Of a stretch of 64,000 bases of DNA, positions 1-64,000 are shown in pieces. Source of the stretch: Actinoalloteichus hymeniacidonis. Its GTDB lineage: Bacteria; Actinomycetota; Actinomycetes; Mycobacteriales; Pseudonocardiaceae. The DNA lies in assembly GCF_014203365.1 (NCBI RefSeq), contig NZ_JACHIS010000001.1:992001-1056000 (forward strand), read 5' to 3'. A model generated the notes under the pieces. It searched no databases. It saw only the letters and a program-made list of their open reading frames with translations, and was not told the DNA's origin. The translations under genes were made by a program, and so were the position numbers. The stretch's first letter is position 1. Each line of letters starts with the position of its first letter.

Positions 1-504
1 ACCTATGTCACGAAGTACACCGACAGTGATGTGCTGGTGGCCGCGACCGTCGACCTCAACACCGAGGGCAACCCGGTGGTCGACGTGCAGCCGATCAACG
101 GGCAGCTCGGCGACGTGGACACCAACGTCTTCGACACCAACGTGCTGGTCCTGCCGGTGGCGTTGACGGCGTTGGGCATCGACCCGGCGGCCGAGTCGGC
201 GCCGATCTCCTACACCGTGGGCGTCAGCGGCTACTACGCGGCGCCGGGCGATCCGGAGGGCCTCGTCGATCACATCGACGAGCCGATGACCTTCGATGCC
301 GTCCAGCCCGGTCTCTGGACTCAGGGCGGCGGGGACGCCGCGCTCTCCTACGAGTCCCGGCCCGGTACCGCGCTGGTGGTCAACCGCAACCTGGAGACGG
401 CCGCCGAGGACGCGCGACTGCTCGTCCTGCACCACCACAACATCAGTGGGGATCGCTCGCAGGTGGTGCCGACCGGCAGCACCCCGCCCGTGTTCACCAA
501 CTGA
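1..504 (+). CDS. C-terminal part of a secreted protein, possibly an S8 (subtilisin-like) peptidase (partial)
   Basis: The frame is open from the first base of the window and ends at a TGA, giving 167 visible residues; the start lies outside. The visible part is acidic, beta-rich and poor in Lys, and ends in a segment ([17 protein letters not shown]) that I associate with the tail of actinobacterial subtilisin-like peptidases of the S8 family. No catalytic residue is in view, so the enzyme assignment rests only on that remembered tail pattern. A strong hairpin follows the stop and separates it from leuB. It could equally be another large exported beta-sandwich protein. Confidence 0.55.
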
Positions 505-551
505 TCGATCGATTCGCGGATCGGCGCCCAGACCGGCGCCGCAGTGCGGAA

Positions 552-584
552 GCGATGCCCCGGCCCACCAGGTCGGGGCATCGC
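552..584 (+). terminator. Intrinsic terminator-like hairpin
   Basis: An 11-bp perfect inverted repeat (GCGATGCCCCG and its complement) encloses an 11-base loop and is followed by a short pyrimidine stretch. It lies 50 bases after the upstream stop codon and before the leuB promoter region. Confidence 0.7.
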
Positions 585-758
585 CCTTCTCCAGCACTTT
601 TAGGCCGTTCGAGTGGTGTTCACCTGAATGGGCGTCCCGCAGTACGGGAAAGATCATTGTCGAGAGCCTGCCGCCATGTGGAGTATCGATCCGAGAGCGG
701 TAGCCTGCTCGAACGAACTGGTCCCGTTCAGTGGGATCTTTACCAGGGAGGTGCACGG

Positions 759-1823
759 ATGCGGCTCGCTGTGATCCCAGGCGACGGGATCGGGCCCGAG
801 GTTATCGCCGAGGCATTGAAGGTGCTCGGTGAAGTTGTCCCAGACGCGGAGATCGTGCGTTACGACCTCGGCGCCGCCCGGTGGCACGCCACCGGCGAAC
901 TACTGCCGGAGTCGGTGTTGGGCGAGCTGCGCCAACACGACGCGATCCTGCTCGGGGCGGTCGGAGACCCGTCGGTGCCCAGCGGCATCCTCGAACGAGG
1001 TCTGCTGCTTCGGTTGCGTTTCGAGCTCGATCACCATGTGAACCTGCGCCCCGCCCGGTTGTACCCCGGGGTGCGAAGCCCGCTGGCCGACCCCAGCGAG
1101 GTCGACATGCTCGTGGTGCGGGAGGGGACCGAGGGCCTGTACGCGGGCAACGGCGGCCTGCTGCGCAAGGACACCCCGCACGAGGTGGCCACCGAGGTCT
1201 CGATCAACACGTCGTTCGGCGTGGAACGGGTGGTGCGCGACGCCTTCGCCAGGGCGGCAGCACGACCGCGCAGGCACCTCACGCTGGTCCACAAGACCAA
1301 TGTGCTCACCCATGCGGGTTCGTTGTGGTCGCGGATCGTGGAAGAGGTCTCTCTTCAGCACCCAGAGGTGACGGTCAGCTATCAGCACGTCGATTCAGTG
1401 ACGATCCATATGGTGACGGACCCGTCTCGGTACGACGTCATCGTCACGGACAACCTGTTCGGCGACATCCTCACCGACCTGGCTGCCGCGATCACCGGCG
1501 GCATCGGCCTCGCGGCCAGCGGCAACCTCGATGTGACTCGCCGCAATCCGAGCATGTTCGAGCCGGTGCACGGCAGCGCGCCGGACATCGCGGGTCAGGG
1601 CATCGCCGACCCGACGGCGGCAGTGCTGTCGGTCGCGTTGCTGCTCGACCACCTGGGCATGTCGGAGGCCGCGAAGCGCATCGAGGCCTCGGTGGCGTTC
1701 GACCTGGCCACCAGGGACCACGCCTCGCCAGGCGCGACCTACGCGATCGGCGATCGGCTGGCCGCATTGGTCTCGTCGAACATCCGTCCGGAGCGACCGG
1801 TCTCGTTGCCGCCCTCGGTCTGA
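759..1823 (+). CDS. leuB: 3-isopropylmalate dehydrogenase
   Basis: Oxidative decarboxylation of 3-isopropylmalate in leucine synthesis, cytosolic and NAD-dependent. The 354-residue product starts [15 protein letters not shown] and carries the family segment [17 protein letters not shown] with the downstream [16 protein letters not shown] region that contributes to NAD binding. The length fits the 340-360 residue norm. The ATG is chosen because a GGGAGG box sits six to seven bases before it; the frame is open further upstream but has no comparable site. A possible -10 (TAGCCT) is at 701-706. It is not in an operon with leuCD, which lie 9 kb downstream, as in other actinobacteria. Confidence 0.95.
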
Positions 1824-1838
1824 TCCCAAGCCGTTGTC

Positions 1839-1872
1839 GTGGGGCCGTCCGCCAGTCGGTGGGCGGCCCCAC
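1839..1872. terminator. Bidirectional terminator hairpin between leuB and the methyltransferase gene
   Basis: GTGGGGCCG and CGGCCCCAC form a 9-bp stem with further pairing inside. It lies between the two convergent genes and can serve both strands. Confidence 0.6.
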
Positions 1873-1894
1873 GGTCGTCTCCGGGCGGGCTTCG

Positions 1895-2918
1895 TCAGTC
1901 CAGGACGCCCGCCGTCGCCGGTGCGACGGCGAACTCCAGGGCCGTGCGCCCGTCGGCGACCGGGATGCTGCGGAGCAGAGTGAGCCCGCGCCTGCGGCGA
2001 CCGCGCTCAACTCGTCGACCGTTCGTTCGCGACCGCCGAAGCACATCAGCATGAACAGGTTGATCGCGGTGTCGACCCCGCGCCCCAGGATGGGTTCGAT
2101 GACCACCACGGTCCCGCCCGGCGCGGCGGCGCGGCCACAGGCGGCCAGGATTCGGCGGGCGTGTTCGTCGTCCCAGTCATGCAGGATGTCGCAGAGCAGA
2201 TAGGCGTCGGCGCCCGTCGGCAGCGGATCGAAGAAGCTTCCGGAGACCGCGCGGGCCCGGTCGTCGAGCCCGGACTCGGTGAATCGTTGCGTGGCTGCGG
2301 CCGCCGTCGGTGCGAGATCCAGAACCTGCCCACGTAGTTCGGGATGTGCGTGCAGGATCGCGGCGAGCACATTGCCATCGCCGCCACCGACGTCGAGGAT
2401 CGTCGTGAATCGGCTCCAGTCGTAGCGTTGCGCGATCTGCGGCGCCATGGTTTGGAAACGCCAGCTCATCTGGGCGTCGAACGAGCGCCGCAACGTCGGT
2501 TCGGTGTCCAGGTCGGCCCAGAAGTCGCGTCCGTAGCGGTGCGGATAGGCGGCGGATCCGGTGGTGATCGTCGTGAGCAGCTCGACGAAGGCCAGTTCGG
2601 CGCGCCCGCCCGCGCTGTTGATGTCGAATAAGGGCCGCAGGCCCTCCGGCGAGTCCCGGGCGAGTTGGGCGCCCAACGCGGTGGGCCGATAGCGGTTCGA
2701 GACGGGGTCGAGCTCGAAGACGCCGATCGTCACCAGATGTCCTAGCAGCGTTGTGATGGCCGCCTGCTCGGCACCGCTGGCGGCGGCGAGTTGCTCGGCT
2801 GTTGCACCCGAGCTTCCGGCGTGATCGGCCCATCCGAGTGTCGCGGCCACTCGGATGCCATGGGGGTGGCCAGATCGGCCAGGTCGCGAATCGAGGGTGC
2901 CGATGCTGAGGAGTCCAT
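1895..2918 (-). pseudogene. SAM-dependent O-methyltransferase, disrupted by two one-base frameshifts
   Basis: The central frame encodes a class I O-methyltransferase of the dimeric, winged-helix type common in natural product pathways: motif I ILDVGGGDGN, later DILHDWDDEHARRIL and GGTVVVIEP. The frame with the expected N-terminus (MDSSASAPSIRDLADLATPMA) begins at the ATG at 2918 but leaves the central frame near 2858-2862. The expected C-terminus (LTLLRSIPVADGRTALEFAV, stop at 1895) sits in a third frame entered at the C-run near 1985-1987. Each join needs exactly one restored base, and the repaired gene would be about 341 residues, the usual size. Without repair an intact frame exists from a GTG at 2943 but has unrelated ends. 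Either the gene is decaying or the assembly has two indels. Confidence 0.7.
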
Positions 2919-3072
2919 GGCCCGACGGTAGCCGGCGCGGCACTCGGCAGAAGCGACCTCGTCCTTCGCGTCGCCGCTGGATACTTCATTCGAACGGGTG
3001 GGTTCTTCCCAGCATGCGGACGAATCAGTCCTAGGGCTTGGACCGGACCCGTCGCCGTGGCATCATCGCGTC

Positions 3073-3105
3073 GTGACTCATCGCGGCATGATCATTATCG
3101 CCTAG
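3073..3105 (+). CDS. Candidate isoleucine leader peptide of cimA
   Basis: GTG-initiated ten-codon frame reading MTHRGMIIIA, with three consecutive Ile codons (ATC ATT ATC) just before the stop. It is immediately followed by an inverted repeat and a strong terminator, and then by cimA, the first enzyme of the citramalate route to isoleucine. A weak -35/-10 pair (TTGGAC, 17 bases, CATCAT) ends six bases before the GTG, compatible with a leaderless start. An internal ATG at 3088 would give MIIIA. Function as an attenuation sensor is inferred from this layout. Confidence 0.6.
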   Translation: MTHRGMIIIA

Positions 3106-3172
3106 CGCGTCGGGGAGTGCTCCCACCAGCACCCGACGCGCAGACCTCTCGCATTCGCGGGGGGTCTTTTTG
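3105..3172 (+). promoter_or_regulatory. Attenuator region: hairpin plus intrinsic terminator upstream of cimA
   Basis: The first stem pairs 3105-3114 with 3132-3141 (GCGCGTCGGG, perfect 10 bp) and begins in the stop codon of the Ile-rich leader. The second pairs 3142-3152 with 3157-3167 (11 bp with two G-U pairs, loop ATTC) and is followed by TTTTTGTTT, a textbook terminator lying 55 bases ahead of the cimA start. A weak alternative pairing of 3115-3120 with 3151-3156 would disrupt the terminator. The exact antiterminator is not clear to me. Confidence 0.65.
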
Positions 3173-3225
3173 TTTGTCCCAGTACTCGTCCCACGCCAGT
3201 TTCCCGCGCCAGAGGAGTCTTCTCC

Positions 3226-4881
3226 GTGTTCCGCACCGTTCCGGCAGCCACCCCGCTCGGCGATGCCTTCCACCTCTACGACACGACGCTGCGCGACGGC
3301 GCACAGCGCGAGGGCATCTCGTACTCGGTGACCGACAAACTCACCGTCGCCAGACTGCTGGACTCCCTCGGCGTCGGATTCATCGAGGGTGGTTGGCCCG
3401 GTGCGCTGCCCAAGGACACCGAGTTCTTCGCCAGGGCGGCCGAGGGAGAGCTGGAACTGCGCCACGCCGCGCTGGTCGCCTTCGGCTCCACCCGGCGAGC
3501 AGGCTCGACTGCTGCCGAGGACCCGCAGGTCCGGGCGCTGCTGGATTCGAAGGCGCCGGTGATCACCCTGGTGGCCAAGTCCGACCGCAGACACATCGAG
3601 CGGGCGTTGCGCACCGACGTCGAGGAGAACTGCGCTATGGTCCGCGACACGGTCTCCCTGCTGGTCGCCGAGGGACGCCGGGTGTTCGTCGACGCCGAAC
3701 ACTTCTTCGACGGCTACGCCTTCGACCCGGACTGCGCGCTGCGCGTCCTGGAGGCCGCCGTGCTCGGTGGCGCCGATGTGGCCGTGTTGTGCGACACCAA
3801 CGGCGGCAGCCTGCCGACCGGCCTGGCCGAGACGGTGACCGAGGTGAGCGCCCGCACCGGTTTCCGGTTGGGAATCCATTGCCAGGACGACACGGCTTGC
3901 GCGGTGGCCAACACCATCGCCGCAGTACAGGCCGGGGTCACCCACGTGCAGTGCACCGCGAACGGCTATGGGGAGCGGGCGGGCAACGCCGATCTGTTCC
4001 CGGTGATCGGCAACCTCGTGACCAAGCTCGGTATGCCGGTTCTCCCGGAGGGGAAGCTGGCGGAGTTGACCCCGGTCTCGCACGCGCTCGCCGAAATCGC
4101 CAACCTCGCTCCCGACGCCCATCAGGCGTATGTCGGGTCGTCGGCCTTCGCCCACAAGGCGGGCCTGCACGCGAGTGCGATCAAGGTGGATCCGGAGCTC
4201 TACAACCACATGGAGCCCTCCGAGGTCGGCAACGGCATGCGGGTGTTGGTGACCGAGATGGCCGGCCGAGCCAGCCTCGAACTCAAGGGCCGCGAGTTCG
4301 GCCTGGACCTGACCGACAATCCGGAGGCGGTGGGCCGGGTCGTGCGGCGGGTCAAGGAGTTGGAGGCAGGCGGCTGGTCGTTCGAGGCGGCGGACGCATC
4401 GTTGGAATTGCTCCTCCGGGAGGAACTCGACGGTGCGTCCGCAGGCTCGGCCGAGGATGCGGCGACCACAACGGGCCGGGTTCAGCCGTTCACCCTGGAG
4501 TCGTACCGGGTGGTGCTCGATCACGCCGCCGACGGCACGGTCGTCGCCGAGGCCACGGTCCGACTGCACGTCGACGGCGAGCGGGTGATCGCCACCGCCG
4601 AGGGCACCGGACCCGTCAACGCCCTGGATGCGGCCTTGCGGGCGGCTCTGACGCCGTACCTGCCCTGGCTGAGCGAGGTGCGGCTGCTGGACTACAAGGT
4701 GCGCATCCTCTCCGGCGAGCACGGCACCGACGCGGTCACCCGCGTACTGGTCGATTCCGGCGACGGCGCGGGGAAATGGACCACGGTCGGCGTGCACGGC
4801 AACATCGTCGAGGCGAGCTGGCTGGCCCTGTGCGACGCCCTGGTGCATCGGGCATCCCGGCAGGAGGCCAAGGTCCGCTGA
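3226..4881 (+). CDS. cimA: (R)-citramalate synthase
   Basis: Condenses pyruvate and acetyl-CoA to citramalate, feeding 2-oxobutyrate and isoleucine synthesis without threonine. The 551-residue protein has the HMG-like TIM barrel at residues 15-300 with DTTLRDGAQREG at 19-30, the metal-site segment HCQDDTACAVANT, and a C-terminal LeuA-type allosteric domain (about 430-540). The ERAGNADLF segment and the shorter N-terminus place it with CimA and not with LeuA. GTG start with AGAGGAG about nine bases upstream. The gene follows an Ile-codon leader peptide and terminator, so isoleucine-responsive attenuation is likely. It is followed 52 bases later by the FAA hydrolase gene. Confidence 0.9.
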   Translation: MFRTVPAATPLGDAFHLYDTTLRDGAQREGISYSVTDKLTVARLLDSLGVGFIEGGWPGALPKDTEFFARAAEGELELRHAALVAFGSTRRAGSTAAEDPQVRALLDSKAPVITLVAKSDRRHIERALRTDVEENCAMVRDTVSLLVAEGRRVFVDAEHFFDGYAFDPDCALRVLEAAVLGGADVAVLCDTNGGSLPTGLAETVTEVSARTGFRLGIHCQDDTACAVANTIAAVQAGVTHVQCTANGYGERAGNADLFPVIGNLVTKLGMPVLPEGKLAELTPVSHALAEIANLAPDAHQAYVGSSAFAHKAGLHASAIKVDPELYNHMEPSEVGNGMRVLVTEMAGRASLELKGREFGLDLTDNPEAVGRVVRRVKELEAGGWSFEAADASLELLLREELDGASAGSAEDAATTTGRVQPFTLESYRVVLDHAADGTVVAEATVRLHVDGERVIATAEGTGPVNALDAALRAALTPYLPWLSEVRLLDYKVRILSGEHGTDAVTRVLVDSGDGAGKWTTVGVHGNIVEASWLALCDALVHRASRQEAKVR

Positions 4882-4933
4882 CCTGCCCGTCTAGAGTGGG
4901 GACGTCCCAAACAGCAGCAGCAGGAGGTTGTCC

Positions 4934-5707
4934 GTGCGTATCGGCCGTATCGCCCATCCCCAGGGAGTGGCCTTCGTCTCGATCGAGGGCGAGCCGGACA
5001 CGGACCAGGTCGCGGCGGAGATCGCGGAGCACCCGTTCGGCGACCCGACCTACACCGGCCGCAAATGGCCGCTGGCGGATGTCCGGGTATTGGCCCCGAT
5101 CCTGCCGAGCAAGGTGATCTGTGTCGGGAAGAACTATGCGGACCACGCCAAGGAGATGGGCGGCGAGGCACCGGCCAGCCCGGTGATCTTCCTCAAGCCC
5201 TCGACCTCGGTGGTCGGGCCGGGCGCGAGCATCAGGCTGCCCGCCGACTCGGAGCAGGTGGACTTCGAGGGCGAGTTGGCCGCGGTCATCGGCATGCCCT
5301 GCCGGGATGTGTCGCCCGCCAAGGCCAAGGACGTCATCCTCGGTTACACGATCGCCAACGACGTCACGGCGCGAGACCAGCAGCGTGCGGACGGCCAGTG
5401 GACCCGAGGCAAGGGACACGACACGTTCTGTCCGCTCGGCCCCTGGATCGACACCACCGTCGACCCGTCGGACCTGCGCATTCGCACCGAGCTCGATGGT
5501 GCGGTGCAGCAGGATTCCACCACGGCGAACCTCGTGCACGACCTGCCGACGCTCGTCGCCTGGATCTCGCGGGTGATGACTTTGCTGCCCGGCGACGTCA
5601 TCCTCACCGGCACGCCTGCGGGCGTGGGCCCGATGAAGCCCGGTCAGACGGTCTCGATCTCCATCGCGGGCCTGGGGACGCTGCGAAACCCGGTGGTCGC
5701 GCGCTGA
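4934..5707 (+). CDS. Fumarylacetoacetate hydrolase family protein
   Basis: A 257-residue member of the FAH superfamily. It contains ICVGKNYADHAKEMG, the metal-binding EGELAAVIG segment, the NDVTARDQQ motif and the terminal LTGTPAGVGPM, all typical of the bacterial 2-hydroxyhepta-2,4-diene-1,7-dioate isomerase / acylpyruvase branch. The true substrate is not known for most such genes next to gltX in actinobacteria. AGGAGG at 4922-4927 points to GTG 4934 and not to the TTG at 4928, which would touch the ribosome site. Likely cytosolic. Confidence 0.85.
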   Translation: MRIGRIAHPQGVAFVSIEGEPDTDQVAAEIAEHPFGDPTYTGRKWPLADVRVLAPILPSKVICVGKNYADHAKEMGGEAPASPVIFLKPSTSVVGPGASIRLPADSEQVDFEGELAAVIGMPCRDVSPAKAKDVILGYTIANDVTARDQQRADGQWTRGKGHDTFCPLGPWIDTTVDPSDLRIRTELDGAVQQDSTTANLVHDLPTLVAWISRVMTLLPGDVILTGTPAGVGPMKPGQTVSISIAGLGTLRNPVVAR

Positions 5708-5775
5708 TTCGTCCGGCGCCGCCGAGCGAGCAGGACCGTGTTGCACGGTTGTGCTCGCCTCGGCGGTGGCTGGGT

Positions 5776-7110
5776 CTAGTCGGCGGTGCGGGACGGCTCC
5801 TGGTCCTGCTCGGCATCGCGGGGTCGGGGCGCGGGATCTCCGGCGTGGCCTCGATGCGGCTGCCTGCGGGCGAAGCGCGGCGCATGCTCCGGCCTCGGAC
5901 CGATCCCGACCAGGTATGCGGGGATGGCCTGTAGAAATGGGAATCGAAGCATCAATCGGAATGGGGCGGGCATTCGCCCGTCTGTGCGTTGAGCGCGAGC
6001 CTTCGAGCTTGGCGAGGGCAGCATGTTGCGATGGATTCGCCGTTGGATGCCCTGCACGATCCGGGCAGGCATGACTCGCCGTCTGCGGACCTTGGCCAGA
6101 TCGCGCACGGTCGGTTTGCGCAGTCGCAGTGCGGGCGCCAGCAGGCGCGCAGTCGCCACGGCATCCTGTATCGCCAGGTTGATGCCGACGCCGCCGACGG
6201 GAGACATGGCATGCGCCGCATCACCGATGCAGAGCACTCCCGGCGCGTGCCAGCGTCGTAGCCGATTGAGCCGCACCACCAGTGTTGCGAGGTCGTCGAA
6301 CGACGAGACCTCATCGGCCCGATCGGCAAGCCAAGGGATCAGCCTGCCGATTCGAGATCGGAAATCCTCGATGTCGGAAGCGCGCAGCTCGGCCTCACTG
6401 CCCTTCGGAATCAGATAGCCGCACTGCCAATAGTCGCCTCGGTCGATCATCGCGATGCCCTCGCCGATACTGAACCGGCCGAGCACGCCGGTCGGATCGG
6501 ATTCGGTGCGGGGAAGGCGGAACCACAACACGTCGATCGGCACGCCGAACTCCCTCGGCACGAGTCCGACGGCCTTGCGGACCGACGATGAACGGCCGTC
6601 ACAGGCCACCACGAGGTCGGCCCGTATCTCGCCCTCTCCGGTCGCATCTCGATAGCGCACACCGTGGACCTGGCCTGCCTCGCGCAGTACGTCGACGAAC
6701 TCGGTGTTCATCCGGAGATCGAAGCCGGGTTCCTCGGCCGCGACGTCGGCGAGTAGATCCAGAAAGTCCCATTGGGGCACCAGGGCGATGTACTTGTATT
6801 TGCCGGGAATCTGATTGAGGTCGCCGATCGGCCCCACCCCTTGGTCCAGCACCACCTTCGCGGTGTTCACCCGGCGCTGCGGCAGCGTTTTGAATCGATC
6901 GATCAGGCCGAGCTCGTCCAGCACGGTCAACGTCGACGGGTGCACGGTGTCGCCCCGGAAGTCACGAAGGAAGTCGCCGTGCTTCTCCAACACGGTCACG
7001 GCGATCCCCGCTCTGGCCAGCAGCAGGCCCAGCATCATGCCCGCCGGTCCGCCACCGACCACGACGCAGGTGGTCGTCTCGGTTCGGGGTGCGGTGGATT
7101 TCGACGCCAT
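5776..7110 (-). CDS. FAD-dependent oxidoreductase (PHBH-type aromatic hydroxylase family)
   Basis: 444 residues. The N-terminal dinucleotide fold carries GGGPAGMMLGLLLARAG, the mid-protein DG motif appears as ACDGRSSSV, and the flavin-ribityl segment as GDAAHAMSPVGGVGINLA: the three signatures of class A flavoprotein monooxygenases. Substrate cannot be read from sequence. The ATG is chosen because GAGGAGGAG lies four bases before it; an upstream in-frame extension has no such site. The last 40 residues are rich in Pro, Arg and His and look disordered. It is transcribed away from gltX, with a short palindrome in the shared upstream region. Confidence 0.85.
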   Translation of the reverse strand: MASKSTAPRTETTTCVVVGGGPAGMMLGLLLARAGIAVTVLEKHGDFLRDFRGDTVHPSTLTVLDELGLIDRFKTLPQRRVNTAKVVLDQGVGPIGDLNQIPGKYKYIALVPQWDFLDLLADVAAEEPGFDLRMNTEFVDVLREAGQVHGVRYRDATGEGEIRADLVVACDGRSSSVRKAVGLVPREFGVPIDVLWFRLPRTESDPTGVLGRFSIGEGIAMIDRGDYWQCGYLIPKGSEAELRASDIEDFRSRIGRLIPWLADRADEVSSFDDLATLVVRLNRLRRWHAPGVLCIGDAAHAMSPVGGVGINLAIQDAVATARLLAPALRLRKPTVRDLAKVRRRRVMPARIVQGIQRRIHRNMLPSPSSKARAQRTDGRMPAPFRLMLRFPFLQAIPAYLVGIGPRPEHAPRFARRQPHRGHAGDPAPRPRDAEQDQEPSRTAD

Positions 7111-7207
7111 CGTCTCCTCCTCGATCATGGGTCCGGGACCGTGGCGGGACCGACGACGGGCTATCGCCAGGCCGGTCGAGTGGTTCCGCAACCGCTCTCG
7201 TTCTTAT

Positions 7208-7223
7208 TTCAACGACTGTTGAA
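7208..7223. promoter_or_regulatory. Candidate operator palindrome upstream of the FAD oxidoreductase gene
   Basis: TTCAAC-N4-GTTGAA is a perfect 6+6 inverted repeat inside an AT-richer patch (7204-7226) in the divergent region between the oxidoreductase and gltX. Such sites are typical for TetR-type repressors, but no such regulator is encoded nearby. Confidence 0.4.
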
Positions 7224-7290
7224 TAACTTCAGATTCCTCCCGCCTAGCGGTGCTGTCAACCTCGACCGAGGTGGATAGGCTGATCGGGTT

Positions 7291-8787
7291 ATGACTGAGC
7301 CTCAGACCAGCCCCGCAGCTGTCCGCGTCCGCTTCTGCCCGTCGCCGACCGGCACCCCACACGTCGGCCTGATCCGGACCGCCCTGTTCAACTGGGCGTT
7401 CGCCAGGCACAACCAGGGCTCGCTGGTGTTCCGCATCGAGGACACCGACGCGGCACGAGACTCCGAGGAGTCCTACCTGGCGTTGTTGGATGCCATGCGT
7501 TGGCTGGGCCTGGACTGGGACGAGGGCCCCGAGGTCGGCGGCGAGCACGGCCCGTACCGACAGAGTCAGCGGCGCGAGCTGCACCTGGACGTGGTCGAGA
7601 AGCTGCGCGCCGCCGGGGAGATCTACGAGTCCTTCTCCACCGCCGAGGAGATCGAGGCCCGGCATCGTGCCGCGGGGCGGGACCCCAAGCTCGGTTACGA
7701 CGGAGCGGATCGCGACCTCACCGAGGAGCGTCGCGCCGAACTGCGCGCCGAGGGGCGTTCGCCGGTGCTGCGGCTTCGGATGCCCGACACCGACATCACC
7801 TTCGACGACCTGGTTCGCGGCGAGGTGACCTTCGCGGCGGGCTCGGTGCCCGACCCGGTTCTGGTGCGTGGCAACGGCGAACCGCTGTACACGCTGGTGA
7901 ACCCCGTCGACGACGCGTTGATGAAGATCACCCACGTGCTGCGTGGTGAGGACCTGCTGTCCTCCACGCCCCGGCAGATCGCGTTGTACGAGGCACTGCG
8001 TCGGATCGGTGTCGCCGACGTCGTCCCGAGGTTCGGCCACCTGCCGTTGGTGCAGGGCGAGGGCAACCGCAAGCTCTCCAAGCGCGACCCGCAGTCGAAC
8101 CTGTTCAACTACCGGGACCGGGGCTTCCTGCCGGAGGGCCTGCTCAACTACCTGGCGTTGTTGGGCTGGTCCATCGCCGAGGACCGGGACGTCTTCTCCC
8201 GCGAGGAGATGGTCGAGGCCTTCGACATCACCCGGGTCAGCTCCAACCCGGCCCGCTTCGATGTGAAGAAGGCGGAGGCGATCAACGCCACGCACCTGCG
8301 TGCGCTGCCCGCCGACGAGTTCGTGCGACGGGTGACCCCGTACCTCGTCACGGGTGGTCTGCTGCCCTCGGAGCCCTCGGCGGAGCAGGTCGAGGTCCTG
8401 ACCGCCGCCGCGCCGCTGATCCAGGAGCGCCTGGTGGTGCTCTCCGACGCGGTCGGCATGCTGCGATTCCTCTTCGTCGACGACGCGGAGTTCGCGCCGG
8501 AACCCGAGTCCGCTGCCAAGGCGCTCGACGCGGCCGCCGCTCCGGTGCTCACCGAGTCCATCGCCGCGTTGGACGCGCTGCCGGAGTGGAAGACCGAGGC
8601 GATCGAGCAGGCGCTCAAGGCCGCTCTGGTCGACGGGCTCGGTCTCAAGCCGAGGAAGGCCTTCGCGCCCGTGCGGGTCGCGGTGACCGGCCGGACCGTG
8701 TCGCCGCCGCTGTACGAGTCCATGGAGCTGCTCGGGAAGCAGCGCACGCTGGGCAGGCTGCGTTCGGCGCTCGAGAAGACGGCGTGA
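7291..8787 (+). CDS. gltX: Glutamate--tRNA ligase
   Basis: Class I synthetase charging tRNA-Glu (and in actinobacteria usually tRNA-Gln for later amidation). The 498-residue protein has the HIGH-equivalent HVGL at residues 24-27 in [19 protein letters not shown], the ATP-binding KLSKR at 261-265, and the alpha-helical anticodon domain behind. A TAGGCT box at 7276-7281 lies nine bases before the ATG and there is no ribosome site, so the mRNA is probably leaderless. Both cognate tRNA genes follow within 1.3 kb. A 13-bp terminator follows the stop. Confidence 0.95.
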
Positions 8788-8793
8788 ATCCCG

Positions 8794-8824
8794 ACCGGCC
8801 GTGACCATTTCGGTCACGGCCGGT
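8794..8824 (+). terminator. Terminator hairpin after gltX
   Basis: A perfect 13-bp stem (ACCGGCCGTGACC) with loop ATTTC begins seven bases after the gltX stop codon. Confidence 0.75.
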
Positions 8825-8923
8825 GTTCATCTACGTCCGGTCACGGGCTGTATCGAGGAAGCTGCCCCGGAATCACCTTGTCAGCCGTGCTCATCGCACG
8901 GTGTGCGCGCCTAACCTCACGGG

Positions 8924-9655
8924 GTGACATCTGCCCTTGCCTCGCCTGTGACCCTGCCCACTGGACGCATTCGAGCGGTCTGCCTCGATATCGACGACAC
9001 CCTGGTCGACTACGAGACCTCGGCTAGATCGGGACTCACCGCGCTCCTCGGCCATGACGATGCCTGGCCGGCTTGGCGCAGGACCACGGACATCTATCAC
9101 CTCCGTTATCACGCTGGCGAGGTCGACTTCGACACCATGCGGCGCGAACGCACCAAGGCATTCTTCGCCGATCTCGGCGAGGAACTCGATGACAGCGAGG
9201 CCGCCGAGCGCGAGGAACGCAGGCTGTCGTGTATCACCCGTACCTGGCGACTTTTCGATGATGTCTGGCCCTGCCTGGAAGCATTGCGGGCGAGTGGAAT
9301 GCAGCTGGCCGTCATTACCAATGCCGCCTCGCTTTACCAACGTAAGAAGTTGCGTGCGGTGGGTCTCATCGACGCCTTCGATCACCTGGTGATTTCCGAG
9401 GAGCTGGGCATCGGAAAGCCGGATCCCATGATCTTCCACACAGCGTGCGAGGCCTTGGGGGTGGCTCCAGAGGAGACCGTCCACGTCGGCGACCGATTGG
9501 ACCTCGATGCATCGGGCGCGGTGGGCGCCGGGCTGCACGGCGTGTGGCTGGATCGTCGGGGCGAAGCGCGACGCGTACCGGTGGGCGTGTCGGTCATCTC
9601 CAGCCTTGAGGAGCTCCCTGACCTGGTCGTTCCCCGATTGCCGAGCCCGCGATGA
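8924..9655 (+). CDS. HAD family hydrolase
   Basis: 243-residue haloacid dehalogenase-like phosphatase. Motif I is DIDDT at residues 22-26 (nucleophile Asp22, acid/base Asp24), motif II is the VITNA segment, motif III the Lys of GKPDPMIF, and motif IV GDRLDLDASGA. A helical cap of about 80 residues follows motif I, as in subclass C1 enzymes such as YjjG-like nucleotidases. Physiological substrate unknown. A TAACCT box at 8912-8917 ends six bases before the GTG, suggesting leaderless expression. Confidence 0.85.
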   Translation: MTSALASPVTLPTGRIRAVCLDIDDTLVDYETSARSGLTALLGHDDAWPAWRRTTDIYHLRYHAGEVDFDTMRRERTKAFFADLGEELDDSEAAEREERRLSCITRTWRLFDDVWPCLEALRASGMQLAVITNAASLYQRKKLRAVGLIDAFDHLVISEELGIGKPDPMIFHTACEALGVAPEETVHVGDRLDLDASGAVGAGLHGVWLDRRGEARRVPVGVSVISSLEELPDLVVPRLPSPR

Positions 9656-9770
9656 CCGCGTCGGGCGACCTTGGGGTGGCCCGATTTCACTTCTTGGGTG
9701 TTGGTGGTCTAATATCTGTCACCGGAACGGGGTGCAGGTCGCCGGAGACGGAGATCAGCCGCCGGGACAG

Positions 9771-9842
9771 TGGGGTATGGTGTAATTGGCAGCACGGCAG
9801 ATTCTGGCTCTGTTGGTCTAGGTTCGAGTCCTGGTACCCCAG
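9771..9842 (+). tRNA. tRNA-Gln (anticodon CTG)
   Basis: A 72-base cloverleaf: acceptor TGGGGTA pairs with TACCCCA, D-stem GTG/CAC, anticodon stem GCAGA/TCTGT around loop TTCTGGC (CTG, reads CAG), T-arm with GGTTCGAGTCC. CCA is not encoded. Confidence 0.95.
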
Positions 9843-9920
9843 CTGAAAGACACAAACCGATTTGGGAAGCAAAAACCAAGTGTGGTAGGGTCTTTCACAG
9901 CAACACAAGAGAATAACTAG

Positions 9921-9993
9921 GGCCCCGTCGTCTAGCGGCCTAGGACGCCGCCCTCTCAAGGCGGTAGCGCGGGTTCAAATCCCGTCGGGGCTA
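9921..9993 (+). tRNA. tRNA-Glu (anticodon CTC)
   Basis: A 73-base cloverleaf: acceptor GGCCCCG pairs with CGGGGCT, anticodon stem CCGCC/GGCGG around loop CTCTCAA (CTC, reads GAG), T-arm GCGGG-TTCAAAT-CCCGT. CCA is not encoded. It lies 78 bases after tRNA-Gln and is closed by a strong terminator, so both tRNAs probably share a transcript. Confidence 0.95.
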
Positions 9994-10001
9994 CAGTAAA
10001 G

Positions 10002-10049
10002 AAAAGGGACCGATCAGCATTTAATTGCTGATCGGTCCCTTTTCTTTTT
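10002..10049 (+). terminator. Strong intrinsic terminator after the tRNA pair
   Basis: An 18-bp perfect stem (10002-10019 with 10026-10043) with six-base loop is followed by CTTTTT. One of the clearest rho-independent terminators in the window. Confidence 0.9.
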
Positions 10050-10197
10050 GTCTCCGAGATCGGCGCAAGTCGGTATTTGTGAGCAGCGTCTCTACATTGA
10101 TTCTCGGGCGGCCGCGCGCCCAAGGCGGCGGCCGACCATCGCCACACCGAATCCGACGGCCACGCCTGCACAGGACGACGCGGCCGTCGGGTCGAGA

Positions 10198-10899
10198 TCA
10201 GAGTCGGGTCTGGAGCGCCTCGGCCGCCGCCAGCAGATCAGCCGCCCAGCGGGCCCCCGGCTTGCGACCGATGCGATCGACCGGTCCGGAGACCGAGATG
10301 GCCGCGATCACCGCGCTGGCGCTGTCGCGCACCGGAGCCGACACGCTCGCGACGCCTGGTTCGCGTTCTGCGACGCTTTGCGCCCAACCCCGCCGTCGTA
10401 CCTCGACAAGGGTGCGTTCGCCGTACACCGCGTCCGCCAGGACGGCCCGCTGGGTGCCGGGATCGGCCCAGGCGGCCAACACCTTCGCTCCGCTGCCCGC
10501 CGTCATCGACAATCGGCTGCCGATCGGCACGGTGTCGCGTAGACCGCTGGGCGGTTCCGCAGTGGCGATACACACCCGCTGCATCCCGTCGCGCCGATAG
10601 AGCTGAACGCTCTCACCGGTGATATCCCGCAGTCTGGGAAGTACGGAAGCCGAGGCCTCAAGGAGCGGATCGCTCGCCGTGCCCGCCAGCTCGCTCAACG
10701 CGGCTCCGGGGCGCCACCGGCCGTCGGCACCTCTGCGTAGCAGCCGATGTACCTCCAACCCCACCGCCAATCGATGCGCGGTCGCGCGAGGTAGTCCTGT
10801 CCGCGCGCAGAGTTCCGCGAGCCCACAGGGGTCGTCCGCCACGGCGGTGAGGACGGCCACCGCCTTGTCCAGTACACCGATGCCGCTATGCTGTCCCAC
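10198..10899 (-). CDS. ndgR: IclR family regulator of leucine genes, NdgR type
   Basis: 233 residues: N-terminal winged helix (about 8-65, [13 protein letters not shown] then [18 protein letters not shown]) and an IclR effector domain with [21 protein letters not shown]. The segments match what I remember of Streptomyces NdgR, which activates leuCD and affects branched-chain amino acid and antibiotic metabolism. It is divergent from leuC with 72 bases between start codons. A TAGTAT box ends six bases before the GTG start, so its mRNA is likely leaderless. The role in leucine regulation is inferred from family and position. Confidence 0.85.
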
Positions 10900-10971
10900 G
10901 AACCGATACTAACTTCTCGCGATCTGGGATGTCCAGATGGTGGGACACAACGACCTCTTGAGGGAGGAGCG

Positions 10972-12375
10972 ATGGCTCGCACACTCGCCGAGAAAGTGTG
11001 GGACGCGCACATCGTGCGACAGGGCAGCGGCGACGAACCGGATCTGCTCTACATCGACCTGCATCTCGTGCACGAGGTGACCAGCCCGCAGGCATTCGAC
11101 GGGTTGCGACTCGCGGGCCGTCCGGTTCGTAGGCCGGATCTGACGATCGCCACCGAGGACCACAACGTCCCCACCACGGACATCGACAAGCCGATCGTCG
11201 ACCTCGTCTCCCGGACCCAGGTCGATACGCTGCGCGCCAACTGTGCGGAGTTCGGTATCCGACTGCACTCGATGGGTGATGCGGAGCAGGGCATCGTCCA
11301 CGTAGTCGGTCCGCAGTTGGGGCTGACCCAGCCCGGCATGACCGTGGTGTGCGGCGACAGTCACACCTCGACGCATGGCGCCTTCGGCTCTATCGCACTG
11401 GGTATCGGGACCTCCGAGGTGGAACACGTCCTGGCCACCCAGACTCTGCCGCTGCGGCCGTTCAAGACGATGGCCGTGACCGTCAACGGAACCCTGCGTC
11501 CCGGCGTCACCAGCAAGGACATCATCCTCGCCGTCATCGCGGAACTCGGCACCGGCGGCGGACAGGGCTACGTGCTGGAGTACCGGGGCACCGCCATCGA
11601 GGCATTGTCGATGGAAGCCAGGATGACGGTGTGCAACATGTCCATCGAGGCGGGCGCGCGGGCAGGTCTGATCGCGCCGGACGACACGACCTTCGCCTAC
11701 CTCCAGGGCAGGCCGCACGCTCCGGCGGGCGCCGAGTGGGATGAGGCCGTCGAGTACTGGCGCACCTTGCGAACCGACGAGGACGCCGAGTTCGACGCCG
11801 AGATCGTCATCGACGCCGACCAGCTGACCCCGTTCGTCACCTGGGGCACCAACCCCGGACAGGGGCTTCCGCTGTCCGCCTCGATTCCCGATCCCGAGGC
11901 CATCGCCGACGAGAACGAGCGCTTCGCCGCCGAGAAGGCCCTGACGTACATGGGTCTCGAACCGGGCACCCCGCTGCGGGAGATCCCGGTGGACACCGTG
12001 TTCCTCGGCTCCTGCACCAACGGCCGCATCGAGGATCTGCGGGCCGCCGCGGAGGTTATCCGCGGCCGGACCGTCGCGGGCGGCGTACGGATGCTGGTGG
12101 TGCCCGGCTCGATGAAGGTGCGCAGCCAGGCCGAGGCCGAGGGGCTGCACGACGTCTTCTCCTCTGCGGGAGCGGAATGGCGGGCTGCGGGCTGCTCGAT
12201 GTGTCTGGGGATGAATCCCGACCAACTGAAGCCGGGCGAGCGCAGCGCGTCGACGTCGAACCGGAACTTCGAGGGCAGGCAGGGCAGGGGAGGTCGAACG
12301 CACCTGGTCTCGCCGCTGGTAGCGGCCGCGACCGCAGTACGCGGCACCCTCTCCTCGCCGGAGGACCTGAACTAG
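10972..12375 (+). CDS. leuC: 3-isopropylmalate dehydratase large subunit
   Basis: Aconitase-family subunit that isomerises 2- to 3-isopropylmalate together with LeuD. 467 residues, standard length, with the three [4Fe-4S] ligands visible as Cys348 (GSCTNGR) and Cys408/Cys411 (CSMCLGMN). The ATG has AGGGAGGAG a few bases before it; the frame is open upstream into ndgR but that part is not coding. First gene of leuCD, probably controlled by the divergent NdgR. Confidence 0.95.
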
Positions 12376-12502
12376 CGGGGCCTTGGCGGGTTCTCGAGAA
12401 GCGGGCGCGGACGGCTGTCCGTCCCGCTCGCGGCCGCACCGGTGTCCATCCACCGCCAGGCGCGGCGACCATGCACGTACAACGAGGAACAGGGTCTTCA
12501 CG

Positions 12503-13105
12503 ATGCAGGCGTTCACCACACACACCGGTGTCGGCGTCCCGCTACGGCGTTCGAACGTCGACACAGACCAGATCATCCCGGCTGTCTATCTCAAGCGGGT
12601 CAGCCGAACCGGTTTCGGCGACGGGCTCTTCGCGGCCTGGCGGTCCGACGAACACTTCGTGCTCAACCAGGAGCCATACCGCGCAGGCAGCGTCTTGGTG
12701 GCGGGGCCGGACTTCGGTACCGGTTCCTCACGGGAGCACGCCGTCTGGGCGCTGGGCGACTACGGGTTCCGCGTGGTGGTCTCCTCGCGCTTCGCCGACA
12801 TCTTCCGGGGCAACTCGGGTAAGGCGGGGCTGTTGGCGGCGCAGTGCGAGCAGTCCGATGTCGAGCAGCTGTGGAAGCTGCTGGAGAACGAGCCCGGTAC
12901 CGAACTGACGGTCGACCTCCAGGAGAAGACGATCGTCGCCAAGGACCTGACGGTCCGCTTCCACGTCGACGACTACACCCGCTGGCGGCTGCTCGAGGGC
13001 CTGGACGACATCGCACTCACCTTGCGGTCGGCAGCGGATATCGACACTTTCGAGCGGGATCGCCCTTCCCGGCTTCCCACCACGCTTCCCATCGTGTCGG
13101 GTTGA
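12503..13105 (+). CDS. leuD: 3-isopropylmalate dehydratase small subunit
   Basis: Swivel-domain partner of LeuC. 200 residues beginning [26 protein letters not shown], with the substrate-recognition segment [14 protein letters not shown]. The gap to leuC is 127 bases, unusually wide for this pair, but no promoter or terminator is evident in it. A 15-bp hairpin follows the stop. Confidence 0.95.
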
Positions 13106-13112
13106 TGCTGGT

Positions 13113-13149
13113 TCGTCGGATTCCCTTTCTTGGCAAGGGAATCCGACGA
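13113..13149 (+). terminator. Terminator-like hairpin after leuD
   Basis: A perfect 15-bp inverted repeat (TCGTCGGATTCCCTT) with a seven-base loop, without a long T tract. It separates leuCD from the HU gene. Confidence 0.7.
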
Positions 13150-13358
13150 TATTCACTTCCGACCTCCCGGTCCCATGGCCCGCTCTGAACCGCCCTCGGC
13201 CCGTCGTTCTTGCGTCGGGTACACGGAAATCCGAGGTCACACGCGTGGCGAAGGTCGGAAACCGGGCTTACGGTGACGCCAGAGCCGGCCGGAATGAGCA
13301 GGCTCCCCTCGCGCTACCAGGGCTGCGAGCGCACTGTTCGTCTCGGGAGGGACCGAAA

Positions 13359-14132
13359 GTGAACAAAGCCGAACTCGTCGACGCGCTTTCGCAGCGTCTC
13401 GGCGACAAGAAGACCGCGGGTGCTGCGGTCGACGAACTCGTCGACGTCATCGTTCGTAGTGTCAACAAGGGCGACAAGGTGAACATCTCGGGGTTCGGAG
13501 TCTTCGAGAAGCGCGCCAGAGCCGCTCGTACGGCACGTAACCCAAGGACCGGCGAGGCCGTCAAGGTCAAGAAGACCACGGTGCCCGCCTTCCGTCCGGG
13601 GACGAACTTCAAGGAGGTCATCGGCGGGAGCCGAAAGCTGCCGAGGGTGCCCGCTCAGCGTGGCTCCACCGGTGGCACGACCAAGTCCTCGACCACGACG
13701 CAGGCCAAGCCCTCGTCGCGGTCGGGATCCGCTTCCAAGACGACGTCGAGGTCGACCACCAGCCGGTCCGCCACGACCAGGGGCACCGGCAGCAGGACCA
13801 CCGGCAGCTCCAGCAAGAGCAGGCCGTCGGCAGGCGGGCGTTCGACCTCGTCGCGGTCCTCGGCCGCCAGGACGACGACGCGCAGCACCACCAAGTCCAC
13901 CAACCCGAAGTCGACGAGTTCGAGCTCGACAGGACGAAGCCGGTCCACCGGTTCCTCTCGTCCGAGCAGCACCAGCCGGACGACGGCCGGGAAGTCGACG
14001 ACCAAGTCCTCCGGCGCCTCGAAGAGCACGGGCCGGAGTTCCACGACGAAGTCGTCGAGCACCCGGTCGAGCGCGGCCAAGCCATCGAGCCGGTCGACGA
14101 GCCGGTCGACGAGCAGCAGCCGCAAGAAGTAG
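13359..14132 (+). CDS. hupB: HU-type nucleoid protein with a long Ser/Thr/Arg/Lys tail
   Basis: Residues 1-90 are a canonical HU fold ([20 protein letters not shown], then [20 protein letters not shown] with the DNA-inserting arm). Residues 95-257 form a low-complexity basic tail dominated by Ser, Thr, Arg and Lys. Actinobacterial HupB proteins have a basic tail, commonly built from Lys/Ala/Pro repeats; here Ser and Thr replace most Ala and Pro. The GTG start has GGGAGG nine bases before it. The tail should bind DNA non-specifically and is full of possible phosphorylation sites. Located between leuD and mutT1, as in mycobacteria. Confidence 0.92.
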
Positions 14133-14219
14133 CGGGCCAGCGGTGGGTCGCTCGAAGGGCGGCCCACCGCCCGCATCCGACAGCAGAGTGCTACCGCAGC
14201 CGGTGTCAAGCGGTTCTCA

Positions 14220-15191
14220 TCACCAGTCCTCGGCGCTCGAGATGTGTTCGACGCCCATCAGCTCCGGCCGGGTCGGGTGGAAGGACAACACCCAGAGGCT
14301 GCCCTTCTTGTTCGGCGGGTCCTCGGGCACCGGGTTGACACCATCGGCCGTCTGTTCCCCCAGCCAGCGCACGACCCCCGGGATCACGGCTCCCTGGCTG
14401 CACAGCAGCGTCGTCGGTGAGCTGGAGAGCAATTCCAGCAGGCGATGGTGGGTCCGGTCCGGGTCGCTCGGGTATTCCTCCTCGGACAACAGCGGCTCGT
14501 CGTGCACCGTGAGCCCCAGCACGGCCGCCGTCTGTTCCACGGTCTGCCTGCATCGTGTCCTCGGCGCGGAGAAGACCTGGTCGGGGCCGAACAACGGCAA
14601 TACCTGACTCAGTGCGCTCGCCTGTCGACGACCGGCCTCGCTCAGCGGGCGCAGCCCGTCCGGCCCCGCCCAATCCGAGCGACGTCCGGCCTTGGCGTGC
14701 CGGACGAGCAGGAGGGTACGGGTATCCGCGGGCAGTTCGGCGAAACGTCGCAGAATGACCCGGTCATGTGGATAGCTGAGTCGGTCGGCTGCTTCCGAAA
14801 GCGGAAACCAGCTCACCTGGTCGACCTCGTCGTCGGCCGGACGCTCGGCGGCCTCCGTGACCTCTTTCGCCGCGTAGTAGCGGACCGTCTTGCGCAGCGG
14901 GCCGCCCGGTACGGAAGCGGGCAGTGTGTACGCGACCTCGCCGAGCAGCCGATTCAGCACCGGGCGTACGCCCGTCTCCTCGGCCACCTCGCGCACCGCG
15001 GCGGCATGACGGGTCTCACCGGGCCTGGCCTTGCCCTTGGGCAGCGACCAGTCGTCGTAGCGCGGCCGATGCACCAGAGCCACCTCGGGCTCCGCCTGCG
15101 TGGCGCCCGTGCGCCAGAGGACGGCACCGGATGCCTGGATGCGCTTGGGACGCTCCGGATCCGACGTCGTGTCATCCGTCGCTTCAGACAT
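14220..15191 (-). CDS. mutT1: Two-domain Nudix hydrolase / histidine phosphatase (MutT1 type)
   Basis: 323 residues with two domains: a Nudix domain (20-150) with the complete box starting at Gly53 (GKARPGE... REVAEETGV) and a phosphoglycerate-mutase-like domain from about 155 with the RHAKAG catalytic loop. Mycobacterial MutT1 of the same architecture hydrolyses 8-oxo-GTP/dGTP and diadenosine polyphosphates. ATG start; 41 bases after the end of ppk1 on the same strand, so co-transcription is likely and consistent with shared phosphate chemistry. Confidence 0.9.
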   Translation of the reverse strand: MSEATDDTTSDPERPKRIQASGAVLWRTGATQAEPEVALVHRPRYDDWSLPKGKARPGETRHAAAVREVAEETGVRPVLNRLLGEVAYTLPASVPGGPLRKTVRYYAAKEVTEAAERPADDEVDQVSWFPLSEAADRLSYPHDRVILRRFAELPADTRTLLLVRHAKAGRRSDWAGPDGLRPLSEAGRRQASALSQVLPLFGPDQVFSAPRTRCRQTVEQTAAVLGLTVHDEPLLSEEEYPSDPDRTHHRLLELLSSSPTTLLCSQGAVIPGVVRWLGEQTADGVNPVPEDPPNKKGSLWVLSFHPTRPELMGVEHISSAEDW

Positions 15192-15232
15192 GCTTTCCCC
15201 CCGACGATCCCGGTCGACCGACCTCGTTGCCG

Positions 15233-17461
15233 TCAGTCATTGGCGCCGTGCGTGCGAAGCAGTTCTGCCTGGTGGTCGCGGACCTCGTCCCCCGACTTGG
15301 GCGACGGAGACCACGCTCCGTCCCGTCCGAGTACCCAGCAGCGGGTGGCGGGATTCAACGCCGAGTCGAACATCGCGTCGATCTGGGCGACCAGGCGTGG
15401 CGAGGCGACCCTGACCTGGGCTTCGATCCGTCGGTCCAGATTTCGGTGCATCATGTCCGCGCTGCCGATCCAGTGCTCGGCCGCACCGACGAAATGGAAG
15501 ATGCGGGAGTGTTCGAGGAAGCGGCCCAGGATGGACCGGACTCGGATGTTCTCCGAGAGTCCCGGCACTCCTGGTTTGAGCGCGCAGATGCCCCTGACCA
15601 CGACATCCACCGGCACGCCTGCCCGAGATGCGCGATAGAGGGCATCGATGACCTGCTCGTCGACCAGCGAGTTCACCTTGAACCGGATGCCGCAGACCTC
15701 GCCCCGACCGGCCTTGACGATCTCGTCCTCGATCCGGCGGACGATGCCTCGGCGAATTCCATAGGGAGCGACGAGGATGCTGCGGTAGGAGTTCTGCCGG
15801 GCGTAGCCCGTCAGGGTGTTGAAGAGGTCGGTGAGGTCGGCGCCGATGGCGGGGTCCGCGGTGAAAAGGCCGATGTCCTCGTAGATCCTGGCGGTCTTCG
15901 GGTGGTAGTTGCCGGTGCCGATGTGGCAGTACCGGCGGATGGTGGAGCCCTCCTGCCGGACCACCAGCGCGGTCTTGCAGTGCGTCTTCAAACCGACCAG
16001 GCCGTAGACGACGTGGACGCCCGCGCGTTCCAGCGCCCTGGCCCACTTGATGTTGGCCTGCTCGTCGAAACGGGCCTTGAGCTCGACCAGCGCGACCACC
16101 TGTTTGCCCGCCTCGGCGGCGTCGATGAGTGCGTCGACGATCGGTGAGTCACCGGAGGTGCGGTACAGCGTCTGCTTGATCGCGAGCACCTTCGGATCGG
16201 CTGCGGCCTGTTCCACGAAGCGCTGCACGCTGGTCGAGAAGGAGTCGTAGGGATGGTGCACCAGGATGTCGCCGTCGCGCAGCGTGGCGAACACGCTCTT
16301 CGGCGTCTCGCCCTCGCCGAAGGCCGGGTGCGTCGCCGGAACGAACGGCGCGTCCTTGAGTTGTGGGCGGTCCACCGCGTACAGCTGGCTCAGACAGGAC
16401 AGATCGAGCAGCCCGGGCAGTTCCACCACGTCGCCGGGATCGACGTCGAGTTCGCGCAACAGCAGTTCGAGCATGTGCTCGCTCATGGTGTCGGCGACCT
16501 CGAGGCGAACCGGCGGGCCGAATCGACGGCGGGCCAGTTCGCGTTCCATCGCCTGGAGCAGGTCCTCGTCCCGGTCCTCCTCGACCTCCAGGTCGGCGTT
16601 GCGGGTCACCCGGAAGACATGGTGCTCGATGATCTCCATGCCCGCGAACAGCTTGTCGAGGTGGGCGGCGATCAACTCCTCCAACGGGAGGAAGGTGGCC
16701 GATTCGGTGGGCCGATTCGGTCCGGTCCGCACCAGCCGGGGCACGTTGTCCGGGACCTTGACCCGCGCGAATCGCGGCGTGCCGCCCTGCGGATCGCGGA
16801 CGGTCACCGCCAGGTTCAGCGACAGACCCGAGATATAGGGGAACGGGTGCGCCGGGTCGACCGCCAGTGGCGTCAGCACCGGGAAGACCTGCTCCGCGAA
16901 GTACTCCGAGAGCCGCTCCTGGTCCTCGGTGGCCAGCTCGTCCCAGGTGAGGACCTGCACGTCCATCTTGGCCAACGCGGGCCGGACGTCGTCGAGGAAC
17001 GCCCTGGCGTGCTGTTCGGCCAACTCCTGGGTGCGCATGGCGATGCGGGCGAGCTGTTCCCTGGGGGACAGTCCGTCGGCGCTGCGCACCGACAGCCCCG
17101 TCTCGTCCCGCCGCTTCAAACCCGCCACCCGGACCATGTAGAACTCGTCAAGGTTCGAGGCGAAGATCGACAGGAACTTCGCCCGCTCCAACAGCGGTTG
17201 CGAGGCGTCCTCGGCCAGCGCGAGCACCCTGGCGTTGAAATCCAGCCAGGACAGTTCCCGGTTCAGATAACGGTCCTCGGGCAGGTCGTCGAGCGGGCCC
17301 ACGGCTGCGGTCGCGGCGGGCGGAGCCTGGGGATAGCCGCGCAGGCCCTCGGGAAGCTTGATGCTTCCCGAGGCGGTGGCGTTCGCCGTGGGCCTGCTAC
17401 GCCGGGCAGGCCTCGGATTACGGGGGCGAGGCTGCCGTTCGCCGCTCGGTGGGGTGCTCAC
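15233..17461 (-). CDS. ppk1: Polyphosphate kinase 1
   Basis: Reversible transfer of ATP gamma-phosphate to polyphosphate. 742 residues, within the usual 690-740 range plus a disordered Pro/Arg-rich N-terminal extension of about 50 residues. The core starts [16 protein letters not shown], and the phospho-accepting histidine is in [16 protein letters not shown] near residue 510. The GTG start gives [10 protein letters not shown]. The mutT1 gene lies directly downstream. Confidence 0.95.
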
Positions 17462-17529
17462 AACACCCCATTGTCGCCCAGATCAGGTGTCTTCGGTGTG
17501 TCCTCGAGTACCAACGGCAAGTGAAGATC

Positions 17530-17548
17530 GGACCAGTTTCACTGGTCC
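17530..17548 (-). terminator. Small hairpin after the F420 guanylyltransferase gene
   Basis: GGACCAG and CTGGTCC form a 7-bp stem with a five-base loop, 38 bases beyond the stop codon of the minus-strand gene. Weak by itself. Confidence 0.4.
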
Positions 17549-17585
17549 AACCGGTGACGGTCCCTACGTCGGTGGGTGACCGCCC

Positions 17586-18248
17586 TCAGCAGGCATGTCG
17601 GTCGCAGCGGCGGTACTGGGCCAGCACCGCCCTGGTGTTCTCACCGAGTCCGAGGCCCGCCGCCGCGCGTAGATCGTCCTCGGTGTCGACGTCGCAGCGC
17701 AGCGTCGGTCGATCCGTGCCGACCTGGACCGCGCCGGAAGCCGCATGCCGCTCGGCGGAGCCGACACCGAATCCGGGTAGCAGTGGGGAACCCGGTGCCG
17801 CGATCAGCATCGTCGTTCCGGTGCCCTGCCGATCGGCGCAGAAGGCCCGCCGGTCGCCTGCCTGTGCCAACGCCTCGGCGAGGTCCTCGCTGCGCAGCGC
17901 GGGCAGGTCGGCCTGTAGCGCACCCACCCGCACGGTGGGGTCACCGCTCAACAGCTGGGTGCTCCCATGCTGCAGCGCCGCGTTCAGCCCGCCCGAGGGT
18001 GGTTCGGCGAGCACCGTGAGGCCCTCGGCTCGCACGGCCGCCGAGACGGTCAGATCCGAGGTCACCGCGATCACCCTGCGCACGCCCTCGGCCGCGCGGG
18101 CGGCGGTCAGGGTGTCGAGCAACAACGCGACCACCAATTGTGCGTGTCGTTCCGGGTTGCCGACGCCGTCATCGGCGGCCCCGAGAAGCCGGGACTTCGC
18201 CGCGTGCAGCATCTTGACCGGAACCAGCAGGTCCACTCCGGTGCACAC
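17586..18248 (-). CDS. cofC: 2-phospho-L-lactate / phosphoenolpyruvate guanylyltransferase (coenzyme F420 synthesis)
   Basis: 220 residues of the CofC/FbiD family, with the N-terminal signature DLLVPVKMLHAAKSRLL, the central VGALQADLPALRSEDL and the RCDVDTEDDLR segment near the C-terminus. It makes the guanylylated three-carbon precursor of F420; in mycobacteria the substrate is phosphoenolpyruvate and the gene is called fbiD. I take the GTG at 18248 as start; GTG 18236 is an alternative. It is divergent from plsC. Confidence 0.85.
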   Translation of the reverse strand: MCTGVDLLVPVKMLHAAKSRLLGAADDGVGNPERHAQLVVALLLDTLTAARAAEGVRRVIAVTSDLTVSAAVRAEGLTVLAEPPSGGLNAALQHGSTQLLSGDPTVRVGALQADLPALRSEDLAEALAQAGDRRAFCADRQGTGTTMLIAAPGSPLLPGFGVGSAERHAASGAVQVGTDRPTLRCDVDTEDDLRAAAGLGLGENTRAVLAQYRRCDRHAC

Positions 18249-18384
18249 ACCCCCTATCCTGCTGGATGCGGCGATCGGCCGGATCTTCGGACCCCACTCG
18301 ATGGACCCCGGTGCCGACGCGTTGTGGGATCGGGGTAAGACTCTCGAGACTCGGATCCCCGTCGATCGAGCCAGGAGGACTGCG

Positions 18385-19194
18385 GTGACCAGCAATGACG
18401 CAGAACGGACGGCCAGTGTGCCGCGCCGCCGTGAGCGCGGCGGATTCTGGGTCGGTTTCGCCGCATCGGTATTCCACCCGTTCAGCATGATGGCGGGCAG
18501 GCGCAGCCTCGAGAACCGCGAACGGATCCCGGCCACGGGCGGAGCGCTGTTGGTGTTCAACCACATCTCCGAGATCGACCCGGTGTACGACGCGGTCGTC
18601 GTGCACAGCGCCAAGCGGGTGCCGCGTTTCATGGCCAAGCACAGCCTGTGGAAGATCCCGGTGGTGGGCACCCTGCTGCGCAGCTCGGGGCAGATCCCGG
18701 TGTATCGGGGCAGTGGCGAGGCACAGCAGAGTCTCGACGCGGCGCTGCAGGCGCTTCGCAGCGGCAAGATCGTCGTGATCTTCCCGGAGGGCACGGTCAC
18801 CAGGGATCCGGAGCTGTGGCCGATGCAGTCCAGGACCGGTGTCGCCCGGCTGGCGCTCGATGCGGAGGTCCCGGTCATCCCGGCGGTCAACTGGGGGACC
18901 CAGCACGTCTTCGACTACCACAAACGCAAGTTCCGGCCCTTCGGTCGCAAGCAGATCCGGGTGCGGCTTGGCGAGCCGCTCGACCTGACCGCGTATGCGG
19001 ATCGCCGTCGCGATGCCCCGTTGCTGCGGGAGGTGACCGACGTCGTGATGGGGTCGGTGCGGGACTTACTGGCCGAGGTCAGGCAGGAGCCTGCGCCCAC
19101 GAGCTTCTACGTGAACCGTGGTCGGGTCCGGCCGGAGCACGGCGACCTCGACCGTTCGGAGTCCGAGCGAGACACCAACCCGGGCTCATCCTGA
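18385..19194 (+). CDS. plsC: 1-acyl-sn-glycerol-3-phosphate acyltransferase family protein
   Basis: 269 residues. The acyltransferase motifs are in order: NHISEID (HX4D catalytic pair), the GQIPVYRG segment, FPEGT, and PVIPAVNWG. Membrane-associated second acylation of lysophosphatidate is the usual role. CCAGGAGGA at 18371-18379 fixes the GTG start. The C-terminal 35 residues are acidic and probably disordered. The next gene, gpsA, makes glycerol 3-phosphate, the backbone of the same lipids, and starts 37 bases later. Confidence 0.88.
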
Positions 19195-19231
19195 TCCTCG
19201 GCTCGCTGCTGATCTGCTAGGAGTGGTACGC

Positions 19232-20248
19232 GTGGTGCAGTCGATCGGTCGAGTCGCGGTCATGGGATCCGGTTCCTGGGGTACCGCTTTCGCCAAGGTG
19301 ATGGCGGATGCGGGTCGTGACGTGGTGCTGTGGTCCCGACGGGCGGCCGTCGCCGAGGAGATCACCCGGCAGCATCGCAATGGCGGCTACCTGCCCGACG
19401 TCATCCTGCCCGACAACCTCACCGCGACCAGCGATGCCGCAGCGGCCTTGACCGGCGCCGACGCCGTGGTGCTCGCGGTGCCGAGCCAGACGCTGCGGGA
19501 GAACCTCGCCGCGTGGCGATCGCTGCTGCCCACCGGAGCGACCCTGGTCTCCACGGCCAAGGGCGTCGAACTGGGCAGTCTCAATCGGATGAGCGAGGTC
19601 ATCGCCGATGCCTTGGCGGTGCCCGCCGACCAGGTCGCCGTCCTGTCCGGCCCGAACCTGGCCAAGGAGGTCGGCGCCGAGCAGCCCACCGCGACCGTGA
19701 TCGCCTGCAGCGATGTGGATCGGGCCGAGGCACTGCAACACGCCTGCTCGACCAACTACTTCCGCCCGTACACCAACACCGACGTGATCGGCTGCGAGCT
19801 GGGCGGCGCCTGTAAGAACGTCATCGCCCTGGCCTGCGGCATGGCCGACGGCCTCGGCTTCGGCGACAACACCACGGCGACGCTGATCACCAGAGGGCTG
19901 GCCGAGACCGCGCGCCTCGGCGCCACCCTCGGTGCCGACCCGCTGACCTTCGCGGGCCTGGCCGGACTCGGCGACCTGGTCGCGACCTGCTCCTCTCCGC
20001 TGTCCCGAAACCGGACCTTCGGGGCCAGGATGGGACGCGGGGACAGCCTCACCGATGCGCAGGCGGCGACCAACGGCCAGGTGGCCGAGGGAGTGAAGTC
20101 CTGCGCGTCCATTCGGGAGTTGGCGGCGCGCAACGGTGTCGAGATGCCCATCACCGACAGCGTCTACCGGGTCTGCCACCAAGGGCTGTCGCCCCGGGTG
20201 ATGGCGGCCCAGCTACTGGGCAGAGCTAGGAAGGCGGAGTGGTCGTGA
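19232..20248 (+). CDS. gpsA: Glycerol-3-phosphate dehydrogenase [NAD(P)+]
   Basis: 338 residues; Rossmann motif [10 protein letters not shown] at 11-20, GPNLAKEV in the linker and the catalytic-domain segment [19 protein letters not shown] with the active-site Lys. Makes sn-glycerol 3-phosphate from dihydroxyacetone phosphate for phospholipids. AGGAG eight bases before GTG 19232 supports that start. It follows plsC and overlaps the next gene by four bases (GTGA). Confidence 0.95.
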
Positions 20249-21384
20249 GCGAGCTGGATCCGGACTGGGGCGACGGAACCCGTTGTGTGCACGCGGGTGA
20301 GTCGGCGCCGTCGCGGGGAGCCCCGCTGACCCCGGGCCCGGTCTTCGCCGCCCCGTACCACCTCGGGCCGGAGCCCGCCGCCGATTCGAGCCCGGATCCG
20401 GCGACGGGCGCGGACTTCTATGGCAGGGCGGGCAATCCGACCTGGCGGGTGCTGGAGTCGGCCATCGGGGATCTCGACGGCGGCGAATGCGTGCTGTTCC
20501 CCTCGGGGATGGCCGCGATCTCGGCGCTGCTGCGGGATGCGGCGGCCCGGGGCGGTCTGGTGATTCCGTCCGACGGCTACTACGCGACCCGTTCGTTCGC
20601 CGCCGCCGAGTTGTCCTCGCGCGGGGTGTCGGTCCGTGAGGTCGCGACCACCGGGCCCTGGACCGAGGAGGTGTTCCGGGGCGCGGCGCTCGTGCTGTTG
20701 GAGACGCCGTCGAATCCGGGTCTGGAGGTGTGCGACATCGCCGAACTCAGTGCCTCGGCCCACGCGGCCGGTGCCATGGTCGCGGTGGACAACACCACGG
20801 CGAGCCCGCTGGGACAGCGTCCGTTGGAACTGGGCGCCGACATCGTGGTGGCCAGCGACGCCAAGGCCCTCACGGGACACAGCGATCTGGTGTTGGGTCA
20901 CATCTCCACCCGCGATGCTGGCCTGGCGCAGCGGTTGCGCGATGCCCGCACCCTGAGCGGCGCGATCGCGGGCCCGTTCGAATCGTGGTTGGCCCACCGC
21001 AGTCTCAGCACCTTGGATCTCCGGCTGGCCAGGCAGGCGGAGAACGCCGCCGCGCTGGCCACGGCCCTGCTCGACCACCCCTCGGTGCGCAATCTCCGTT
21101 GGCCGGGACTGGCCTCGGACCCGGCGCATGCCTTGGCTCGCCGACAGATGCGCCGCTTCGGCGGGGTGCTGCGTTTCGAGTTGGCCGATGCGGCCGCCTT
21201 CGATCGATTCGTCGCCGCGAGCAGGCTCGTGGTGGAGGCGACCAGTTTCGGCGGGGTGCATTCGACCGTGGATCGGCGGGCACGCTGGGGAGATCAGGTT
21301 CCGCCGGGCTTCGTCCGGTTCTCCGCAGGCTGTGAGGACCCCGCCGACCTGGTGGCCGACGTGTTGGCGGCGCTGGCCGCCTGA
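20245..21384 (+). CDS. PLP-dependent trans-sulfuration enzyme, cystathionine gamma-lyase-like
   Basis: 379 residues of the Cys/Met-metabolism fold type I family. The cofactor Lys is in [12 protein letters not shown], the PLP-phosphate region is [11 protein letters not shown], and the C-terminal substrate region [16 protein letters not shown]. Gamma-lyase, gamma-synthase and methionine gamma-lyase are hard to separate by eye; the lyase call rests on resemblance to actinobacterial proteins in this location. It starts inside gpsA with a GTGA overlap and a GGAAGGCGGAG site, so translation is coupled to gpsA. The following cysteine dioxygenase suggests a role in cysteine supply or breakdown. Confidence 0.8.
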
Positions 21385-21442
21385 GTCGAATCCGCCGGTG
21401 GGTGGGCGCGTTCAAGGTCTCGTCGAGGGCATTTCACCCGGT

Positions 21443-21465
21443 CGGGTGGGTTTGGTTCCCACCCG
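21443..21465 (+). terminator. Hairpin after the gamma-lyase gene
   Basis: CGGGTGGG and CCCACCCG form a perfect 8-bp stem with a seven-base loop, 58 bases after the stop and just ahead of the promoter of the cysteine leader. Confidence 0.5.
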
Positions 21466-21477
21466 CTGGTTCCTCGG

Positions 21478-21506
21478 TTGACCCGTGTCCGACCACGTCA
21501 TACGGT
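21478..21506 (+). promoter_or_regulatory. Promoter of the cysteine leader peptide / cysteine dioxygenase transcript
   Basis: TTGACC (21478-21483), a 17-base spacer and TACGGT (21501-21506). The -10 ends six bases before the ATG of the leader peptide, placing the transcript start at or next to that codon. Confidence 0.65.
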
Positions 21507-21512
21507 CGGGTC

Positions 21513-21590
21513 ATGTCCGCGCATTCTGATCACGCCGCGAGAGGTCTCATCCTCCGTCGAGCCGTGGGCGCGCACTGTTGTCCGTGCTGA
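21513..21590 (+). CDS. Cysteine-rich leader peptide upstream of cysteine dioxygenase
   Basis: A 25-residue frame beginning MSAHSDHAARGLILRR and ending AHCCPC. Three Cys codons fall in the last four sense codons, next to the stop. It is expressed from a good sigma70-type promoter with no room for a ribosome site, so it should be leaderless. Actinobacterial small leader peptides with terminal Cys clusters upstream of sulfur genes are known, and the Arg-rich middle resembles them. The downstream gene is a cysteine dioxygenase 109 bases away. Sensing Cys-tRNA by ribosome stalling is the inferred job. Confidence 0.65.
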   Translation: MSAHSDHAARGLILRRAVGAHCCPC

Positions 21591-21699
21591 GCGTCTCGCC
21601 CTGACCTGCCGCGCTCCGTCATCCCCTCCCGGCTTGCCGCCGGCTCCGGTGGCTGCTGTGCGCGGCCCATCGCACTCGACACCCTCCCGAGGATCGACC

Positions 21700-22191
21700 A
21701 TGTTCGCCGTTCCGCCCAACACCGTCGTCCTGCCCTCGCAACAGGCTGCTGCGCACCCGGTCCGGGTCGCCATGGCCACCGCTGCGGACCGGGCAAGCTG
21801 GGCCCCACTGCTGCGCTACGACCCCGATCAGCGCTGGGCAGGCCTGCTGGCACGCACCGAGCACCACGAGGTCTGGTTGCTGAGCTGGCTGCCGGGTCAG
21901 CGCACCGCGTTGCACGATCACGGCGGGGCGATCGGCGCCTTCACCGTGGTCAACGGCATCCTGACCGAGCGAGTCGCTCGGCGTGACGGGCACGCCGAGC
22001 GGATCGAGGTGATCCAGCCGTTGAGCGCGGGGGCCTCCCGGGTCTTCGGGCCCGACTACGTGCACGAGGTCAGCAACGAGGGGCCCGACCCGGCGGTGAG
22101 CGTTCACGTCTACCGGCGGGAGCGGCGGGAGATGAACGAGTACGTCCACGAGGCCACCGGATTGCGACGTACCGGACGTCGTCGCTGGTAG
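21700..22191 (+). CDS. Cysteine dioxygenase family protein
   Basis: Cupin iron enzyme oxidising cysteine to cysteine sulfinate. The 163-residue protein shows the metal ligands His72 and His74 in GQRTALHDHGGAIGAF and His122 in DYVHEVSNEG. This is the short bacterial type, related to enzymes that may also accept other thiols such as mercaptopropionate. CGAGGA lies six bases before the ATG. The gene sits behind a cysteine-rich leader peptide and downstream of a gamma-lyase gene, so it is probably induced or repressed according to cysteine level. Confidence 0.88.
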   Translation: MFAVPPNTVVLPSQQAAAHPVRVAMATAADRASWAPLLRYDPDQRWAGLLARTEHHEVWLLSWLPGQRTALHDHGGAIGAFTVVNGILTERVARRDGHAERIEVIQPLSAGASRVFGPDYVHEVSNEGPDPAVSVHVYRRERREMNEYVHEATGLRRTGRRRW

Positions 22192-22210
22192 TCCGGCTTA
22201 CGCGGCAGGC

Positions 22211-22879
22211 TCAGCGTTGGCTGACGCGTTCCGGGACCACGGTGTCGGACGGCAGCAGCGGGCACGGCTGCGGGGCGCCCCAGACCTGGCTCAACGGCAG
22301 CACCCCGGCCCAGTGCTCGCCTGCCGCCACGTCCTCGTCGTCGTCCACCGGTGGGCCGGTCCGTACCTTCACCGACGCCTCGTGCAGGTCCATGGCCAAC
22401 ACGATGGTGGCGGCGAGTTCCCGCGCGGTGGGTGGGCGGCTCTCCTCCCAGGAACCGGGGGCGAGGTTCTCCGTCATCACCCGCAATCCATGCAGACGCT
22501 CGGTGTCGTCGGTCAACACCACGGCCGAGCCCTGGATAACCGCCGAGCGGTAGTTCGCGCTGTGGTGGAAGACGGAGCGGGCATAGACGACGCCGTCGAG
22601 ATGGGTGACGGTCACGCAGGCGGGCCCACCCGCCGCCAGGCTGCGCAGGCTGGCGGCTCCCGTCGAGCCGTGCAGGTAGAGGGTGTCGCCGTCGCGGCCG
22701 TAACAGGTGGGTAGGACCAGCGGGCCGGAGTCGGTGGACACGCCGAGATGACACAGCAGCCCGGCGTCGAGAACCTCGTACAGTGCGCCGCGCTCTGTTG
22801 CGGCCCGCTGCTTACCGCGTCGTATGGTGCTGCGATCAGTGGGGGACAACGGTGCGCCCGGGTACTCCACATCAGTCAT
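22211..22879 (-). CDS. Pyridoxamine 5'-phosphate oxidase-like flavin-binding protein
   Basis: 222 residues with a split-barrel fold: the segments LGVSTDSGPLVLPTCYGRDG, LYLHGSTGAASLRSL and VFHHSANYRSAVIQG are those of the NimA-like/PNPOx-related group that binds FMN or F420. These proteins reduce diverse substrates or act in flavin chemistry; true PNPOx activity should not be assumed. ATG preceded by AGGAA. It is divergent from a MocR regulator whose own aminotransferase-like domain uses PLP, a common pairing. Confidence 0.8.
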   Translation of the reverse strand: MTDVEYPGAPLSPTDRSTIRRGKQRAATERGALYEVLDAGLLCHLGVSTDSGPLVLPTCYGRDGDTLYLHGSTGAASLRSLAAGGPACVTVTHLDGVVYARSVFHHSANYRSAVIQGSAVVLTDDTERLHGLRVMTENLAPGSWEESRPPTARELAATIVLAMDLHEASVKVRTGPPVDDDEDVAAGEHWAGVLPLSQVWGAPQPCPLLPSDTVVPERVSQR

Positions 22880-22899
22880 GTTCCTAGCTTCCGGGGCAG

Positions 22900-22948
22900 A
22901 ATGGCATTCTTCGAGAGCCATTTGTCAGGGAAATCGAAGGGCCACTTG
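22900..22948. promoter_or_regulatory. Candidate MocR operator: direct and inverted repeats
   Basis: GAGCCATTTG (22915-22924) and GGGCCACTTG (22939-22948) are direct repeats 24 bases apart, and AATGGC (22900-22905) inverts the GCCATT of the first. They fill the intergenic space between the PNPOx-like gene and the MocR gene, ending at the regulator start. Confidence 0.45.
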
Positions 22949-24385
22949 ATGATCTCCTCGCGAGCCAGGGGCGGTCCGGTCGCCGAGATCCCGGTCGACC
23001 TGGACCGGACTTCGGCGATCCCGCTGGCGGTTCAGCTGGCCGATGCCTTCCGCGCGGCGGCAGGCTCGGGGGTGCTGCGGGCGGGCGATCGGCTGCCCTC
23101 CACCCGAAGTCTGGCGAGTTCGCTGCGGGTCAGTAGGACGGTGACGGCGGCGGCGTACGAGCAGCTGCACGCCGAGGGCTGGATCGTGGGACGTCATGGC
23201 TCCGGCACCTTCGTGACCACGAGTCCTCCCGGCGCGGCGCAGCGGGGGGAGCCGTCGGCGCGGCCGCCGGAGCGCGATCGTCCGCAACTGGACATGACCC
23301 CGGGGGCGCCCTGGGTGCACGGCCTGGATCGGGCGGCCTGGCGTCGGGCGTGGCGGGTCGCCGCGGACGCGCCGCCACTGGTGCGACCGCAGCGGGCCGG
23401 TCTGCCCGACTATCGGGCGGCCATCGTCGAGCATCTGCTTCGTCATCGAGGACTGTCCGTCCGGCGGTCCGATGAGCATTCCTCGCCGGTGGAGGCGGTC
23501 CTGGCCACGGCGGGCTCCACTGCGGCGGTGGCGGAACTGGCCTCCTCGGTCTTCCGTCCCGGTGACCGGGTGGCGGTGGAGGATCCCGGTTATCAGCGGG
23601 CGGTCGGCGCGTTCCGCGCGGCGGGGATCGAGGTGGTGCCCGCCCCGGTGGACACCGAGGGCCTGCTGGTCGAGGAGATTCCCGACGGGGTTCGCGCGGT
23701 CTACTGCTCGCCCGCCCACCAGTACCCCCTGGGCGGCAGACTGCCCGCCGAGCGTCGGGTGGCGTTGATCCGCCTGGCCCGGCAACGGGATTTCCTGGTC
23801 ATCGAGGACGACTACGACGGCGAACTGCGGTTCGATGTGGCGCCGCTGCCCCTGCTCGCGGTGCTCGGACCGGACGTCGTGGTGCATCTGGGCACCACGA
23901 GCAAGATCCTCACCCCCACGCTCGGCACCGGTTGGATGGTGGCGCCGCGCCGGGTCCTCGACGCGGTCCAGAACTATCGGGACCTCGGTGGCTCCGGGCC
24001 GCCCGCCGCCGGGCAGCGGGTGTTCGTCGAGTTGGCCAGGCACGGCGATCTCGGCAGACATCTCAGGCGGATGCGACGTGAACTGGCGTCGCGGCGGCTC
24101 CGGGTGGTGCGCGCACTGGGTGAACGCGGCATCGAGGTACTCGGCGACGAGGCGGGTGCCCATGTGGTCATCCCGCTCACCTCGGTGGAAGCAGAGCAGC
24201 GGGTCGCCGCCGAGGCCGCGGAGGCAGGCCTGCTGATCGACGGTCTCGCCCGGCACTACCAACAGACACCGTTGCGATTCGGCGTGCCGTTGGGCTATGC
24301 GGCGTGCTCCACATCGGAACTCGACCGGGCGCTGCCGATGATCGTCGACCTCTTCGTCCGGGAACAAGCGCGGACCGGCGGCTAA
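22949..24385 (+). CDS. MocR-type regulator: GntR winged helix fused to aminotransferase-like domain
   Basis: 478 residues. The N-terminal winged helix (15-85) contains RLPSTRSLASSLRVSRTVTA; a linker of about 40 residues leads to a fold type I aminotransferase domain with VIEDDYDGELRF and the PLP Lys in TTSKILTPTLGTGWM. Such proteins regulate PLP synthesis, GABA or taurine use and similar pathways, often from a divergent promoter. Here the divergent target is a PNPOx-like gene. The ATG at 22949 gives the usual start; an in-frame ATG at 22901 would add 16 residues across the repeats. Confidence 0.88.
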   Translation: MISSRARGGPVAEIPVDLDRTSAIPLAVQLADAFRAAAGSGVLRAGDRLPSTRSLASSLRVSRTVTAAAYEQLHAEGWIVGRHGSGTFVTTSPPGAAQRGEPSARPPERDRPQLDMTPGAPWVHGLDRAAWRRAWRVAADAPPLVRPQRAGLPDYRAAIVEHLLRHRGLSVRRSDEHSSPVEAVLATAGSTAAVAELASSVFRPGDRVAVEDPGYQRAVGAFRAAGIEVVPAPVDTEGLLVEEIPDGVRAVYCSPAHQYPLGGRLPAERRVALIRLARQRDFLVIEDDYDGELRFDVAPLPLLAVLGPDVVVHLGTTSKILTPTLGTGWMVAPRRVLDAVQNYRDLGGSGPPAAGQRVFVELARHGDLGRHLRRMRRELASRRLRVVRALGERGIEVLGDEAGAHVVIPLTSVEAEQRVAAEAAEAGLLIDGLARHYQQTPLRFGVPLGYAACSTSELDRALPMIVDLFVREQARTGG

Positions 24386-24643
24386 GAGCGGCATCGCGGC
24401 CTCGGCGGGACCTGGCCTGGTCGGTCGGGGGCACGGCGGTCGGCAACCGGAATGGCTGATCAGCGGTCATTCGGGTGCGTGTTGATCACCTTCGGTAGTG
24501 CGGCCGTCCGGGAGTGAATCGGAGTCAGGACACCGGTCCAGCCACGCGGCGTTCACCAGATCGAGGGGGTCCTCGGGCGAGGCCTGTCCGCAGGCACTGC
24601 TGCGCCGATCGAGGGAGCGGCTGGGCCGGTAGGGTCACGGACC

Positions 24644-25741
24644 ATGACGGAGCGGAGAACACGAGTGGCGGTCGTCTTCGGCGGTCGGAGCACGGAACAC
24701 GCCATTTCGTGTTCCTCGGCCGCGAGTGTGCTGGCGAATCTGGATCCCGAGCGCTACGAGGTGGTGCCGGTGGGCATCAGCCAGGACGGGAAATGGGTGG
24801 TCGGTGCTTCCGACGTCGCCGAGTTGGAGATTCGTGGCCGCGAACTGCCCTCGGTGGACGCCTCGGCCGCAGCGCTGGTCCTGCCCGCCGACCCGACGCG
24901 GCAGACCCTGATCTCGTTGGAGCAGGGCAGCGAGGGCGAGGTGCTGAACTCCGTCGACGTCGTCTTCCCCGTCCTGCACGGGGCCTACGGCGAGGACGGC
25001 ACCTTGCAGGGCATGCTGGAGATGGCCGGGTTGCCCTACGTCGGGGCGGGCGTGTTGGCCAGCGCCGCCGCCATCGACAAGGAGTTCACCAAGAAGCTGC
25101 TCGGCGCGGCCGGTCTCTCGGTGGGCACCTACGAGATCCTGCGCCGAGGACAGGAGACCTTGGATGCGGCGCAGCGGGATCGACTGGGCCTGCCCGTCTT
25201 CGTCAAGCCGGCCAGGGCCGGTTCGTCCATCGGTATCACCAAGGTCACCGAGTGGGCCGCGCTGCCCGCCGCCATCGAGCTGGCCAGGCAGAGCGACCCG
25301 AAGGTCATCATCGAGAGCGCGGTGGTGGGGCGCGAGGTCGAGTGCGGCGTGCTGGAGTTCCCGGACGGTCGCGTCGAGGCATCGTTGCCCTCGGAGATCC
25401 GCATCGTCGACGGCGCCGCCGACTGGTACGACTTCGACGCCAAGTACCTCGACGAGTTCTGCGAGTTCGACATCCCGGCCAAGCTCGACGACGAGGTCAC
25501 CGAGCGGCTGCGCGCCGCCGCGATCACGGCCTTCGAGGGCTTGGACTGTCAGGGACTGGCCAGGGTGGACTTCTTCGTGACCGAGGCGGGCGAGGTGATC
25601 GTCAACGAGGTCAACACCATGCCGGGCTTCACCCCGATCTCGATGTTCCCCAAGATGTGGGCCGTCACCGGCCTGGACTACCCGACCCTGTTGCAGACCA
25701 TGGTCGAGACGGCGGTGGCCAGGGGTACGGGGCTGCGCTGA
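24644..25741 (+). CDS. ddl: D-alanine--D-alanine ligase
   Basis: ATP-grasp ligase making the D-Ala-D-Ala end of the peptidoglycan precursor. 365 residues, starting [20 protein letters not shown], with [33 protein letters not shown] and the terminal [24 protein letters not shown] box (24630-24635) ends eight bases before the ATG, so the message is probably leaderless. It is followed by a 14-bp bidirectional terminator. The 258 bases before it contain nothing else that I recognise. Confidence 0.95.
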
Positions 25742-25754
25742 GTCGATGAGAAGG

Positions 25755-25800
25755 GTCGGCGCGGATCGCCCCCGACGGGCGTAACTCGATCCGCGCCGAC
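25755..25800. terminator. Bidirectional terminator between ddl and the ABC permease
   Basis: GTCGGCGCGGATCG and its exact complement (14 bp) frame a second internal stem CGCCC/GGGCG. It separates convergent genes. Confidence 0.8.
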
Positions 25801-25813
25801 CGTGGCTGTCGGC

Positions 25814-26737
25814 TCAGCCGGTCCTGCGATTCACCACCCAGAAGGCCGCGCCGAGACAGAGCGCGGTGAGCCCGAGTAGAATTCCCGTCTCGATGAACTG
25901 GAATGACCAGTATCTATCGTAGGGGTGATAGTGGTAGACCCACTCTAGGCCCTGATCGCTAGGCACGAATTCGGCTGACGTACCGTTTTCGGCATAGAAT
26001 TCACCGTACCGCTGCGACATTTCGGCATTGGATAACACCTCTTTGCTCTCGATATCTCGCAGCTCCTGGTCGACTAGCCAAACCGACGTGTCGATCGTTT
26101 CGCGAAATCCATCGTTATCACTGTCCACTCGAATGGGATGGTCCGTAGTGCTCAATGGAGTCGCGTAGGTGGGCCGCAAGATGTTGTTGAAGAGCAACCA
26201 AGTGCCCCATCCGATGACCGGTCCGCTGACCACGCCGACGATCTCTCGTTTCGTGGCCGCGCCGATCAACATGGCGAAGCTTGTGACGAATACTGCCGTC
26301 GCGGGCATCGCCAGGATGTCCTGACTGAAGTAGCCGAAGCCCCGATCGACTGAGATCTGATCCGTAACGGACGTCAGAGCCAGGGATAACGGCACGGACA
26401 TCACCGCGACGGCGATCAACACAGTGGCGGTTCCGGTGATGAACCAACGGTTTCGAGAGTTCTGCTGAGTGAAGAGGAAGCGATGTGTGCCGCTGTTCAG
26501 CTCCTTGGCCAACAGCGTTCCGCCAACCAGGGCTGCCATGAACCCGGGTAACATGGGTGTCAATCCGCTGATACCCCGTACGAACGAGCCCAGAATGCCA
26601 ACCAGATCGTGCGAAGGGGGCGAAGGTACAGAGGATGGGCGCGTCGCCACGATGAAGTGGGCGAGTGCGATTAATCCACTCAATACCACCAGGGAGATCA
26701 GGGCGACACGATTTCGTCGCCAAACGAGCCAAAACAT
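25814..26737 (-). CDS. ABC transporter permease subunit
   Basis: 307 residues with about six membrane segments (near 13-32, 55-75, 100-122, 145-165, 172-192 and 275-297). Typical ABC-2-like opening: MFWLVWRRNRVALISLVV, and KELNSGTHRFLFTQQNSRNR after the second helix, as in transporters of YtrA-type operons. Between the last two helices lies a roughly 85-residue hydrophilic extracytoplasmic loop that contains DSDNDGFRE, an EF-hand-like DxDxDG calcium motif. AT content is visibly higher than in the neighbours. GGGAGAA precedes the ATG. Last gene of the operon, 129 bases after the other permease. Confidence 0.8.
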   Translation of the reverse strand: MFWLVWRRNRVALISLVVLSGLIALAHFIVATRPSSVPSPPSHDLVGILGSFVRGISGLTPMLPGFMAALVGGTLLAKELNSGTHRFLFTQQNSRNRWFITGTATVLIAVAVMSVPLSLALTSVTDQISVDRGFGYFSQDILAMPATAVFVTSFAMLIGAATKREIVGVVSGPVIGWGTWLLFNNILRPTYATPLSTTDHPIRVDSDNDGFRETIDTSVWLVDQELRDIESKEVLSNAEMSQRYGEFYAENGTSAEFVPSDQGLEWVYHYHPYDRYWSFQFIETGILLGLTALCLGAAFWVVNRRTG

Positions 26738-26866
26738 CGTCGGGTTCTCCCAACTGCTGTTGTCTATTCGATCGGAAAGAGAGTCCCGACTCGGCTCTGC
26801 CGGGAACGTGCCGGTGCTGATAGGTCGATAGCGTTAGGAAGTAACCCGAGTCTCGAACGGGCGCGG

Positions 26867-27607
26867 TCATACTGTCCGGCGAGCAACCAATCCGCGGACT
26901 CCGAGAAAAACCAACACGGACAGCGCGGTCAGCACGCCGATCTGGACGATGAATACCGATCGGTAGGGCCCGAGTTGTTCGATGAGGGTCATCGCCGCGA
27001 TCCACGCGGTGGAGGACAGCGCGACCGCAGGAGCGGGGCTGCGCACGGCCGTGCCCATCAGTAGACCGATTCCGATCGCGAGCAGGACCTTCGCCCCCAT
27101 CTCGACAGGGCCGAGTCCGAAGGTCATCGGTCCGATGGGTCCTGCGACATCCAAACCCAATACGGACCGCCAGAGCAGGTAGCCGGTTTCGAACACCACG
27201 AGACCTGCTGCGGCGAAGGCCAACACCGTCGACACCAACCCGACCAGCCATCGATCTCGGCTGATGCCCTGGGTGATGGCCCACCGCGCGGTACCGCTTC
27301 GGAACTCCTGTGCGGTGATCGACGCGGCGAGGAAACTCCCGATGACCAGGGGAATGATCGGCCCGAGCAGTTCCGAGGCGGAGAAGACATCGGCGGCAGT
27401 GGAGTTCACCAGTTGCGCGAAGCCGCTCCCGCTGCACTGGGACGGGGCGTCGTGCGCGGGCACGAGCGCGCAGACGCCGATGTCGCCGTCGGGATACAGG
27501 ATGCGCAGCACGGCCGCGAGGCCGCCATACATCATGCCGAGCCCCACCAGGAAAGCCGTTCCGATAAGCAGCGTGCCCCGATGGGCCCGCCACGTGAGCC
27601 AGCTCAT
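26867..27607 (-). CDS. ABC transporter permease subunit
   Basis: 246 residues, around six membrane segments. It begins MSWLTWRAHRGTLLIGTAFL, the same WLTWRxxR pattern as the second permease gene, and has QEFRSGTARWAITQGISRDRW after the second helix, indicating that the two permeases are paralogs and may form a heterodimer. The start overlaps the ATPase stop by four bases (ATGA), which fixes the ATG and implies coupled translation. Confidence 0.82.
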   Translation of the reverse strand: MSWLTWRAHRGTLLIGTAFLVGLGMMYGGLAAVLRILYPDGDIGVCALVPAHDAPSQCSGSGFAQLVNSTAADVFSASELLGPIIPLVIGSFLAASITAQEFRSGTARWAITQGISRDRWLVGLVSTVLAFAAAGLVVFETGYLLWRSVLGLDVAGPIGPMTFGLGPVEMGAKVLLAIGIGLLMGTAVRSPAPAVALSSTAWIAAMTLIEQLGPYRSVFIVQIGVLTALSVLVFLGVRGLVARRTV

Positions 27608-28509
27608 TCGCTCCCCCGCCCGGTGGCGACGGCCGTGTCCTTGCCACGGAGGTAGCCGATGACCAGTTCTTCCAAGCTCGGTCGAGCCTGCTGAGCCGGA
27701 CCTGACTGCTCGTCCGATCCGACGGACAGCTCACCGGATGTGCCGACCCGGAGCAGCGCCGTGGTGTGTTGCTCGTCGTCTGTGCGGTCGATCAATTGAT
27801 GGATGTCACCCAGTCGGTCGGCTTCGTTCCGGCTGCAGGTGATCAGCACGTGCTCGGCCAGCAATTCCTCCACCGAGGCCGCGACCCGGATACTTCCGCC
27901 GGTGAGGACGGCGATGTGATCGCAGGCCCGTTCCAGTTCGGAGACGACATGGGAGGAGAGGATCACCGTGGTCTCCCGTTCGGCGACCTCCTCCATGAGC
28001 ACGCCCATGAACTCGCGGCGGGCCAGCGGGTCCATCGCCGCGACGGGCTCGTCGAGCACCAACAAATCGGGTTTCGCCGCTAGGGCAACGGTCAAGGCGA
28101 TCTGAGCCTGCTGGCCGCCGGACAGAGCCCGGATTCGTTTGCGCTGCGGCAGTCCCAGCGTATCGACCCGGGACTGAGCCCATTCCTGATCCCACCGCTT
28201 GTTCAGGGTGCGGCCCGCTCGCAACATCTCGGCGATGGTGAAGTCGCGGTACAGCGGGTGATCCTGGGCCAGATATCCGACGCGTTCCCGCAGCTCGGGA
28301 TGCTTGACCGGCTGGCCGAACAACGACAGTTCGCCGCTGGTGGGCTCCAGTAGATCGACGATCAGGTTCATCAGGGTGGTCTTGCCCGCGCCGTTCGGCC
28401 CGACCAGCCCGAGCACGGCGCCCTTGGGCACGGTGAGATCGACATCGCGTAGTGCCCAGGTACCTCGGAACTTCTTGCTCAGCCCGGTGGCCTCGACGAC
28501 GGTGGTCAT
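27604..28509 (-). CDS. ABC transporter ATP-binding protein
   Basis: 301 residues. Walker A GPNGAGKTT (38-46), Q-loop Gln82, signature LSGGQQ (129-134), Walker B LLVLDEP (149-155). The C-terminal 80 residues form an accessory domain, common in exporters of the YtrB/BcrA class. ATGA overlaps at both ends tie it to the GntR gene before and the permease after. Substrate unknown; YtrA-type operons respond to cell wall antibiotics in other bacteria. Confidence 0.9.
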   Translation of the reverse strand: MTTVVEATGLSKKFRGTWALRDVDLTVPKGAVLGLVGPNGAGKTTLMNLIVDLLEPTSGELSLFGQPVKHPELRERVGYLAQDHPLYRDFTIAEMLRAGRTLNKRWDQEWAQSRVDTLGLPQRKRIRALSGGQQAQIALTVALAAKPDLLVLDEPVAAMDPLARREFMGVLMEEVAERETTVILSSHVVSELERACDHIAVLTGGSIRVAASVEELLAEHVLITCSRNEADRLGDIHQLIDRTDDEQHTTALLRVGTSGELSVGSDEQSGPAQQARPSLEELVIGYLRGKDTAVATGRGSE

Positions 28510-28904
28510 TCTGCTTTCTCCTTCGGGTCACTCTCGTGCAGCACCGTGTTGAACAGCCCGGTCATTCGATCGGCGTCCAGACCTGCCGCGCGGGCACTGC
28601 GGATCCACTCTGCGAGCGTCCGGCGGAGTTCGTCGTGGCTGCCCTCCGGCAACGGGTTCTCGGCTTCGGCGGAGACGAAGGTCCCGCGACCGGGCCTGCC
28701 CTGGACGAGACCTTTGTTCTCCAGCTCGCGGTAGGCCTTGAGCACCGTGTTCGGATTGATCGCCAACATGCGCGCCACCCCCTTGACAGTCGGAAGTTGG
28801 TCTCCCCGGTTCAGGTAGCCGAGAGCGATCCCCTGCTCGACCTGGTGGACGAGTTGGAGATAGGGCGGCACCCCCGAACTGGGGCTGACTCTGAAATGGA
28901 TCAT
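28506..28904 (-). CDS. GntR family regulator, YtrA subfamily
   Basis: 132 residues: a winged helix (10-80: PPYLQLVHQVEQGIALGYLN, LPTVKGVARMLAINPNTVLK, RPGRGTFV) with only a short helical tail, the hallmark of the YtrA branch that controls adjacent ABC transporters. I place the start at ATG 28904 (MIHFRVSPSSG) because it overlaps the stop of the upstream small gene as ATGA; an ATG at 28916 would add four residues. It probably binds the 28-bp palindrome at 29253-29280 and represses its own operon. Confidence 0.85.
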   Translation of the reverse strand: MIHFRVSPSSGVPPYLQLVHQVEQGIALGYLNRGDQLPTVKGVARMLAINPNTVLKAYRELENKGLVQGRPGRGTFVSAEAENPLPEGSHDELRRTLAEWIRSARAAGLDADRMTGLFNTVLHESDPKEKAE

Positions 28905-29251
28905 TGCGAATCCCATTGGCCTGGCGGCCGGATCTGTTGTGGCCGGTGGTCACGGAAACCTCGGGCGATGGCTGACGGGTCCACCGCACGCCCGAGGTGA
29001 CGCTGGTACCGCGTGTCGGTGGAGCCATCCGAGCTAGGCGCCCCGGGATACCCCCGAGGATCCCGGGACACAGGTTGTCTCAGGTCGGGTACGGCGGCTG
29101 CCAGTAGCCAGCTGCCTGCGAGGCAGACCACCGCCAGCCCGATCGCCGTGCGCCGGGTCTGTTCGACCCGGCTCGCGCGGCCTGCTGACCGTGACCGGTC
29201 CGGCAGTGAGCTGCCACCTATCTCGAAGCGGACCACGATCTCCCCGATCAA
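28901..29251 (-). CDS. Small membrane protein, first gene of the YtrA-type ABC operon
   Basis: Up to 116 residues, no family recognised. A hydrophobic helix (TAIGLAVVCLAGSWLLAAAV, roughly residues 34-53) follows a basic N-terminal stretch; the rest is polar, Arg- and Pro-rich. Support for its reality: it ends in a four-base ATGA overlap with the GntR gene, the same junction used at the next two boundaries, and it begins directly after the operator palindrome. Start uncertain: TTG 29251 or GTG 29236. The TTG is almost at the edge of the operator, so a shorter protein is possible. Confidence 0.55.
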   Translation of the reverse strand: MIGEIVVRFEIGGSSLPDRSRSAGRASRVEQTRRTAIGLAVVCLAGSWLLAAAVPDLRQPVSRDPRGYPGAPSSDGSTDTRYQRHLGRAVDPSAIARGFRDHRPQQIRPPGQWDSQ

Positions 29252-29252
29252 C

Positions 29253-29280
29253 CTATTTACCTAGCATCGTAGGTAAATAG
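29253..29280. promoter_or_regulatory. Operator palindrome of the ABC transporter operon
   Basis: CTATTTACCTA-N6-TAGGTAAATAG, 11-bp perfect arms, strikingly AT-rich for this genome. It lies at the head of the GntR/ABC operon and is the expected target of its YtrA-type regulator. A minus-strand TACGAT inside it could be the -10. Confidence 0.75.
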
Positions 29281-29425
29281 TACTTACGGCCCGACGTGCT
29301 TGGGAAGGGGGTGCGCAACGGGGGAGTGAGGGCGAGAGCCGAGAAGGCGAGATGCCCAGGTCATCGGATGGATGGCGACATGGAAATCGCTGGATCCGGC
29401 GGGTGGGGTCACCGTCGGATGGTTC

Positions 29426-29470
29426 GGTGGCCGAGGTGGCCGAGGTGGCCGAGGTGGCCGAGGTGGCCGG
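29426..29470 (+). repeat. Tandem repeat, five copies of a 9-base unit
   Basis: GGTGGCCGA is repeated head to tail; four copies are perfect and the last differs by one base. It lies in the 350-base stretch (29281-29630) between the operator and the DUF3515 gene, in which I see no gene or other signal. The unit length is a multiple of three, but the frames through it look non-coding. Confidence 0.85.
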
Positions 29471-29630
29471 GCGGCAGGCCATGCCGCGAGAAGGCTGAGG
29501 GGAGTCCGGCCGGCGATGTGCGGCACCTGGCACGCAGGCCGGAGAAACGCGCGGACTCTACCGATGGCTGCCCTGACCGTGCGGCGTCAGCGTGGATGCA
29601 CTCGATCGCGTCTCGAATGCGGCGGCTACC

Positions 29631-30200
29631 TCAGTTGATCTCGATCTCCACGGCGGGCAGTGCCTCGCCGATCGCGGCGGAGGCGCCCTGCAAGGCGCCG
29701 CTGCCCGTGCCGTCGGGTGTGGTCAACGCAACGCTGACCGGCCGGTCCACGGCGGTCCAGGTCGTCGAACCCTCACCTCGGATCTCCAGCCACTGCACGC
29801 CGGACACGTCCACCAATGCCGAGGTCGACGTCAGCTCGGCGGGGGTCCCGAGGCCGCAACGCAGCACCACCGGATCGTGCTCCGCGTTGCCCCACGCGGC
29901 CGCCCCGACCGGTGCCGGGTCCATCAGCTCGCGTCGGTTCAGCGTCTGGTCTCCGGAGGACAGCTCCTCGGGAAGTGCGGCCGTGAGCGACTCACACTCG
30001 GCCGACTCGGCGTCTTCGGCCGGTACCTCGACCAACGGCAGCGGACCGGTGCGGTCGACCGCTGGTGTCGCAGCGTCGATCGAACTCTCCTCCGGTGCAT
30101 TGAGCGCCAGCACCCCGACGGCCACCGCCAATGCGAGAGGGAGTCCGATCGCCGCCACGACCAGCGGCCGTGGGGCCTTCCCCGGATCTGCTTCGGTCAT
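29631..30200 (-). CDS. DUF3515 family membrane-anchored protein
   Basis: 189 residues. One N-terminal membrane helix (about 12-34, LVVAAIGLPLALAVAVGVLA) is followed by an extracytoplasmic domain with one Cys pair (AECESLTAALP and VVLRCGLGTP), and the segment GVQWLEIRGEGSTTWTAVDR characteristic of DUF3515. Function unknown; conserved in actinobacteria near ddl and thiL. AGGAA precedes the ATG. It may share a promoter region with nothing else; the Lrp-like gene precedes it by 23 bases on the same strand. Confidence 0.85.
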   Translation of the reverse strand: MTEADPGKAPRPLVVAAIGLPLALAVAVGVLALNAPEESSIDAATPAVDRTGPLPLVEVPAEDAESAECESLTAALPEELSSGDQTLNRRELMDPAPVGAAAWGNAEHDPVVLRCGLGTPAELTSTSALVDVSGVQWLEIRGEGSTTWTAVDRPVSVALTTPDGTGSGALQGASAAIGEALPAVEIEIN

Positions 30201-30223
30201 TTCCTCATGACATCACGACCGGA

Positions 30224-30475
30224 TTAGTCGCTGTCCTTGGAGGCAAGCCGAACCACCGGGCAGGTCAGCGTGCGAGTGATGCCCGCCACGTTCTGAACCC
30301 TGGTGACGACAAGTCGGCCCAACTCATCGACAGAGGACGACTCAGCGCGCACGATGACGTCGTAGGGACCGGTGACGTCCTCTGCGGTGGTGACACCGGG
30401 AATGCTGCTGATCTCGGCAGCCACCGCAGCTGCCTTGCCGACCTCTGTTTGGATCAGGATGTATGCCTGGACCAC
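30224..30475 (-). CDS. Lrp/AsnC-type ligand-binding (RAM) domain protein
   Basis: 83 residues: only the regulator-of-amino-acid-metabolism domain (VQAYILIQTEVGKAAAVAAE, VTGPYDVIVRAES, TRTLTCPVVRL), with no DNA-binding part. Such stand-alone RAM proteins form oligomers and may modulate true Lrp factors. GAAGGGG lies nine bases before the GTG start. Divergent from thiL, with about 100 bases between. Confidence 0.88.
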   Translation of the reverse strand: MVQAYILIQTEVGKAAAVAAEISSIPGVTTAEDVTGPYDVIVRAESSSVDELGRLVVTRVQNVAGITRTLTCPVVRLASKDSD

Positions 30476-30577
30476 GGCGTGCCCCTTCGTCTGGACGGGT
30501 CTGCTCGGGGTAGGAACGTGAGCAGCAAAGTACCCCAGTTGGTGAAGTATTAGGGACTCAGACCATTGGAGGTCCAT

Positions 30578-31549
30578 TTGCACCCGGAGCCGGCGGAGCG
30601 GGACACGGTCGCCGGACTCGGCGAGTTCGGACTCATCGAACGCATCACGGCAGGGCGACCACAATCCGATGCGACGCTGCTCGGGCCCGGCGATGACGCC
30701 GCCGTCGTGGCCGCCTCGGACGGCCGGGTGGTGGCGAGCACCGACATCCTCGTCGAGGGAGTGCACTTCCGACTGGACTGGTCCAACCCACACCAGATCG
30801 GCCGCAAATCGATCGCGGTCAACCTCGCCGACATCGCGGCGATGGGCGCCACGCCCACCGGCCTGCTGGTCGGGATGGCCTGCCCCTCGGACACACCGAC
30901 CGAGGTGGTCGACGGCCTGAGCGCGGGGATGTGGGAGGAGGCGGGCTCGGTCGGAGTCGGCCTGGTCGGCGGTGACATGGCGACCGCGCACCAGATCATG
31001 ATCTCGGTGACCGCCCTCGGCGACCTGATGGGCAGGCCTGCCGTGACGCGGTCGGGCGCCAGACCCGGTGACGTCGTCGCCGTCTGCGGCAGACTGGGCT
31101 GGGCGGCAGCGGGACTGGCCGTGCTGGGCCGGGGATTCCGGTCCCCGGGAGCGGTCGTCGCCGCCCAACGGGTGCCCACCCCGCCCTATGCGGCCGGACC
31201 GGAGGCGGCCGATGCCGGCGCCACCGCGATGATCGACGTGTCGGACGGATTACTGGCCGACCTCGGTCATATCGCGGAGGCCTCTGCGGTGTCCATCGAT
31301 GTGTGGAGTGACCGCCTGGAGGTGCACCAGCGGTTGGTGGACGTCGCCTCGGCTCTGGGCGCGGACCCCCTGCACTGGGTGTTGACCGGTGGCGAGGATC
31401 ACGCTCTGGCCGCGACCTTTCCGGCCGAGGCGGTGCTGCCCGCCGAGTGGCGGGCGATCGGCACGGTCAACACCGGCAGCCTGATCACCGTCGACGGCCG
31501 CATCTACGACGGGCCCACCGGCTGGGAACACTGGCGGCATCCGGGCTGA
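30578..31549 (+). CDS. thiL: Thiamine-monophosphate kinase
   Basis: Final step of thiamine diphosphate synthesis. 323 residues, PurM-like fold: GEFGLIERI, LLGPGDDAAVV (metal site), DILVEGVHFRLDWS, GGDMATAHQIMISVTALG and MIDVSDGLLADLGH. Start is TTG 30578 because TGGAGG ends five bases before it; a TTG at 30566 overlaps that site. Confidence 0.93.
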   Translation: MHPEPAERDTVAGLGEFGLIERITAGRPQSDATLLGPGDDAAVVAASDGRVVASTDILVEGVHFRLDWSNPHQIGRKSIAVNLADIAAMGATPTGLLVGMACPSDTPTEVVDGLSAGMWEEAGSVGVGLVGGDMATAHQIMISVTALGDLMGRPAVTRSGARPGDVVAVCGRLGWAAAGLAVLGRGFRSPGAVVAAQRVPTPPYAAGPEAADAGATAMIDVSDGLLADLGHIAEASAVSIDVWSDRLEVHQRLVDVASALGADPLHWVLTGGEDHALAATFPAEAVLPAEWRAIGTVNTGSLITVDGRIYDGPTGWEHWRHPG

Positions 31550-31686
31550 GCGCACCGTATCGTCCGGAAGGTCCGAATCCGCCTGTTGCGGCCGCGGCGG
31601 CCGAGGCCGTGCCGCGTCGAAATCGAGCTGAGCGACTGCCCACAACCGCTGGCTCGGCGCCGCACCTGGTCAGTAGCCTGCCCAGC

Positions 31687-32235
31687 ATGGATCTGCGCAT
31701 CACTCCCTTCGACCACCCGGACTCGGAGCGGTTGATCGCCGAGGTGCAGCAGGAGTACGTGCAGCGCTATGGCGACGAGGACGCCACGCCGGTAGCCCCC
31801 GAGCAGTTCGCACCGCCGCACGGGCTCTTCGTGATCGGCTATCTCGACGGCAGGCCGGTGGCCACCGGCGGCTGGCGTCGAGTGGTCGTCGGCGAGGACG
31901 GGATGGACGACGGCCATCTGCGGACCGGGGACGTCGAGTTGAAGCGGATGTATGTGGCCGAGGGCTTTCGCGGCCGTGGGCTGGCCCGCCGCACCCTGGC
32001 CTTCCTGGAACAGGCGGCCGCAGACGCCGGTTATCGACGCATCATCCTGGAGACGGGCGACGCGCAGCCGGAGGCGGTCGCGCTGTACGGCTCGTCGGGC
32101 TACCACCCGCTGCCGAAGTACGGCCACTACCGCGATGACGTGCGGAGTCTGTGCTTCGGCAAGGTCCTCGACGCTGTGGCGACACCGGGTCCGGCGGCCG
32201 GCGAGACCGCCATCGCGGAGGCCGTTCGAAATTAG
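31687..32235 (+). CDS. GNAT family N-acetyltransferase
   Basis: 182 residues with a single acetyl-CoA binding domain: VELKRMYVAEGFRGRGLARR contains the R/Q-x-x-G-x-G/A pyrophosphate loop, followed by YRRIILETGDAQPEAVALYG and the YHPLPKYGHYRDD end. Substrate not inferable. TAGCCT at 31674-31679 ends seven bases before the ATG: probable leaderless start. Confidence 0.85.
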   Translation: MDLRITPFDHPDSERLIAEVQQEYVQRYGDEDATPVAPEQFAPPHGLFVIGYLDGRPVATGGWRRVVVGEDGMDDGHLRTGDVELKRMYVAEGFRGRGLARRTLAFLEQAAADAGYRRIILETGDAQPEAVALYGSSGYHPLPKYGHYRDDVRSLCFGKVLDAVATPGPAAGETAIAEAVRN

Positions 32236-32330
32236 TTGATCGGCGGCTTCGGGCGTCGATCGACTCCGAAGGCCGTGTGCGACTCGACCGGCTGCGGCCG
32301 GTGTGCCCCCACGATGAGGAGGAACCGCCG

Positions 32331-32855
32331 ATGGCGATCTACGCGCTGGACGAGTGGGAGCCACGTATCCATCCGGATGCCTACGTCCATCCGGATGCGA
32401 CGGTGATCGGTCGGGTCGTCATCGGGGCGAACTCCACGGTCTGGCCGCAGGCCGTGTTGCGTGGGGACTACGGATTCATCGAGGTCGGCGAGCGAACCAG
32501 CGTGCAGGATGGCTCGATCATTCATTGCACCGAACAGCACGCCACCGTGATCGGCTCGGACTGCGTGCTCGGCCACGCCGTCCACGTCGAGGGCGCGACG
32601 GTGGCCGACCACTGCCTGATCGGTTCGGGGTCCGTAGTGCTCAACGGCGTCGTGGTCGAGGAGGGGGCGGTGGTCGGTGCGGGCGCGGTCGTTGCCTTCG
32701 GCACGAGGATCCCGGCCCGTGCGATGGCGCTGGGCGTGCCCGCCCGGATCCGGGAGGGCTACCAGGTTCCCGAGGGCGCGTGGCAGGGCAACGTGGACCG
32801 CTATGTCGCCAACGGCCTGCGGTACAAGACGGGACTGCGCAGGCTCGACGGCTGA
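32331..32855 (+). CDS. Gamma-carbonic anhydrase family protein
   Basis: 174 residues of left-handed parallel beta-helix. Hexapeptide repeats run from about 22 to 135, with the His pattern of zinc sites (IIHCTEQH, LGHAVHVEG) seen in the YrdA/CaiE/gamma-CA group. Many such proteins bind zinc; carbonic anhydrase activity varies. GAGGAGGAA lies seven bases before the ATG. Confidence 0.88.
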   Translation: MAIYALDEWEPRIHPDAYVHPDATVIGRVVIGANSTVWPQAVLRGDYGFIEVGERTSVQDGSIIHCTEQHATVIGSDCVLGHAVHVEGATVADHCLIGSGSVVLNGVVVEEGAVVGAGAVVAFGTRIPARAMALGVPARIREGYQVPEGAWQGNVDRYVANGLRYKTGLRRLDG

Positions 32856-33181
32856 CATCTCGCCGAGTCGGGTAGGCCGCCTGCGCCTGCTTGTGCCCCT
32901 GAACGGCTCACTCGTTGCCCGAGTTGATCGCGCTGGGGGAATGGGTGGTGAGCATTCTCGCCCGCAGCGCAGCGGCGGCAGGGGATGCGATCGTCGCCAG
33001 TCCTGGCCGAATACCGTGCGGCGCGTGTGTGACCGGGTCGCGCCCGCACTCGCACTCGCTGTTCGAGTCCGCTCGCGGTACGGCGCGCCTGGGAAATGGC
33101 CTTCGAGTGGTTTCCGATCACTGGGTGGGATCCTTTTCCGCAATTGATAGTGATTACTCACTTCAAAGATGAGGATTTCTA
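32856..33181. other. Intergenic stretch without a recognised gene
   Basis: 326 bases. The last 50 (33130-33180) are AT-rich and should hold the promoter of the DUF2306 gene, with GAGGA at 33171-33175 as its ribosome site. I see no conserved motif or hairpin in the rest. Confidence 0.6.
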
Positions 33182-33913
33182 ATGAACGCCGTGCCGAAGA
33201 CCATCCGCCGCCGGACCTGGTGGGTCCTCTGGAGCCTGCTGGCCGCCACCGCCATCGCCACCTCCGGTCTCGCCGTGCCGCCTTATCTGACCGGCGACCC
33301 CACCGACAGCACGATGTCGTTGAATCCGGATGTCGCGGCGCACTATCTCTCGATCATCGTGCATGCGGTCCCGGGTGGCCTGGCGCTGATCATCGGCCCG
33401 TTCCAGTTCGTCGGAGGACTGCGAGCCCGTTATCCGAAGCTGCATCGAATCGCGGGCCGCGTCTACCTGGTCTGTGTTGTCTGGGCGGCGCTCGCCAGCC
33501 TGGTCGCAGCGGTCTTCTCGATCAGCGGCCTTGCCGCGCAGATGGCGTTCGTCATCCTGGCCGCCGCGTGGACCTACACCGGGGTACAGGCGTACCGGGC
33601 GATCCGCCGGGGCGAGGTGGCACTGCATCGCACCTGGATGATCCGCAACTACGCGCTCACCTTCGCCGCCGTGACGCTGCGGGTCTACCTCGGCGTCGGT
33701 CTCCTGCTGCAGGGGGCATTCCCGTCCCTGACCTTCTCCGAGGTCTACACCGCGAGCGCCTGGACCTCGTTCGTGCTCAATGCGTTGGTGGCCGAGTACT
33801 TCATCGTGCAGCGGACGCTGCGCCCGCGAGCTCGGCATGGGCGTGCCGACGCCGAGGACAGCGGACCGACCGCCGTGGCGGTCGTGGGCGCGACGGCGGG
33901 ACAGCGGGCCTGA
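33182..33913 (+). CDS. DUF2306 family membrane protein
   Basis: 243 residues with about seven hydrophobic segments (near 14-33, 54-78, 95-116, 120-140, 158-185, 195-215). The GPFQFVGGLRARYPKLHRIAGRVYLV and EVALHRTWMIRNYALTFAAV regions carry the conserved His residues that may ligate haem or metal in this family. No known function. GAGGA six bases before the ATG. Stands alone between divergent promoters. Confidence 0.82.
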   Translation: MNAVPKTIRRRTWWVLWSLLAATAIATSGLAVPPYLTGDPTDSTMSLNPDVAAHYLSIIVHAVPGGLALIIGPFQFVGGLRARYPKLHRIAGRVYLVCVVWAALASLVAAVFSISGLAAQMAFVILAAAWTYTGVQAYRAIRRGEVALHRTWMIRNYALTFAAVTLRVYLGVGLLLQGAFPSLTFSEVYTASAWTSFVLNALVAEYFIVQRTLRPRARHGRADAEDSGPTAVAVVGATAGQRA

Positions 33914-34094
33914 GCGAACCGGCCGAGGTGTGCGCCGGGCGCGTCCAACAGCCGGGGAGACCCGAGCAGGGGGGGCTCACCCTGGTTCGGGCCGGTTCGG
34001 CCAGCGATGCCTACGAAGCGCCACCGACTGTCGCGGCGCACTGCGATGGGGTTACTCGATCACCTGTCGGTAGGGATCGCTATTGTCGCTTTCC

Positions 34095-34772
34095 GTGACC
34101 GCACGTCCTTTGACGGAAATCATGGAACCCGGCTGGGCCAAGGCAATGGAGCCGGTGGCCGAGCAGATCGCGAGCATGGGCGACTTCCTGCGCGCCGAGA
34201 TCGCGGCGGGCCGCACCTATCTGCCTGCGGGAGAACACGTACTCCGGGCCTTCACCCAGCCGTTCGACGACGTGCGGGTGTTGATCGTCGGGCAGGACCC
34301 GTATCCCCGGCCCGGCCATGCCGTCGGCTTCAGCTTCTCGGTGGCGCCCGATGTCCGGCCGCTGCCGCCGAGCCTGGTCAACATCTTCAAGGAGTACTCG
34401 GAGGATCTGGGGCATCCGATACCCGCGACGGGGGACCTCACTCCGTGGGCCGACCATGGCGTGCTGCTGCTCAACCGCGTGCTCACCCTGCAGACCGGGA
34501 AGTCCGACTCGCACAAGGGCAAGGGCTGGGAGGCCGTCACCGAGCAGGCGATCAAGGCCCTCGCCGCCCGAGGCGGCCCGTTGGTCTCCATCCTGTGGGG
34601 GCGCAATGCCCGCAATCTGGCGCCGTTGATGCCGGGCGTGCCCTGTATCGAGTCGGCGCACCCCAGCCCGATGGCCGCGCGCGGCGGATTCTTCGGTTCT
34701 CGTCCGTTCAGCCGTGCCAACGCGCTGCTGGCTGAGCAGGGCGGTCAGCCGGTCGACTGGAAGCTGCCCTGA
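34095..34772 (+). CDS. ung: Uracil-DNA glycosylase
   Basis: Family 1 UDG that excises uracil from DNA. 225 residues: water-activating loop GQDPYP (catalytic Asp at 68), [23 protein letters not shown] and the [18 protein letters not shown] loop. GTG 34095 is chosen since TATTGT (34081-34086) ends eight bases before it, pointing to a leaderless message; a TTG at 34083 overlaps that box. Closed by a 9-bp GC hairpin. Confidence 0.95.
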
Positions 34773-34788
34773 CCACTCCTTGCGTGCC

Positions 34789-34820
34789 GAACCCCCGTTC
34801 CCGAGTCGGAGCGGGGGTTC
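34789..34820 (+). terminator. Terminator hairpin after ung
   Basis: GAACCCCCG and CGGGGGTTC form a 9-bp stem; the 3' arm runs into TTCCTCG. It lies 16 bases after the ung stop. Confidence 0.65.
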
Positions 34821-34852
34821 CTCGCTTCGAGGGGCGTCGCCAACACAGCAGA

Positions 34853-34881
34853 AAGCCCGAGGAGAGATTCTCCCCGGGCTT
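34853..34881 (-). terminator. Terminator hairpin after rpmB
   Basis: On the minus strand AAGCCCGGGGAG pairs with CTCCTCGGGCTT (12 bp with one G-U) around a five-base loop, 40 bases beyond the rpmB stop. Confidence 0.65.
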
Positions 34882-34921
34882 CGCTCGGTGCTTGTGCCCC
34901 GAAGGCGCCTACGGCGTGGTG

Positions 34922-35113
34922 TCAGCCTCGGACGACCTTGCCTGCCTTGAGGCAGGAGGTGCACACGTTCATGCGCTTGCGCTGGGACAGACCGATCTTG
35001 GCGTGCACGGTCTGAATGTTCGGGTTCCACCGCCGGTTGGTACGGCGGTGCGAGTGCGAGACAGACTTGCCGAAGCCCGGCCCCTTTGCGCAGACGTCGC
35101 AGACGGCAGCCAC
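34922..35113 (-). CDS. rpmB: Large ribosomal subunit protein bL28 (zinc-binding form)
   Basis: 63 residues beginning with [20 protein letters not shown] read from a GTG, and ending [16 protein letters not shown]. The two CxxC pairs make this the C+ (zinc) form. A GTG at 35122 would add three residues, but AAGGGG about eight bases before 35113 favours the shorter start. Divergent from the DAK2 gene, as elsewhere in actinobacteria. Confidence 0.93.
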
Positions 35114-35388
35114 GTCAGTCACCCCTTACGTTTGTGATCAATCACGGGCATCCAGTGCCACGGACGGGCACCAAGACGCCGACATGAGAGCCCGGGCCGG
35201 CCGGGCGACTTCGAAAGGGTAGCCGCTTGTGCATCCCGGTTCCAAACCGGGTGCCGGCGGTAGTGTTATCCGAGCACCCGGCCTGCTGGCACAGGCGGGT
35301 CCGCACTATGACGAGCTAGCGGACATCGAGACGTTGATCCGGCCTCGCGAGCGGACCGCGACGACCCCGAGGCGACAGGAGACGGTTG

Positions 35389-37140
35389 GTGTTGCAGGCA
35401 TTGGACGCCGATGCGGTCAGCCGATGGGCCGATACCTGCGTGGCCGATCTGGAGGCCAACCGCGAGGAGATCGACCGGATCAACGTCTACCCGGTCGCGG
35501 ATGCCGATACCGGCAGCAACCTGCTGCACACCATGCGATCGGCCTTGGACTCGCTGCGACGTGCGCCCGCCGAGGTCACCTCTGCGGTGGGCGGTGCGAT
35601 CAGTGCCCTGGCCAAGGGCGCGCTGACCGGGGCCAGGGGCAACTCGGGGGTCATCCTCTCCCAGGTGTTGCGGGGCCTCGCCGAGACGGTGCAGGGCGCG
35701 TCCTCGTTCACCGGCGTGGCGTTGCGGGCCGCACTGTCCCGCGCGGACGAACTGGCCACGGCCGCCGTCGCGCGACCGGTTCCCGGCACGGTGCTGTCCG
35801 TGCTGCACGCCGCCGCGCAGGCGGCCGGGGAGACCGAGTCCGACTCGCTGCCCGTGGTGGCCGCCGCCGCCCTCGATGCTGCGGAGCGAGCCCTCGACCG
35901 GACCCCGGACCAGCTGGCGGTGCTGGCCAGGGCCGGGGTCGTGGACGCGGGCGGTCGGGGCCTGGTCGTGCTGTTGGAGGCGCTGTCCTCGGTGGTGGGC
36001 GGCGGATCGGATCGCGACACGGGCACCAGGGCCGCGACCGGTGGCACCGCAGGCGGACCGGCGGCCGAGCCGCCTTCTGCAACGGCCGCGGGCGAGGTGG
36101 CCGGCGCGTCCGGTCCCGCCTACGAGGTGATGTACCTGCTGTCCGACACGGATGCCGACCGGGCCGACGAGCTGCGCGGCATCCTCGACGAGCTCGGCGA
36201 CTCGGTATCGGTGGCAGGCGACGGCGCCGGTCTGTGGTCGGTCCATGTGCACTGCGACGACATCGGTTTCGCCATCGAGGCCGGCGTCCAACGCGGCAGG
36301 CCGCACGACATCAGGGTGCTGCGGTTCGCCGACGCCGCCTCGCCCTCGGAGGGACCGAGCCCGACCGGTCCCCGTCAGGCCGATCCCACGCAGGCCGATC
36401 CCACCGCCGTGGGAGCACCGGCCGACCAGCTCAGATCCTGCTCGCCACCGATCAAGAGCCCTGCCGCGCCGAGCAACCTGCGGGCCGTGGTGGCGATGGC
36501 GGGCAGCGCGCCACTGGCCGAGCTTCTCTCCGAGGAGGGCGCCTCGGTGCTGCAACCGGATCCCGAACCGGGCACCGACCGAATGGCCGAGCTGTTGGCC
36601 GTCATCCGAGACACCCGGGCGCGACACGTCTGCCTGCTGCCCGACGGGCCCGCGTCGCTCGACATCGCCGAACAGGCCGCGGGCCTGGCCCGCGATGGCG
36701 GCCAGGACGTGGTGGTCGTCCCCGTCCTGTCCCCGGTGCAGGGTCTGGCCGCCCTGGCCGTGCACGATCCGCGCCGCCGACCGGCGGCGGACTGCGTCGC
36801 GATGGCCGAGGCTGCCGCCGCCACCCGCAGAGGCGAGGTGGTGATAGCGGACAACACCGCCCTGACCTGGGTCGGGAGGTGCGAACCCGGCGATGCGCTC
36901 GGTCTGATCGACGGCGAGGTGGTGATCATCGGTGCGGACCCGATCCGGACAGCGTCAGACCTTCTTGATCGGATGCTGTCTGTCGGCGGCGAGCTGGTCA
37001 CCATCCTGCTGGGCGCGGACGCACCAGACGGGCTGCTCACGGCCCTGTCCGAGCGGCTCCGCCGTGCTCACCCGGAGGTGGACCTGACCTCCTTCGACGG
37101 CGAGCTGCCCGCCACCGTGTTGTTGCTGGGAGTGGAGTGA
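35389..37140 (+). CDS. DAK2 domain / DegV-fold fatty acid kinase-like protein
   Basis: 583 residues. The N-terminal DAK2 kinase domain (5-200) has INVYPVADADTGSN with the metal/ATP Asp residues, GARGNSGVILSQVLRG, and VVDAGGRGLV. The middle and C-terminal parts (240-310 and 360-583) match the FakA-like/YloV architecture, which phosphorylates fatty acids with a FakB partner. A variable Thr/Ala/Gly-rich linker sits at about 205-240. CAGGAGA supports GTG 35389 (TTG 35386 is an alternative). recG starts 37 bases after its stop, so the two are probably one operon. Confidence 0.87.
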   Translation: MLQALDADAVSRWADTCVADLEANREEIDRINVYPVADADTGSNLLHTMRSALDSLRRAPAEVTSAVGGAISALAKGALTGARGNSGVILSQVLRGLAETVQGASSFTGVALRAALSRADELATAAVARPVPGTVLSVLHAAAQAAGETESDSLPVVAAAALDAAERALDRTPDQLAVLARAGVVDAGGRGLVVLLEALSSVVGGGSDRDTGTRAATGGTAGGPAAEPPSATAAGEVAGASGPAYEVMYLLSDTDADRADELRGILDELGDSVSVAGDGAGLWSVHVHCDDIGFAIEAGVQRGRPHDIRVLRFADAASPSEGPSPTGPRQADPTQADPTAVGAPADQLRSCSPPIKSPAAPSNLRAVVAMAGSAPLAELLSEEGASVLQPDPEPGTDRMAELLAVIRDTRARHVCLLPDGPASLDIAEQAAGLARDGGQDVVVVPVLSPVQGLAALAVHDPRRRPAADCVAMAEAAAATRRGEVVIADNTALTWVGRCEPGDALGLIDGEVVIIGADPIRTASDLLDRMLSVGGELVTILLGADAPDGLLTALSERLRRAHPEVDLTSFDGELPATVLLLGVE

Positions 37141-37177
37141 ATGGAACCGATCCCGACCCGAGCGGGGGCCCATCAGC

Positions 37178-39391
37178 ATGACTGACTGGACGGACCCGCT
37201 GACCCCGGTCCTCGGTGGCAAGACCGCCGACGCCTTGGAGAACGCGCTGAACCTGCACACGGTCGGCGAGTTGCTACGGCACTATCCACGCCGGTACGCC
37301 GAGCGCGGTGAGCTGACCGAGATCGCCGGTCTGGAGATCGGCGAGCACGCCACGGTGCTGGCCGAGGTGCAGCGGGTCGCCAAACGCAGCATGCGATCGC
37401 GCCGGGGCAGCATCCTCGAAGTGCGCATCACCGACGGTAGACGTGGACTGAACTGCACCTTCTTCAACCAGGCTTGGCGTGAACGCGAACTGATCCCGGG
37501 TAAGAAGGGACTGTTCGCAGGCAAGATCACCGCCTATCGCGGACAGCTGCAACTCGCCAATCCCGAGTACCAGCTCATCGAACCGGAGATGGAGCAGAAC
37601 CAGGGTGACGCGGCGGGCGGCAGCTCGGTGGTCACCGAGTTCACCTCGGCCCTCATCCCGGTGTATCCGGCTGCCCAGGGCCTGCCGTCCTGGTCGATCG
37701 CCCGCTGCGTGCGTCAGGTGCTCGACACCTGGGACGGCGCGGAGGATCCGCTGTCCGGGGAGCTACGCGATCAACTCGGCGTCGCCGATCTGACCCAGGC
37801 CCTGCGCGACATCCATCTCCCGGTCGACTGGGCCGCCGTCGACGCCGCCCGGGAACGCTTGAAGTGGGACGAGGCGCTGTCGGTGCAACTAGCGCTCGCC
37901 CAGCGTAGGCAGGCGGCGGACGCCCGGCCCGCCCCGGCGTGCCCGCCTCGCTCCGGCGGCATCCTGGACGACTTCGACCAGCGCATCCCGTTCGCCCTGA
38001 CCGAGGGACAGCAGACGATCGGCGCCGTGGTGAGCCGCGATGTCTCCCGCGAGCACCCGATGAACCGGTTGGTGCAGGGCGAGGTGGGTTCCGGGAAGAC
38101 CGTGGTGGCGCTGCGCGCGATGCTGCAGGTCGTCGACGCGGGCAGACAGGCGGCGATGTTGGCGCCCACCGAGGTGCTGGCCGCGCAGCACGCCCGGTCC
38201 CTGGCCGAACTGCTCGGCGAACTCGCGACGGCGGGCGAGTTCGGCGCGCCCGATCACGCCACGCGAATCACCCTGCTGACGGGTTCGATGGGGGCGGCCC
38301 AGCGACGCAAGGCGATGCTGGAGGTCGTCTCCGGCGAGGCGGGGATCGTCGTCGGAACCCATGCCCTCATCCAGGACAAGGTGGAGTTCGCCGACCTCGG
38401 CATGGTTGTCGTCGATGAGCAGCACCGCTTCGGTGTCGAGCAGCGGGATGCCCTGCGAGCCAGGGCGGGCTCGCAGATCAGCCCACACGTCCTGGTGATG
38501 ACGGCGACGCCGATTCCCCGGACGGTCGCGATGACGGTGTACGGCGACCTGGAGGTCTCCGCGCTACGCGAACTGCCCAGGGGCCGGTCGCCCATCAAGA
38601 GCACCGTGGTCCCGGTCGCGGAGAAACCCGCGTGGCTGGATCGGGTCTGGCAGCGGATCAAGGAAGAGGTCGCCGCAGGTCACCAGGCATATGTGGTGTG
38701 CCCGAGGATCGGTGATCAGAGCTCCTCCGGGGAGGACGTCGAGCCGCCGCCCACCGGCAACGAAAGCTCGGATCGTCGCCCACCGCTGGCCGTCTTCGAT
38801 GTGGCGCCGGAACTGGCCGAGGGGCCGTTGCGGGGACTGCGGGTGGCGATGTTGCACGGGAAGCTGCCCTCGGACGAGAAGGACACCGTGATGCGGGCCT
38901 TCGGCGCAGGCGAGGTGGATGTGCTGGTCGCCACCACCGTCGTCGAGGTGGGCGTGAACGTGCCGAACGCGACCGCGATGGTGATCATGGATGCGGATCG
39001 GTTCGGGGTCAGCCAGTTGCACCAGTTGCGGGGCCGGGTCGGTCGAGGCAGCGCGCCGGGGCTGTGTCTGCTGGTCACCGACGCGCCAGCGGGCACGACG
39101 ACCATGCAGCGGCTCGATGCGGTGGCCGGCACCACCGACGGTTTCGAACTGGCCAGGCTCGACCTCGAACTACGCCGGGAGGGCGACATCCTCGGCGCGG
39201 CCCAGTCCGGCAAACGGTCTGGGCTGCGGCTGCTCTCGCTGCTCGACGACGAGGACGTCATCGCCCAGGCCAGGGAGCGCGCCGACAAACTCGTCGCGGC
39301 CGATCCGTCGCTGAGCGAACACCCCGGCCTGGCGGGGATGGTGGCGGATCTGGTCGACGAGGACCGCGCGGAGTATCTGCAGAAGACGTGA
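37178..39391 (+). CDS. recG: ATP-dependent DNA helicase RecG
   Basis: Branch-migration helicase for stalled forks and Holliday junctions. 737 residues: N-terminal wedge/OB domain (1-180), Walker A QGEVGSGKTVVALRAML, DEQH box VVDEQHRFGVEQRDAL, motif III MTATPIPRT, and the C-terminal TRG-type segment VEVGVNVPNA with QLHQLRGRVGRG. ATG start; followed by a bidirectional terminator. Confidence 0.95.
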   Translation: MTDWTDPLTPVLGGKTADALENALNLHTVGELLRHYPRRYAERGELTEIAGLEIGEHATVLAEVQRVAKRSMRSRRGSILEVRITDGRRGLNCTFFNQAWRERELIPGKKGLFAGKITAYRGQLQLANPEYQLIEPEMEQNQGDAAGGSSVVTEFTSALIPVYPAAQGLPSWSIARCVRQVLDTWDGAEDPLSGELRDQLGVADLTQALRDIHLPVDWAAVDAARERLKWDEALSVQLALAQRRQAADARPAPACPPRSGGILDDFDQRIPFALTEGQQTIGAVVSRDVSREHPMNRLVQGEVGSGKTVVALRAMLQVVDAGRQAAMLAPTEVLAAQHARSLAELLGELATAGEFGAPDHATRITLLTGSMGAAQRRKAMLEVVSGEAGIVVGTHALIQDKVEFADLGMVVVDEQHRFGVEQRDALRARAGSQISPHVLVMTATPIPRTVAMTVYGDLEVSALRELPRGRSPIKSTVVPVAEKPAWLDRVWQRIKEEVAAGHQAYVVCPRIGDQSSSGEDVEPPPTGNESSDRRPPLAVFDVAPELAEGPLRGLRVAMLHGKLPSDEKDTVMRAFGAGEVDVLVATTVVEVGVNVPNATAMVIMDADRFGVSQLHQLRGRVGRGSAPGLCLLVTDAPAGTTTMQRLDAVAGTTDGFELARLDLELRREGDILGAAQSGKRSGLRLLSLLDDEDVIAQARERADKLVAADPSLSEHPGLAGMVADLVDEDRAEYLQKT

Positions 39392-39454
39392 GCGGGGTCG
39401 GGCACCGGTCACCGAGGCCGATTCGGATCGGCCCACCGTCGAGAAGATTGCGCG

Positions 39455-39493
39455 GTGTCCCGTCGGCGGTCGTCGAGACCACCGACGGGACAC
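39455..39493. terminator. Bidirectional terminator between recG and tctA
   Basis: GTGTCCCGTCGG and its exact complement (12 bp) with an internal GGTC/GACC stem; lies between convergent genes. Confidence 0.8.
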
Positions 39494-39500
39494 CGGCCGC

Positions 39501-41012
39501 TCAGCCGTTGTGCACGGCGTCGCGGGCGACGCGTCGCCGTCGCAGCAGCGGCGCTGCGATCGAGGTGACCAGGGCCAACGCCACCACGGCCCACAGGGTG
39601 ACGGTGATCGGACCGGACACCAGGATCGACGGGTCGCCCTCGGACAGGGTCAACGCTCTTCGCAGCTGTTGTTCGGCCAGCGGTCCCAGGATCAGCCCGA
39701 CCACGGCGGGTGCCACCGGGATATCGGCCTGCCGCATCAACAATCCGAGCAGACCCAACCCGCACAGCACCAGCAGATCGGTCGTGGTGCCGCCCGCCGC
39801 GAAGGCGCCGAGGGTGGCGAACACCAGCACGCCCGCGTAGATGCCGTACGCCGGGATGGTGAGCAGTCGCGCCCACAGCCGCACCAACGGCAGGTTCAGC
39901 ACGAGCAGCATCACGTTGCCGATGTAGAGACTGGCGATGAGCGTCCACACCAGCGGACCCGACTCGCTGAACAGCTGCGGGCCCGGTTGGAGTCCGTAGG
40001 ACTGGAAGGCCGTGAGGATCACTGCGGCGGTCGCCGAGGTGGGCAGCCCGATGGTCAACAGCGGCACCAGCACGCCTGCGGCCGCGGCATTGTTGGCGGC
40101 CTCCGGACCTGCCACGCCCTCGATCGCGCCGTGGCCGAACTCCTTGGGATGTTTGGTGAGCCGCTTCTCCATGCTGTAGCTGAGGAAGGTCGGTACCTCC
40201 GCGCCGCCTGCGGGCAGACTGCCGATCGGGAAGCCGAGCGCCGTGCCGCGTAACCAGGCTGGCCAGGACCGGCGGAAATCCGATCGGGTGAGCACCGCAC
40301 GGTCGCGCAGCGGTTGCACGGTGGTGTGGCCGCTGCCGGTCAGCAGATGCCCGAATGCCTCGCTGAGGGCGAACAACGCCACGACGACGATCACGACGTC
40401 GATGCCGTCCAACAGGGCGTCGACGCCGAAGGTGAGCCGTGGTTGACCGGTCTGCGAATCGATGCCGATCAATCCGATGGTCAGGCCGACGAGCAGGGCC
40501 GCGAGTCCTTTGAGGAGGTTGGGTCCCAGCAGGGCGCTGACGGTGATGAACGCGACAGCCATCAGGGCCACGTACTCCGGCGGGCCGAAGGTCGTCGCGA
40601 AGTCGGCGACCACCGGGGCCAGGAAGGTCAGTGCGAGGGTGCCGATGGTGCCCGCGACGAAGCTGCCGAGGGCGGCCGTGGCCAGCGCGGCGGCGGCGCG
40701 GCCTGCGCGGGCCATCTTGTTGCCCTCCAGCGCCGAGACGATCGACGCACTCTCGCCGGGGGTGTTGAGCAGGATCGAGGTCGTCGATCCGCCGTACATG
40801 CCGCCGTAGTAGATGCCCGCGAAGAGGATCAGCGCGCTGGCGGGTTCCAGACGGAAGGTGATGGGGAGCAACAGCGCGACGGTCAGCGCGGGCCCGATAC
40901 CGGGCAGGACGCCGACGGCCGTGCCGATGGTGACGCCCAGCAACGCCCACAGCAGGTGGCCGGGGGTCATCGCCGAGGCGAAGCCATCGAGGAGCAGTCC
41001 GAGCTGGTCCAT
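39501..41012 (-). CDS. tctA: Tripartite tricarboxylate transporter permease, large subunit (TctA)
   Basis: 503 residues and about twelve hydrophobic segments. Conserved loops [20 protein letters not shown] (near 27-46), [20 protein letters not shown] and [20 protein letters not shown] are diagnostic for TctA. Sodium-driven uptake of a citrate-like tricarboxylate with TctB and the binding protein TctC. Four bases separate it from tctB; ordered C-B-A in one operon on the minus strand. Confidence 0.93.
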
Positions 41013-41016
41013 ATCC

Positions 41017-41547
41017 TCAGAACCCCCAGGGGCCGGTCGGCAGGGTGAGCCCGATCAGCCGGTCGAAGACAAGGAAGACGATCGCGGCGAGCGCCCAGCC
41101 GTAGGCGATCATCCGGCCGAGGTGGGTGGCGCCGAGCAACATCGCGGCGGCCACGAACAGGCCCGCCGAGGTCACGACGTAGCCGAGGAACGGCAGCAGC
41201 ACCGCGAAGGCCACCAGCGCGGTGACCATGCCCGCCAGCCGCAGCAGGGCCTTCGGCTGCCATTGGACTCCGGCGGGCGCGGTGCGCAGCCGCAGGACGG
41301 ACTGTCCGAGCAGGATCGCGCCCACCAGGCCGAGCAGGATGCCGATCGGTAGTGGCACGACGGCAGGCCCGACGACCGCGTTGGTCTCGGGGAGCCGGAT
41401 CGCGTCGATGATCACCAGGGCTGCGGCCAGCACCATCAGGGCACCGAACGCGCCGGTGGCCAGCACGGTGCGCCGGTCGGAGCCGCTCGGAGCCGGGCGT
41501 TCGGCGGGCGGGCCCGCCTGCGGTTCGGGGTCGGTCATCCGGCTCAC
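41017..41547 (-). CDS. tctB: Tripartite tricarboxylate transporter, small membrane subunit (TctB)
   Basis: 176 residues, four hydrophobic segments (about 28-48, 60-85, 100-140 split in two, 150-168), poorly conserved as is normal for TctB. The N-terminal 25 residues are polar and Pro-rich. The GTG at 41547 overlaps the tctC stop as GTGA; an ATG four codons in (MTDPEPQ) is the alternative start. Confidence 0.85.
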
Positions 41548-42581
41548 CCCAGCCCGATCTCGTCGAGCACCACGGCCACGCGTTCCCGTTCGGTGCGGAC
41601 GAACTCGTCGAACTCCGGGCCCGCGAGGGTGGCGTCGCCCCAGCCTCGGCGTTCCAGGGCGTCCTGCCAGGCCTCGGTCTGTGTCATGTCCACCAGCAGT
41701 TCCTCCAGGGCGCGTTCCTCGTCCTCGGAGATGCCCGCAGGCGCGACCACGCCGCGCCAGTTCTCCAATTCGATGTCCAGGCCCTCGTCGCGCAGCGTCG
41801 GCACCTCGGGCAGCGACGGCAGACGTTCCGGGCTGGACACGGCCAGCGCCCGGACGGTGCCCGCCTCGATCTGCGGCATGATCTCGGACAGTCCGGAGAT
41901 GCCTGCCGTTGCGCGCCCCGAGAGCAGCGTGGTGAGTGCTTCGCCGCCGCCGGAGTGTGCGACGTAGGAGACCTCGGCCGGGTCGGCGCCCACCTCACCG
42001 GCGATCATCCCGGCGAGGATCTGTTCGACGCCGCCCGCCGAACCGCCGGAGATCGACACGCTGGGCAGGTCCTCCTGCATCGCGGTGACGAGGTCGGCCG
42101 TGTCGGCGATGGGGGAGTCGGCGGGCACGACGACCACCTGGTAGTCGGTGGTGAGCCGGACCAGCGGGGTCGTGTCGGCCAGCGAGTTCGGGGAGTCGTT
42201 GGTCTCGATCGCGCCGATCATGATCAGTCCGGTGGTCATGAGCTGCGTCGGGTCGGCGCCGAGTCGCACGAACTGGCTGAGTCCGATGGTGCCGCCCGCG
42301 CCGCCCACGTTGTAGACCTCGGCGCGGCCGACCAGGTCCCGCAGGGCGCCCTGCATCTCGCGGGAGGTCTGGTCCCAGCCGCCGCCGGGTTCGGCAGGGG
42401 CCATCAGTCGTAGTTGTCGATCGCCGAGCACTTCGCGGGCCGTGCCGACGGCGCCGCCTTCCTCGGCGGGTGCGGTGGCGACCACCGTCACCGTCGCCAC
42501 GACCGCCACCACGGCGGGCAGCCACCTGGTCCAACGCCGCCGGGCCTGCGGTGTTGTCGTCGTCGAGCCTCGTTGCTCCAT
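41544..42581 (-). CDS. tctC: Tripartite tricarboxylate transporter substrate-binding protein (TctC)
   Basis: 345 residues. Basic N-terminus and hydrophobic helix (RRRWTRWLPAVVAVVATVTV) form an uncleaved anchor or signal sequence without lipobox Cys. The Bug-type binding domain follows: LMAPAEPGGGWDQTSREMQG and YNVGGAGGTIGLSQFV, with the ligand loop near GSAGGVEQILAG. ATG 42581 has AGGAGCGAGGG upstream; the frame is open for 44 more codons but runs into the divergent promoter. First gene of the tctCBA operon. Confidence 0.9.
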   Translation of the reverse strand: MEQRGSTTTTPQARRRWTRWLPAVVAVVATVTVVATAPAEEGGAVGTAREVLGDRQLRLMAPAEPGGGWDQTSREMQGALRDLVGRAEVYNVGGAGGTIGLSQFVRLGADPTQLMTTGLIMIGAIETNDSPNSLADTTPLVRLTTDYQVVVVPADSPIADTADLVTAMQEDLPSVSISGGSAGGVEQILAGMIAGEVGADPAEVSYVAHSGGGEALTTLLSGRATAGISGLSEIMPQIEAGTVRALAVSSPERLPSLPEVPTLRDEGLDIELENWRGVVAPAGISEDEERALEELLVDMTQTEAWQDALERRGWGDATLAGPEFDEFVRTERERVAVVLDEIGLG

Positions 42582-42651
42582 GCCAACGCCCTCGCTCCTA
42601 CGTCGAGTCGCCTCACGGGCGGCACAACCGCATCGTCGCGATTGTCGACAC

Positions 42652-42662
42652 TTGTATACATT
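42652..42662. promoter_or_regulatory. Candidate GntR/FCD operator between tctC and the FAD dehydrogenase gene
   Basis: TTGTATACATT centres on the perfect palindrome TGTATACA in an AT-rich spot of the 116-base divergent region. FCD-type GntR regulators commonly bind TTGTATACAA-like sites, and one is encoded 1.6 kb away in the same cluster. Confidence 0.55.
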
Positions 42663-42697
42663 GATGTGCAGTGAGGGAACAAGCACCGGGAGGACCA

Positions 42698-44203
42698 ATG
42701 CCGCAGGGATCATCGGCCGCTGCCCACGACGCCGCGCCGACCGAGGAGTTCGACGTCATCGTGGTCGGCGGGGGCAACGCGGGCTTCAGCGCCGCCCACG
42801 CCGCCGCCGAGCGAGGCCGCCGCGTGGTCCTGCTGGAGAAGGGCCTACCCGACCAGGCGGGCGGCAACAGCTACTACACGGCGGGCGCCGTGCGCATCGC
42901 CCACCACGGGCTGGCCGACGTCGCCGACCTGCTGGAACCCGATGAGCGCCACGCGATCTCGGTCCTGCCGCCCTATTCGGCCGAGGAGTTCGCCGCCGAC
43001 ATGGCCACGGTGACCTCGGGCCGCAACGATCCCGCCCTCACCGAGGTGCTCTGCCGAGACAGCCTCGACACGCTGCGTTGGCTGCACGGCAAAGGCCTGC
43101 GCTACCGCCTGATGTACGAGAGGCAGGCCTACTCCGATCCGCAGGGCAGGCAGGTGTTCTGGGGCGGGCTCGCCGTCGGCAGCGTCGGCGGCGGCAAGGG
43201 ATTGATCGAACAGCACACCCGCGCGGCCGAGCAGGCGGGCATCGAGATCCGCTACGGCATCCGAGTCCGCGAGCTCGTCAGCTCCCACGGCGCCATCACC
43301 GGCGTGACCTGGACCGACGCGGCGGGACGAGAAGGCACGACCCACGCCGAATCGGTGGTACTCGCCGCAGGCGGCTTCCAGGCCGACCCGGAACTGCGCC
43401 GGAAGCACCTCGGCGCGGGCTGGCAGGCGGCGAAGGTGCGGGGCACCCCGCTGAACACCGGTGACCTGCTCACCGCCGCGATCGCCGTCGGCGCGGCCAC
43501 CCACGGCGACTTCGCCACCTGCCACAGCGTCGCCTGGGACGCCTGGTTCCCGGAGAACGAGGGCAATCGCGAGTTCACCAACCAGCTGACCAGGGGCGGT
43601 TATCCACTGGGCATCGTGGTCAACAAGTTGGGCGCGCGGTTCATCGACGAGGGCGCCGACTTCCGCAACTACACCTACGCCAAGTACGGCGCCGACATTC
43701 TCGCCCAGCCCGAGGGCCTCGCCTTCCAACTCTTCGACGCCACCACGCGGCCCCGGCTGCGCGCCGAGGAATACGACATGCCGGGCGCCTCGGTGGTCAC
43801 GGCGAACACCATCGAGGAACTCGCCGGACTGATGGGCGTCGACCCGGCGCAGCTGGCGCGCACGGTCGCCGACTTCAACGCGAGCATCGACCGCAGCGTC
43901 CCCCTCGACCTGGCGGTCAAGGACGGGCGGGCCGCCAGGATCGAACCGCCGAAATCGCACTGGGCCATCCCGCTGGAGAATGCCCCGTACTACGCCTTCC
44001 CAGTGACCTGCGGAATCACCTTCACCTTCGGTGGGCTGCACGCCGACGTCCACGGTCGGGTGCTCGATCAGGACGGCGTGCCGCTGCCCGGTCTGCTGGT
44101 CTGCGGCGAGATGCTGGGCGGATTGTTCAGCGGCAACTATCCGGGCGGGTCGGGACTCACCGCCGGAGCGGTCTTCGGCCGACGTGCTGGGACACTGGCC
44201 TGA
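42698..44203 (+). CDS. tcuA: FAD-dependent dehydrogenase, tricarballylate dehydrogenase (TcuA)-like
   Basis: 501 residues of the succinate dehydrogenase/fumarate reductase flavoprotein family. FAD fold VIVVGGGNAGFSAAHAAAER, GGNSYYTAGAVRIAH near the covalent/non-covalent flavin contact, and the C-terminal CGITFTFGGLHADVHGRVLD with NYPGGSGLTAGAVFGRRAG. GGGAGGA three to nine bases before ATG 42698. The pairing with a tricarboxylate transporter supports oxidation of tricarballylate or a similar acid; the electron acceptor protein TcuB is not seen in the window. Confidence 0.82.
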   Translation: MPQGSSAAAHDAAPTEEFDVIVVGGGNAGFSAAHAAAERGRRVVLLEKGLPDQAGGNSYYTAGAVRIAHHGLADVADLLEPDERHAISVLPPYSAEEFAADMATVTSGRNDPALTEVLCRDSLDTLRWLHGKGLRYRLMYERQAYSDPQGRQVFWGGLAVGSVGGGKGLIEQHTRAAEQAGIEIRYGIRVRELVSSHGAITGVTWTDAAGREGTTHAESVVLAAGGFQADPELRRKHLGAGWQAAKVRGTPLNTGDLLTAAIAVGAATHGDFATCHSVAWDAWFPENEGNREFTNQLTRGGYPLGIVVNKLGARFIDEGADFRNYTYAKYGADILAQPEGLAFQLFDATTRPRLRAEEYDMPGASVVTANTIEELAGLMGVDPAQLARTVADFNASIDRSVPLDLAVKDGRAARIEPPKSHWAIPLENAPYYAFPVTCGITFTFGGLHADVHGRVLDQDGVPLPGLLVCGEMLGGLFSGNYPGGSGLTAGAVFGRRAGTLA

Positions 44204-44259
44204 GCACCGACGGTGGCGGACGCGCGGCCTGCGCGAAGAGATGAGAGTGGACAGCGTTG

Positions 44260-44925
44260 ATGACGACCACCGGTGGAACGGGGCGAACCGATGCGCAGAC
44301 GGTGTACACCGGGCTGCGCGACGAGATCCTCGCGGGCGTCCTGCCACCGGGAACCCCGCTACGCGAGGTGAATCTCGCTACCCGGTTCAGCGTTTCCCGC
44401 ACCCCGGTCCGGGAGGCGTTGCGCAGGCTGGAGCAGGATCGACTCGTCATCTCGCAGGGCCGAGGCATCCAGGTGCGGGCCGTCGACCCCCAGGAGGTCG
44501 TGCAGGTCTACGACATGCGCATCCTGTTGGAGGCGGAGGCAGCCGGGCAGGCGGCGCAGGCCCGCACCGTGGCCGATCTGCTGAGCCTGGAAGGCCTGTT
44601 GGCGCGGGATCGTGCGCTGGTCGACCCGGACGACGGCACCAGGATCCGGACCAACCTCGAATTCCACGCCGCGCTCTGGCAAGCCGCACACAACCCGGTG
44701 CTCTCGGACCTACTCGGCCGACTCAACATCCACCTCGTGCACGTGCCGAGGTCGACCCTGTCGGTCGGCGATCGTTGGTCGGCAGCGCTGGACGAGCACG
44801 AACGGCTCATCGAGGCGATCCGAGACCGGGATACCGCGCTCGCCCGCCAGATCGGCGCCGCGCACATGAGTACCGCGCGGGAGATCAGGATGGCGTTGCT
44901 ACGGGACGCCGCCGGTCATCGCTGA
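44260..44925 (+). CDS. GntR family regulator, FCD subfamily
   Basis: 221 residues: winged helix (15-80, LATRFSVSRTPVREALRRLE) and an all-helical FCD effector domain with the metal/ligand residues in RILLEAEAAG, NLEFHAALWQAAHNPVL and HERLIEAIRDRD. It follows the TcuA-like gene by 56 bases and is the likely regulator of both the tct operon and tcuA through the TGTATACA site. ATG 44260 directly follows an in-frame TTG. Confidence 0.88.
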   Translation: MTTTGGTGRTDAQTVYTGLRDEILAGVLPPGTPLREVNLATRFSVSRTPVREALRRLEQDRLVISQGRGIQVRAVDPQEVVQVYDMRILLEAEAAGQAAQARTVADLLSLEGLLARDRALVDPDDGTRIRTNLEFHAALWQAAHNPVLSDLLGRLNIHLVHVPRSTLSVGDRWSAALDEHERLIEAIRDRDTALARQIGAAHMSTAREIRMALLRDAAGHR

Positions 44926-44947
44926 CGGCGTCGGAATCGAAAGCGGG

Positions 44948-44976
44948 GGGCGCGGGCGGCGAGCTCGCCCGCGCCC
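44948..44976. terminator. Bidirectional terminator between the GntR gene and the siderophore operon
   Basis: GGGCGCGGGCG and its exact complement (11 bp) with loop GCGAGCT; lies 22 bases after the GntR stop and just beyond the synthetase stop on the other strand. Confidence 0.75.
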
Positions 44977-44980
44977 TTGC

Positions 44981-46780
44981 TCACCGCGCGGGCAGCGCCG
45001 CCCTGGCGTGGCAGGCCAGTGGATTGGTCAGTTCGCCCACCAGCCGCAACGACCCGGCGGGATCGGTGAGATCGACCATCTGCTTGCTGTTGCGCAGTTG
45101 CAGTCGGTTCAGACACGACAGGGCGAAGCGGTCCACGAACAGGTCATACCGGGCGAAGCGGTCCGCCAGGGCTGGCGTGGATTTCTGATAGTCGAGCACA
45201 CAATCGGCCACCACGGCCCAGAACTCTTCCTCGGACACCAGGTCCTCGCTCACCAGGATGGGTACCAGGAACCGAAAGAAACAGTCGAAGACGTCGGTGA
45301 ACAGCGACAGCGCGCGCAGCTGTTCGGGCACCTCGGCGCGAATGCGTTCCGCGTCGGCGGGAAGGGGCGTGTCGTTGCTCATGACCACGACCTCTTCGGC
45401 GAGGTCCTTCAGCAGCACTCGGCGGACGATGCCGCGCTCGTCGAGCACCAGGATGATGTTCTCGCCGTGCGGCATGAACACCAGGTCGTAGGCGTAGAAG
45501 CAGTGCAGCAGCGGCACCAGGTAGGCGTCCAGATAAGACCGCAGCCAGGACGGGCCCTCCTGGCCCGACCCGGCGATCAACGCGCCGACCAGCGAACGGC
45601 CGTCGCGGTCGACATGCAGTAGCGAGGCCATCGTCGCGGTCCGCTCGCCCGGTGCCAGGGTGGCGGCCGGGCTCTCCCGCCAGAGCGCGGCGAGCATCTT
45701 CCGATAGATCGACCCCTTCGGCGATCCCGCCTCGTACTGCCGGTGGTGATAGCCGATGGCGGCCCGCTCGCGAAGCAGCCCGACCCCGTTGGCCCGCAGC
45801 GTGTCATCGCCCGCGAACAGCTCACTCAGCCAGTCGTTGATCGCGGGTGTCACCCGCATGTACTCGGCGGACAGCCCCCGGACGAAACCCATGTTGACCA
45901 CCGAGAGCGCGGTCTTGACGTAGTGCCGAGTCGGTTCGCTGATGTTGAAGAAGGTGCGGATCGACTGCTGCGCCAGGTAGGAGTCCTCTCCTTCGCCCAG
46001 GCAGATCAGGTCTTGTCTGGCGATCTCGCCCGCGAAGGTCACCGAGAGCCGGTTCCACCACTGCCACGGGTGCACCGGGATGAGACGGACGTCGTCGAGG
46101 GTCAGGCCCACCACGGCGAGCGTGCCCGCGAAGCGATCGCGAAGCGCCTGCGACAGCTCGCCGCGCATCAGCGTGTCGTAGTCGAGATCGACGGCGCTGG
46201 TGAAGGTGGATCTATCTCGGCGTGCGGCGACCCAGATCAGCCGCACCGGCACGCCGGATTCCGGTGCGTGGCGACGTTGTTCCACGACATCGAAACCGAT
46301 TCGGCCGCCGTTGGCGACGAAGCACGGGTGTCCCTCGCTCATCCCGGTCTCGATCGTCTGGAAGTCGGCGACGGCCAATTCGGCCGCCGTGGGCGCGGGC
46401 CGGGACAGCGCCAGTGCGCGGGCGGCCAGGGTGGCGTTGATCTCCTCCAGATAGACGGGCAGCGTCTGCTCGTCGAGTTCCAGCGACGCGCGTAGATCCA
46501 GCACGAACTCGATCGCATCCACCGGAAGCTCGACGTCGTCGCGCCGCCGGGTGATGCTCGCCGCGTCGAGCTGCCAGTGGTCCAAGCCGAAGCGACGGGC
46601 CGTGAAGGTATAGGCGGTGCGCGAATCGTCGGCGAGGACCTGCCAGCTGCCGTCGGAGAGCGCCTGCGGGTTCAGCAGCCGTTCGTGGGCGAACTCGGCG
46701 AGCGCCTTGCGCACCAGATGGCGATTGGCCTGCGCCCACAGCTGCGGGGTGAGGTGGCCGACCATGTCCTGGGGATTCAT
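44981..46780 (-). CDS. IucA/IucC family siderophore synthetase (DesD-like)
   Basis: NRPS-independent siderophore synthetase, 599 residues, standard length. It condenses carboxylate and amine substrates with ATP. Visible motifs: GHPCFVANGGRIGFD (ATP site, with the usual SGHPxHPxxKxRxG reduced), LIPVHPWQWW, KTALSVVNMGFVRGLS and FMPHGENIILVLDERG. The paired acyltransferase suggests a desferrioxamine-like hydroxamate. The start ATG overlaps the acyltransferase stop (ATGA), so the two are coupled and iron-controlled together. Confidence 0.9.
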   Translation of the reverse strand: MNPQDMVGHLTPQLWAQANRHLVRKALAEFAHERLLNPQALSDGSWQVLADDSRTAYTFTARRFGLDHWQLDAASITRRRDDVELPVDAIEFVLDLRASLELDEQTLPVYLEEINATLAARALALSRPAPTAAELAVADFQTIETGMSEGHPCFVANGGRIGFDVVEQRRHAPESGVPVRLIWVAARRDRSTFTSAVDLDYDTLMRGELSQALRDRFAGTLAVVGLTLDDVRLIPVHPWQWWNRLSVTFAGEIARQDLICLGEGEDSYLAQQSIRTFFNISEPTRHYVKTALSVVNMGFVRGLSAEYMRVTPAINDWLSELFAGDDTLRANGVGLLRERAAIGYHHRQYEAGSPKGSIYRKMLAALWRESPAATLAPGERTATMASLLHVDRDGRSLVGALIAGSGQEGPSWLRSYLDAYLVPLLHCFYAYDLVFMPHGENIILVLDERGIVRRVLLKDLAEEVVVMSNDTPLPADAERIRAEVPEQLRALSLFTDVFDCFFRFLVPILVSEDLVSEEEFWAVVADCVLDYQKSTPALADRFARYDLFVDRFALSCLNRLQLRNSKQMVDLTDPAGSLRLVGELTNPLACHARAALPAR

Positions 46781-47430
46781 CGACGTCCTCCGCGGGCTGC
46801 CTGATAGCCGGCGCGGGTGCAGATGCTCAGCGCGGCTTGCTTGGTCGGCAGCGTGATGGTCTTCAACACGCCGAAACCCACGGCCGCGTTGAGCACCTGG
46901 ACCTGGGTGTTACGGACATCCGGTTCGACGACGATGCGGCGAACGCTCGGATCGGCGAACAAGGAATCCATGATCGTGGTCAGTACCGAGGTGGTGAGGC
47001 CGTGGATCGGCGGGCCCTCGGCGGGGGCGACGAGGAAGTGCATGCCGATGTCCCCGGCCTGCGCCGGGTAGTGGTCGCCGAGTTCGGTCCGAGGGTCGTA
47101 ACGCTCCATGAGGAAGAGCGGGCGGCCCTCGTATAGGCCGAGTAGCGCCTCGCGGTCCGTCGCATCGGCGATGGCGCTGAACTCGGCGCGGATCTGCTCG
47201 ACGGTGGCGTGGCCGAGCTGCCAGAACACCGATTTCGGATGCGTGAGCCAACCGTGCAGCAGGGGTGCGTCGGCGACCGCATCGACCGGGCGTAAGGCGA
47301 ACGTGCCGAGTCGATCGTCGACTCTCTTCGGTTGCGGTGCTTCCGGGCGGCGCGGGTCTGGCGCCGCCCGGAGTACGTCGTCGAGGTCGGTGGTCTGCGC
47401 GTCCAGTGGTTCGGCGCTGCGCGACGGCAT
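46777..47430 (-). CDS. GNAT acyltransferase of siderophore synthesis (AlcB/IucB/DesC type)
   Basis: 217 residues. The acetyltransferase domain (about 60-210) has the family features LLHGWLTHPKSVFWQL, YPAQAGDIGMHFLVAP and SVRRIVVEPDVRNTQVQVLN. It would acylate an N-hydroxylated diamine such as N-hydroxycadaverine. The first 55 residues are a polar extension. ATG 47430 is chosen; AGGAGAGGA lies somewhat far upstream, and GTG 47466 is an alternative. Expressed from an iron-box promoter. No desA or desB partner lies in the window. Confidence 0.85.
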   Translation of the reverse strand: MPSRSAEPLDAQTTDLDDVLRAAPDPRRPEAPQPKRVDDRLGTFALRPVDAVADAPLLHGWLTHPKSVFWQLGHATVEQIRAEFSAIADATDREALLGLYEGRPLFLMERYDPRTELGDHYPAQAGDIGMHFLVAPAEGPPIHGLTTSVLTTIMDSLFADPSVRRIVVEPDVRNTQVQVLNAAVGFGVLKTITLPTKQAALSICTRAGYQAARGGRR

Positions 47431-47486
47431 GCGGCTCTCGTCCTCTCCTCGCGTCGATTCGGTCACGATCGGGTGACCGACACGAG

Positions 47487-47519
47487 GTAGGCTAGCCTTG
47501 CCTAAATGACTACTGTCAA
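47487..47519 (-). promoter_or_regulatory. IdeR/DmdR iron box and promoter of the siderophore operon
   Basis: On the minus strand TTAGGCAAGGCTAGCCTAC (47505-47487) matches 15 of 19 positions of the DtxR-family consensus TTAGGTTAGGCTAACCTAA. A perfect -35, TTGACA, is at 47519-47514 and a -10, TAGCCT, at 47494-47489 (19-base spacer), so the box overlaps the promoter core, as needed for iron-dependent repression. Confidence 0.8.
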
Positions 47520-47560
47520 GACCGCGCTTCGTCACAGCAGGTGGCGCCCGCCGCCACCGG

Positions 47561-48856
47561 CTACGACGCCGGACTGATCAATCTCAAGTAGAGGAACCGA
47601 GGGCCGCCGGTGAGCATCGCGAAGGCTCCCGGGTCCGTCGTCTCGCATTCCGGCAGCGGTTGTGGCTCGGCGAGTTCGTCGACGGTGAAACCCGCCGCCC
47701 GCACCGCCGCGAAGGTCGCGCTCAGCGGTCGCCGATAGAACTGGACCCGTTGCGGCGTACCAGCATCGCCCATCGACCATTCGTCGGTCAGGAGTTCGGT
47801 CTCGAAATACCGCGTGCCCTCGAACCAATGCCAGTCCTCGGGATGGTGCACCGAGAGCACGACGGCGCCGCCGGGTCGCAGCACCCGCCGGAACTCGGCC
47901 AGCGTCGGCGCCCAATCGCGCAGGTAGTGCAGGACCAGCGACGCGGTGATCAGGTCGACGGAGTCGTCGGCGAGGAACTCGAGGGGCTCGGCGAGATCGG
48001 CATGCCGGTAGACCACCGAGTCGTCGACCGAGTTTCGCTCGCGTGCGATCGCCAACAACTGCTCGCTCGCGTCGATCCCGGTGACCCGCGCGCCGCGCCG
48101 GGCCAGCTCGGCGGCGAGATACCCGGCCGCGCATCCGGCGTCGAGCACCCGCAGTCCGGCGACCTCCCCCGCCAGGTTCAGGATCGCGGGCCGATCGTAG
48201 AGCTTCTGGAACGGGTTGGTCGCCGAATGATCGGCGTAGCGTTCGGCGAACTCGTCATAGGCCACGGGTGTTGCGCTCGCTTCGGCCGCCTCGGCGCGCG
48301 CCATGATCTCGTCGACGATCTCGTTCTTGGCATCGGCGTAGTGCTGGATGTACTTCCACGTTCTGGCCGCCAACTCCCGCTTGACCGCCGCATAGCGGTC
48401 CCGCTCGGAATCATGGTCGCGCAGCCGGTCGCGAAACCGGAGATAGTGCTCGATCTCGACGGAGCCGGGCGAGTAGACGTGCAGATTGATGTTGGTGTCC
48501 GGGCCCTTCAACGCGCGGTGCTCGTCCTGTTCAGGCTCCCGGATGACCAGCCGATAACCCGCCGCCTCCAATGCGGCGAGATAACCGGGCTCGTCCGAGG
48601 AATCGGGCACCACCAACAGAATGTCGATGATGGGCTTGGCACACAGACCGGGCACGGAGGTCGACCCGACGTGTTCGAGCTGACGGACCTGCTCGCCGAG
48701 CACGGTGCGGATCCGCTCGGCCTCCCGCTGGAACAGTTCGGGCCAGGCCGGATCGTAGTCGGCGAGAGTGACGGTGGAATTCAGCTGCGGCGGCTCGTCG
48801 ACCCAGGCCGAGCGGATGTCGTCGTCGGAGTAGTGGGCGCGTTCTTGCGGTGGCAT
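47561..48856 (-). CDS. Fusion of a GrpB (UPF0157) domain with a class I SAM methyltransferase
   Basis: 431 residues. Residues 20-190 are a GrpB/UPF0157 nucleotidyltransferase-like domain (YDPAWPELFQREAERIRTVL, LEHVGSTSVPGLCAKPIID, HLYxx-like NINLHVYSPGS). Residues 205-430 are a methyltransferase with motif I VLDAGCAAGYLAAEL, the acidic GIDASEQLL and LVLHYLRDWAPTLAEFRRVL. Substrates unknown. AAGGGG precedes ATG 48856. It is downstream of nothing on its strand within 97 bases except the EamA gene, so may be part of that transcript. Confidence 0.85.
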   Translation of the reverse strand: MPPQERAHYSDDDIRSAWVDEPPQLNSTVTLADYDPAWPELFQREAERIRTVLGEQVRQLEHVGSTSVPGLCAKPIIDILLVVPDSSDEPGYLAALEAAGYRLVIREPEQDEHRALKGPDTNINLHVYSPGSVEIEHYLRFRDRLRDHDSERDRYAAVKRELAARTWKYIQHYADAKNEIVDEIMARAEAAEASATPVAYDEFAERYADHSATNPFQKLYDRPAILNLAGEVAGLRVLDAGCAAGYLAAELARRGARVTGIDASEQLLAIARERNSVDDSVVYRHADLAEPLEFLADDSVDLITASLVLHYLRDWAPTLAEFRRVLRPGGAVVLSVHHPEDWHWFEGTRYFETELLTDEWSMGDAGTPQRVQFYRRPLSATFAAVRAAGFTVDELAEPQPLPECETTDPGAFAMLTGGPRFLYLRLISPAS

Positions 48857-48953
48857 GACCCCTTGGTCCTTCCTCAAGGCAGTCCTACAACGTAACAAGC
48901 GCGCCCGGGTGCGGGCGACGGGTTTTGTGGCCATGGGACGACGATGGGGACGG

Positions 48954-49835
48954 TCAACCGGACGGACGGGCTTGTCGCCGAGACACGGCGACTCCGAACA
49001 GGATCACGACGACGCCGATGAGCGTCGCGGTCAAAGGTTCGCCGAGGAACAACGCGCCGAGTACGACGGCTATGGCGGGAAGCAGGTAGGAGACCAGGGA
49101 GGCCTGTGGCGCTCCGTCGGTCCGGATGAGGGCGTAGTTGACGATGTAGGCGAGTCCGGTGCCGAGAACGCCGAGTACGAGCAGGGCCGTGATGGCGGGG
49201 GCCGTGAAGGTGGTGGTCTCGGGATCACCGAAAGGCAGCGCCAGGGCCAGCAAGGCGGCTGCGGCGAGGAGTTGACCGGCCGACAACGCGACCGGCGAGA
49301 GCTCGCGGGGTGCGAGGTGACGGCCGATGTAGAGGTAGCTCAACGCATAGGAGAACGCGGCGGCCAGGCAGATCAGCGCGCCTACGAGGTCGATACCGTT
49401 GGTCGTCCACGGCTGGAAGACGAGCAGACAACCGAGGAAGCCGAGAAGGAAGCCGGCGGCTTGGGCCGTGGTCGGCCGGTTCTGCGTACGCAGCGCCGAC
49501 GCCAATAACAAGGTCCAGAGCGGGGTGGTGGCGTTGAGCGCTCCGGCGATGCCGGAGTCCACTCGGGTCTCCCCGACCGCGAACAGTAGATAGGGCGCGG
49601 CGTTGGCCAGCAGGGCGGCGACGGCGAGATGCCCCCAGGTCGCGGCATCGCGGGGTAGCCGCTCCCGTCGCACACCGACGATGGCGAACAGGACGAGCGC
49701 GCCCAAGACGAGTCGACCGAAGGTCAACGTGATGGGGTCGAATCCTTCCAGAGCGATCTTGATCCAGAGGAAGTTCGAACCCCAGGCCAGTGCGAGGACG
49801 GCCAACAGGACTGTCCCGCGCGTTCGTCCGGTCAC
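48954..49835 (-). CDS. EamA family (DMT) transporter
   Basis: 293 residues, ten membrane helices as two EamA repeats: LALAWGSNFLWIKIALEGFD opens the first, and ALICLAAAFSYALSYLYIGR the second; ALFLGEPLTATLIGVVVILF closes it. Drug/metabolite exporter of unknown substrate. GTG start three bases after the stop of the GntR/UTRA gene, so the two form an operon. Confidence 0.87.
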   Translation of the reverse strand: MTGRTRGTVLLAVLALAWGSNFLWIKIALEGFDPITLTFGRLVLGALVLFAIVGVRRERLPRDAATWGHLAVAALLANAAPYLLFAVGETRVDSGIAGALNATTPLWTLLLASALRTQNRPTTAQAAGFLLGFLGCLLVFQPWTTNGIDLVGALICLAAAFSYALSYLYIGRHLAPRELSPVALSAGQLLAAAALLALALPFGDPETTTFTAPAITALLVLGVLGTGLAYIVNYALIRTDGAPQASLVSYLLPAIAVVLGALFLGEPLTATLIGVVVILFGVAVSRRQARPSG

Positions 49836-49838
49836 GGG

Positions 49839-50630
49839 TTAATCGTCCACGGCGAAGGTGTAGTGGAGTCCGGTGCGGTCGCCGCGATGGACGAATCGCG
49901 AAACCTCGAAGGGCTCGCCATTTTGGTCGTAGCTCGTATGCAGGACTTCTAGGACCGGAGTGCTAGGAGGAAGTTGAAGGAAGGAAGCTTCGTCGTGACT
50001 GGGCATCCTGGCCACGATTTGATCCTGACCGCTAGCCATGTAATAGCCCGCGTCTTCCAACCTTCCATAGATACCACCGGGTCCGGTCTTAGGTTCGAGT
50101 AGCAAGGTGCCCGCTGCGTCCTCCCACCGAATGTAGGTGATCACAACCTGGACTGGCTCGTCGTCGGCGTAGTAGAGGTTCTTCCTGCGGATAACCGACT
50201 GGTCGCTGATGTCGGCCTTGAGATGTTCAGCCACGTCAGCCGGTGGAGTGATGCGATCGATGGCCACGCAATCGATGCGGGCGCTCTTGCCTTGGCGATG
50301 CATTTCCAAACGGAATGGAGTGAGCCCGGTCTCTCGATAGACCTTCTTCGAATATCGCTCATGGCCCCATCGGAACAGTCGTTGCTGTTCGCGTACAAAA
50401 ACGCCTTTGCCGTGCCTTGCTGAGACCAGTCCCTCGTCGGCCAGTAGGCGAACAGCTTCGCGAGCGGTGTTACGGGCAGTGCCGAACCGCGCGGCCAATT
50501 CGCGTTCCGAAGGAAGTTTGTCGCCGGGGTTCAGTTCGCCGTCGACGATCGAGGCCCGGACCGCGTCGGCGATGCGGCGGCTCGGGAGTTGCTTGCTCGC
50601 CGTGCGTGCATCGGCCTGCCCGTCATCCAT
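49839..50630 (-). CDS. GntR family regulator with UTRA effector domain
   Basis: 263 residues: winged helix (15-85: RRIADAVRASIVDGELNPGD, LPSERELAARFGTARNTARE, RHGKGVFV) and a UTRA domain (95-260) with YIRWEDAAGTLL and VLEVLHTSYDQNGEPFEVSR. Relatives on actinomycete integrative elements (KorSA/TraR type) repress transfer genes. Here three 18-bp palindromes lie 15-93 bases before its start and reach the divergent small-gene operon. It precedes the EamA gene by three bases. Confidence 0.9.
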   Translation of the reverse strand: MDDGQADARTASKQLPSRRIADAVRASIVDGELNPGDKLPSERELAARFGTARNTAREAVRLLADEGLVSARHGKGVFVREQQRLFRWGHERYSKKVYRETGLTPFRLEMHRQGKSARIDCVAIDRITPPADVAEHLKADISDQSVIRRKNLYYADDEPVQVVITYIRWEDAAGTLLLEPKTGPGGIYGRLEDAGYYMASGQDQIVARMPSHDEASFLQLPPSTPVLEVLHTSYDQNGEPFEVSRFVHRGDRTGLHYTFAVDD

Positions 50631-50644
50631 ACCGGTGAGCCTAC

Positions 50645-50723
50645 AACTGGTTCAAGCCAGTTCTTTGACCCAGAGCGGGAGACCTGCTTCACTGGCTTAA
50701 GCCAGAAGTGGCTCAAGCCAGTT
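50645..50723. promoter_or_regulatory. Three palindromic operators for the GntR/UTRA regulator
   Basis: AACTGGTTCAAGCCAGTT (50645-50662), a second copy centred on the perfect palindrome CTGGCTTAAGCCAG (50692-50705), and AAGTGGCTCAAGCCAGTT (50706-50723). Copies two and three nearly abut. The set spans the divergent promoter region of the regulator and the small-gene operon. Confidence 0.8.
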
Positions 50724-50732
50724 GGAGTTAAT

Positions 50733-50885
50733 ATGCACCTGACGTGGACTGTTCTAGGCCTGCTTACGGCAGCCCCCCGCAGTGATCGGCGCTGCTGGCC
50801 TGCTGAACATGGGCCTGCTCTCCGTGGTGGTGAGCTGCCGATTCATGCTCGCCGGATGTGTCGGCGACCGTCGTGCACCCGTTGA
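50733..50885 (+). pseudogene. Small hydrophobic protein gene, apparently frameshifted in a C-run
   Basis: ATG 50733 with GGAG seven bases before it encodes MHLTWTVLGLLTAAP, then turns into an Arg/Cys-rich tail after six C residues at 50773-50778. Dropping one C continues the hydrophobic reading AVIGAAGLLNMGLLSVVVS, which looks like a coherent short membrane protein and overlaps the next start codon. Either the frame is broken or the second frame has its own start (GTG near 50783). As it stands the product would be 50 residues. Confidence 0.4.
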
Positions 50886-51094
50886 TCTCCGCCGCAGTTG
50901 CGCTGTTCGCCGCTGGCCTGCCGATGACGGTCCGGGGTTATCGGACCCCGCGTCCTCGTCGGGTCAAGGCCCATCGCACCCGCGCCCACGCCGGTTCGGT
51001 GTCGGTCGCGTCGATCCTTGCGCGCTGCGCCGCCGAGGCCCGGTCCTCCGGCGGCGCACCTCTACTCGTCAACAGCTGGAAGGTTTCTTCATGA
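50858..51094 (+). CDS. Small membrane protein of the GntR-controlled gene chain
   Basis: 78 residues, no family recognised. One N-terminal hydrophobic helix (about 5-24, VVHPLISAAVALFAAGLPMT) followed by a strongly basic segment (RGYRTPRPRRVKAHRTRAH) and a neutral tail. The stop overlaps the next start as ATGA, and that junction is the main evidence that it is real. GTG start without an obvious ribosome site. Confidence 0.55.
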   Translation: MSATVVHPLISAAVALFAAGLPMTVRGYRTPRPRRVKAHRTRAHAGSVSVASILARCAAEARSSGGAPLLVNSWKVSS

Positions 51095-51558
51095 GGTCTT
51101 TTCGTGATCCGTCGAACTGGGCGGAATGGGTTCCCGCCCTCGCCTCGGGTCAGCCCGCCCGGTCGACGTGGGTGGAGATCGGGTGCAACCGGTCTCGTGG
51201 CCACGTGCTGATCGAGGGCCACCGCCCCGGACACAAATCTGTCTTCGCCGCCATCACCGCAGGTGCGGCCCTCGAAGTGATCGGCGGTCTGCGGTACCGC
51301 CTGCGCCACGCGGTGACCGTCCCCGCCTTCGGCACCGGGCTCGAAGAACGCGAGTTCACCGTCGTCGATCCCGGCGACGACAGCGCCGTTCTCACCATCG
51401 TCAACCGCTTCGGGTCGCTGGGCAGCTGGTCGATCCATGCCGACCGGATCCCCGAACTCAGTTGGGCACTCAAACACGCCCACACCCTGGCTGCCGAACA
51501 ACCGTGGAACGCCGAAGCTGCCACCCCGGCTGCGGCTAGCGCCCTCGGCGGTGCCTGA
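51091..51558 (+). CDS. Hypothetical protein of the GntR-controlled gene chain
   Basis: 155 residues, unknown family, normal soluble composition: SWVEIGCN-like opening (STWVEIGCNRSRGHVLIEGH), AALEVIGGLRYRLRHAV in the middle, and IVNRFGSLGSWSIHADRIPE near the end. GGAAGG ten bases before the ATG, which overlaps the preceding stop as ATGA. Its own stop shares one base with the next start (TGATG). Confidence 0.7.
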   Translation: MRSFRDPSNWAEWVPALASGQPARSTWVEIGCNRSRGHVLIEGHRPGHKSVFAAITAGAALEVIGGLRYRLRHAVTVPAFGTGLEEREFTVVDPGDDSAVLTIVNRFGSLGSWSIHADRIPELSWALKHAHTLAAEQPWNAEAATPAAASALGGA

Positions 51559-51803
51559 TGAACGGACCCTGGTTCGTTCGTGCCGTCGGCGATGGCGACA
51601 CCCATCGCGCCGAGACCGAACACTGGACCACCGACGGCCGCGCGCATATCCGCCCGATCTGCGACGCGACCACGCTGTTCACCGCCCTTAATCGACGCCC
51701 GGTCGCGGTGCCCTACTACGACGACCATCGTTGCCCCGACTGCCTCGCCGCAACGCGGAAACCGACCGCGTCTCGTCGGCGCCGCTTGGCGGTCGTCCGA
51801 TGA
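51558..51803 (+). CDS. Small putative zinc-ribbon protein
   Basis: 81 residues. One Cys (RPICDATT) and a later CPDC (HHRCPDCLAATRK-like DHRCPDCLAATR) form a possible three- or four-ligand metal site with nearby His. The C-terminus is basic. Starts in a TGATG junction and ends in an ATGA overlap with the 33-residue gene behind it. Confidence 0.6.
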   Translation: MNGPWFVRAVGDGDTHRAETEHWTTDGRAHIRPICDATTLFTALNRRPVAVPYYDDHRCPDCLAATRKPTASRRRRLAVVR

Positions 51804-51901
51804 GGACCCTCACGACGTTCAAGGTCGTTCCGATCGTGCATCGGATGCGGGCCGCTCGGATCCGGCCGTATATCCGGGCGCTCATCGGAAACCGGCGATG
51901 A
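51800..51901 (+). CDS. 33-residue basic peptide gene
   Basis: Reads MRTLTTFKVVPIVHRMRAAR and ends IRPYIRALIGNRR. Amphipathic and strongly cationic with no acidic residue. Its ATG overlaps the preceding stop (ATGA) and its TGA overlaps the next ATG (ATGA again), so the tiny frame exactly fills the gap between two genes. Translation is therefore plausible; function unknown. Confidence 0.5.
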   Translation: MRTLTTFKVVPIVHRMRAARIRPYIRALIGNRR

Positions 51902-52497
51902 GCGGCGAGCGGGAGACCGCCACCGAGTCGTTGTTGGTGGAGCAGTTGGCGCGTCCGGTGGCGGGTTTGTTCCTGGACCGCCATCAGATCGCGGTCTTCA
52001 CCGCTGATCCGATACCCGTCGACGGCGACCAGGTCACCGCCCTCTGCGGCGCTGCGCTGATCCTCGGCCCGCCGCCTGCCGAGGTGCTGCCCGGTATCCC
52101 GGCCACCCAGGTCGCCGACTGCGCGGACTGTCAGGCGGTGCTGTGGACGCCACCGGAAGGGGTGAACCTCGGCGCGGAGCAGGTTCCTCGGATCCTCCTT
52201 CGGCGCACGGGCGCTGTGCCGGTGCACATCGTGGAGATCGGGGCCGCGACTGCTGCGCCGACACCGCTGGTCGCCCTCTGCGGCGCGGTGTTCGGCATGG
52301 AAGAACCCGTTTACAGAGTCAACGCAGGCGACGGCGTCCCCTGCACGCTGTGCCTGTTGCGCTCGTTATCCGACCATGCCCGGCACTGCCATCGCGGCCG
52401 AGCGCCCTGCACCACACCACGCGCTCGTCCTGCGCTCCGCCACGATGCGCCCGGCGCCCTCCAAGCGAAAAGGGCTTGCCCGCATCCGGCATCCTGA
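51898..52497 (+). CDS. Hypothetical protein with two Cys-x-x-Cys repeats
   Basis: 199 residues. Two copies of the same pattern: ALCGAALIL...CADCQAVL (about 48-85) and ALCGAVFGM...CTLCLLRS (about 125-160), each a likely four-Cys zinc ribbon. The zinc-ribbon likeness to the preceding 81-residue protein suggests common origin. After residue 165 the sequence becomes Arg/His/Pro-rich and runs into the duplicated promoter segment, so the natural end may be earlier and this tail secondary. ATG overlaps the preceding stop (ATGA). Confidence 0.6.
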   Translation: MSGERETATESLLVEQLARPVAGLFLDRHQIAVFTADPIPVDGDQVTALCGAALILGPPPAEVLPGIPATQVADCADCQAVLWTPPEGVNLGAEQVPRILLRRTGAVPVHIVEIGAATAAPTPLVALCGAVFGMEEPVYRVNAGDGVPCTLCLLRSLSDHARHCHRGRAPCTTPRARPALRHDAPGALQAKRACPHPAS

Positions 52498-52516
52498 AGT
52501 CACTAACAGTGAGGGG
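52441..52516 (+). repeat. Duplicated upstream element, copy 1 (before the putative toxin gene)
   Basis: About 75 bases starting CACGATGCGCCCGGCGCCCT and ending with the purine-rich ribosome site, nearly repeated at 53684-53758. It probably carries a promoter: a TTGCCC-like -35 is shared by both copies. Confidence 0.75.
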
Positions 52517-52523
52517 ATGTGTC

Positions 52524-53303
52524 GTGTCGGTTACCGATGTGGTCGCCCAGCTGCGCCGGGCCCATGCCCTGCTGACGGAAGCTCGGCGAGCGGCGGCCCA
52601 GGCCGAGGCGGCGATCACCGACGGCGCAACCGTGTTCGCCACCGCCACCACCGGATCGACTCAGCCGGAGGTTTCGCAGATCAACCGGCTAGCTGCACGG
52701 TCTGGACAGGACGTCCGTGCAGCCCGCGACTTATTCACCCAAACCCAAGACCTCATTAACGGCTACTGCCACGAGATCGCGGGGCACGGCATCGGCAGCG
52801 AACCTGCCCCGCTCGTGGCGTTGACCGCCACCGACACAGTTTCCGGGCCGACACCAGCCACAACCCTGGCCCGCCACACCGACCAGCACCCCGATCCAGC
52901 GATCCGTTACGCCGAGCAAATCGCGGAACTACGCCGCAACGGAACGAAAGTCAGCCCGGAACGAATCGTCTTCATGCAACGCCTCCGGACCGGCCGCATC
53001 GTATGGCTTGAACACGGCGGCCGGTGGGCAGGACTCGCGCACATTCTCGCTGGCACTAAACGGGAAGAGTTCGAATCCTGTGGGACAGCTGGCGAGCGTG
53101 TGCCGGACCTGATCTCGGCCGCGCTCGACCGTGGACGTCTGGTCGGCTATATCGGCGAGGATCGGCCTGTGTACGAAGTGGAGATCGACGGCGATACCCG
53201 TCGGGTCGCCATCACGGTCTCGGACAACGGTTACATCGTCGGTGCTCATCCGATGTCGCTGGACAAGGTACTTCGACCACACAAGGAGAGGAACGAGCGA
53301 TGA
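52524..53303 (+). CDS. Putative toxin: helical N-terminus plus possible RNase-type C-terminal domain
   Basis: 259 residues. Residues 1-90 are Ala-rich helices (VVAQLRRAHALLTEARRAAA), of the kind found at the head of many actinobacterial small-element proteins. Residues 145-250 form a compact domain: GRIVWLEHGGRWAGLAHILA (His173), PDLISAALDRGRLVGY, RPVYEVEIDGDTRRVAITV and SDNGYIVGAHP. This order reminds me of BECR-fold nuclease toxins with HI-x-x and NG-x-IVGA elements; that is a resemblance, not a search result. No signal peptide. AGGGGA eight bases before GTG 52524. The next gene starts inside its stop (ATGA), typical of toxin-immunity pairs. Confidence 0.6.
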   Translation: MSVTDVVAQLRRAHALLTEARRAAAQAEAAITDGATVFATATTGSTQPEVSQINRLAARSGQDVRAARDLFTQTQDLINGYCHEIAGHGIGSEPAPLVALTATDTVSGPTPATTLARHTDQHPDPAIRYAEQIAELRRNGTKVSPERIVFMQRLRTGRIVWLEHGGRWAGLAHILAGTKREEFESCGTAGERVPDLISAALDRGRLVGYIGEDRPVYEVEIDGDTRRVAITVSDNGYIVGAHPMSLDKVLRPHKERNER

Positions 53304-53644
53304 CCGGATATCACGTCATCCTGCATGCCAACTGGGATGCAGAGGCAGTCTGGTTCTCCACTTCCACGAGCCCGATGCTTCAGCACTCGATCGACGAGAC
53401 GGCTGAGCTGCTGGCTCTCAGCGCCGACCTGACTCGTGAACTAGCCGCCTGGAAAGCCGAGTTCCAGGGAATCCTCAACCGTGCCGATGCGCGCGAGTCC
53501 CGGTTTCCGACCCCGCAAGCGGAGCAAGCCTGGCTGGCGAACGGGAAGGAACTCGCCGCACGGATCAAACAGGAATCCCCGGCAGTCGCCCGTGTCGAGT
53601 ACCTCGGCGACGGGACCATACCTCGTGGGACCTGCGTGTTCTGA
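53300..53644 (+). CDS. Putative immunity/partner protein, first paralog
   Basis: 114 residues, acidic, one domain: YHVILHANWDAEAVWF at the start, DARESRFPTPQAEQAW in the middle, DGTIPRGTCVF at the very end. No family recognised. Its ATG overlaps the stop of the putative toxin. By hand alignment about 68 of 111 positions are identical to the protein encoded at 53774-54112. Confidence 0.6.
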   Translation: MTGYHVILHANWDAEAVWFSTSTSPMLQHSIDETAELLALSADLTRELAAWKAEFQGILNRADARESRFPTPQAEQAWLANGKELAARIKQESPAVARVEYLGDGTIPRGTCVF

Positions 53645-53683
53645 CCCGACCGCTGTGTCTGCTGGGCTCGTCTAGCACTCCGA

Positions 53684-53758
53684 CACGATGCGCCCGGCGC
53701 CCTCCACACGAAAAGGACTTGCCCGCGCCCGGCTCCTAAAGTCACTGACAGAGAGGGG
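53684..53758 (+). repeat. Duplicated upstream element, copy 2 (before the second partner gene)
   Basis: Nearly the same 75 bases as 52441-52516, with a few substitutions and short indels, ending in GAGAGGGGGA. Its presence here indicates that the second partner gene arose by duplication together with, or downstream of, the same control region. Confidence 0.75.
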
Positions 53759-53773
53759 GAGGAAGCGCAACGG

Positions 53774-54112
53774 ATGTACAACGTGACCTTGCACGCTGGG
53801 TGGTCTGGCTATCCCGTGTGGTTCAAAACCCCGGACGACCCCATGCACCAGCACCCCGTCGATGAGGCCGCCGAGCTTCTGATGCTCGGTGACGACCTCG
53901 CCCGCGATCTTGCTGCCTGGGACGATGAATACCAAGACATCTTGGACCCGATCGACGCGCGCGAATCGGCATTCCCCACGCCGGAAGCGAAAAAGGCCTG
54001 GATTCAGCGGGGTAAAGAACTGGCCGCCCGACTCAAGCAGGAGTCGACCATGGTCAAAAGCGTCGTCTACCGTGCCGACGGCACCATCCCCGAGGGCACC
54101 TGTGTGTTCTGA
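53774..54112 (+). CDS. Putative immunity/partner protein, second paralog
   Basis: 112 residues, acidic, with VWFKTPDDPMHQHPVDEAAE, DARESAFPTPEAKKAW and the invariant end DGTIPEGTCVF. It has its own promoter-like element and a GAGGGGGAGGA site ten bases upstream, and lacks an adjacent toxin gene. Likely an orphan immunity copy or a partner for a related toxin. Confidence 0.6.
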   Translation: MYNVTLHAGWSGYPVWFKTPDDPMHQHPVDEAAELLMLGDDLARDLAAWDDEYQDILDPIDARESAFPTPEAKKAWIQRGKELAARLKQESTMVKSVVYRADGTIPEGTCVF

Positions 54113-54132
54113 CGAGCTGAAAAGGACGGTGG

Positions 54133-54675
54133 TCATGCCACGGTGGTCGGCGGGCAACAGCGTTGATCGAGCCACTCGGTGAGCTTGTCGTCGATGGGAA
54201 GCGATCGGAGATCCCGTCCGGCTAAGTCTTCGGAGAACTCGACCACCACGGTGTTCGGCTCCTGCGCGGCCAAGGAACATGCTGTGTTCGATCGTCCGTC
54301 CTCGGCGAGTGGGGCCAGCAGGACGCGATCGTGGTCATAACGCGCCCAGACCCCCGCTTCCTGATAGCAGGCAATCGTCGGGAGATAGCGGATCACGGCG
54401 CTACGGCCGTCGTCGCCGATTGCGATCAGCTCCCAGGGCATGGCCGCGACGCCCTCGGGAGGATCGTCGCTCCGGGCCGACACGCTGGGCAGCTCCTCGG
54501 CCGAGGCGGATGGAAGGTTCGGATCCTCCGGCCGCAGAACGGTGGATCCATCGAAGTCAAGACCGTCGATAGGCGCTGGACCCCAGGTCTGTTCTCCCTG
54601 GCCGGCGCAACTCGTCAGGACGACTGCGAGTAGCGCAATCCCGAGACCGCGCCATGATCGGTTCGTGGTCTTCAT
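54133..54675 (-). CDS. Putative lipoprotein
   Basis: 180 residues. A signal peptide MKTTNRSWRGLGIALLAVVL ends in the lipobox LTSC, so the mature protein should be lipid-anchored at the membrane exterior. The mature part is acidic with ELIAIGDDGRSAVIRYLP and two further Cys groups (IACYQ, NTACSL, RCCPPT). No family recognised. The start overlaps nothing; a longer in-frame start exists 12 codons upstream. The 296 bases between it and pyc contain no gene I can support. Confidence 0.7.
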   Translation of the reverse strand: MKTTNRSWRGLGIALLAVVLTSCAGQGEQTWGPAPIDGLDFDGSTVLRPEDPNLPSASAEELPSVSARSDDPPEGVAAMPWELIAIGDDGRSAVIRYLPTIACYQEAGVWARYDHDRVLLAPLAEDGRSNTACSLAAQEPNTVVVEFSEDLAGRDLRSLPIDDKLTEWLDQRCCPPTTVA

Positions 54676-54971
54676 CGACTCCGGAACCTCCTGGGCGCGG
54701 GCAGGCGGCAACTAAGAACAATCTTGCCGGGTCGCCCGTCCGCGCCGCCACGCGCGCAGACCCTGCCCCATAGCACGCCCCCGGGCAGACGAGAACCACT
54801 CAGTATGACCAAGGCGGAGATGTCGATCACATCAACGAGAGAAGAACAGCGCGTTTTCTTCCGATAGGCGAAAAGTAGACCGTTCGAGTGCTCGGAGAGT
54901 CCTCCCGATCGGCGAGATGATGCCGGTACGGTCCCCGACAGCGAGAATTCGCTGGTCGGAAGGGAGTCACC

Positions 54972-57900
54972 ATGTTCCGAAAGGTCCTTGTCGCCAACCG
55001 AGGCGAGATCGCCATTCGCGCATTCCGTGCCGCCTACGAACTGGGCGCGGGCACGGTCGCGGTCTTCCCCCACGAAGATCGGAACTCGGTGCATCGGCTC
55101 AAAGCCGACGAGGCATACGAGATCGGCGAACCCGGACATCCGGTGCGCGCCTACCTGTCGGTCACCGAGATCGTCGCCGCCGCGCGCCGGGCGGGTGCCG
55201 ACGCCGTGTATCCTGGTTACGGCTTCCTCTCCGAGAATCCCGAACTCGCCAAGGCCTGCGCCGAGGCGGGCATCACCTTCGTCGGCCCCAGGCACGACAT
55301 CCTCGAACTCGCTGGTAACAAGGCCCGCGCCGTGGCTGCGGCCCGGGAGGCCGGACTGCCCGTGCTGGCCTCGGTTCCGCCCACCGCCGACATCGACGAG
55401 CTGGTGGCGGCCTCCGAAGGCATCACCTTCCCCGTGTTCGTCAAGGCCGTCGCGGGCGGCGGCGGGCGCGGGATGCGCCGGGTGGAGCACGCCGCCGACC
55501 TGCGAGATGCTGCGGAAGCCGCGATGCGCGAGGCCGAATCCGCCTTCGGCGACCCCACGGTCTTCCTGGAACAGGCCGTGATCAACCCCCGGCACATCGA
55601 GGTCCAGATCCTCGCGGACGGCACCGGGCACGCCATTCACCTCTTCGAGCGCGACTGCTCCGTGCAGCGACGGCACCAGAAGGTCATCGAGATCGCGCCC
55701 GCCCCCAACCTGGCCCCCGAACTGCGGGAACGCATCTGCGCCGACGCCGTGGCCTTCGCCAGGCAGATCGGCTATGTCAACGCGGGCACCGTGGAGTTCC
55801 TGGTCGACGAACGCGGCAACCACGTCTTCATCGAGATGAACCCCCGCATTCAGGTCGAGCACACCGTGACCGAGGAGGTCACCGACGTCGACCTGGTGCA
55901 ATCGCAGCTGCGGATCGCCTCGGGCGAATCGTTGGCCGACCTCGGACTCTCCCAGGACGGCATCACCTTGCGTGGCGCAGCACTCCAATGCCGCATCACC
56001 ACCGAGGACCCGAGCAACGGCTTCCGCCCCGACACCGGCACCATCAGCGCCTACCGCTCGCCCGGCGGCGCGGGCATCCGGCTCGACGGTGGTACGACCT
56101 TCGCGGGCACCGGGATCAGCGCGCACTTCGATTCGATGCTGGTCAAGCTGTCCTGTCGGGGCCGCGACTTCGCCACCGCCACCGCGCGGGCCCGGCGGGC
56201 GCTGGCCGAGTTCCGGATCCGGGGCGTGGCCACCAACATCCCGTTCCTCCAGGCGGTACTCGACGACCCGCAGTTCGCCGCCGGACACATCACCACGTCG
56301 TTCATCGAGGAACGGCCCCAGCTGCTCACCGCCCGCCAATCCGCCGACCGGGGTACCCGGCTGCTGACCTACCTGGCCGACGTCACGGTGAACCGCCCGC
56401 ACGGCGACCGACCCAGCACCCTCGACCCGATCTACAAGCTGCCCGACATCGACCTGGAGACCGCGCCGCCCGCCGGTTCCCGGCAGCGTCTCCTCGAACT
56501 CGGCCCGGTCGGCTTCGCCTCGTGGCTGCGCAACGAGAAGGCACTCGGCGTCACCGACACGACCTTCCGCGACGCCCACCAGTCCTTGTTGGCGACCCGG
56601 GTCCGCACCAAGGACCTGCTGGCGGTCGCGCCGCATGTGGCACGGATGACGCCGGAACTGCTCTCGCTGGAGTGCTGGGGCGGCGCCACCTACGACGTCG
56701 CGCTGCGCTTCCTCACCGAGGACCCGTGGGAACGGCTGGCCGCGTTGCGCGAGGCCGTGCCGAACATCTGCCTCCAGATGTTGCTGCGCGGCAGGAACAC
56801 CGTCGGCTACACGCCCTACCCGGCCGAGGTGACCAGCGCCTTCGTCACCGAGGCCACCAAGACCGGCATCGACATCTTCCGGATCTTCGACGCGCTCAAC
56901 GACGTCGAGCAGATGCGCCCGGCGATCGAGGCCGTCCGCGAGACCGGCCAGGCCGTCGCCGAGGTGGCGCTGTGCTACACGGCCGACCTGTCCGATCCCG
57001 GCGAGAAGCTCTACACCCTGGACTACTACCTGCGGCTCGCCGAACAGATCGTGGCCGCAGGCGCGAACGTGCTCGCGGTCAAGGACATGGCGGGTCTGCT
57101 GCGTCCACCGGCCGCCGCCGCGCTGATCACCGCCCTGCGCCGGGAGTTCGACCTGCCCGTGCACCTGCACACCCACGACACGCCCGGCGGCCAGCTCGCG
57201 ACCTATTTGAGCGCCGTGCACGCCGGGGTGGATGCGGTCGACGGTGCCGCCGCGTCCATGGCGGGCACCACCTCGCAACCGCCGCTGTCGGCGGTGGTCG
57301 CCGCCACCGACCACACCCCGCAGGCCACCGGGCTGAACCTGGCCTCGGTCTGCGACCTGGAGCCGTACTGGGAGGCGGTCCGCCGGATCTACCAGCCCTT
57401 CGAATCGGCGCTGCCCTCACCGACCGGCCGGGTATACCGCCACGAGATCCCCGGCGGTCAGCTGTCCAACCTGCGGCAACAGGCGATCGCTCTCGGCCTC
57501 GGTGACCGATTCGAGCAGATCGAGTCGACCTACGCCGCCGCGGACACCATCCTCGGTAGGCTCGTCAAGGTCACGCCGTCCTCGAAGGTCGTCGGCGATC
57601 TGGCACTGCACCTGGTCGGAGCGGGTGCCGATCCCGGCGAGTTCGAGGCGGACCCCGGACGGTTCGACATCCCCGACTCGGTGATCGGGTTCCTCCACGG
57701 CGAACTCGGCGACCCGCCCGGCGGCTGGCCGGAGCCGTTCCGGGCCAAGGCGCTGTCCGGGCGATCCGGCCCCCGAGAGGTCGTGGCCCTCACCGAAGCC
57801 GACCACACCGGACTCGCCGAGGACACCCGCGCCACCCTCAACCGGCTGCTGTTCCCCGGTCCGGCCAAGGAATTCCTCGCGCACCACGAGGAGTTCGGCG

Positions 57901-58349
57901 ACACCAGCCTGCTGCGCAGCAAGGACTTCTTCTACGGCCTGCGTCCGGGGGAGGAGTACTCCGTCGACTTGGAGCGCGGCGTCCGGCTGTACATCACGGT
58001 CGAGGCGATCGGCGAGGCCGACGAGCGCGGCATGCGCACCGTGATGGCCACCCTCAACGGACAGCTGCGTCCCATTCAGGTGCGGGACCGGTCGATCGCC
58101 TCGGCGGTGCCTGCTGCGGAGAAGGCCGATCGGGGCAATCCCGGCCACGTCGCGGCGCCCTTCGCCGGGGTGGTCACCGTGCAGGTCGCCGAGGGGGACA
58201 CCGTCGAGACCGGGCAGACCGTCGCCACCATCGAGGCCATGAAGATGGAGGCCGGGATCACCGCACCCAAGGGCGGCACGGTGCGGCGGTTGGCGATCGG
58301 CTCGGTCGCCCAGGTCGAGGGTGGCGACCTACTGATCGAAGTGGGCTGA
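54972..58349 (+). CDS. pyc: Pyruvate carboxylase
   Basis: 1125 residues, full-length single-chain enzyme making oxaloacetate. Biotin carboxylase domain 1-450 (FRKVLVANRGEIAIRAF, AGGGGRGMRRVEHAADLRDA, EMNPRIQVEHTVTEEVTDVD), carboxyltransferase barrel about 530-800 (DTTFRDAHQSLLATRVRTKD, HLHTHDTPGGQLATYLSA with the metal His pair), conserved allosteric region, and C-terminal biotinyl domain with Lys1091 in EAMKMEAG. AAGGGAG seven to nine bases before the ATG. Monocistronic by appearance. Confidence 0.96.
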   Translation: MFRKVLVANRGEIAIRAFRAAYELGAGTVAVFPHEDRNSVHRLKADEAYEIGEPGHPVRAYLSVTEIVAAARRAGADAVYPGYGFLSENPELAKACAEAGITFVGPRHDILELAGNKARAVAAAREAGLPVLASVPPTADIDELVAASEGITFPVFVKAVAGGGGRGMRRVEHAADLRDAAEAAMREAESAFGDPTVFLEQAVINPRHIEVQILADGTGHAIHLFERDCSVQRRHQKVIEIAPAPNLAPELRERICADAVAFARQIGYVNAGTVEFLVDERGNHVFIEMNPRIQVEHTVTEEVTDVDLVQSQLRIASGESLADLGLSQDGITLRGAALQCRITTEDPSNGFRPDTGTISAYRSPGGAGIRLDGGTTFAGTGISAHFDSMLVKLSCRGRDFATATARARRALAEFRIRGVATNIPFLQAVLDDPQFAAGHITTSFIEERPQLLTARQSADRGTRLLTYLADVTVNRPHGDRPSTLDPIYKLPDIDLETAPPAGSRQRLLELGPVGFASWLRNEKALGVTDTTFRDAHQSLLATRVRTKDLLAVAPHVARMTPELLSLECWGGATYDVALRFLTEDPWERLAALREAVPNICLQMLLRGRNTVGYTPYPAEVTSAFVTEATKTGIDIFRIFDALNDVEQMRPAIEAVRETGQAVAEVALCYTADLSDPGEKLYTLDYYLRLAEQIVAAGANVLAVKDMAGLLRPPAAAALITALRREFDLPVHLHTHDTPGGQLATYLSAVHAGVDAVDGAAASMAGTTSQPPLSAVVAATDHTPQATGLNLASVCDLEPYWEAVRRIYQPFESALPSPTGRVYRHEIPGGQLSNLRQQAIALGLGDRFEQIESTYAAADTILGRLVKVTPSSKVVGDLALHLVGAGADPGEFEADPGRFDIPDSVIGFLHGELGDPPGGWPEPFRAKALSGRSGPREVVALTEADHTGLAEDTRATLNRLLFPGPAKEFLAHHEEFGDTSLLRSKDFFYGLRPGEEYSVDLERGVRLYITVEAIGEADERGMRTVMATLNGQLRPIQVRDRSIASAVPAAEKADRGNPGHVAAPFAGVVTVQVAEGDTVETGQTVATIEAMKMEAGITAPKGGTVRRLAIGSVAQVEGGDLLIEVG

Positions 58350-58420
58350 GTAGTCACCGCCGAACGGGTCGGGGGACCGGGCGCGGTCCGTCCCCCGGCT
58401 CGCGGCAGCCGCCCGACGGC

Positions 58421-58957
58421 TCAGCCCGCGTCGGTGGTGGCGCCCTCCTCGGCCACACCGAGCTTGTCGTGCAGCCCCGCCAGCAGGATCCGCAGCAGCT
58501 CGGCCAACTGCGCCCGCTGCTCGACGTCCAGGTGATCGATGAGCGACTCCTCGTGCCGCAGCAGGTCGTCGACGCTGCGCTCGATGAGCGCATGGCCCTG
58601 CGAGGTCGGCTCGACGGTGATCGTGCGTCGACCTGACTCGGTCCGCTCGACCAGCACCAGCCCCTGTTCCTCGGCCTTGGCGACCCGCTGGGTGATCGCA
58701 CCCGCGCTGATCAGGCTCCGCTTGGCCAGTTCGCTCGGCGCGAGCCGGTAGGGCGGCCCCGCCCTGCGCAGCGTGCTGAGCAGATCGAGGGTCGCCCGGT
58801 CGATGTCGATGCGGTGCAGCGTGCGGCGCCGTTCGTCGCCGAGCAACTTGCCCACCCGCCAGAGCCGCGTGATGACCCCGATGGATTCCACCGGGGTGCC
58901 CGGCCGTTCCCTGGCCCAGGCGAGCTGGATTCGATCCGTCGAGTCGGTACCGGTCAT
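58421..58957 (-). CDS. MarR family regulator
   Basis: 178 residues, winged helix in the middle (about 65-125: LAPSELAKRSLISAGAITQR, RTESGRRTITVEPTSQGHAL) flanked by dimerisation helices. Probably represses itself and the divergent short-chain dehydrogenase. A minus-strand TAGCCT (58969-58964) ends six bases before the ATG, indicating a leaderless message, and coincides with half of an operator-like sequence. Confidence 0.88.
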   Translation of the reverse strand: MTGTDSTDRIQLAWARERPGTPVESIGVITRLWRVGKLLGDERRRTLHRIDIDRATLDLLSTLRRAGPPYRLAPSELAKRSLISAGAITQRVAKAEEQGLVLVERTESGRRTITVEPTSQGHALIERSVDDLLRHEESLIDHLDVEQRAQLAELLRILLAGLHDKLGVAEEGATTDAG

Positions 58958-58961
58958 GGTG

Positions 58962-58992
58962 TTAGGCTAATCGAGATCTTTAGGCCTAAAGA
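58962..58992. promoter_or_regulatory. MarR operator region: two palindromes
   Basis: TCTTTAGGCCTAAAGA (58977-58992) is a perfect 16-bp palindrome and TTAGGCTAA (58962-58970) repeats its TTAG-CTAA core. Both lie in the 47-base divergent gap between the MarR and SDR genes; the second covers the MarR -10. Confidence 0.75.
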
Positions 58993-59004
58993 ACTGAGGT
59001 TCGC

Positions 59005-59730
59005 ATGCAACGCACAGCCGTCGTCACCGGTGGCGGAACCGGAATCGGCAAGGCCGTCGCCCGAGAACTGGTCGAGGCGGATTTCCAGGTCCTGATCGTG
59101 GGCAGGCGGCCTGCGCCTCTCGCCGAGGTCGCCGCCGAGCTGGGATCATCGGTGGACACCCTTGCCCTGGACGTCGCCGACCCGATCGCCCTGGCCGCCG
59201 CCGAATTCCCCGAACGGGTCGATGTGCTGGTGAACAGCGCGGGCGGCAACACCGACATCGGGCGAGAGCGTGCCCCCGACGGCGATCTCATCGGGCTGCG
59301 GGATTCCTGGCTGGCCAACCTGACCGCCAACCTCCTCAGCGCGATGCTGACCACCGAGCGGTTACGGCCGAGCCTGGCCGAGGACGGACGAGTGATCACC
59401 ATCGGCTCCATCGCGGCCCAGTACGGCGCGGCAGGCTACGGCGCCGCCAAGGCCGGGGTCGAGGCGTGGAACGCCGAGTTGGCCTTCACGCTGGGCGCCG
59501 CGGGCATCACCGCGAACGTGGTGTCACCCGGCCTCACCGAGGACACCGAGTTCTTCCGAGGTCGACTCTCGGAGCAGCGCCGCGCCACGCTGATCGGCAG
59601 GACGGCCAACAAACGGGCGGGGCTGTCCGTCGATGTCGCCGCAGTCGTCGGTTTCCTGGCCTCGCCCGCGTCGCGACACGTCACCGGACAGGTGCTGCAC
59701 GTCAACGGCGGTGCGCACCTGGGCGGCTGA
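59005..59730 (+). CDS. SDR family oxidoreductase
   Basis: 241 residues, classical short-chain dehydrogenase: TGGGTGIG cofactor loop (8-15), NSAG, catalytic Ser135, Tyr145 and Lys149 (YGAAK), and the C-terminal ASRHVTGQVLHVNGGAHLGG typical of FabG-like enzymes. CTGAGG five bases before the ATG. Substrate unknown; control by the divergent MarR suggests response to a small aromatic or phenolic compound. Confidence 0.9.
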   Translation: MQRTAVVTGGGTGIGKAVARELVEADFQVLIVGRRPAPLAEVAAELGSSVDTLALDVADPIALAAAEFPERVDVLVNSAGGNTDIGRERAPDGDLIGLRDSWLANLTANLLSAMLTTERLRPSLAEDGRVITIGSIAAQYGAAGYGAAKAGVEAWNAELAFTLGAAGITANVVSPGLTEDTEFFRGRLSEQRRATLIGRTANKRAGLSVDVAAVVGFLASPASRHVTGQVLHVNGGAHLGG

Positions 59731-59797
59731 CCCAGGGCCCGGCCGACGCCGTGAGCCTGCGAGCGGAGCCGTCCGCCGGATGAGCGAGGATGGCCGG

Positions 59798-60355
59798 GTG
59801 ACTCGGATCGTGGCGGGCAGCATGGGCGGCAGACGGATCACGGTGCCCCCTCGTGGCACCCGGCCGACCTCGGAGCGGGTGCGCGAGGCGCTGTTCAACG
59901 CCCTGGAGTCGCTGGTGGAGCTGGACGGGCTCCGGGTTCTCGATCTCTACGCGGGCTCCGGGGCCCTGGGGCTGGAGGCGCTGTCGAGAGGCGCCGCGAC
60001 CGCGATGTTCGTCGAGTCCGACCGCAAGGCGGGACTGGTGCTGCGCCGCAACATCGAGGAGCTGCGCCCCACCGGCGCGATCCTGCGCGCGGGCACCGTC
60101 GAATCCGTGCTCGACGACCCGGCCGAGGAACCGTTCGACCTGGTCATCGCGGACCCGCCGTACGACGTGGCCACTGATCGACTCGAAGCGGTCCTCGACC
60201 GGCTCGCGGGCAACGGCTGGACCGAGCCCGGCAGTCTGGTGGTGGTGGAGCGAGCCCGCCGGGACCGCGCCATCAGCTGGCGGGCGCCGCTGGCCGCGCT
60301 GCGCGAGAAGCGCTACGGCGACACCGTCCTGTTCTGGGGCGAGCACGTCGACTAG
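59798..60355 (+). CDS. rsmD: 16S rRNA (guanine966-N2)-methyltransferase
   Basis: 185 residues: TRIVAGSMGGRRITVPP opening, RPTSERVREALFNALE, motif I VLDLYAGSGALGLEALSRGA and catalytic DPPYD. AGCGAGGA before GTG 59798 favours that start over the ATG at 59780. Precedes coaD, as in most bacteria. Confidence 0.92.
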   Translation: MTRIVAGSMGGRRITVPPRGTRPTSERVREALFNALESLVELDGLRVLDLYAGSGALGLEALSRGAATAMFVESDRKAGLVLRRNIEELRPTGAILRAGTVESVLDDPAEEPFDLVIADPPYDVATDRLEAVLDRLAGNGWTEPGSLVVVERARRDRAISWRAPLAALREKRYGDTVLFWGEHVD

Positions 60356-60454
60356 CCCGCTCGACCCGCGAGATCAGAAAGGCGCCGTGACTCCGATCAC
60401 GGCCGACGCGTTGATCGAGGGCGGATCGAGGCGGTACTGCTAGCGTCCCGGCTC

Positions 60455-60943
60455 ATGAGACGCGCCGTCTATCCAGGCTCGTACGACCCGGTCACCAACG
60501 GGCACCTCGACATCATCGAGCGGGCGGCAGGCCAGTTCGACGAGGTCGTCGTCGCCGTCCTGATCAACAAGAGCAAGAAGAGCCTCTTCACGGTCGAGGA
60601 ACGCTTGGAGACGTTGCGCGAGGTCGTGACGGCCTGGCCGAACGTGCGGGTGGATTCCTGGCACGGGCTGCTGGTCGACTACTGCCGGACCCACGAGATC
60701 CAGGCGATCGTCAAGGGGCTGCGCGCCGTCAGCGACTTCGACTACGAGTTGCAGATGGCGCAGATGAACCAGCGGCTCTCCGGCGTCGAGACGTTGTTCA
60801 TGGCGGCCAACCCCGTCTACAGCTTCCTCGCCAGCTCCCTGGTCAAGGAGATCGCGACCTACGGCGGCGATGTGTCGGCGCTGGTGCCCGCTGCCGTGGA
60901 GCACCGCATTGTGGCTCGGATGGCGGAACTGAACTCGGCCTGA
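60455..60943 (+). CDS. coaD: Phosphopantetheine adenylyltransferase
   Basis: 162 residues, nucleotidyltransferase fold: AVYPGSYDPVTNGHLDIIER with the TxGH motif, KGLRAVSDFDYELQMAQMN and YSFLASSLVKEIATYGGDV. Penultimate step in coenzyme A synthesis. TAGCGT (60441-60446) ends eight bases before the ATG and no ribosome site is present, so the mRNA is likely leaderless. Confidence 0.96.
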   Translation: MRRAVYPGSYDPVTNGHLDIIERAAGQFDEVVVAVLINKSKKSLFTVEERLETLREVVTAWPNVRVDSWHGLLVDYCRTHEIQAIVKGLRAVSDFDYELQMAQMNQRLSGVETLFMAANPVYSFLASSLVKEIATYGGDVSALVPAAVEHRIVARMAELNSA

Positions 60944-61046
60944 TTACCGAAGATCGCGGCGGACTCGCGGTTCCATCACGCTCTGCCGCGATCGATTCAC
61001 CGCAGAGTCACCCCGTTGATCATTGGATCACGCTATGGTCACGATC

Positions 61047-61469
61047 ATGGCGACCACCACTCGGCGAGCGATCGCCGCCCTCTTATTCTCCGTTCTCGCG
61101 CTGCTGCCGCTGAACGCCGCCGGATTGGCGGCCGCGGAGGCGGGCGCCACGGCGCTGGCCCAGCCCGCCTGCGGTGATCTCTCCGGCTATACCGAGGTCG
61201 ATCTCTCCGCACTGCCGAACGAGGCCGCCGACACGGTGGACCTGATCGAGGCGGGCGGCCCGTTCCCGTATCCGCAGGACGGCACCGTGTTCCAGAACCG
61301 GGAGGACCTGCTGCCGGACTGCTCGACCGGCTACTACCACGAGTACACCGTGGAGACTCCGGGCCTCGATCACCGGGGCGCGCGGCGCATCGTCACCGGA
61401 AGCGACGGTGAGTTCTTTTACACCAGTGACCACTACGCGAGCTTCCGGCTGGTGGACGTGCGATCCTGA
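61047..61469 (+). CDS. Secreted guanyl-specific ribonuclease, RNase Sa family
   Basis: 140 residues: signal peptide (RRAIAALLFSVLALLPLNAAG, cleavage after an Ala near 38) and a mature domain of about 100 residues closely resembling Streptomyces RNase Sa: LSALPNEAADTVDLI, GGPFPY, DGTVFQNRE, GYYHEYTV (catalytic Glu99), RGARRIVTG (Arg114) and TSDHYASF (His129). The Cys pair of RNase Sa is absent; the two Cys here are at 42 and 92. TATGGT (61034-61039) ends seven bases before ATG 61047. No barstar-like inhibitor gene is adjacent. Confidence 0.88.
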   Translation: MATTTRRAIAALLFSVLALLPLNAAGLAAAEAGATALAQPACGDLSGYTEVDLSALPNEAADTVDLIEAGGPFPYPQDGTVFQNREDLLPDCSTGYYHEYTVETPGLDHRGARRIVTGSDGEFFYTSDHYASFRLVDVRS

Positions 61470-61588
61470 TCGCAGGGACTCCAGGCGTGGGACACGCGCA
61501 CTGGCGACCACATCCCTGACGGTATCCGGCGGGCAGGGCAGACTTGACGCCGTAGCCGAACGGCGCGCTGCTGCGAGGAGTCGAAATC

Positions 61589-62320
61589 GTGTACCGGGTG
61601 TTCGAGTCGCTCGACGAGTTGGTGACGATCGTCGAGGACGCACGGGGTGTTCCGATGACCTCCGGGTGCGTCGTTCCTCGCGGCGACGTACTCGAACTGC
61701 TCGACGACATCAGGGATGCCCTCCCTGGTGAGCTGGACGACGCGCAGGACGTCCTGGACCACCGGGACGAGGTCGTCGGCAAGGCCACCGAACAGGCCGA
61801 GCAGACCGTCGGACAGGCCAGGGCCGAGGCCGAGCAGCTGATGGCGCAGGCCAGGGCCGAGGCCGAGCGGATGGTCGCCGACGCCAGGATGCACGCCGAT
61901 CGGATGCTCGCCGAGGCGCACTCCGAGGCCGACCGGGTCGTGACGACCGGCAACCACGAGTACGAGGAGTTCGTCGCGCGGGCGCGGGCCGAGGCGGAGC
62001 GCATGGTCCAGGCGGGCCGGGCCTCCTACGACCAGTCCGTCGAGGAGGGCCAGGCCGAGCAGGCCCGACTGGTCTCGCAGGCCGAGCTGGTCCAGGCTGC
62101 GCACGGTGAATCGACCAGGATCGTCGACGCGGCCGGTGTCGAGGCCGAGCGGCTTCGTTCGGAGTGCGACGCCTACGTGGACGCCAAGCTGGCCGATTTC
62201 GAAGAACTGCTGGACCGCACCCTGCGGACGGTCGGCAAGGGCCGCCAGCAGCTGCGGGCGCCCTCACGCACCGCCTTCGACTACAGCGAGTGGGACCAGC
62301 GCTCCAGCATGCCTGGCTGA
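61589..62320 (+). CDS. sepIVA: SepIVA-like DivIVA-domain septation protein
   Basis: 243 residues. The N-terminus MYRVFESLDELVTIVEDARG leads into a long coiled coil (about 55-220) rich in Ala, Glu, Gln and Arg with repeated QARAEAEQLMAQARAEAERM units. In mycobacteria the protein in this position, SepIVA, is an essential septum-associated factor. GAGGAG nine bases before the GTG. Located between coaD and DUF177/rpmF as in mycobacteria. Confidence 0.85.
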   Translation: MYRVFESLDELVTIVEDARGVPMTSGCVVPRGDVLELLDDIRDALPGELDDAQDVLDHRDEVVGKATEQAEQTVGQARAEAEQLMAQARAEAERMVADARMHADRMLAEAHSEADRVVTTGNHEYEEFVARARAEAERMVQAGRASYDQSVEEGQAEQARLVSQAELVQAAHGESTRIVDAAGVEAERLRSECDAYVDAKLADFEELLDRTLRTVGKGRQQLRAPSRTAFDYSEWDQRSSMPG

Positions 62321-62447
62321 GCGGCCCCACATCGCCTAGGACCGAGCATCGGGCGAGGTCGGACGGATTTCCTCTGGCGGCCCTTCGTCGCGTAGCCTGT
62401 TTCGGTTGGACCTTTTCCACTTCACCCTGACAGATCGTTGATGTCCT

Positions 62448-63053
62448 ATGCCCCCCAAAACGTCTTCCGACGCGCGCCCCGTTCCGTCCGGGCCGTGGGT
62501 GATCGATACCCGCGAGCTCGGCCGACGTGCGGGCGCCAGCCGTCGTTATCACCGCAACCTGCCGCCGACCACGCGGCTCGGGCTCGACCTGGTCAAGGTC
62601 CCGGATCAGGGCGAGGTCGTCCTGGACATCCGGCTCGACTCCGTGGTCGAGGGAGTGTTGGTGGCGGGAACCGCCACGGCACCACTCGAGGGCGAGTGCT
62701 CGCGTTGTCTCGAACCGATCCTCGACGAGGTCGAGGTCGAGATCACCGAGCTGTTCGCCTATCCGGAGAGCGCAACGGACGAGACCACCGAGGAGGACGA
62801 GATGCCTCGGGTGGTCGAGGAGCTGATCGATCTCGAACCGGTGGTTCGGGATGCCGTGCTGCTGGCACTGCCCTCCTCGCCACTGTGCGCACCGGATTGC
62901 GCCGGCCTGTGCGTGGAGTGCGGTGGGAAGTGGGCCGAACTCGGCCCCGGTCATAGCCATGAGACCATGGATCCCCGTTGGGCTGCCCTCCGCGAGCGGT
63001 TCGGTGACCCCAGTGACCCCAGTAACACCCCTGACAAATCTGAGGAGAACTAG
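62448..63053 (+). CDS. DUF177 (YceD-like) family protein
   Basis: 201 residues with [20 protein letters not shown] near the start, the CSRCLEPI pair and [17 protein letters not shown] near the C-terminus, all typical of the YceD family. Members act with 23S rRNA maturation and are almost always encoded directly before rpmF. Two bases separate it from rpmF here. Confidence 0.9.
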
Positions 63054-63055
63054 CC

Positions 63056-63238
63056 GTGGCAGTCCCGAAGCGCAAGATGTCGCGCTCCAACACGCGCTCC
63101 CGTCGCTCGCAGTGGAAGGCCTCGGCGCCGAGCCTGGTGGCCTGCCCGAACCGCAACTGCCGTGAGCCCAAGCTGTCCCACGTCATCTGCCCGAGCTGCG
63201 GCACCTACGACGGCCGCCAGGTCGCTCGACCGGCCTGA
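63056..63238 (+). CDS. rpmF: Large ribosomal subunit protein bL32 (zinc-binding form)
   Basis: 60 residues, [20 protein letters not shown] at the start and [20 protein letters not shown] near the end. Four Cys in two pairs make this the zinc (C+) form. GTG start two bases after the DUF177 stop. Confidence 0.95.
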
Positions 63239-63255
63239 TCTCGAAGCACGGCTTC

Positions 63256-64000
63256 GTGGGAGCACACGGTTCCAAGGGACGATCTAGAGATCATTCCGCA
63301 TTGCTGACCGCGCTCGGCGTCGAAATCGGCGCCGAGCTGCTGGACCTTGCGTTGACGCACCGGTCCTATGCGTATGAGAACGGCGGTCTGCCGCCCAACG
63401 AGCGGCTGGAGTTCCTCGGCGACGCGGTGCTCGGTCTGGTGGTCACCGATCACCTCTACCAACAGCACCCCGACCTGCCGGAGGGCCAGCTCGCGAAGCT
63501 CCGAGCCAGCGTGGTCAACATGCACGCCCTGGCCGGGGTCGCCCGAGACCTCGGCGAAGGCGGGCTCGGCGCCCACCTGCTGCTGGGCAAGGGCGAGGAG
63601 CTGACCGGCGGGCGTGACAAGGAGAGCATCCTCGCGGACGGACTCGAGGCCGTCATCGGCGCCGTCTACCTCCAACACGGGGTGGAGACGGCTCGTCGGA
63701 CCGTGCACCGGATGTTCGACGGGCTGCTCGCCGAGGCGCCGCTGCGTGGCGCCGGGCTCGACTGGAAGACCAGTCTCCAGGAACTCACCGCAGCCGCTGG
63801 TCTCGGCGTTCCCGAGTACCGTGTGTCCGAGGAAGGCCCGGATCACCGTAAGGAGTTCACCGCCACGGTGTTGGTCGGTGGGCAGGGCATGGGCACCGGA
63901 GTCGGCCGCACCAAGAAGGAGGCCGAGCAGCGCTCGGCCGAGACGGCTTGGCGGCAGTTGTCCGAGCAACTGCGGACGGCAACCGAGGAGATCGGCGAGG
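63256..64000 (+). CDS. rnc: Ribonuclease III (partial, runs off the window)
   Basis: At least 248 codons without a stop before the window end. RNase III signature [13 protein letters not shown], later [20 protein letters not shown] with the second acidic catalytic cluster, and the double-stranded RNA-binding domain from [18 protein letters not shown] to [14 protein letters not shown]. The start GTG 63256 reads [20 protein letters not shown], in keeping with relatives; a TTG at 63301 is possible. Processes rRNA and structured RNAs; follows DUF177-rpmF in the conserved order. Confidence 0.93.

Follow-up and report, generated by a model that had tools for sequence, protein, structure and literature searches.

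A predicted isoleucine-codon attenuator upstream of the citramalate synthase gene cimA in Actinoalloteichus hymeniacidonis and other actinomycetes

In the window, i.e. the whole 64,000-nt stretch of the Actinoalloteichus hymeniacidonis genome analyzed here, the citramalate synthase gene cimA is preceded by a short leader frame and two hairpins. These features are located in the window as follows:

3038-3043 (TTGGAC), a 17-nt spacer and 3061-3066 (CATCAT), + strand: putative leader promoter, from the sequence
3073-3105, + strand: leader peptide ORF VTHRGMIIIA with its stop, probably leaderless, from the sequence, the relatives and a -10-like hexamer
3091-3099, + strand: control codons ATC ATT ATC (Ile-Ile-Ile), with II or III in 80/80 relatives
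3105-3141, + strand: hairpin P1, proposed antiterminator, arms 3105-3114 and 3132-3141, from the fold and covariation
3142-3175, + strand: predicted intrinsic terminator T with its T tract, stem 3142-3152/3157-3167, from the fold and the spacing to P1
3212-3217, + strand: Shine-Dalgarno-like GAGGAG of cimA, from the sequence by eye
3226-4881, + strand: cimA, citramalate synthase, 551 aa, from TIGR00977 and the HMGL-like and LeuA_dimer domains

The leader starts with GTG, and its ten codons (3073-3102) are followed by the stop codon TAG (3103-3105), the G of which is the first base of P1. The main stem of P1 is a perfect 10-bp helix continued by an upper stem of 4 more pairs (3118-3121/3128-3131), and the 11-bp stem of T, which includes two G-U pairs, follows with a gap of 0 nt. 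The initial annotation had described a ten-codon Ile leader, a 10-bp stem beginning in its stop codon, an 11-bp terminator with a T tract, and cimA, and all of these were borne out. The region 3073-3175 folds at -50.7 kcal/mol. Two hundred dinucleotide shuffles gave -33.2 kcal/mol (sd 3.2), so that z is -5.46, and not one shuffle folded equally well. Rfam covariance models gave no match up to E 1 in positions 2000-5500 of the window, and no Rfam family matched in eight related loci either. That T is the terminator of an upstream gene was considered and rejected: the long upstream frame (1492-2943) lies on the other strand, and in four relatives T is only 14 nt from the cimA match.

The product of 3226-4881 scored 577 bits against TIGR00977 (cut-off 450), and the leuA models scored under their cut-offs on it; the upstream frame 555-1820 scores as 3-isopropylmalate dehydrogenase. 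The initial annotation had cast cimA as the entry to a threonine-independent isoleucine route. The identity of the gene is supported, but the citramalate route would be a second isoleucine supply, because one gene of the same genome, at 434 bits, scored above the TIGR01127 cut-off for threonine deaminase.

As relatives we took the 80 top-scoring cimA loci in the genome collection; going by the titles, most are from Pseudonocardiaceae and some from metagenome bins. A short frame with an Ile-Ile or longer run lies 5' of cimA in 80/80 of them, and P1 and T follow the Ile leader in all 80. With the window included, the terminator stem has 10-12 pairs in 81/81 sequences, the gap between P1 and T is 0 nt in 69/81 and 1 nt in 12/81, and the two hairpins have no shared base in 80/81 when contiguous extension only is counted. 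Double-sided changes occur at four pairs of P1 and one pair of T; compensatory changes, which the initial annotation had named as support for attenuation if found in both stems, are therefore seen in each. Covarying cells among the 81 sequences numbered 32, compared with 8.0 after shuffling and 0-2 in slid controls. One covarying pair ties a Val/Ala leader codon (GTC/GCC) to A/G on the opposite arm, with three mismatches.

The leader peptide is variable except for the Ile run and its end. ATT accounts for 110 of the 237 Ile codons of the leaders but for 34 of 1074 within the cimA genes themselves at the 80 loci (Fisher p 4e-62, relatedness ignored), and each of the 81 leaders contains at least one ATT codon. 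A chance reading frame was rejected on the strength of this rare-codon enrichment together with the conservation. As to the end of the leader, the stop codon lies just 5' of P1 in the window (3103-3105) and in Kutzneria sp. CA-103260 (L028); in most other close relatives the frame runs into P1, ending in RAG, RVG, RAE or RAGR before the stop.

A -10-like hexamer (NANNNT) was found 5-9 nt 5' of an in-frame leader start in 81/81 sequences, compared with about 11% at random positions, and 6-7 nt before the start in 78/81; where a leader had several in-frame starts, the best one was used, and these counts are therefore on the generous side. The position of the hexamer suggests that the leader mRNA is leaderless. 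A sigma-70 consensus scan found nothing after 3172, yet the same scan also missed the putative leader promoter at 3038-3066. T lies at most 45 nt from the cimA match in 33/81 loci and 14 nt from it in four Lentzea loci, counted to the start of the match since the gene start is not proven, and there would therefore be little space for a second promoter.

A covariance model, R1, was built from the 81 leaders. In the 6.3-Mb genome of the window, whose leader is itself among the training sequences, it gave a single strong match, the cimA leader (1.5e-25), with the runner-up at E 0.64. Across 394 genomes of the class, R1 matched at E 0.001 or better in 229, and cimA was found at E 1e-100 in 310. 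The two occur together in 224 genomes, although a match need not sit at cimA, and five genomes (G010, G034, G052, G074 and G281) have a match without cimA. The remaining 86 of the 310 cimA genomes have no match, which weighs against reading the leader as an attenuator of cimA.

We examined 89 match loci, 29 returned by the search and 60 picked for family spread; one place occurs twice among them, as L087 and L116, and another, L088, is identical with the training element L041. cimA lies downstream of 87/89, the exceptions being L124, followed by ilvB, and L169, followed by a small ACT-like protein. An Ile run was found at 84 of the 87 cimA loci (L120 and L123 are without it, and L122 is at a contig end), so that the Ile codons, whose conservation the initial annotation had asked of close relatives, are retained in 80/80 relatives and in most loci across the class. 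In the class-wide set of 87 matches aligned to R1 (window included, 84 distinct), an alignment that leans to the model, 126 double-changed cells were counted, compared with 26.7 after shuffling, with five such pairs in P1 and six in T. Spacing was counted in the 78 of 87 loci that could be parsed (73 distinct), leaving out L102, L105, L106, L110, L120, L122, L123, L137 and L140. The start of the last Ile codon precedes P1 by 7-11 nt in 75/78 loci and by 5-6 nt in 3/78; the gap between P1 and T is 0 nt in 70/78 and 1 nt in 8/78, and the two have no common base in 70/78. The leader stop is equally often 1-3 nt 5' of P1 (39/78) and past the first P1 base (39/78).

The element at L169 (1000 bases, minus strand; also L260), in genome G102, consists of the leader MFTPRIII, P1 and T before the ACT-like protein, which matched PF13291 under the cut-off (E 0.0037). 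A second Ile leader of G102 precedes its cimA (L207), and genome G183 carries a similar element (L261) whose downstream protein is similar by eye.

In 20 further cimA loci, 19 from genomes without an R1 match and one from G152, which has a match at a place not seen, the 661 bases read per locus contained no Ile-Ile uORF. In five of these loci, from family f28, a long open frame ends 17-32 nt upstream of cimA. Nine others, from family f20 (L240, L242, L244, L245, L246, L248, L250, L255 and L257), have a different stretch in common, GGCGGYGAACCYG...GCGCG, and likewise no Ile-Ile uORF; no Rfam match was obtained in the five of them searched (L240, L242, L244, L255 and L257).

The effect of a ribosome on P1 was modeled with the ribosome edge 12 nt past the first base of the A-site codon, and P1 was scored as kept when at least 6 of its 10 outer pairs remained. 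When the first Ile codon occupied the A site, P1 was kept in 81/81 of the relatives set and in 77/78 of the class-wide loci, and when the ribosome was at the stop codon in 0/81 and 0/78. In this model, the state of P1 is dependent on the position of the ribosome. At the first Ile codon, a 9-nt edge kept P1 in 81/81 and 78/78, but a 15-nt edge in only 70/81 and 48/78; a ribosome decoding the last Ile codon left P1 mostly open at the 12-nt edge (kept in 2/81 and 18/78). Both the opening of P1 by a stall at the last Ile codon and the weaker first-codon result at the 15-nt edge speak against an attenuator in which P1 is the antiterminator, as does the compatibility of P1 and T at equilibrium: the two are predicted to coexist in the equilibrium fold. 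The pair probability of T fell below 0.8 in at most 2/81 and 7/78 sequences at any ribosome setting. Because P1 and T are predicted to coexist at equilibrium and share no bases in most loci, any exclusion between them must be steric or kinetic.

In E. coli trp, the position of the ribosome on the control codons decides termination, and an arrangement of that type could be imagined here: a stalled ribosome would mask the 5' arm of P1, freeing its 3' arm to pair with the 5' arm of T as a mutually exclusive antiterminator. The full-length fold is no bar to this scheme and does not discriminate it, because the E. coli trp control likewise shows T folded. Moreover, when the RNA was cut before the 3' arm of T and P1 was masked (edges of at least 18 nt, up to 45 nt), the 5' arm of T paired upstream with a mean probability of 0.43-0.45, exceeding 0.5 in 31-39 of 81 sequences. 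The pairings are nevertheless short: none of the four cases shown has a hairpin of more than 7 pairs, the window has a bulged 5-pair hairpin, and in L009 the pairing is nearly absent. Pairings of this strength were judged insufficient to keep an 11-bp T from forming. By contrast, a strong 2:3 hairpin (-15.6 kcal/mol), the antiterminator that takes the terminator arm in that system, formed in the E. coli trp control when the RNA ended ahead of region 4 and the first Trp codon was occupied by the ribosome. A ribosome on the first Ile codon, furthermore, leaves P1 unmasked at the 9- and 12-nt edges, and we consider the trp-type scheme unlikely. The initial annotation had proposed ribosome-mediated attenuation as in ilv, leu and trp genes; the codons, the stems and the terminator agree with this, while for a trp-style antiterminator there is only a weak candidate. 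Since that candidate is weak, the mechanism is probably not of the trp type, and P1 itself would be the probable switch.

P1 might instead aid T, as a pause hairpin or by coaxial stacking, in which case a ribosome stalled on the Ile codons would open P1 and weaken termination. P1 does abut T, and a ribosome decoding the last Ile codon (12-nt edge) left 79/81 sequences with fewer than six outer pairs. This role is nonetheless improbable, and we place it lower than the trp-type scheme: a ribosome at the stop codon also opens P1, so that fed and starved states would look the same unless release were fast, a stall at the first Ile codon keeps P1 intact at the 9- and 12-nt edges, and T is predicted to be stable without P1. 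When the RNA was trimmed from its 5' end to edges of 0-45 nt, the mean pair probability of T stayed at 0.95-0.97, and 1/81 sequences fell below 0.5 at one edge. By eye, CTC|G follows P1 at about 10-11 nt, an arrangement that resembles hairpin pauses; a pause-hairpin role of P1 was rejected, as it gives no switch by itself.

We thus favour, with good though incomplete confidence, the reading that the cimA leader is an Ile-specific ribosome-mediated transcription attenuator with P1 as its antiterminator. P1 is assigned this role because starvation should raise the expression of a biosynthetic gene and because P1 responds to the ribosome in the model. The transcript would start at or beside the leader start codon, and the ribosome would begin on a leaderless mRNA. 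With ample charged tRNA-Ile, it would pass the Ile codons, reach the stop codon and cover the 5' arm of P1; T could then form, and transcription would stop before cimA. When Ile-tRNA is scarce, the ribosome would stall at the first Ile codon and P1 would stay folded against the base of T. Without a linker, the folded P1 would occupy the place where T must close; T could not close properly, and RNA polymerase would continue into cimA. We infer, on this basis, that P1 blocks T and that the expression of cimA responds to isoleucine, and the cell can probably open the citramalate route when isoleucine is short.

The control codons of R1 elements were also compared among different downstream genes. 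Thirty of 69 element places were fetched, from 35 genomes of which 33 have more than one R1 match, and their best downstream matches were ilvB (20), cimA (4, one of them assigned on 35 residues at a contig end), leuS (4) and leuA (2). Taking at each place the leader with the longest I/L/V run, the codon-run totals were I 10 for cimA leaders; L 33, V 30 and I 12 for ilvB leaders; L 6 and I 1 for leuA leaders; and L 11 and I 1 for leuS leaders. As the runs are of Ile before cimA, of Leu, Val and Ile before ilvB, and mostly of Leu before leuA and leuS, the control codons track the gene. Outside the class, 20 of 22 listed places were fetched (G618 and G561 were not among them), with ilvB downstream at 13, leuA at 2 (one at 29% identity), cimA at 1 and none of these at 4; the leader of the single cimA element (L289) ends in AIIIC before its stop. 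In 45 folded elements, mostly of ilvB, leuA and leuS, the gap between P1 and T is 0 nt in 36, 1 nt in 3 and 2-5 nt in 6. The genome of the window has its own ilvB leader, VLRLTDILVLPWRADV, which R1 missed. The leuA genes of L209 and L210 (G052 and G034, family f13) are preceded by Leu-codon leaders, MKHLLLIESARH and MTNLLLT, with the P1-terminator layout, and these differ from the pseudoknot LEU element described for actinobacterial leuA.

These comparisons also bear on whether the leader peptide or its translation serves another end, with the peptide acting in trans, ribosomes re-initiating at cimA, or cimA being controlled at the level of translation. A trans-acting leader peptide is known in peTrpL (excerpt of PMC7298713), and actinobacterial leader genes are often 10-11 bp from the next gene (excerpt of PMC4833913). 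However, the peptide varies apart from the Ile run and its end, the stop codon is either just 5' of P1 or within it, the codons change with the target gene, and a terminator stands between the leader and cimA; such a function therefore appears highly improbable.

A wider proposal, which we put forward tentatively as possible rather than probable, is that Actinomycetota possess a phylum-wide class of attenuators without base-pair exchange. An abutting hairpin (0-1 nt) would sterically block the terminator in the exit channel of RNA polymerase, a ribosome on the stop codon would remove the hairpin, and a few codon swaps would retune the module between cimA (Ile), leuA/leuS (Leu) and ilvB (Ile/Leu/Val). 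If the attenuator reading is true, it would account for the way in which many actinomycetes turn on isoleucine synthesis through citramalate, a pathway that metabolic engineers also use, and cimA would join the attenuated branched-chain amino acid genes across much of the class. The codon change between cimA, ilvB, leuA and leuS may be regarded as an experiment by nature in how leader peptides sense amino acids, and with the abutting hairpins the unclear mode of action of actinobacterial ilvB leaders becomes open to test.

Among the matches listed from the openly licensed literature, no cimA attenuator or leader was found, in agreement with the statement of the initial annotation that no description of cimA attenuation was known. 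The word cimA is absent from two texts on Streptomyces leaders (PMC1262725 and PMC8079986), and its absence from the second, an RNA-seq reannotation of S. lividans with eight leader peptides, tells against the attenuator reading. So does the excerpted report that changes to the candidate codons in the S. coelicolor ilvB leader were without effect on regulation (PMC1262725); the mode of action of the Streptomyces ilvB leader is called unclear. According to the same excerpts, the Streptomyces ilvB and leuS leaders are leaderless, with hairpins and a U-rich stretch (PMC1262725, PMC8079986), and the S. lividans IlvL peptide, MRTRILVLGKRVG (PMC8079986), is identical to the peptide that R1 found before ilvB in L224, L225 and L234. 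A Streptomyces is likely to carry the cimA element, as L127-L133 belong to genus g28 and three further g28 genomes have an ilvB leader identical to the S. lividans one.

As excerpted, the M. tuberculosis ilvB1NC leader resembles the cimA element in having a branched-chain amino acid-codon uORF and an intrinsic terminator before the gene; in the published model the antiterminator is covered once the ribosome reaches the stop codon, and a stall at the control codons lets it form (PMC13236596). The sensor there is LVVI and the gene ilvB1, in contrast to the Ile run and cimA, and the structures are called mutually exclusive, whereas P1 and T are without common bases (PMC13236596). The 26-nt occlusion of that scheme, centred on the codon (PMC13236596), falls between the 12- and 15-nt edges used here. 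The C. glutamicum ilvBNC leader, in the excerpt of PMC11857589, has a near-leaderless peptide, as is predicted for the cimA element, and an antiterminator adjoining the terminator, as P1 adjoins T; pausing at its control codons permits the antiterminator. Its hairpins, however, overlap by a GCC trinucleotide, whereas P1 and T are 0-1 nt apart with no overlap in 80/81; the cimA element also differs in its use of Ile only and in its gene, and a start-codon mutant lowered C. glutamicum expression by 80% (PMC11857589), whereas for cimA the simple P1 model predicts a rise. The ilvB-type trait of a hairpin beside the terminator, masked by a ribosome at the stop codon, is nevertheless present in the cimA element, and one covariance model (R1) finds both ilvB and cimA elements. 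Attenuation is known for actinobacterial ilvB, and cimA would be a further target.
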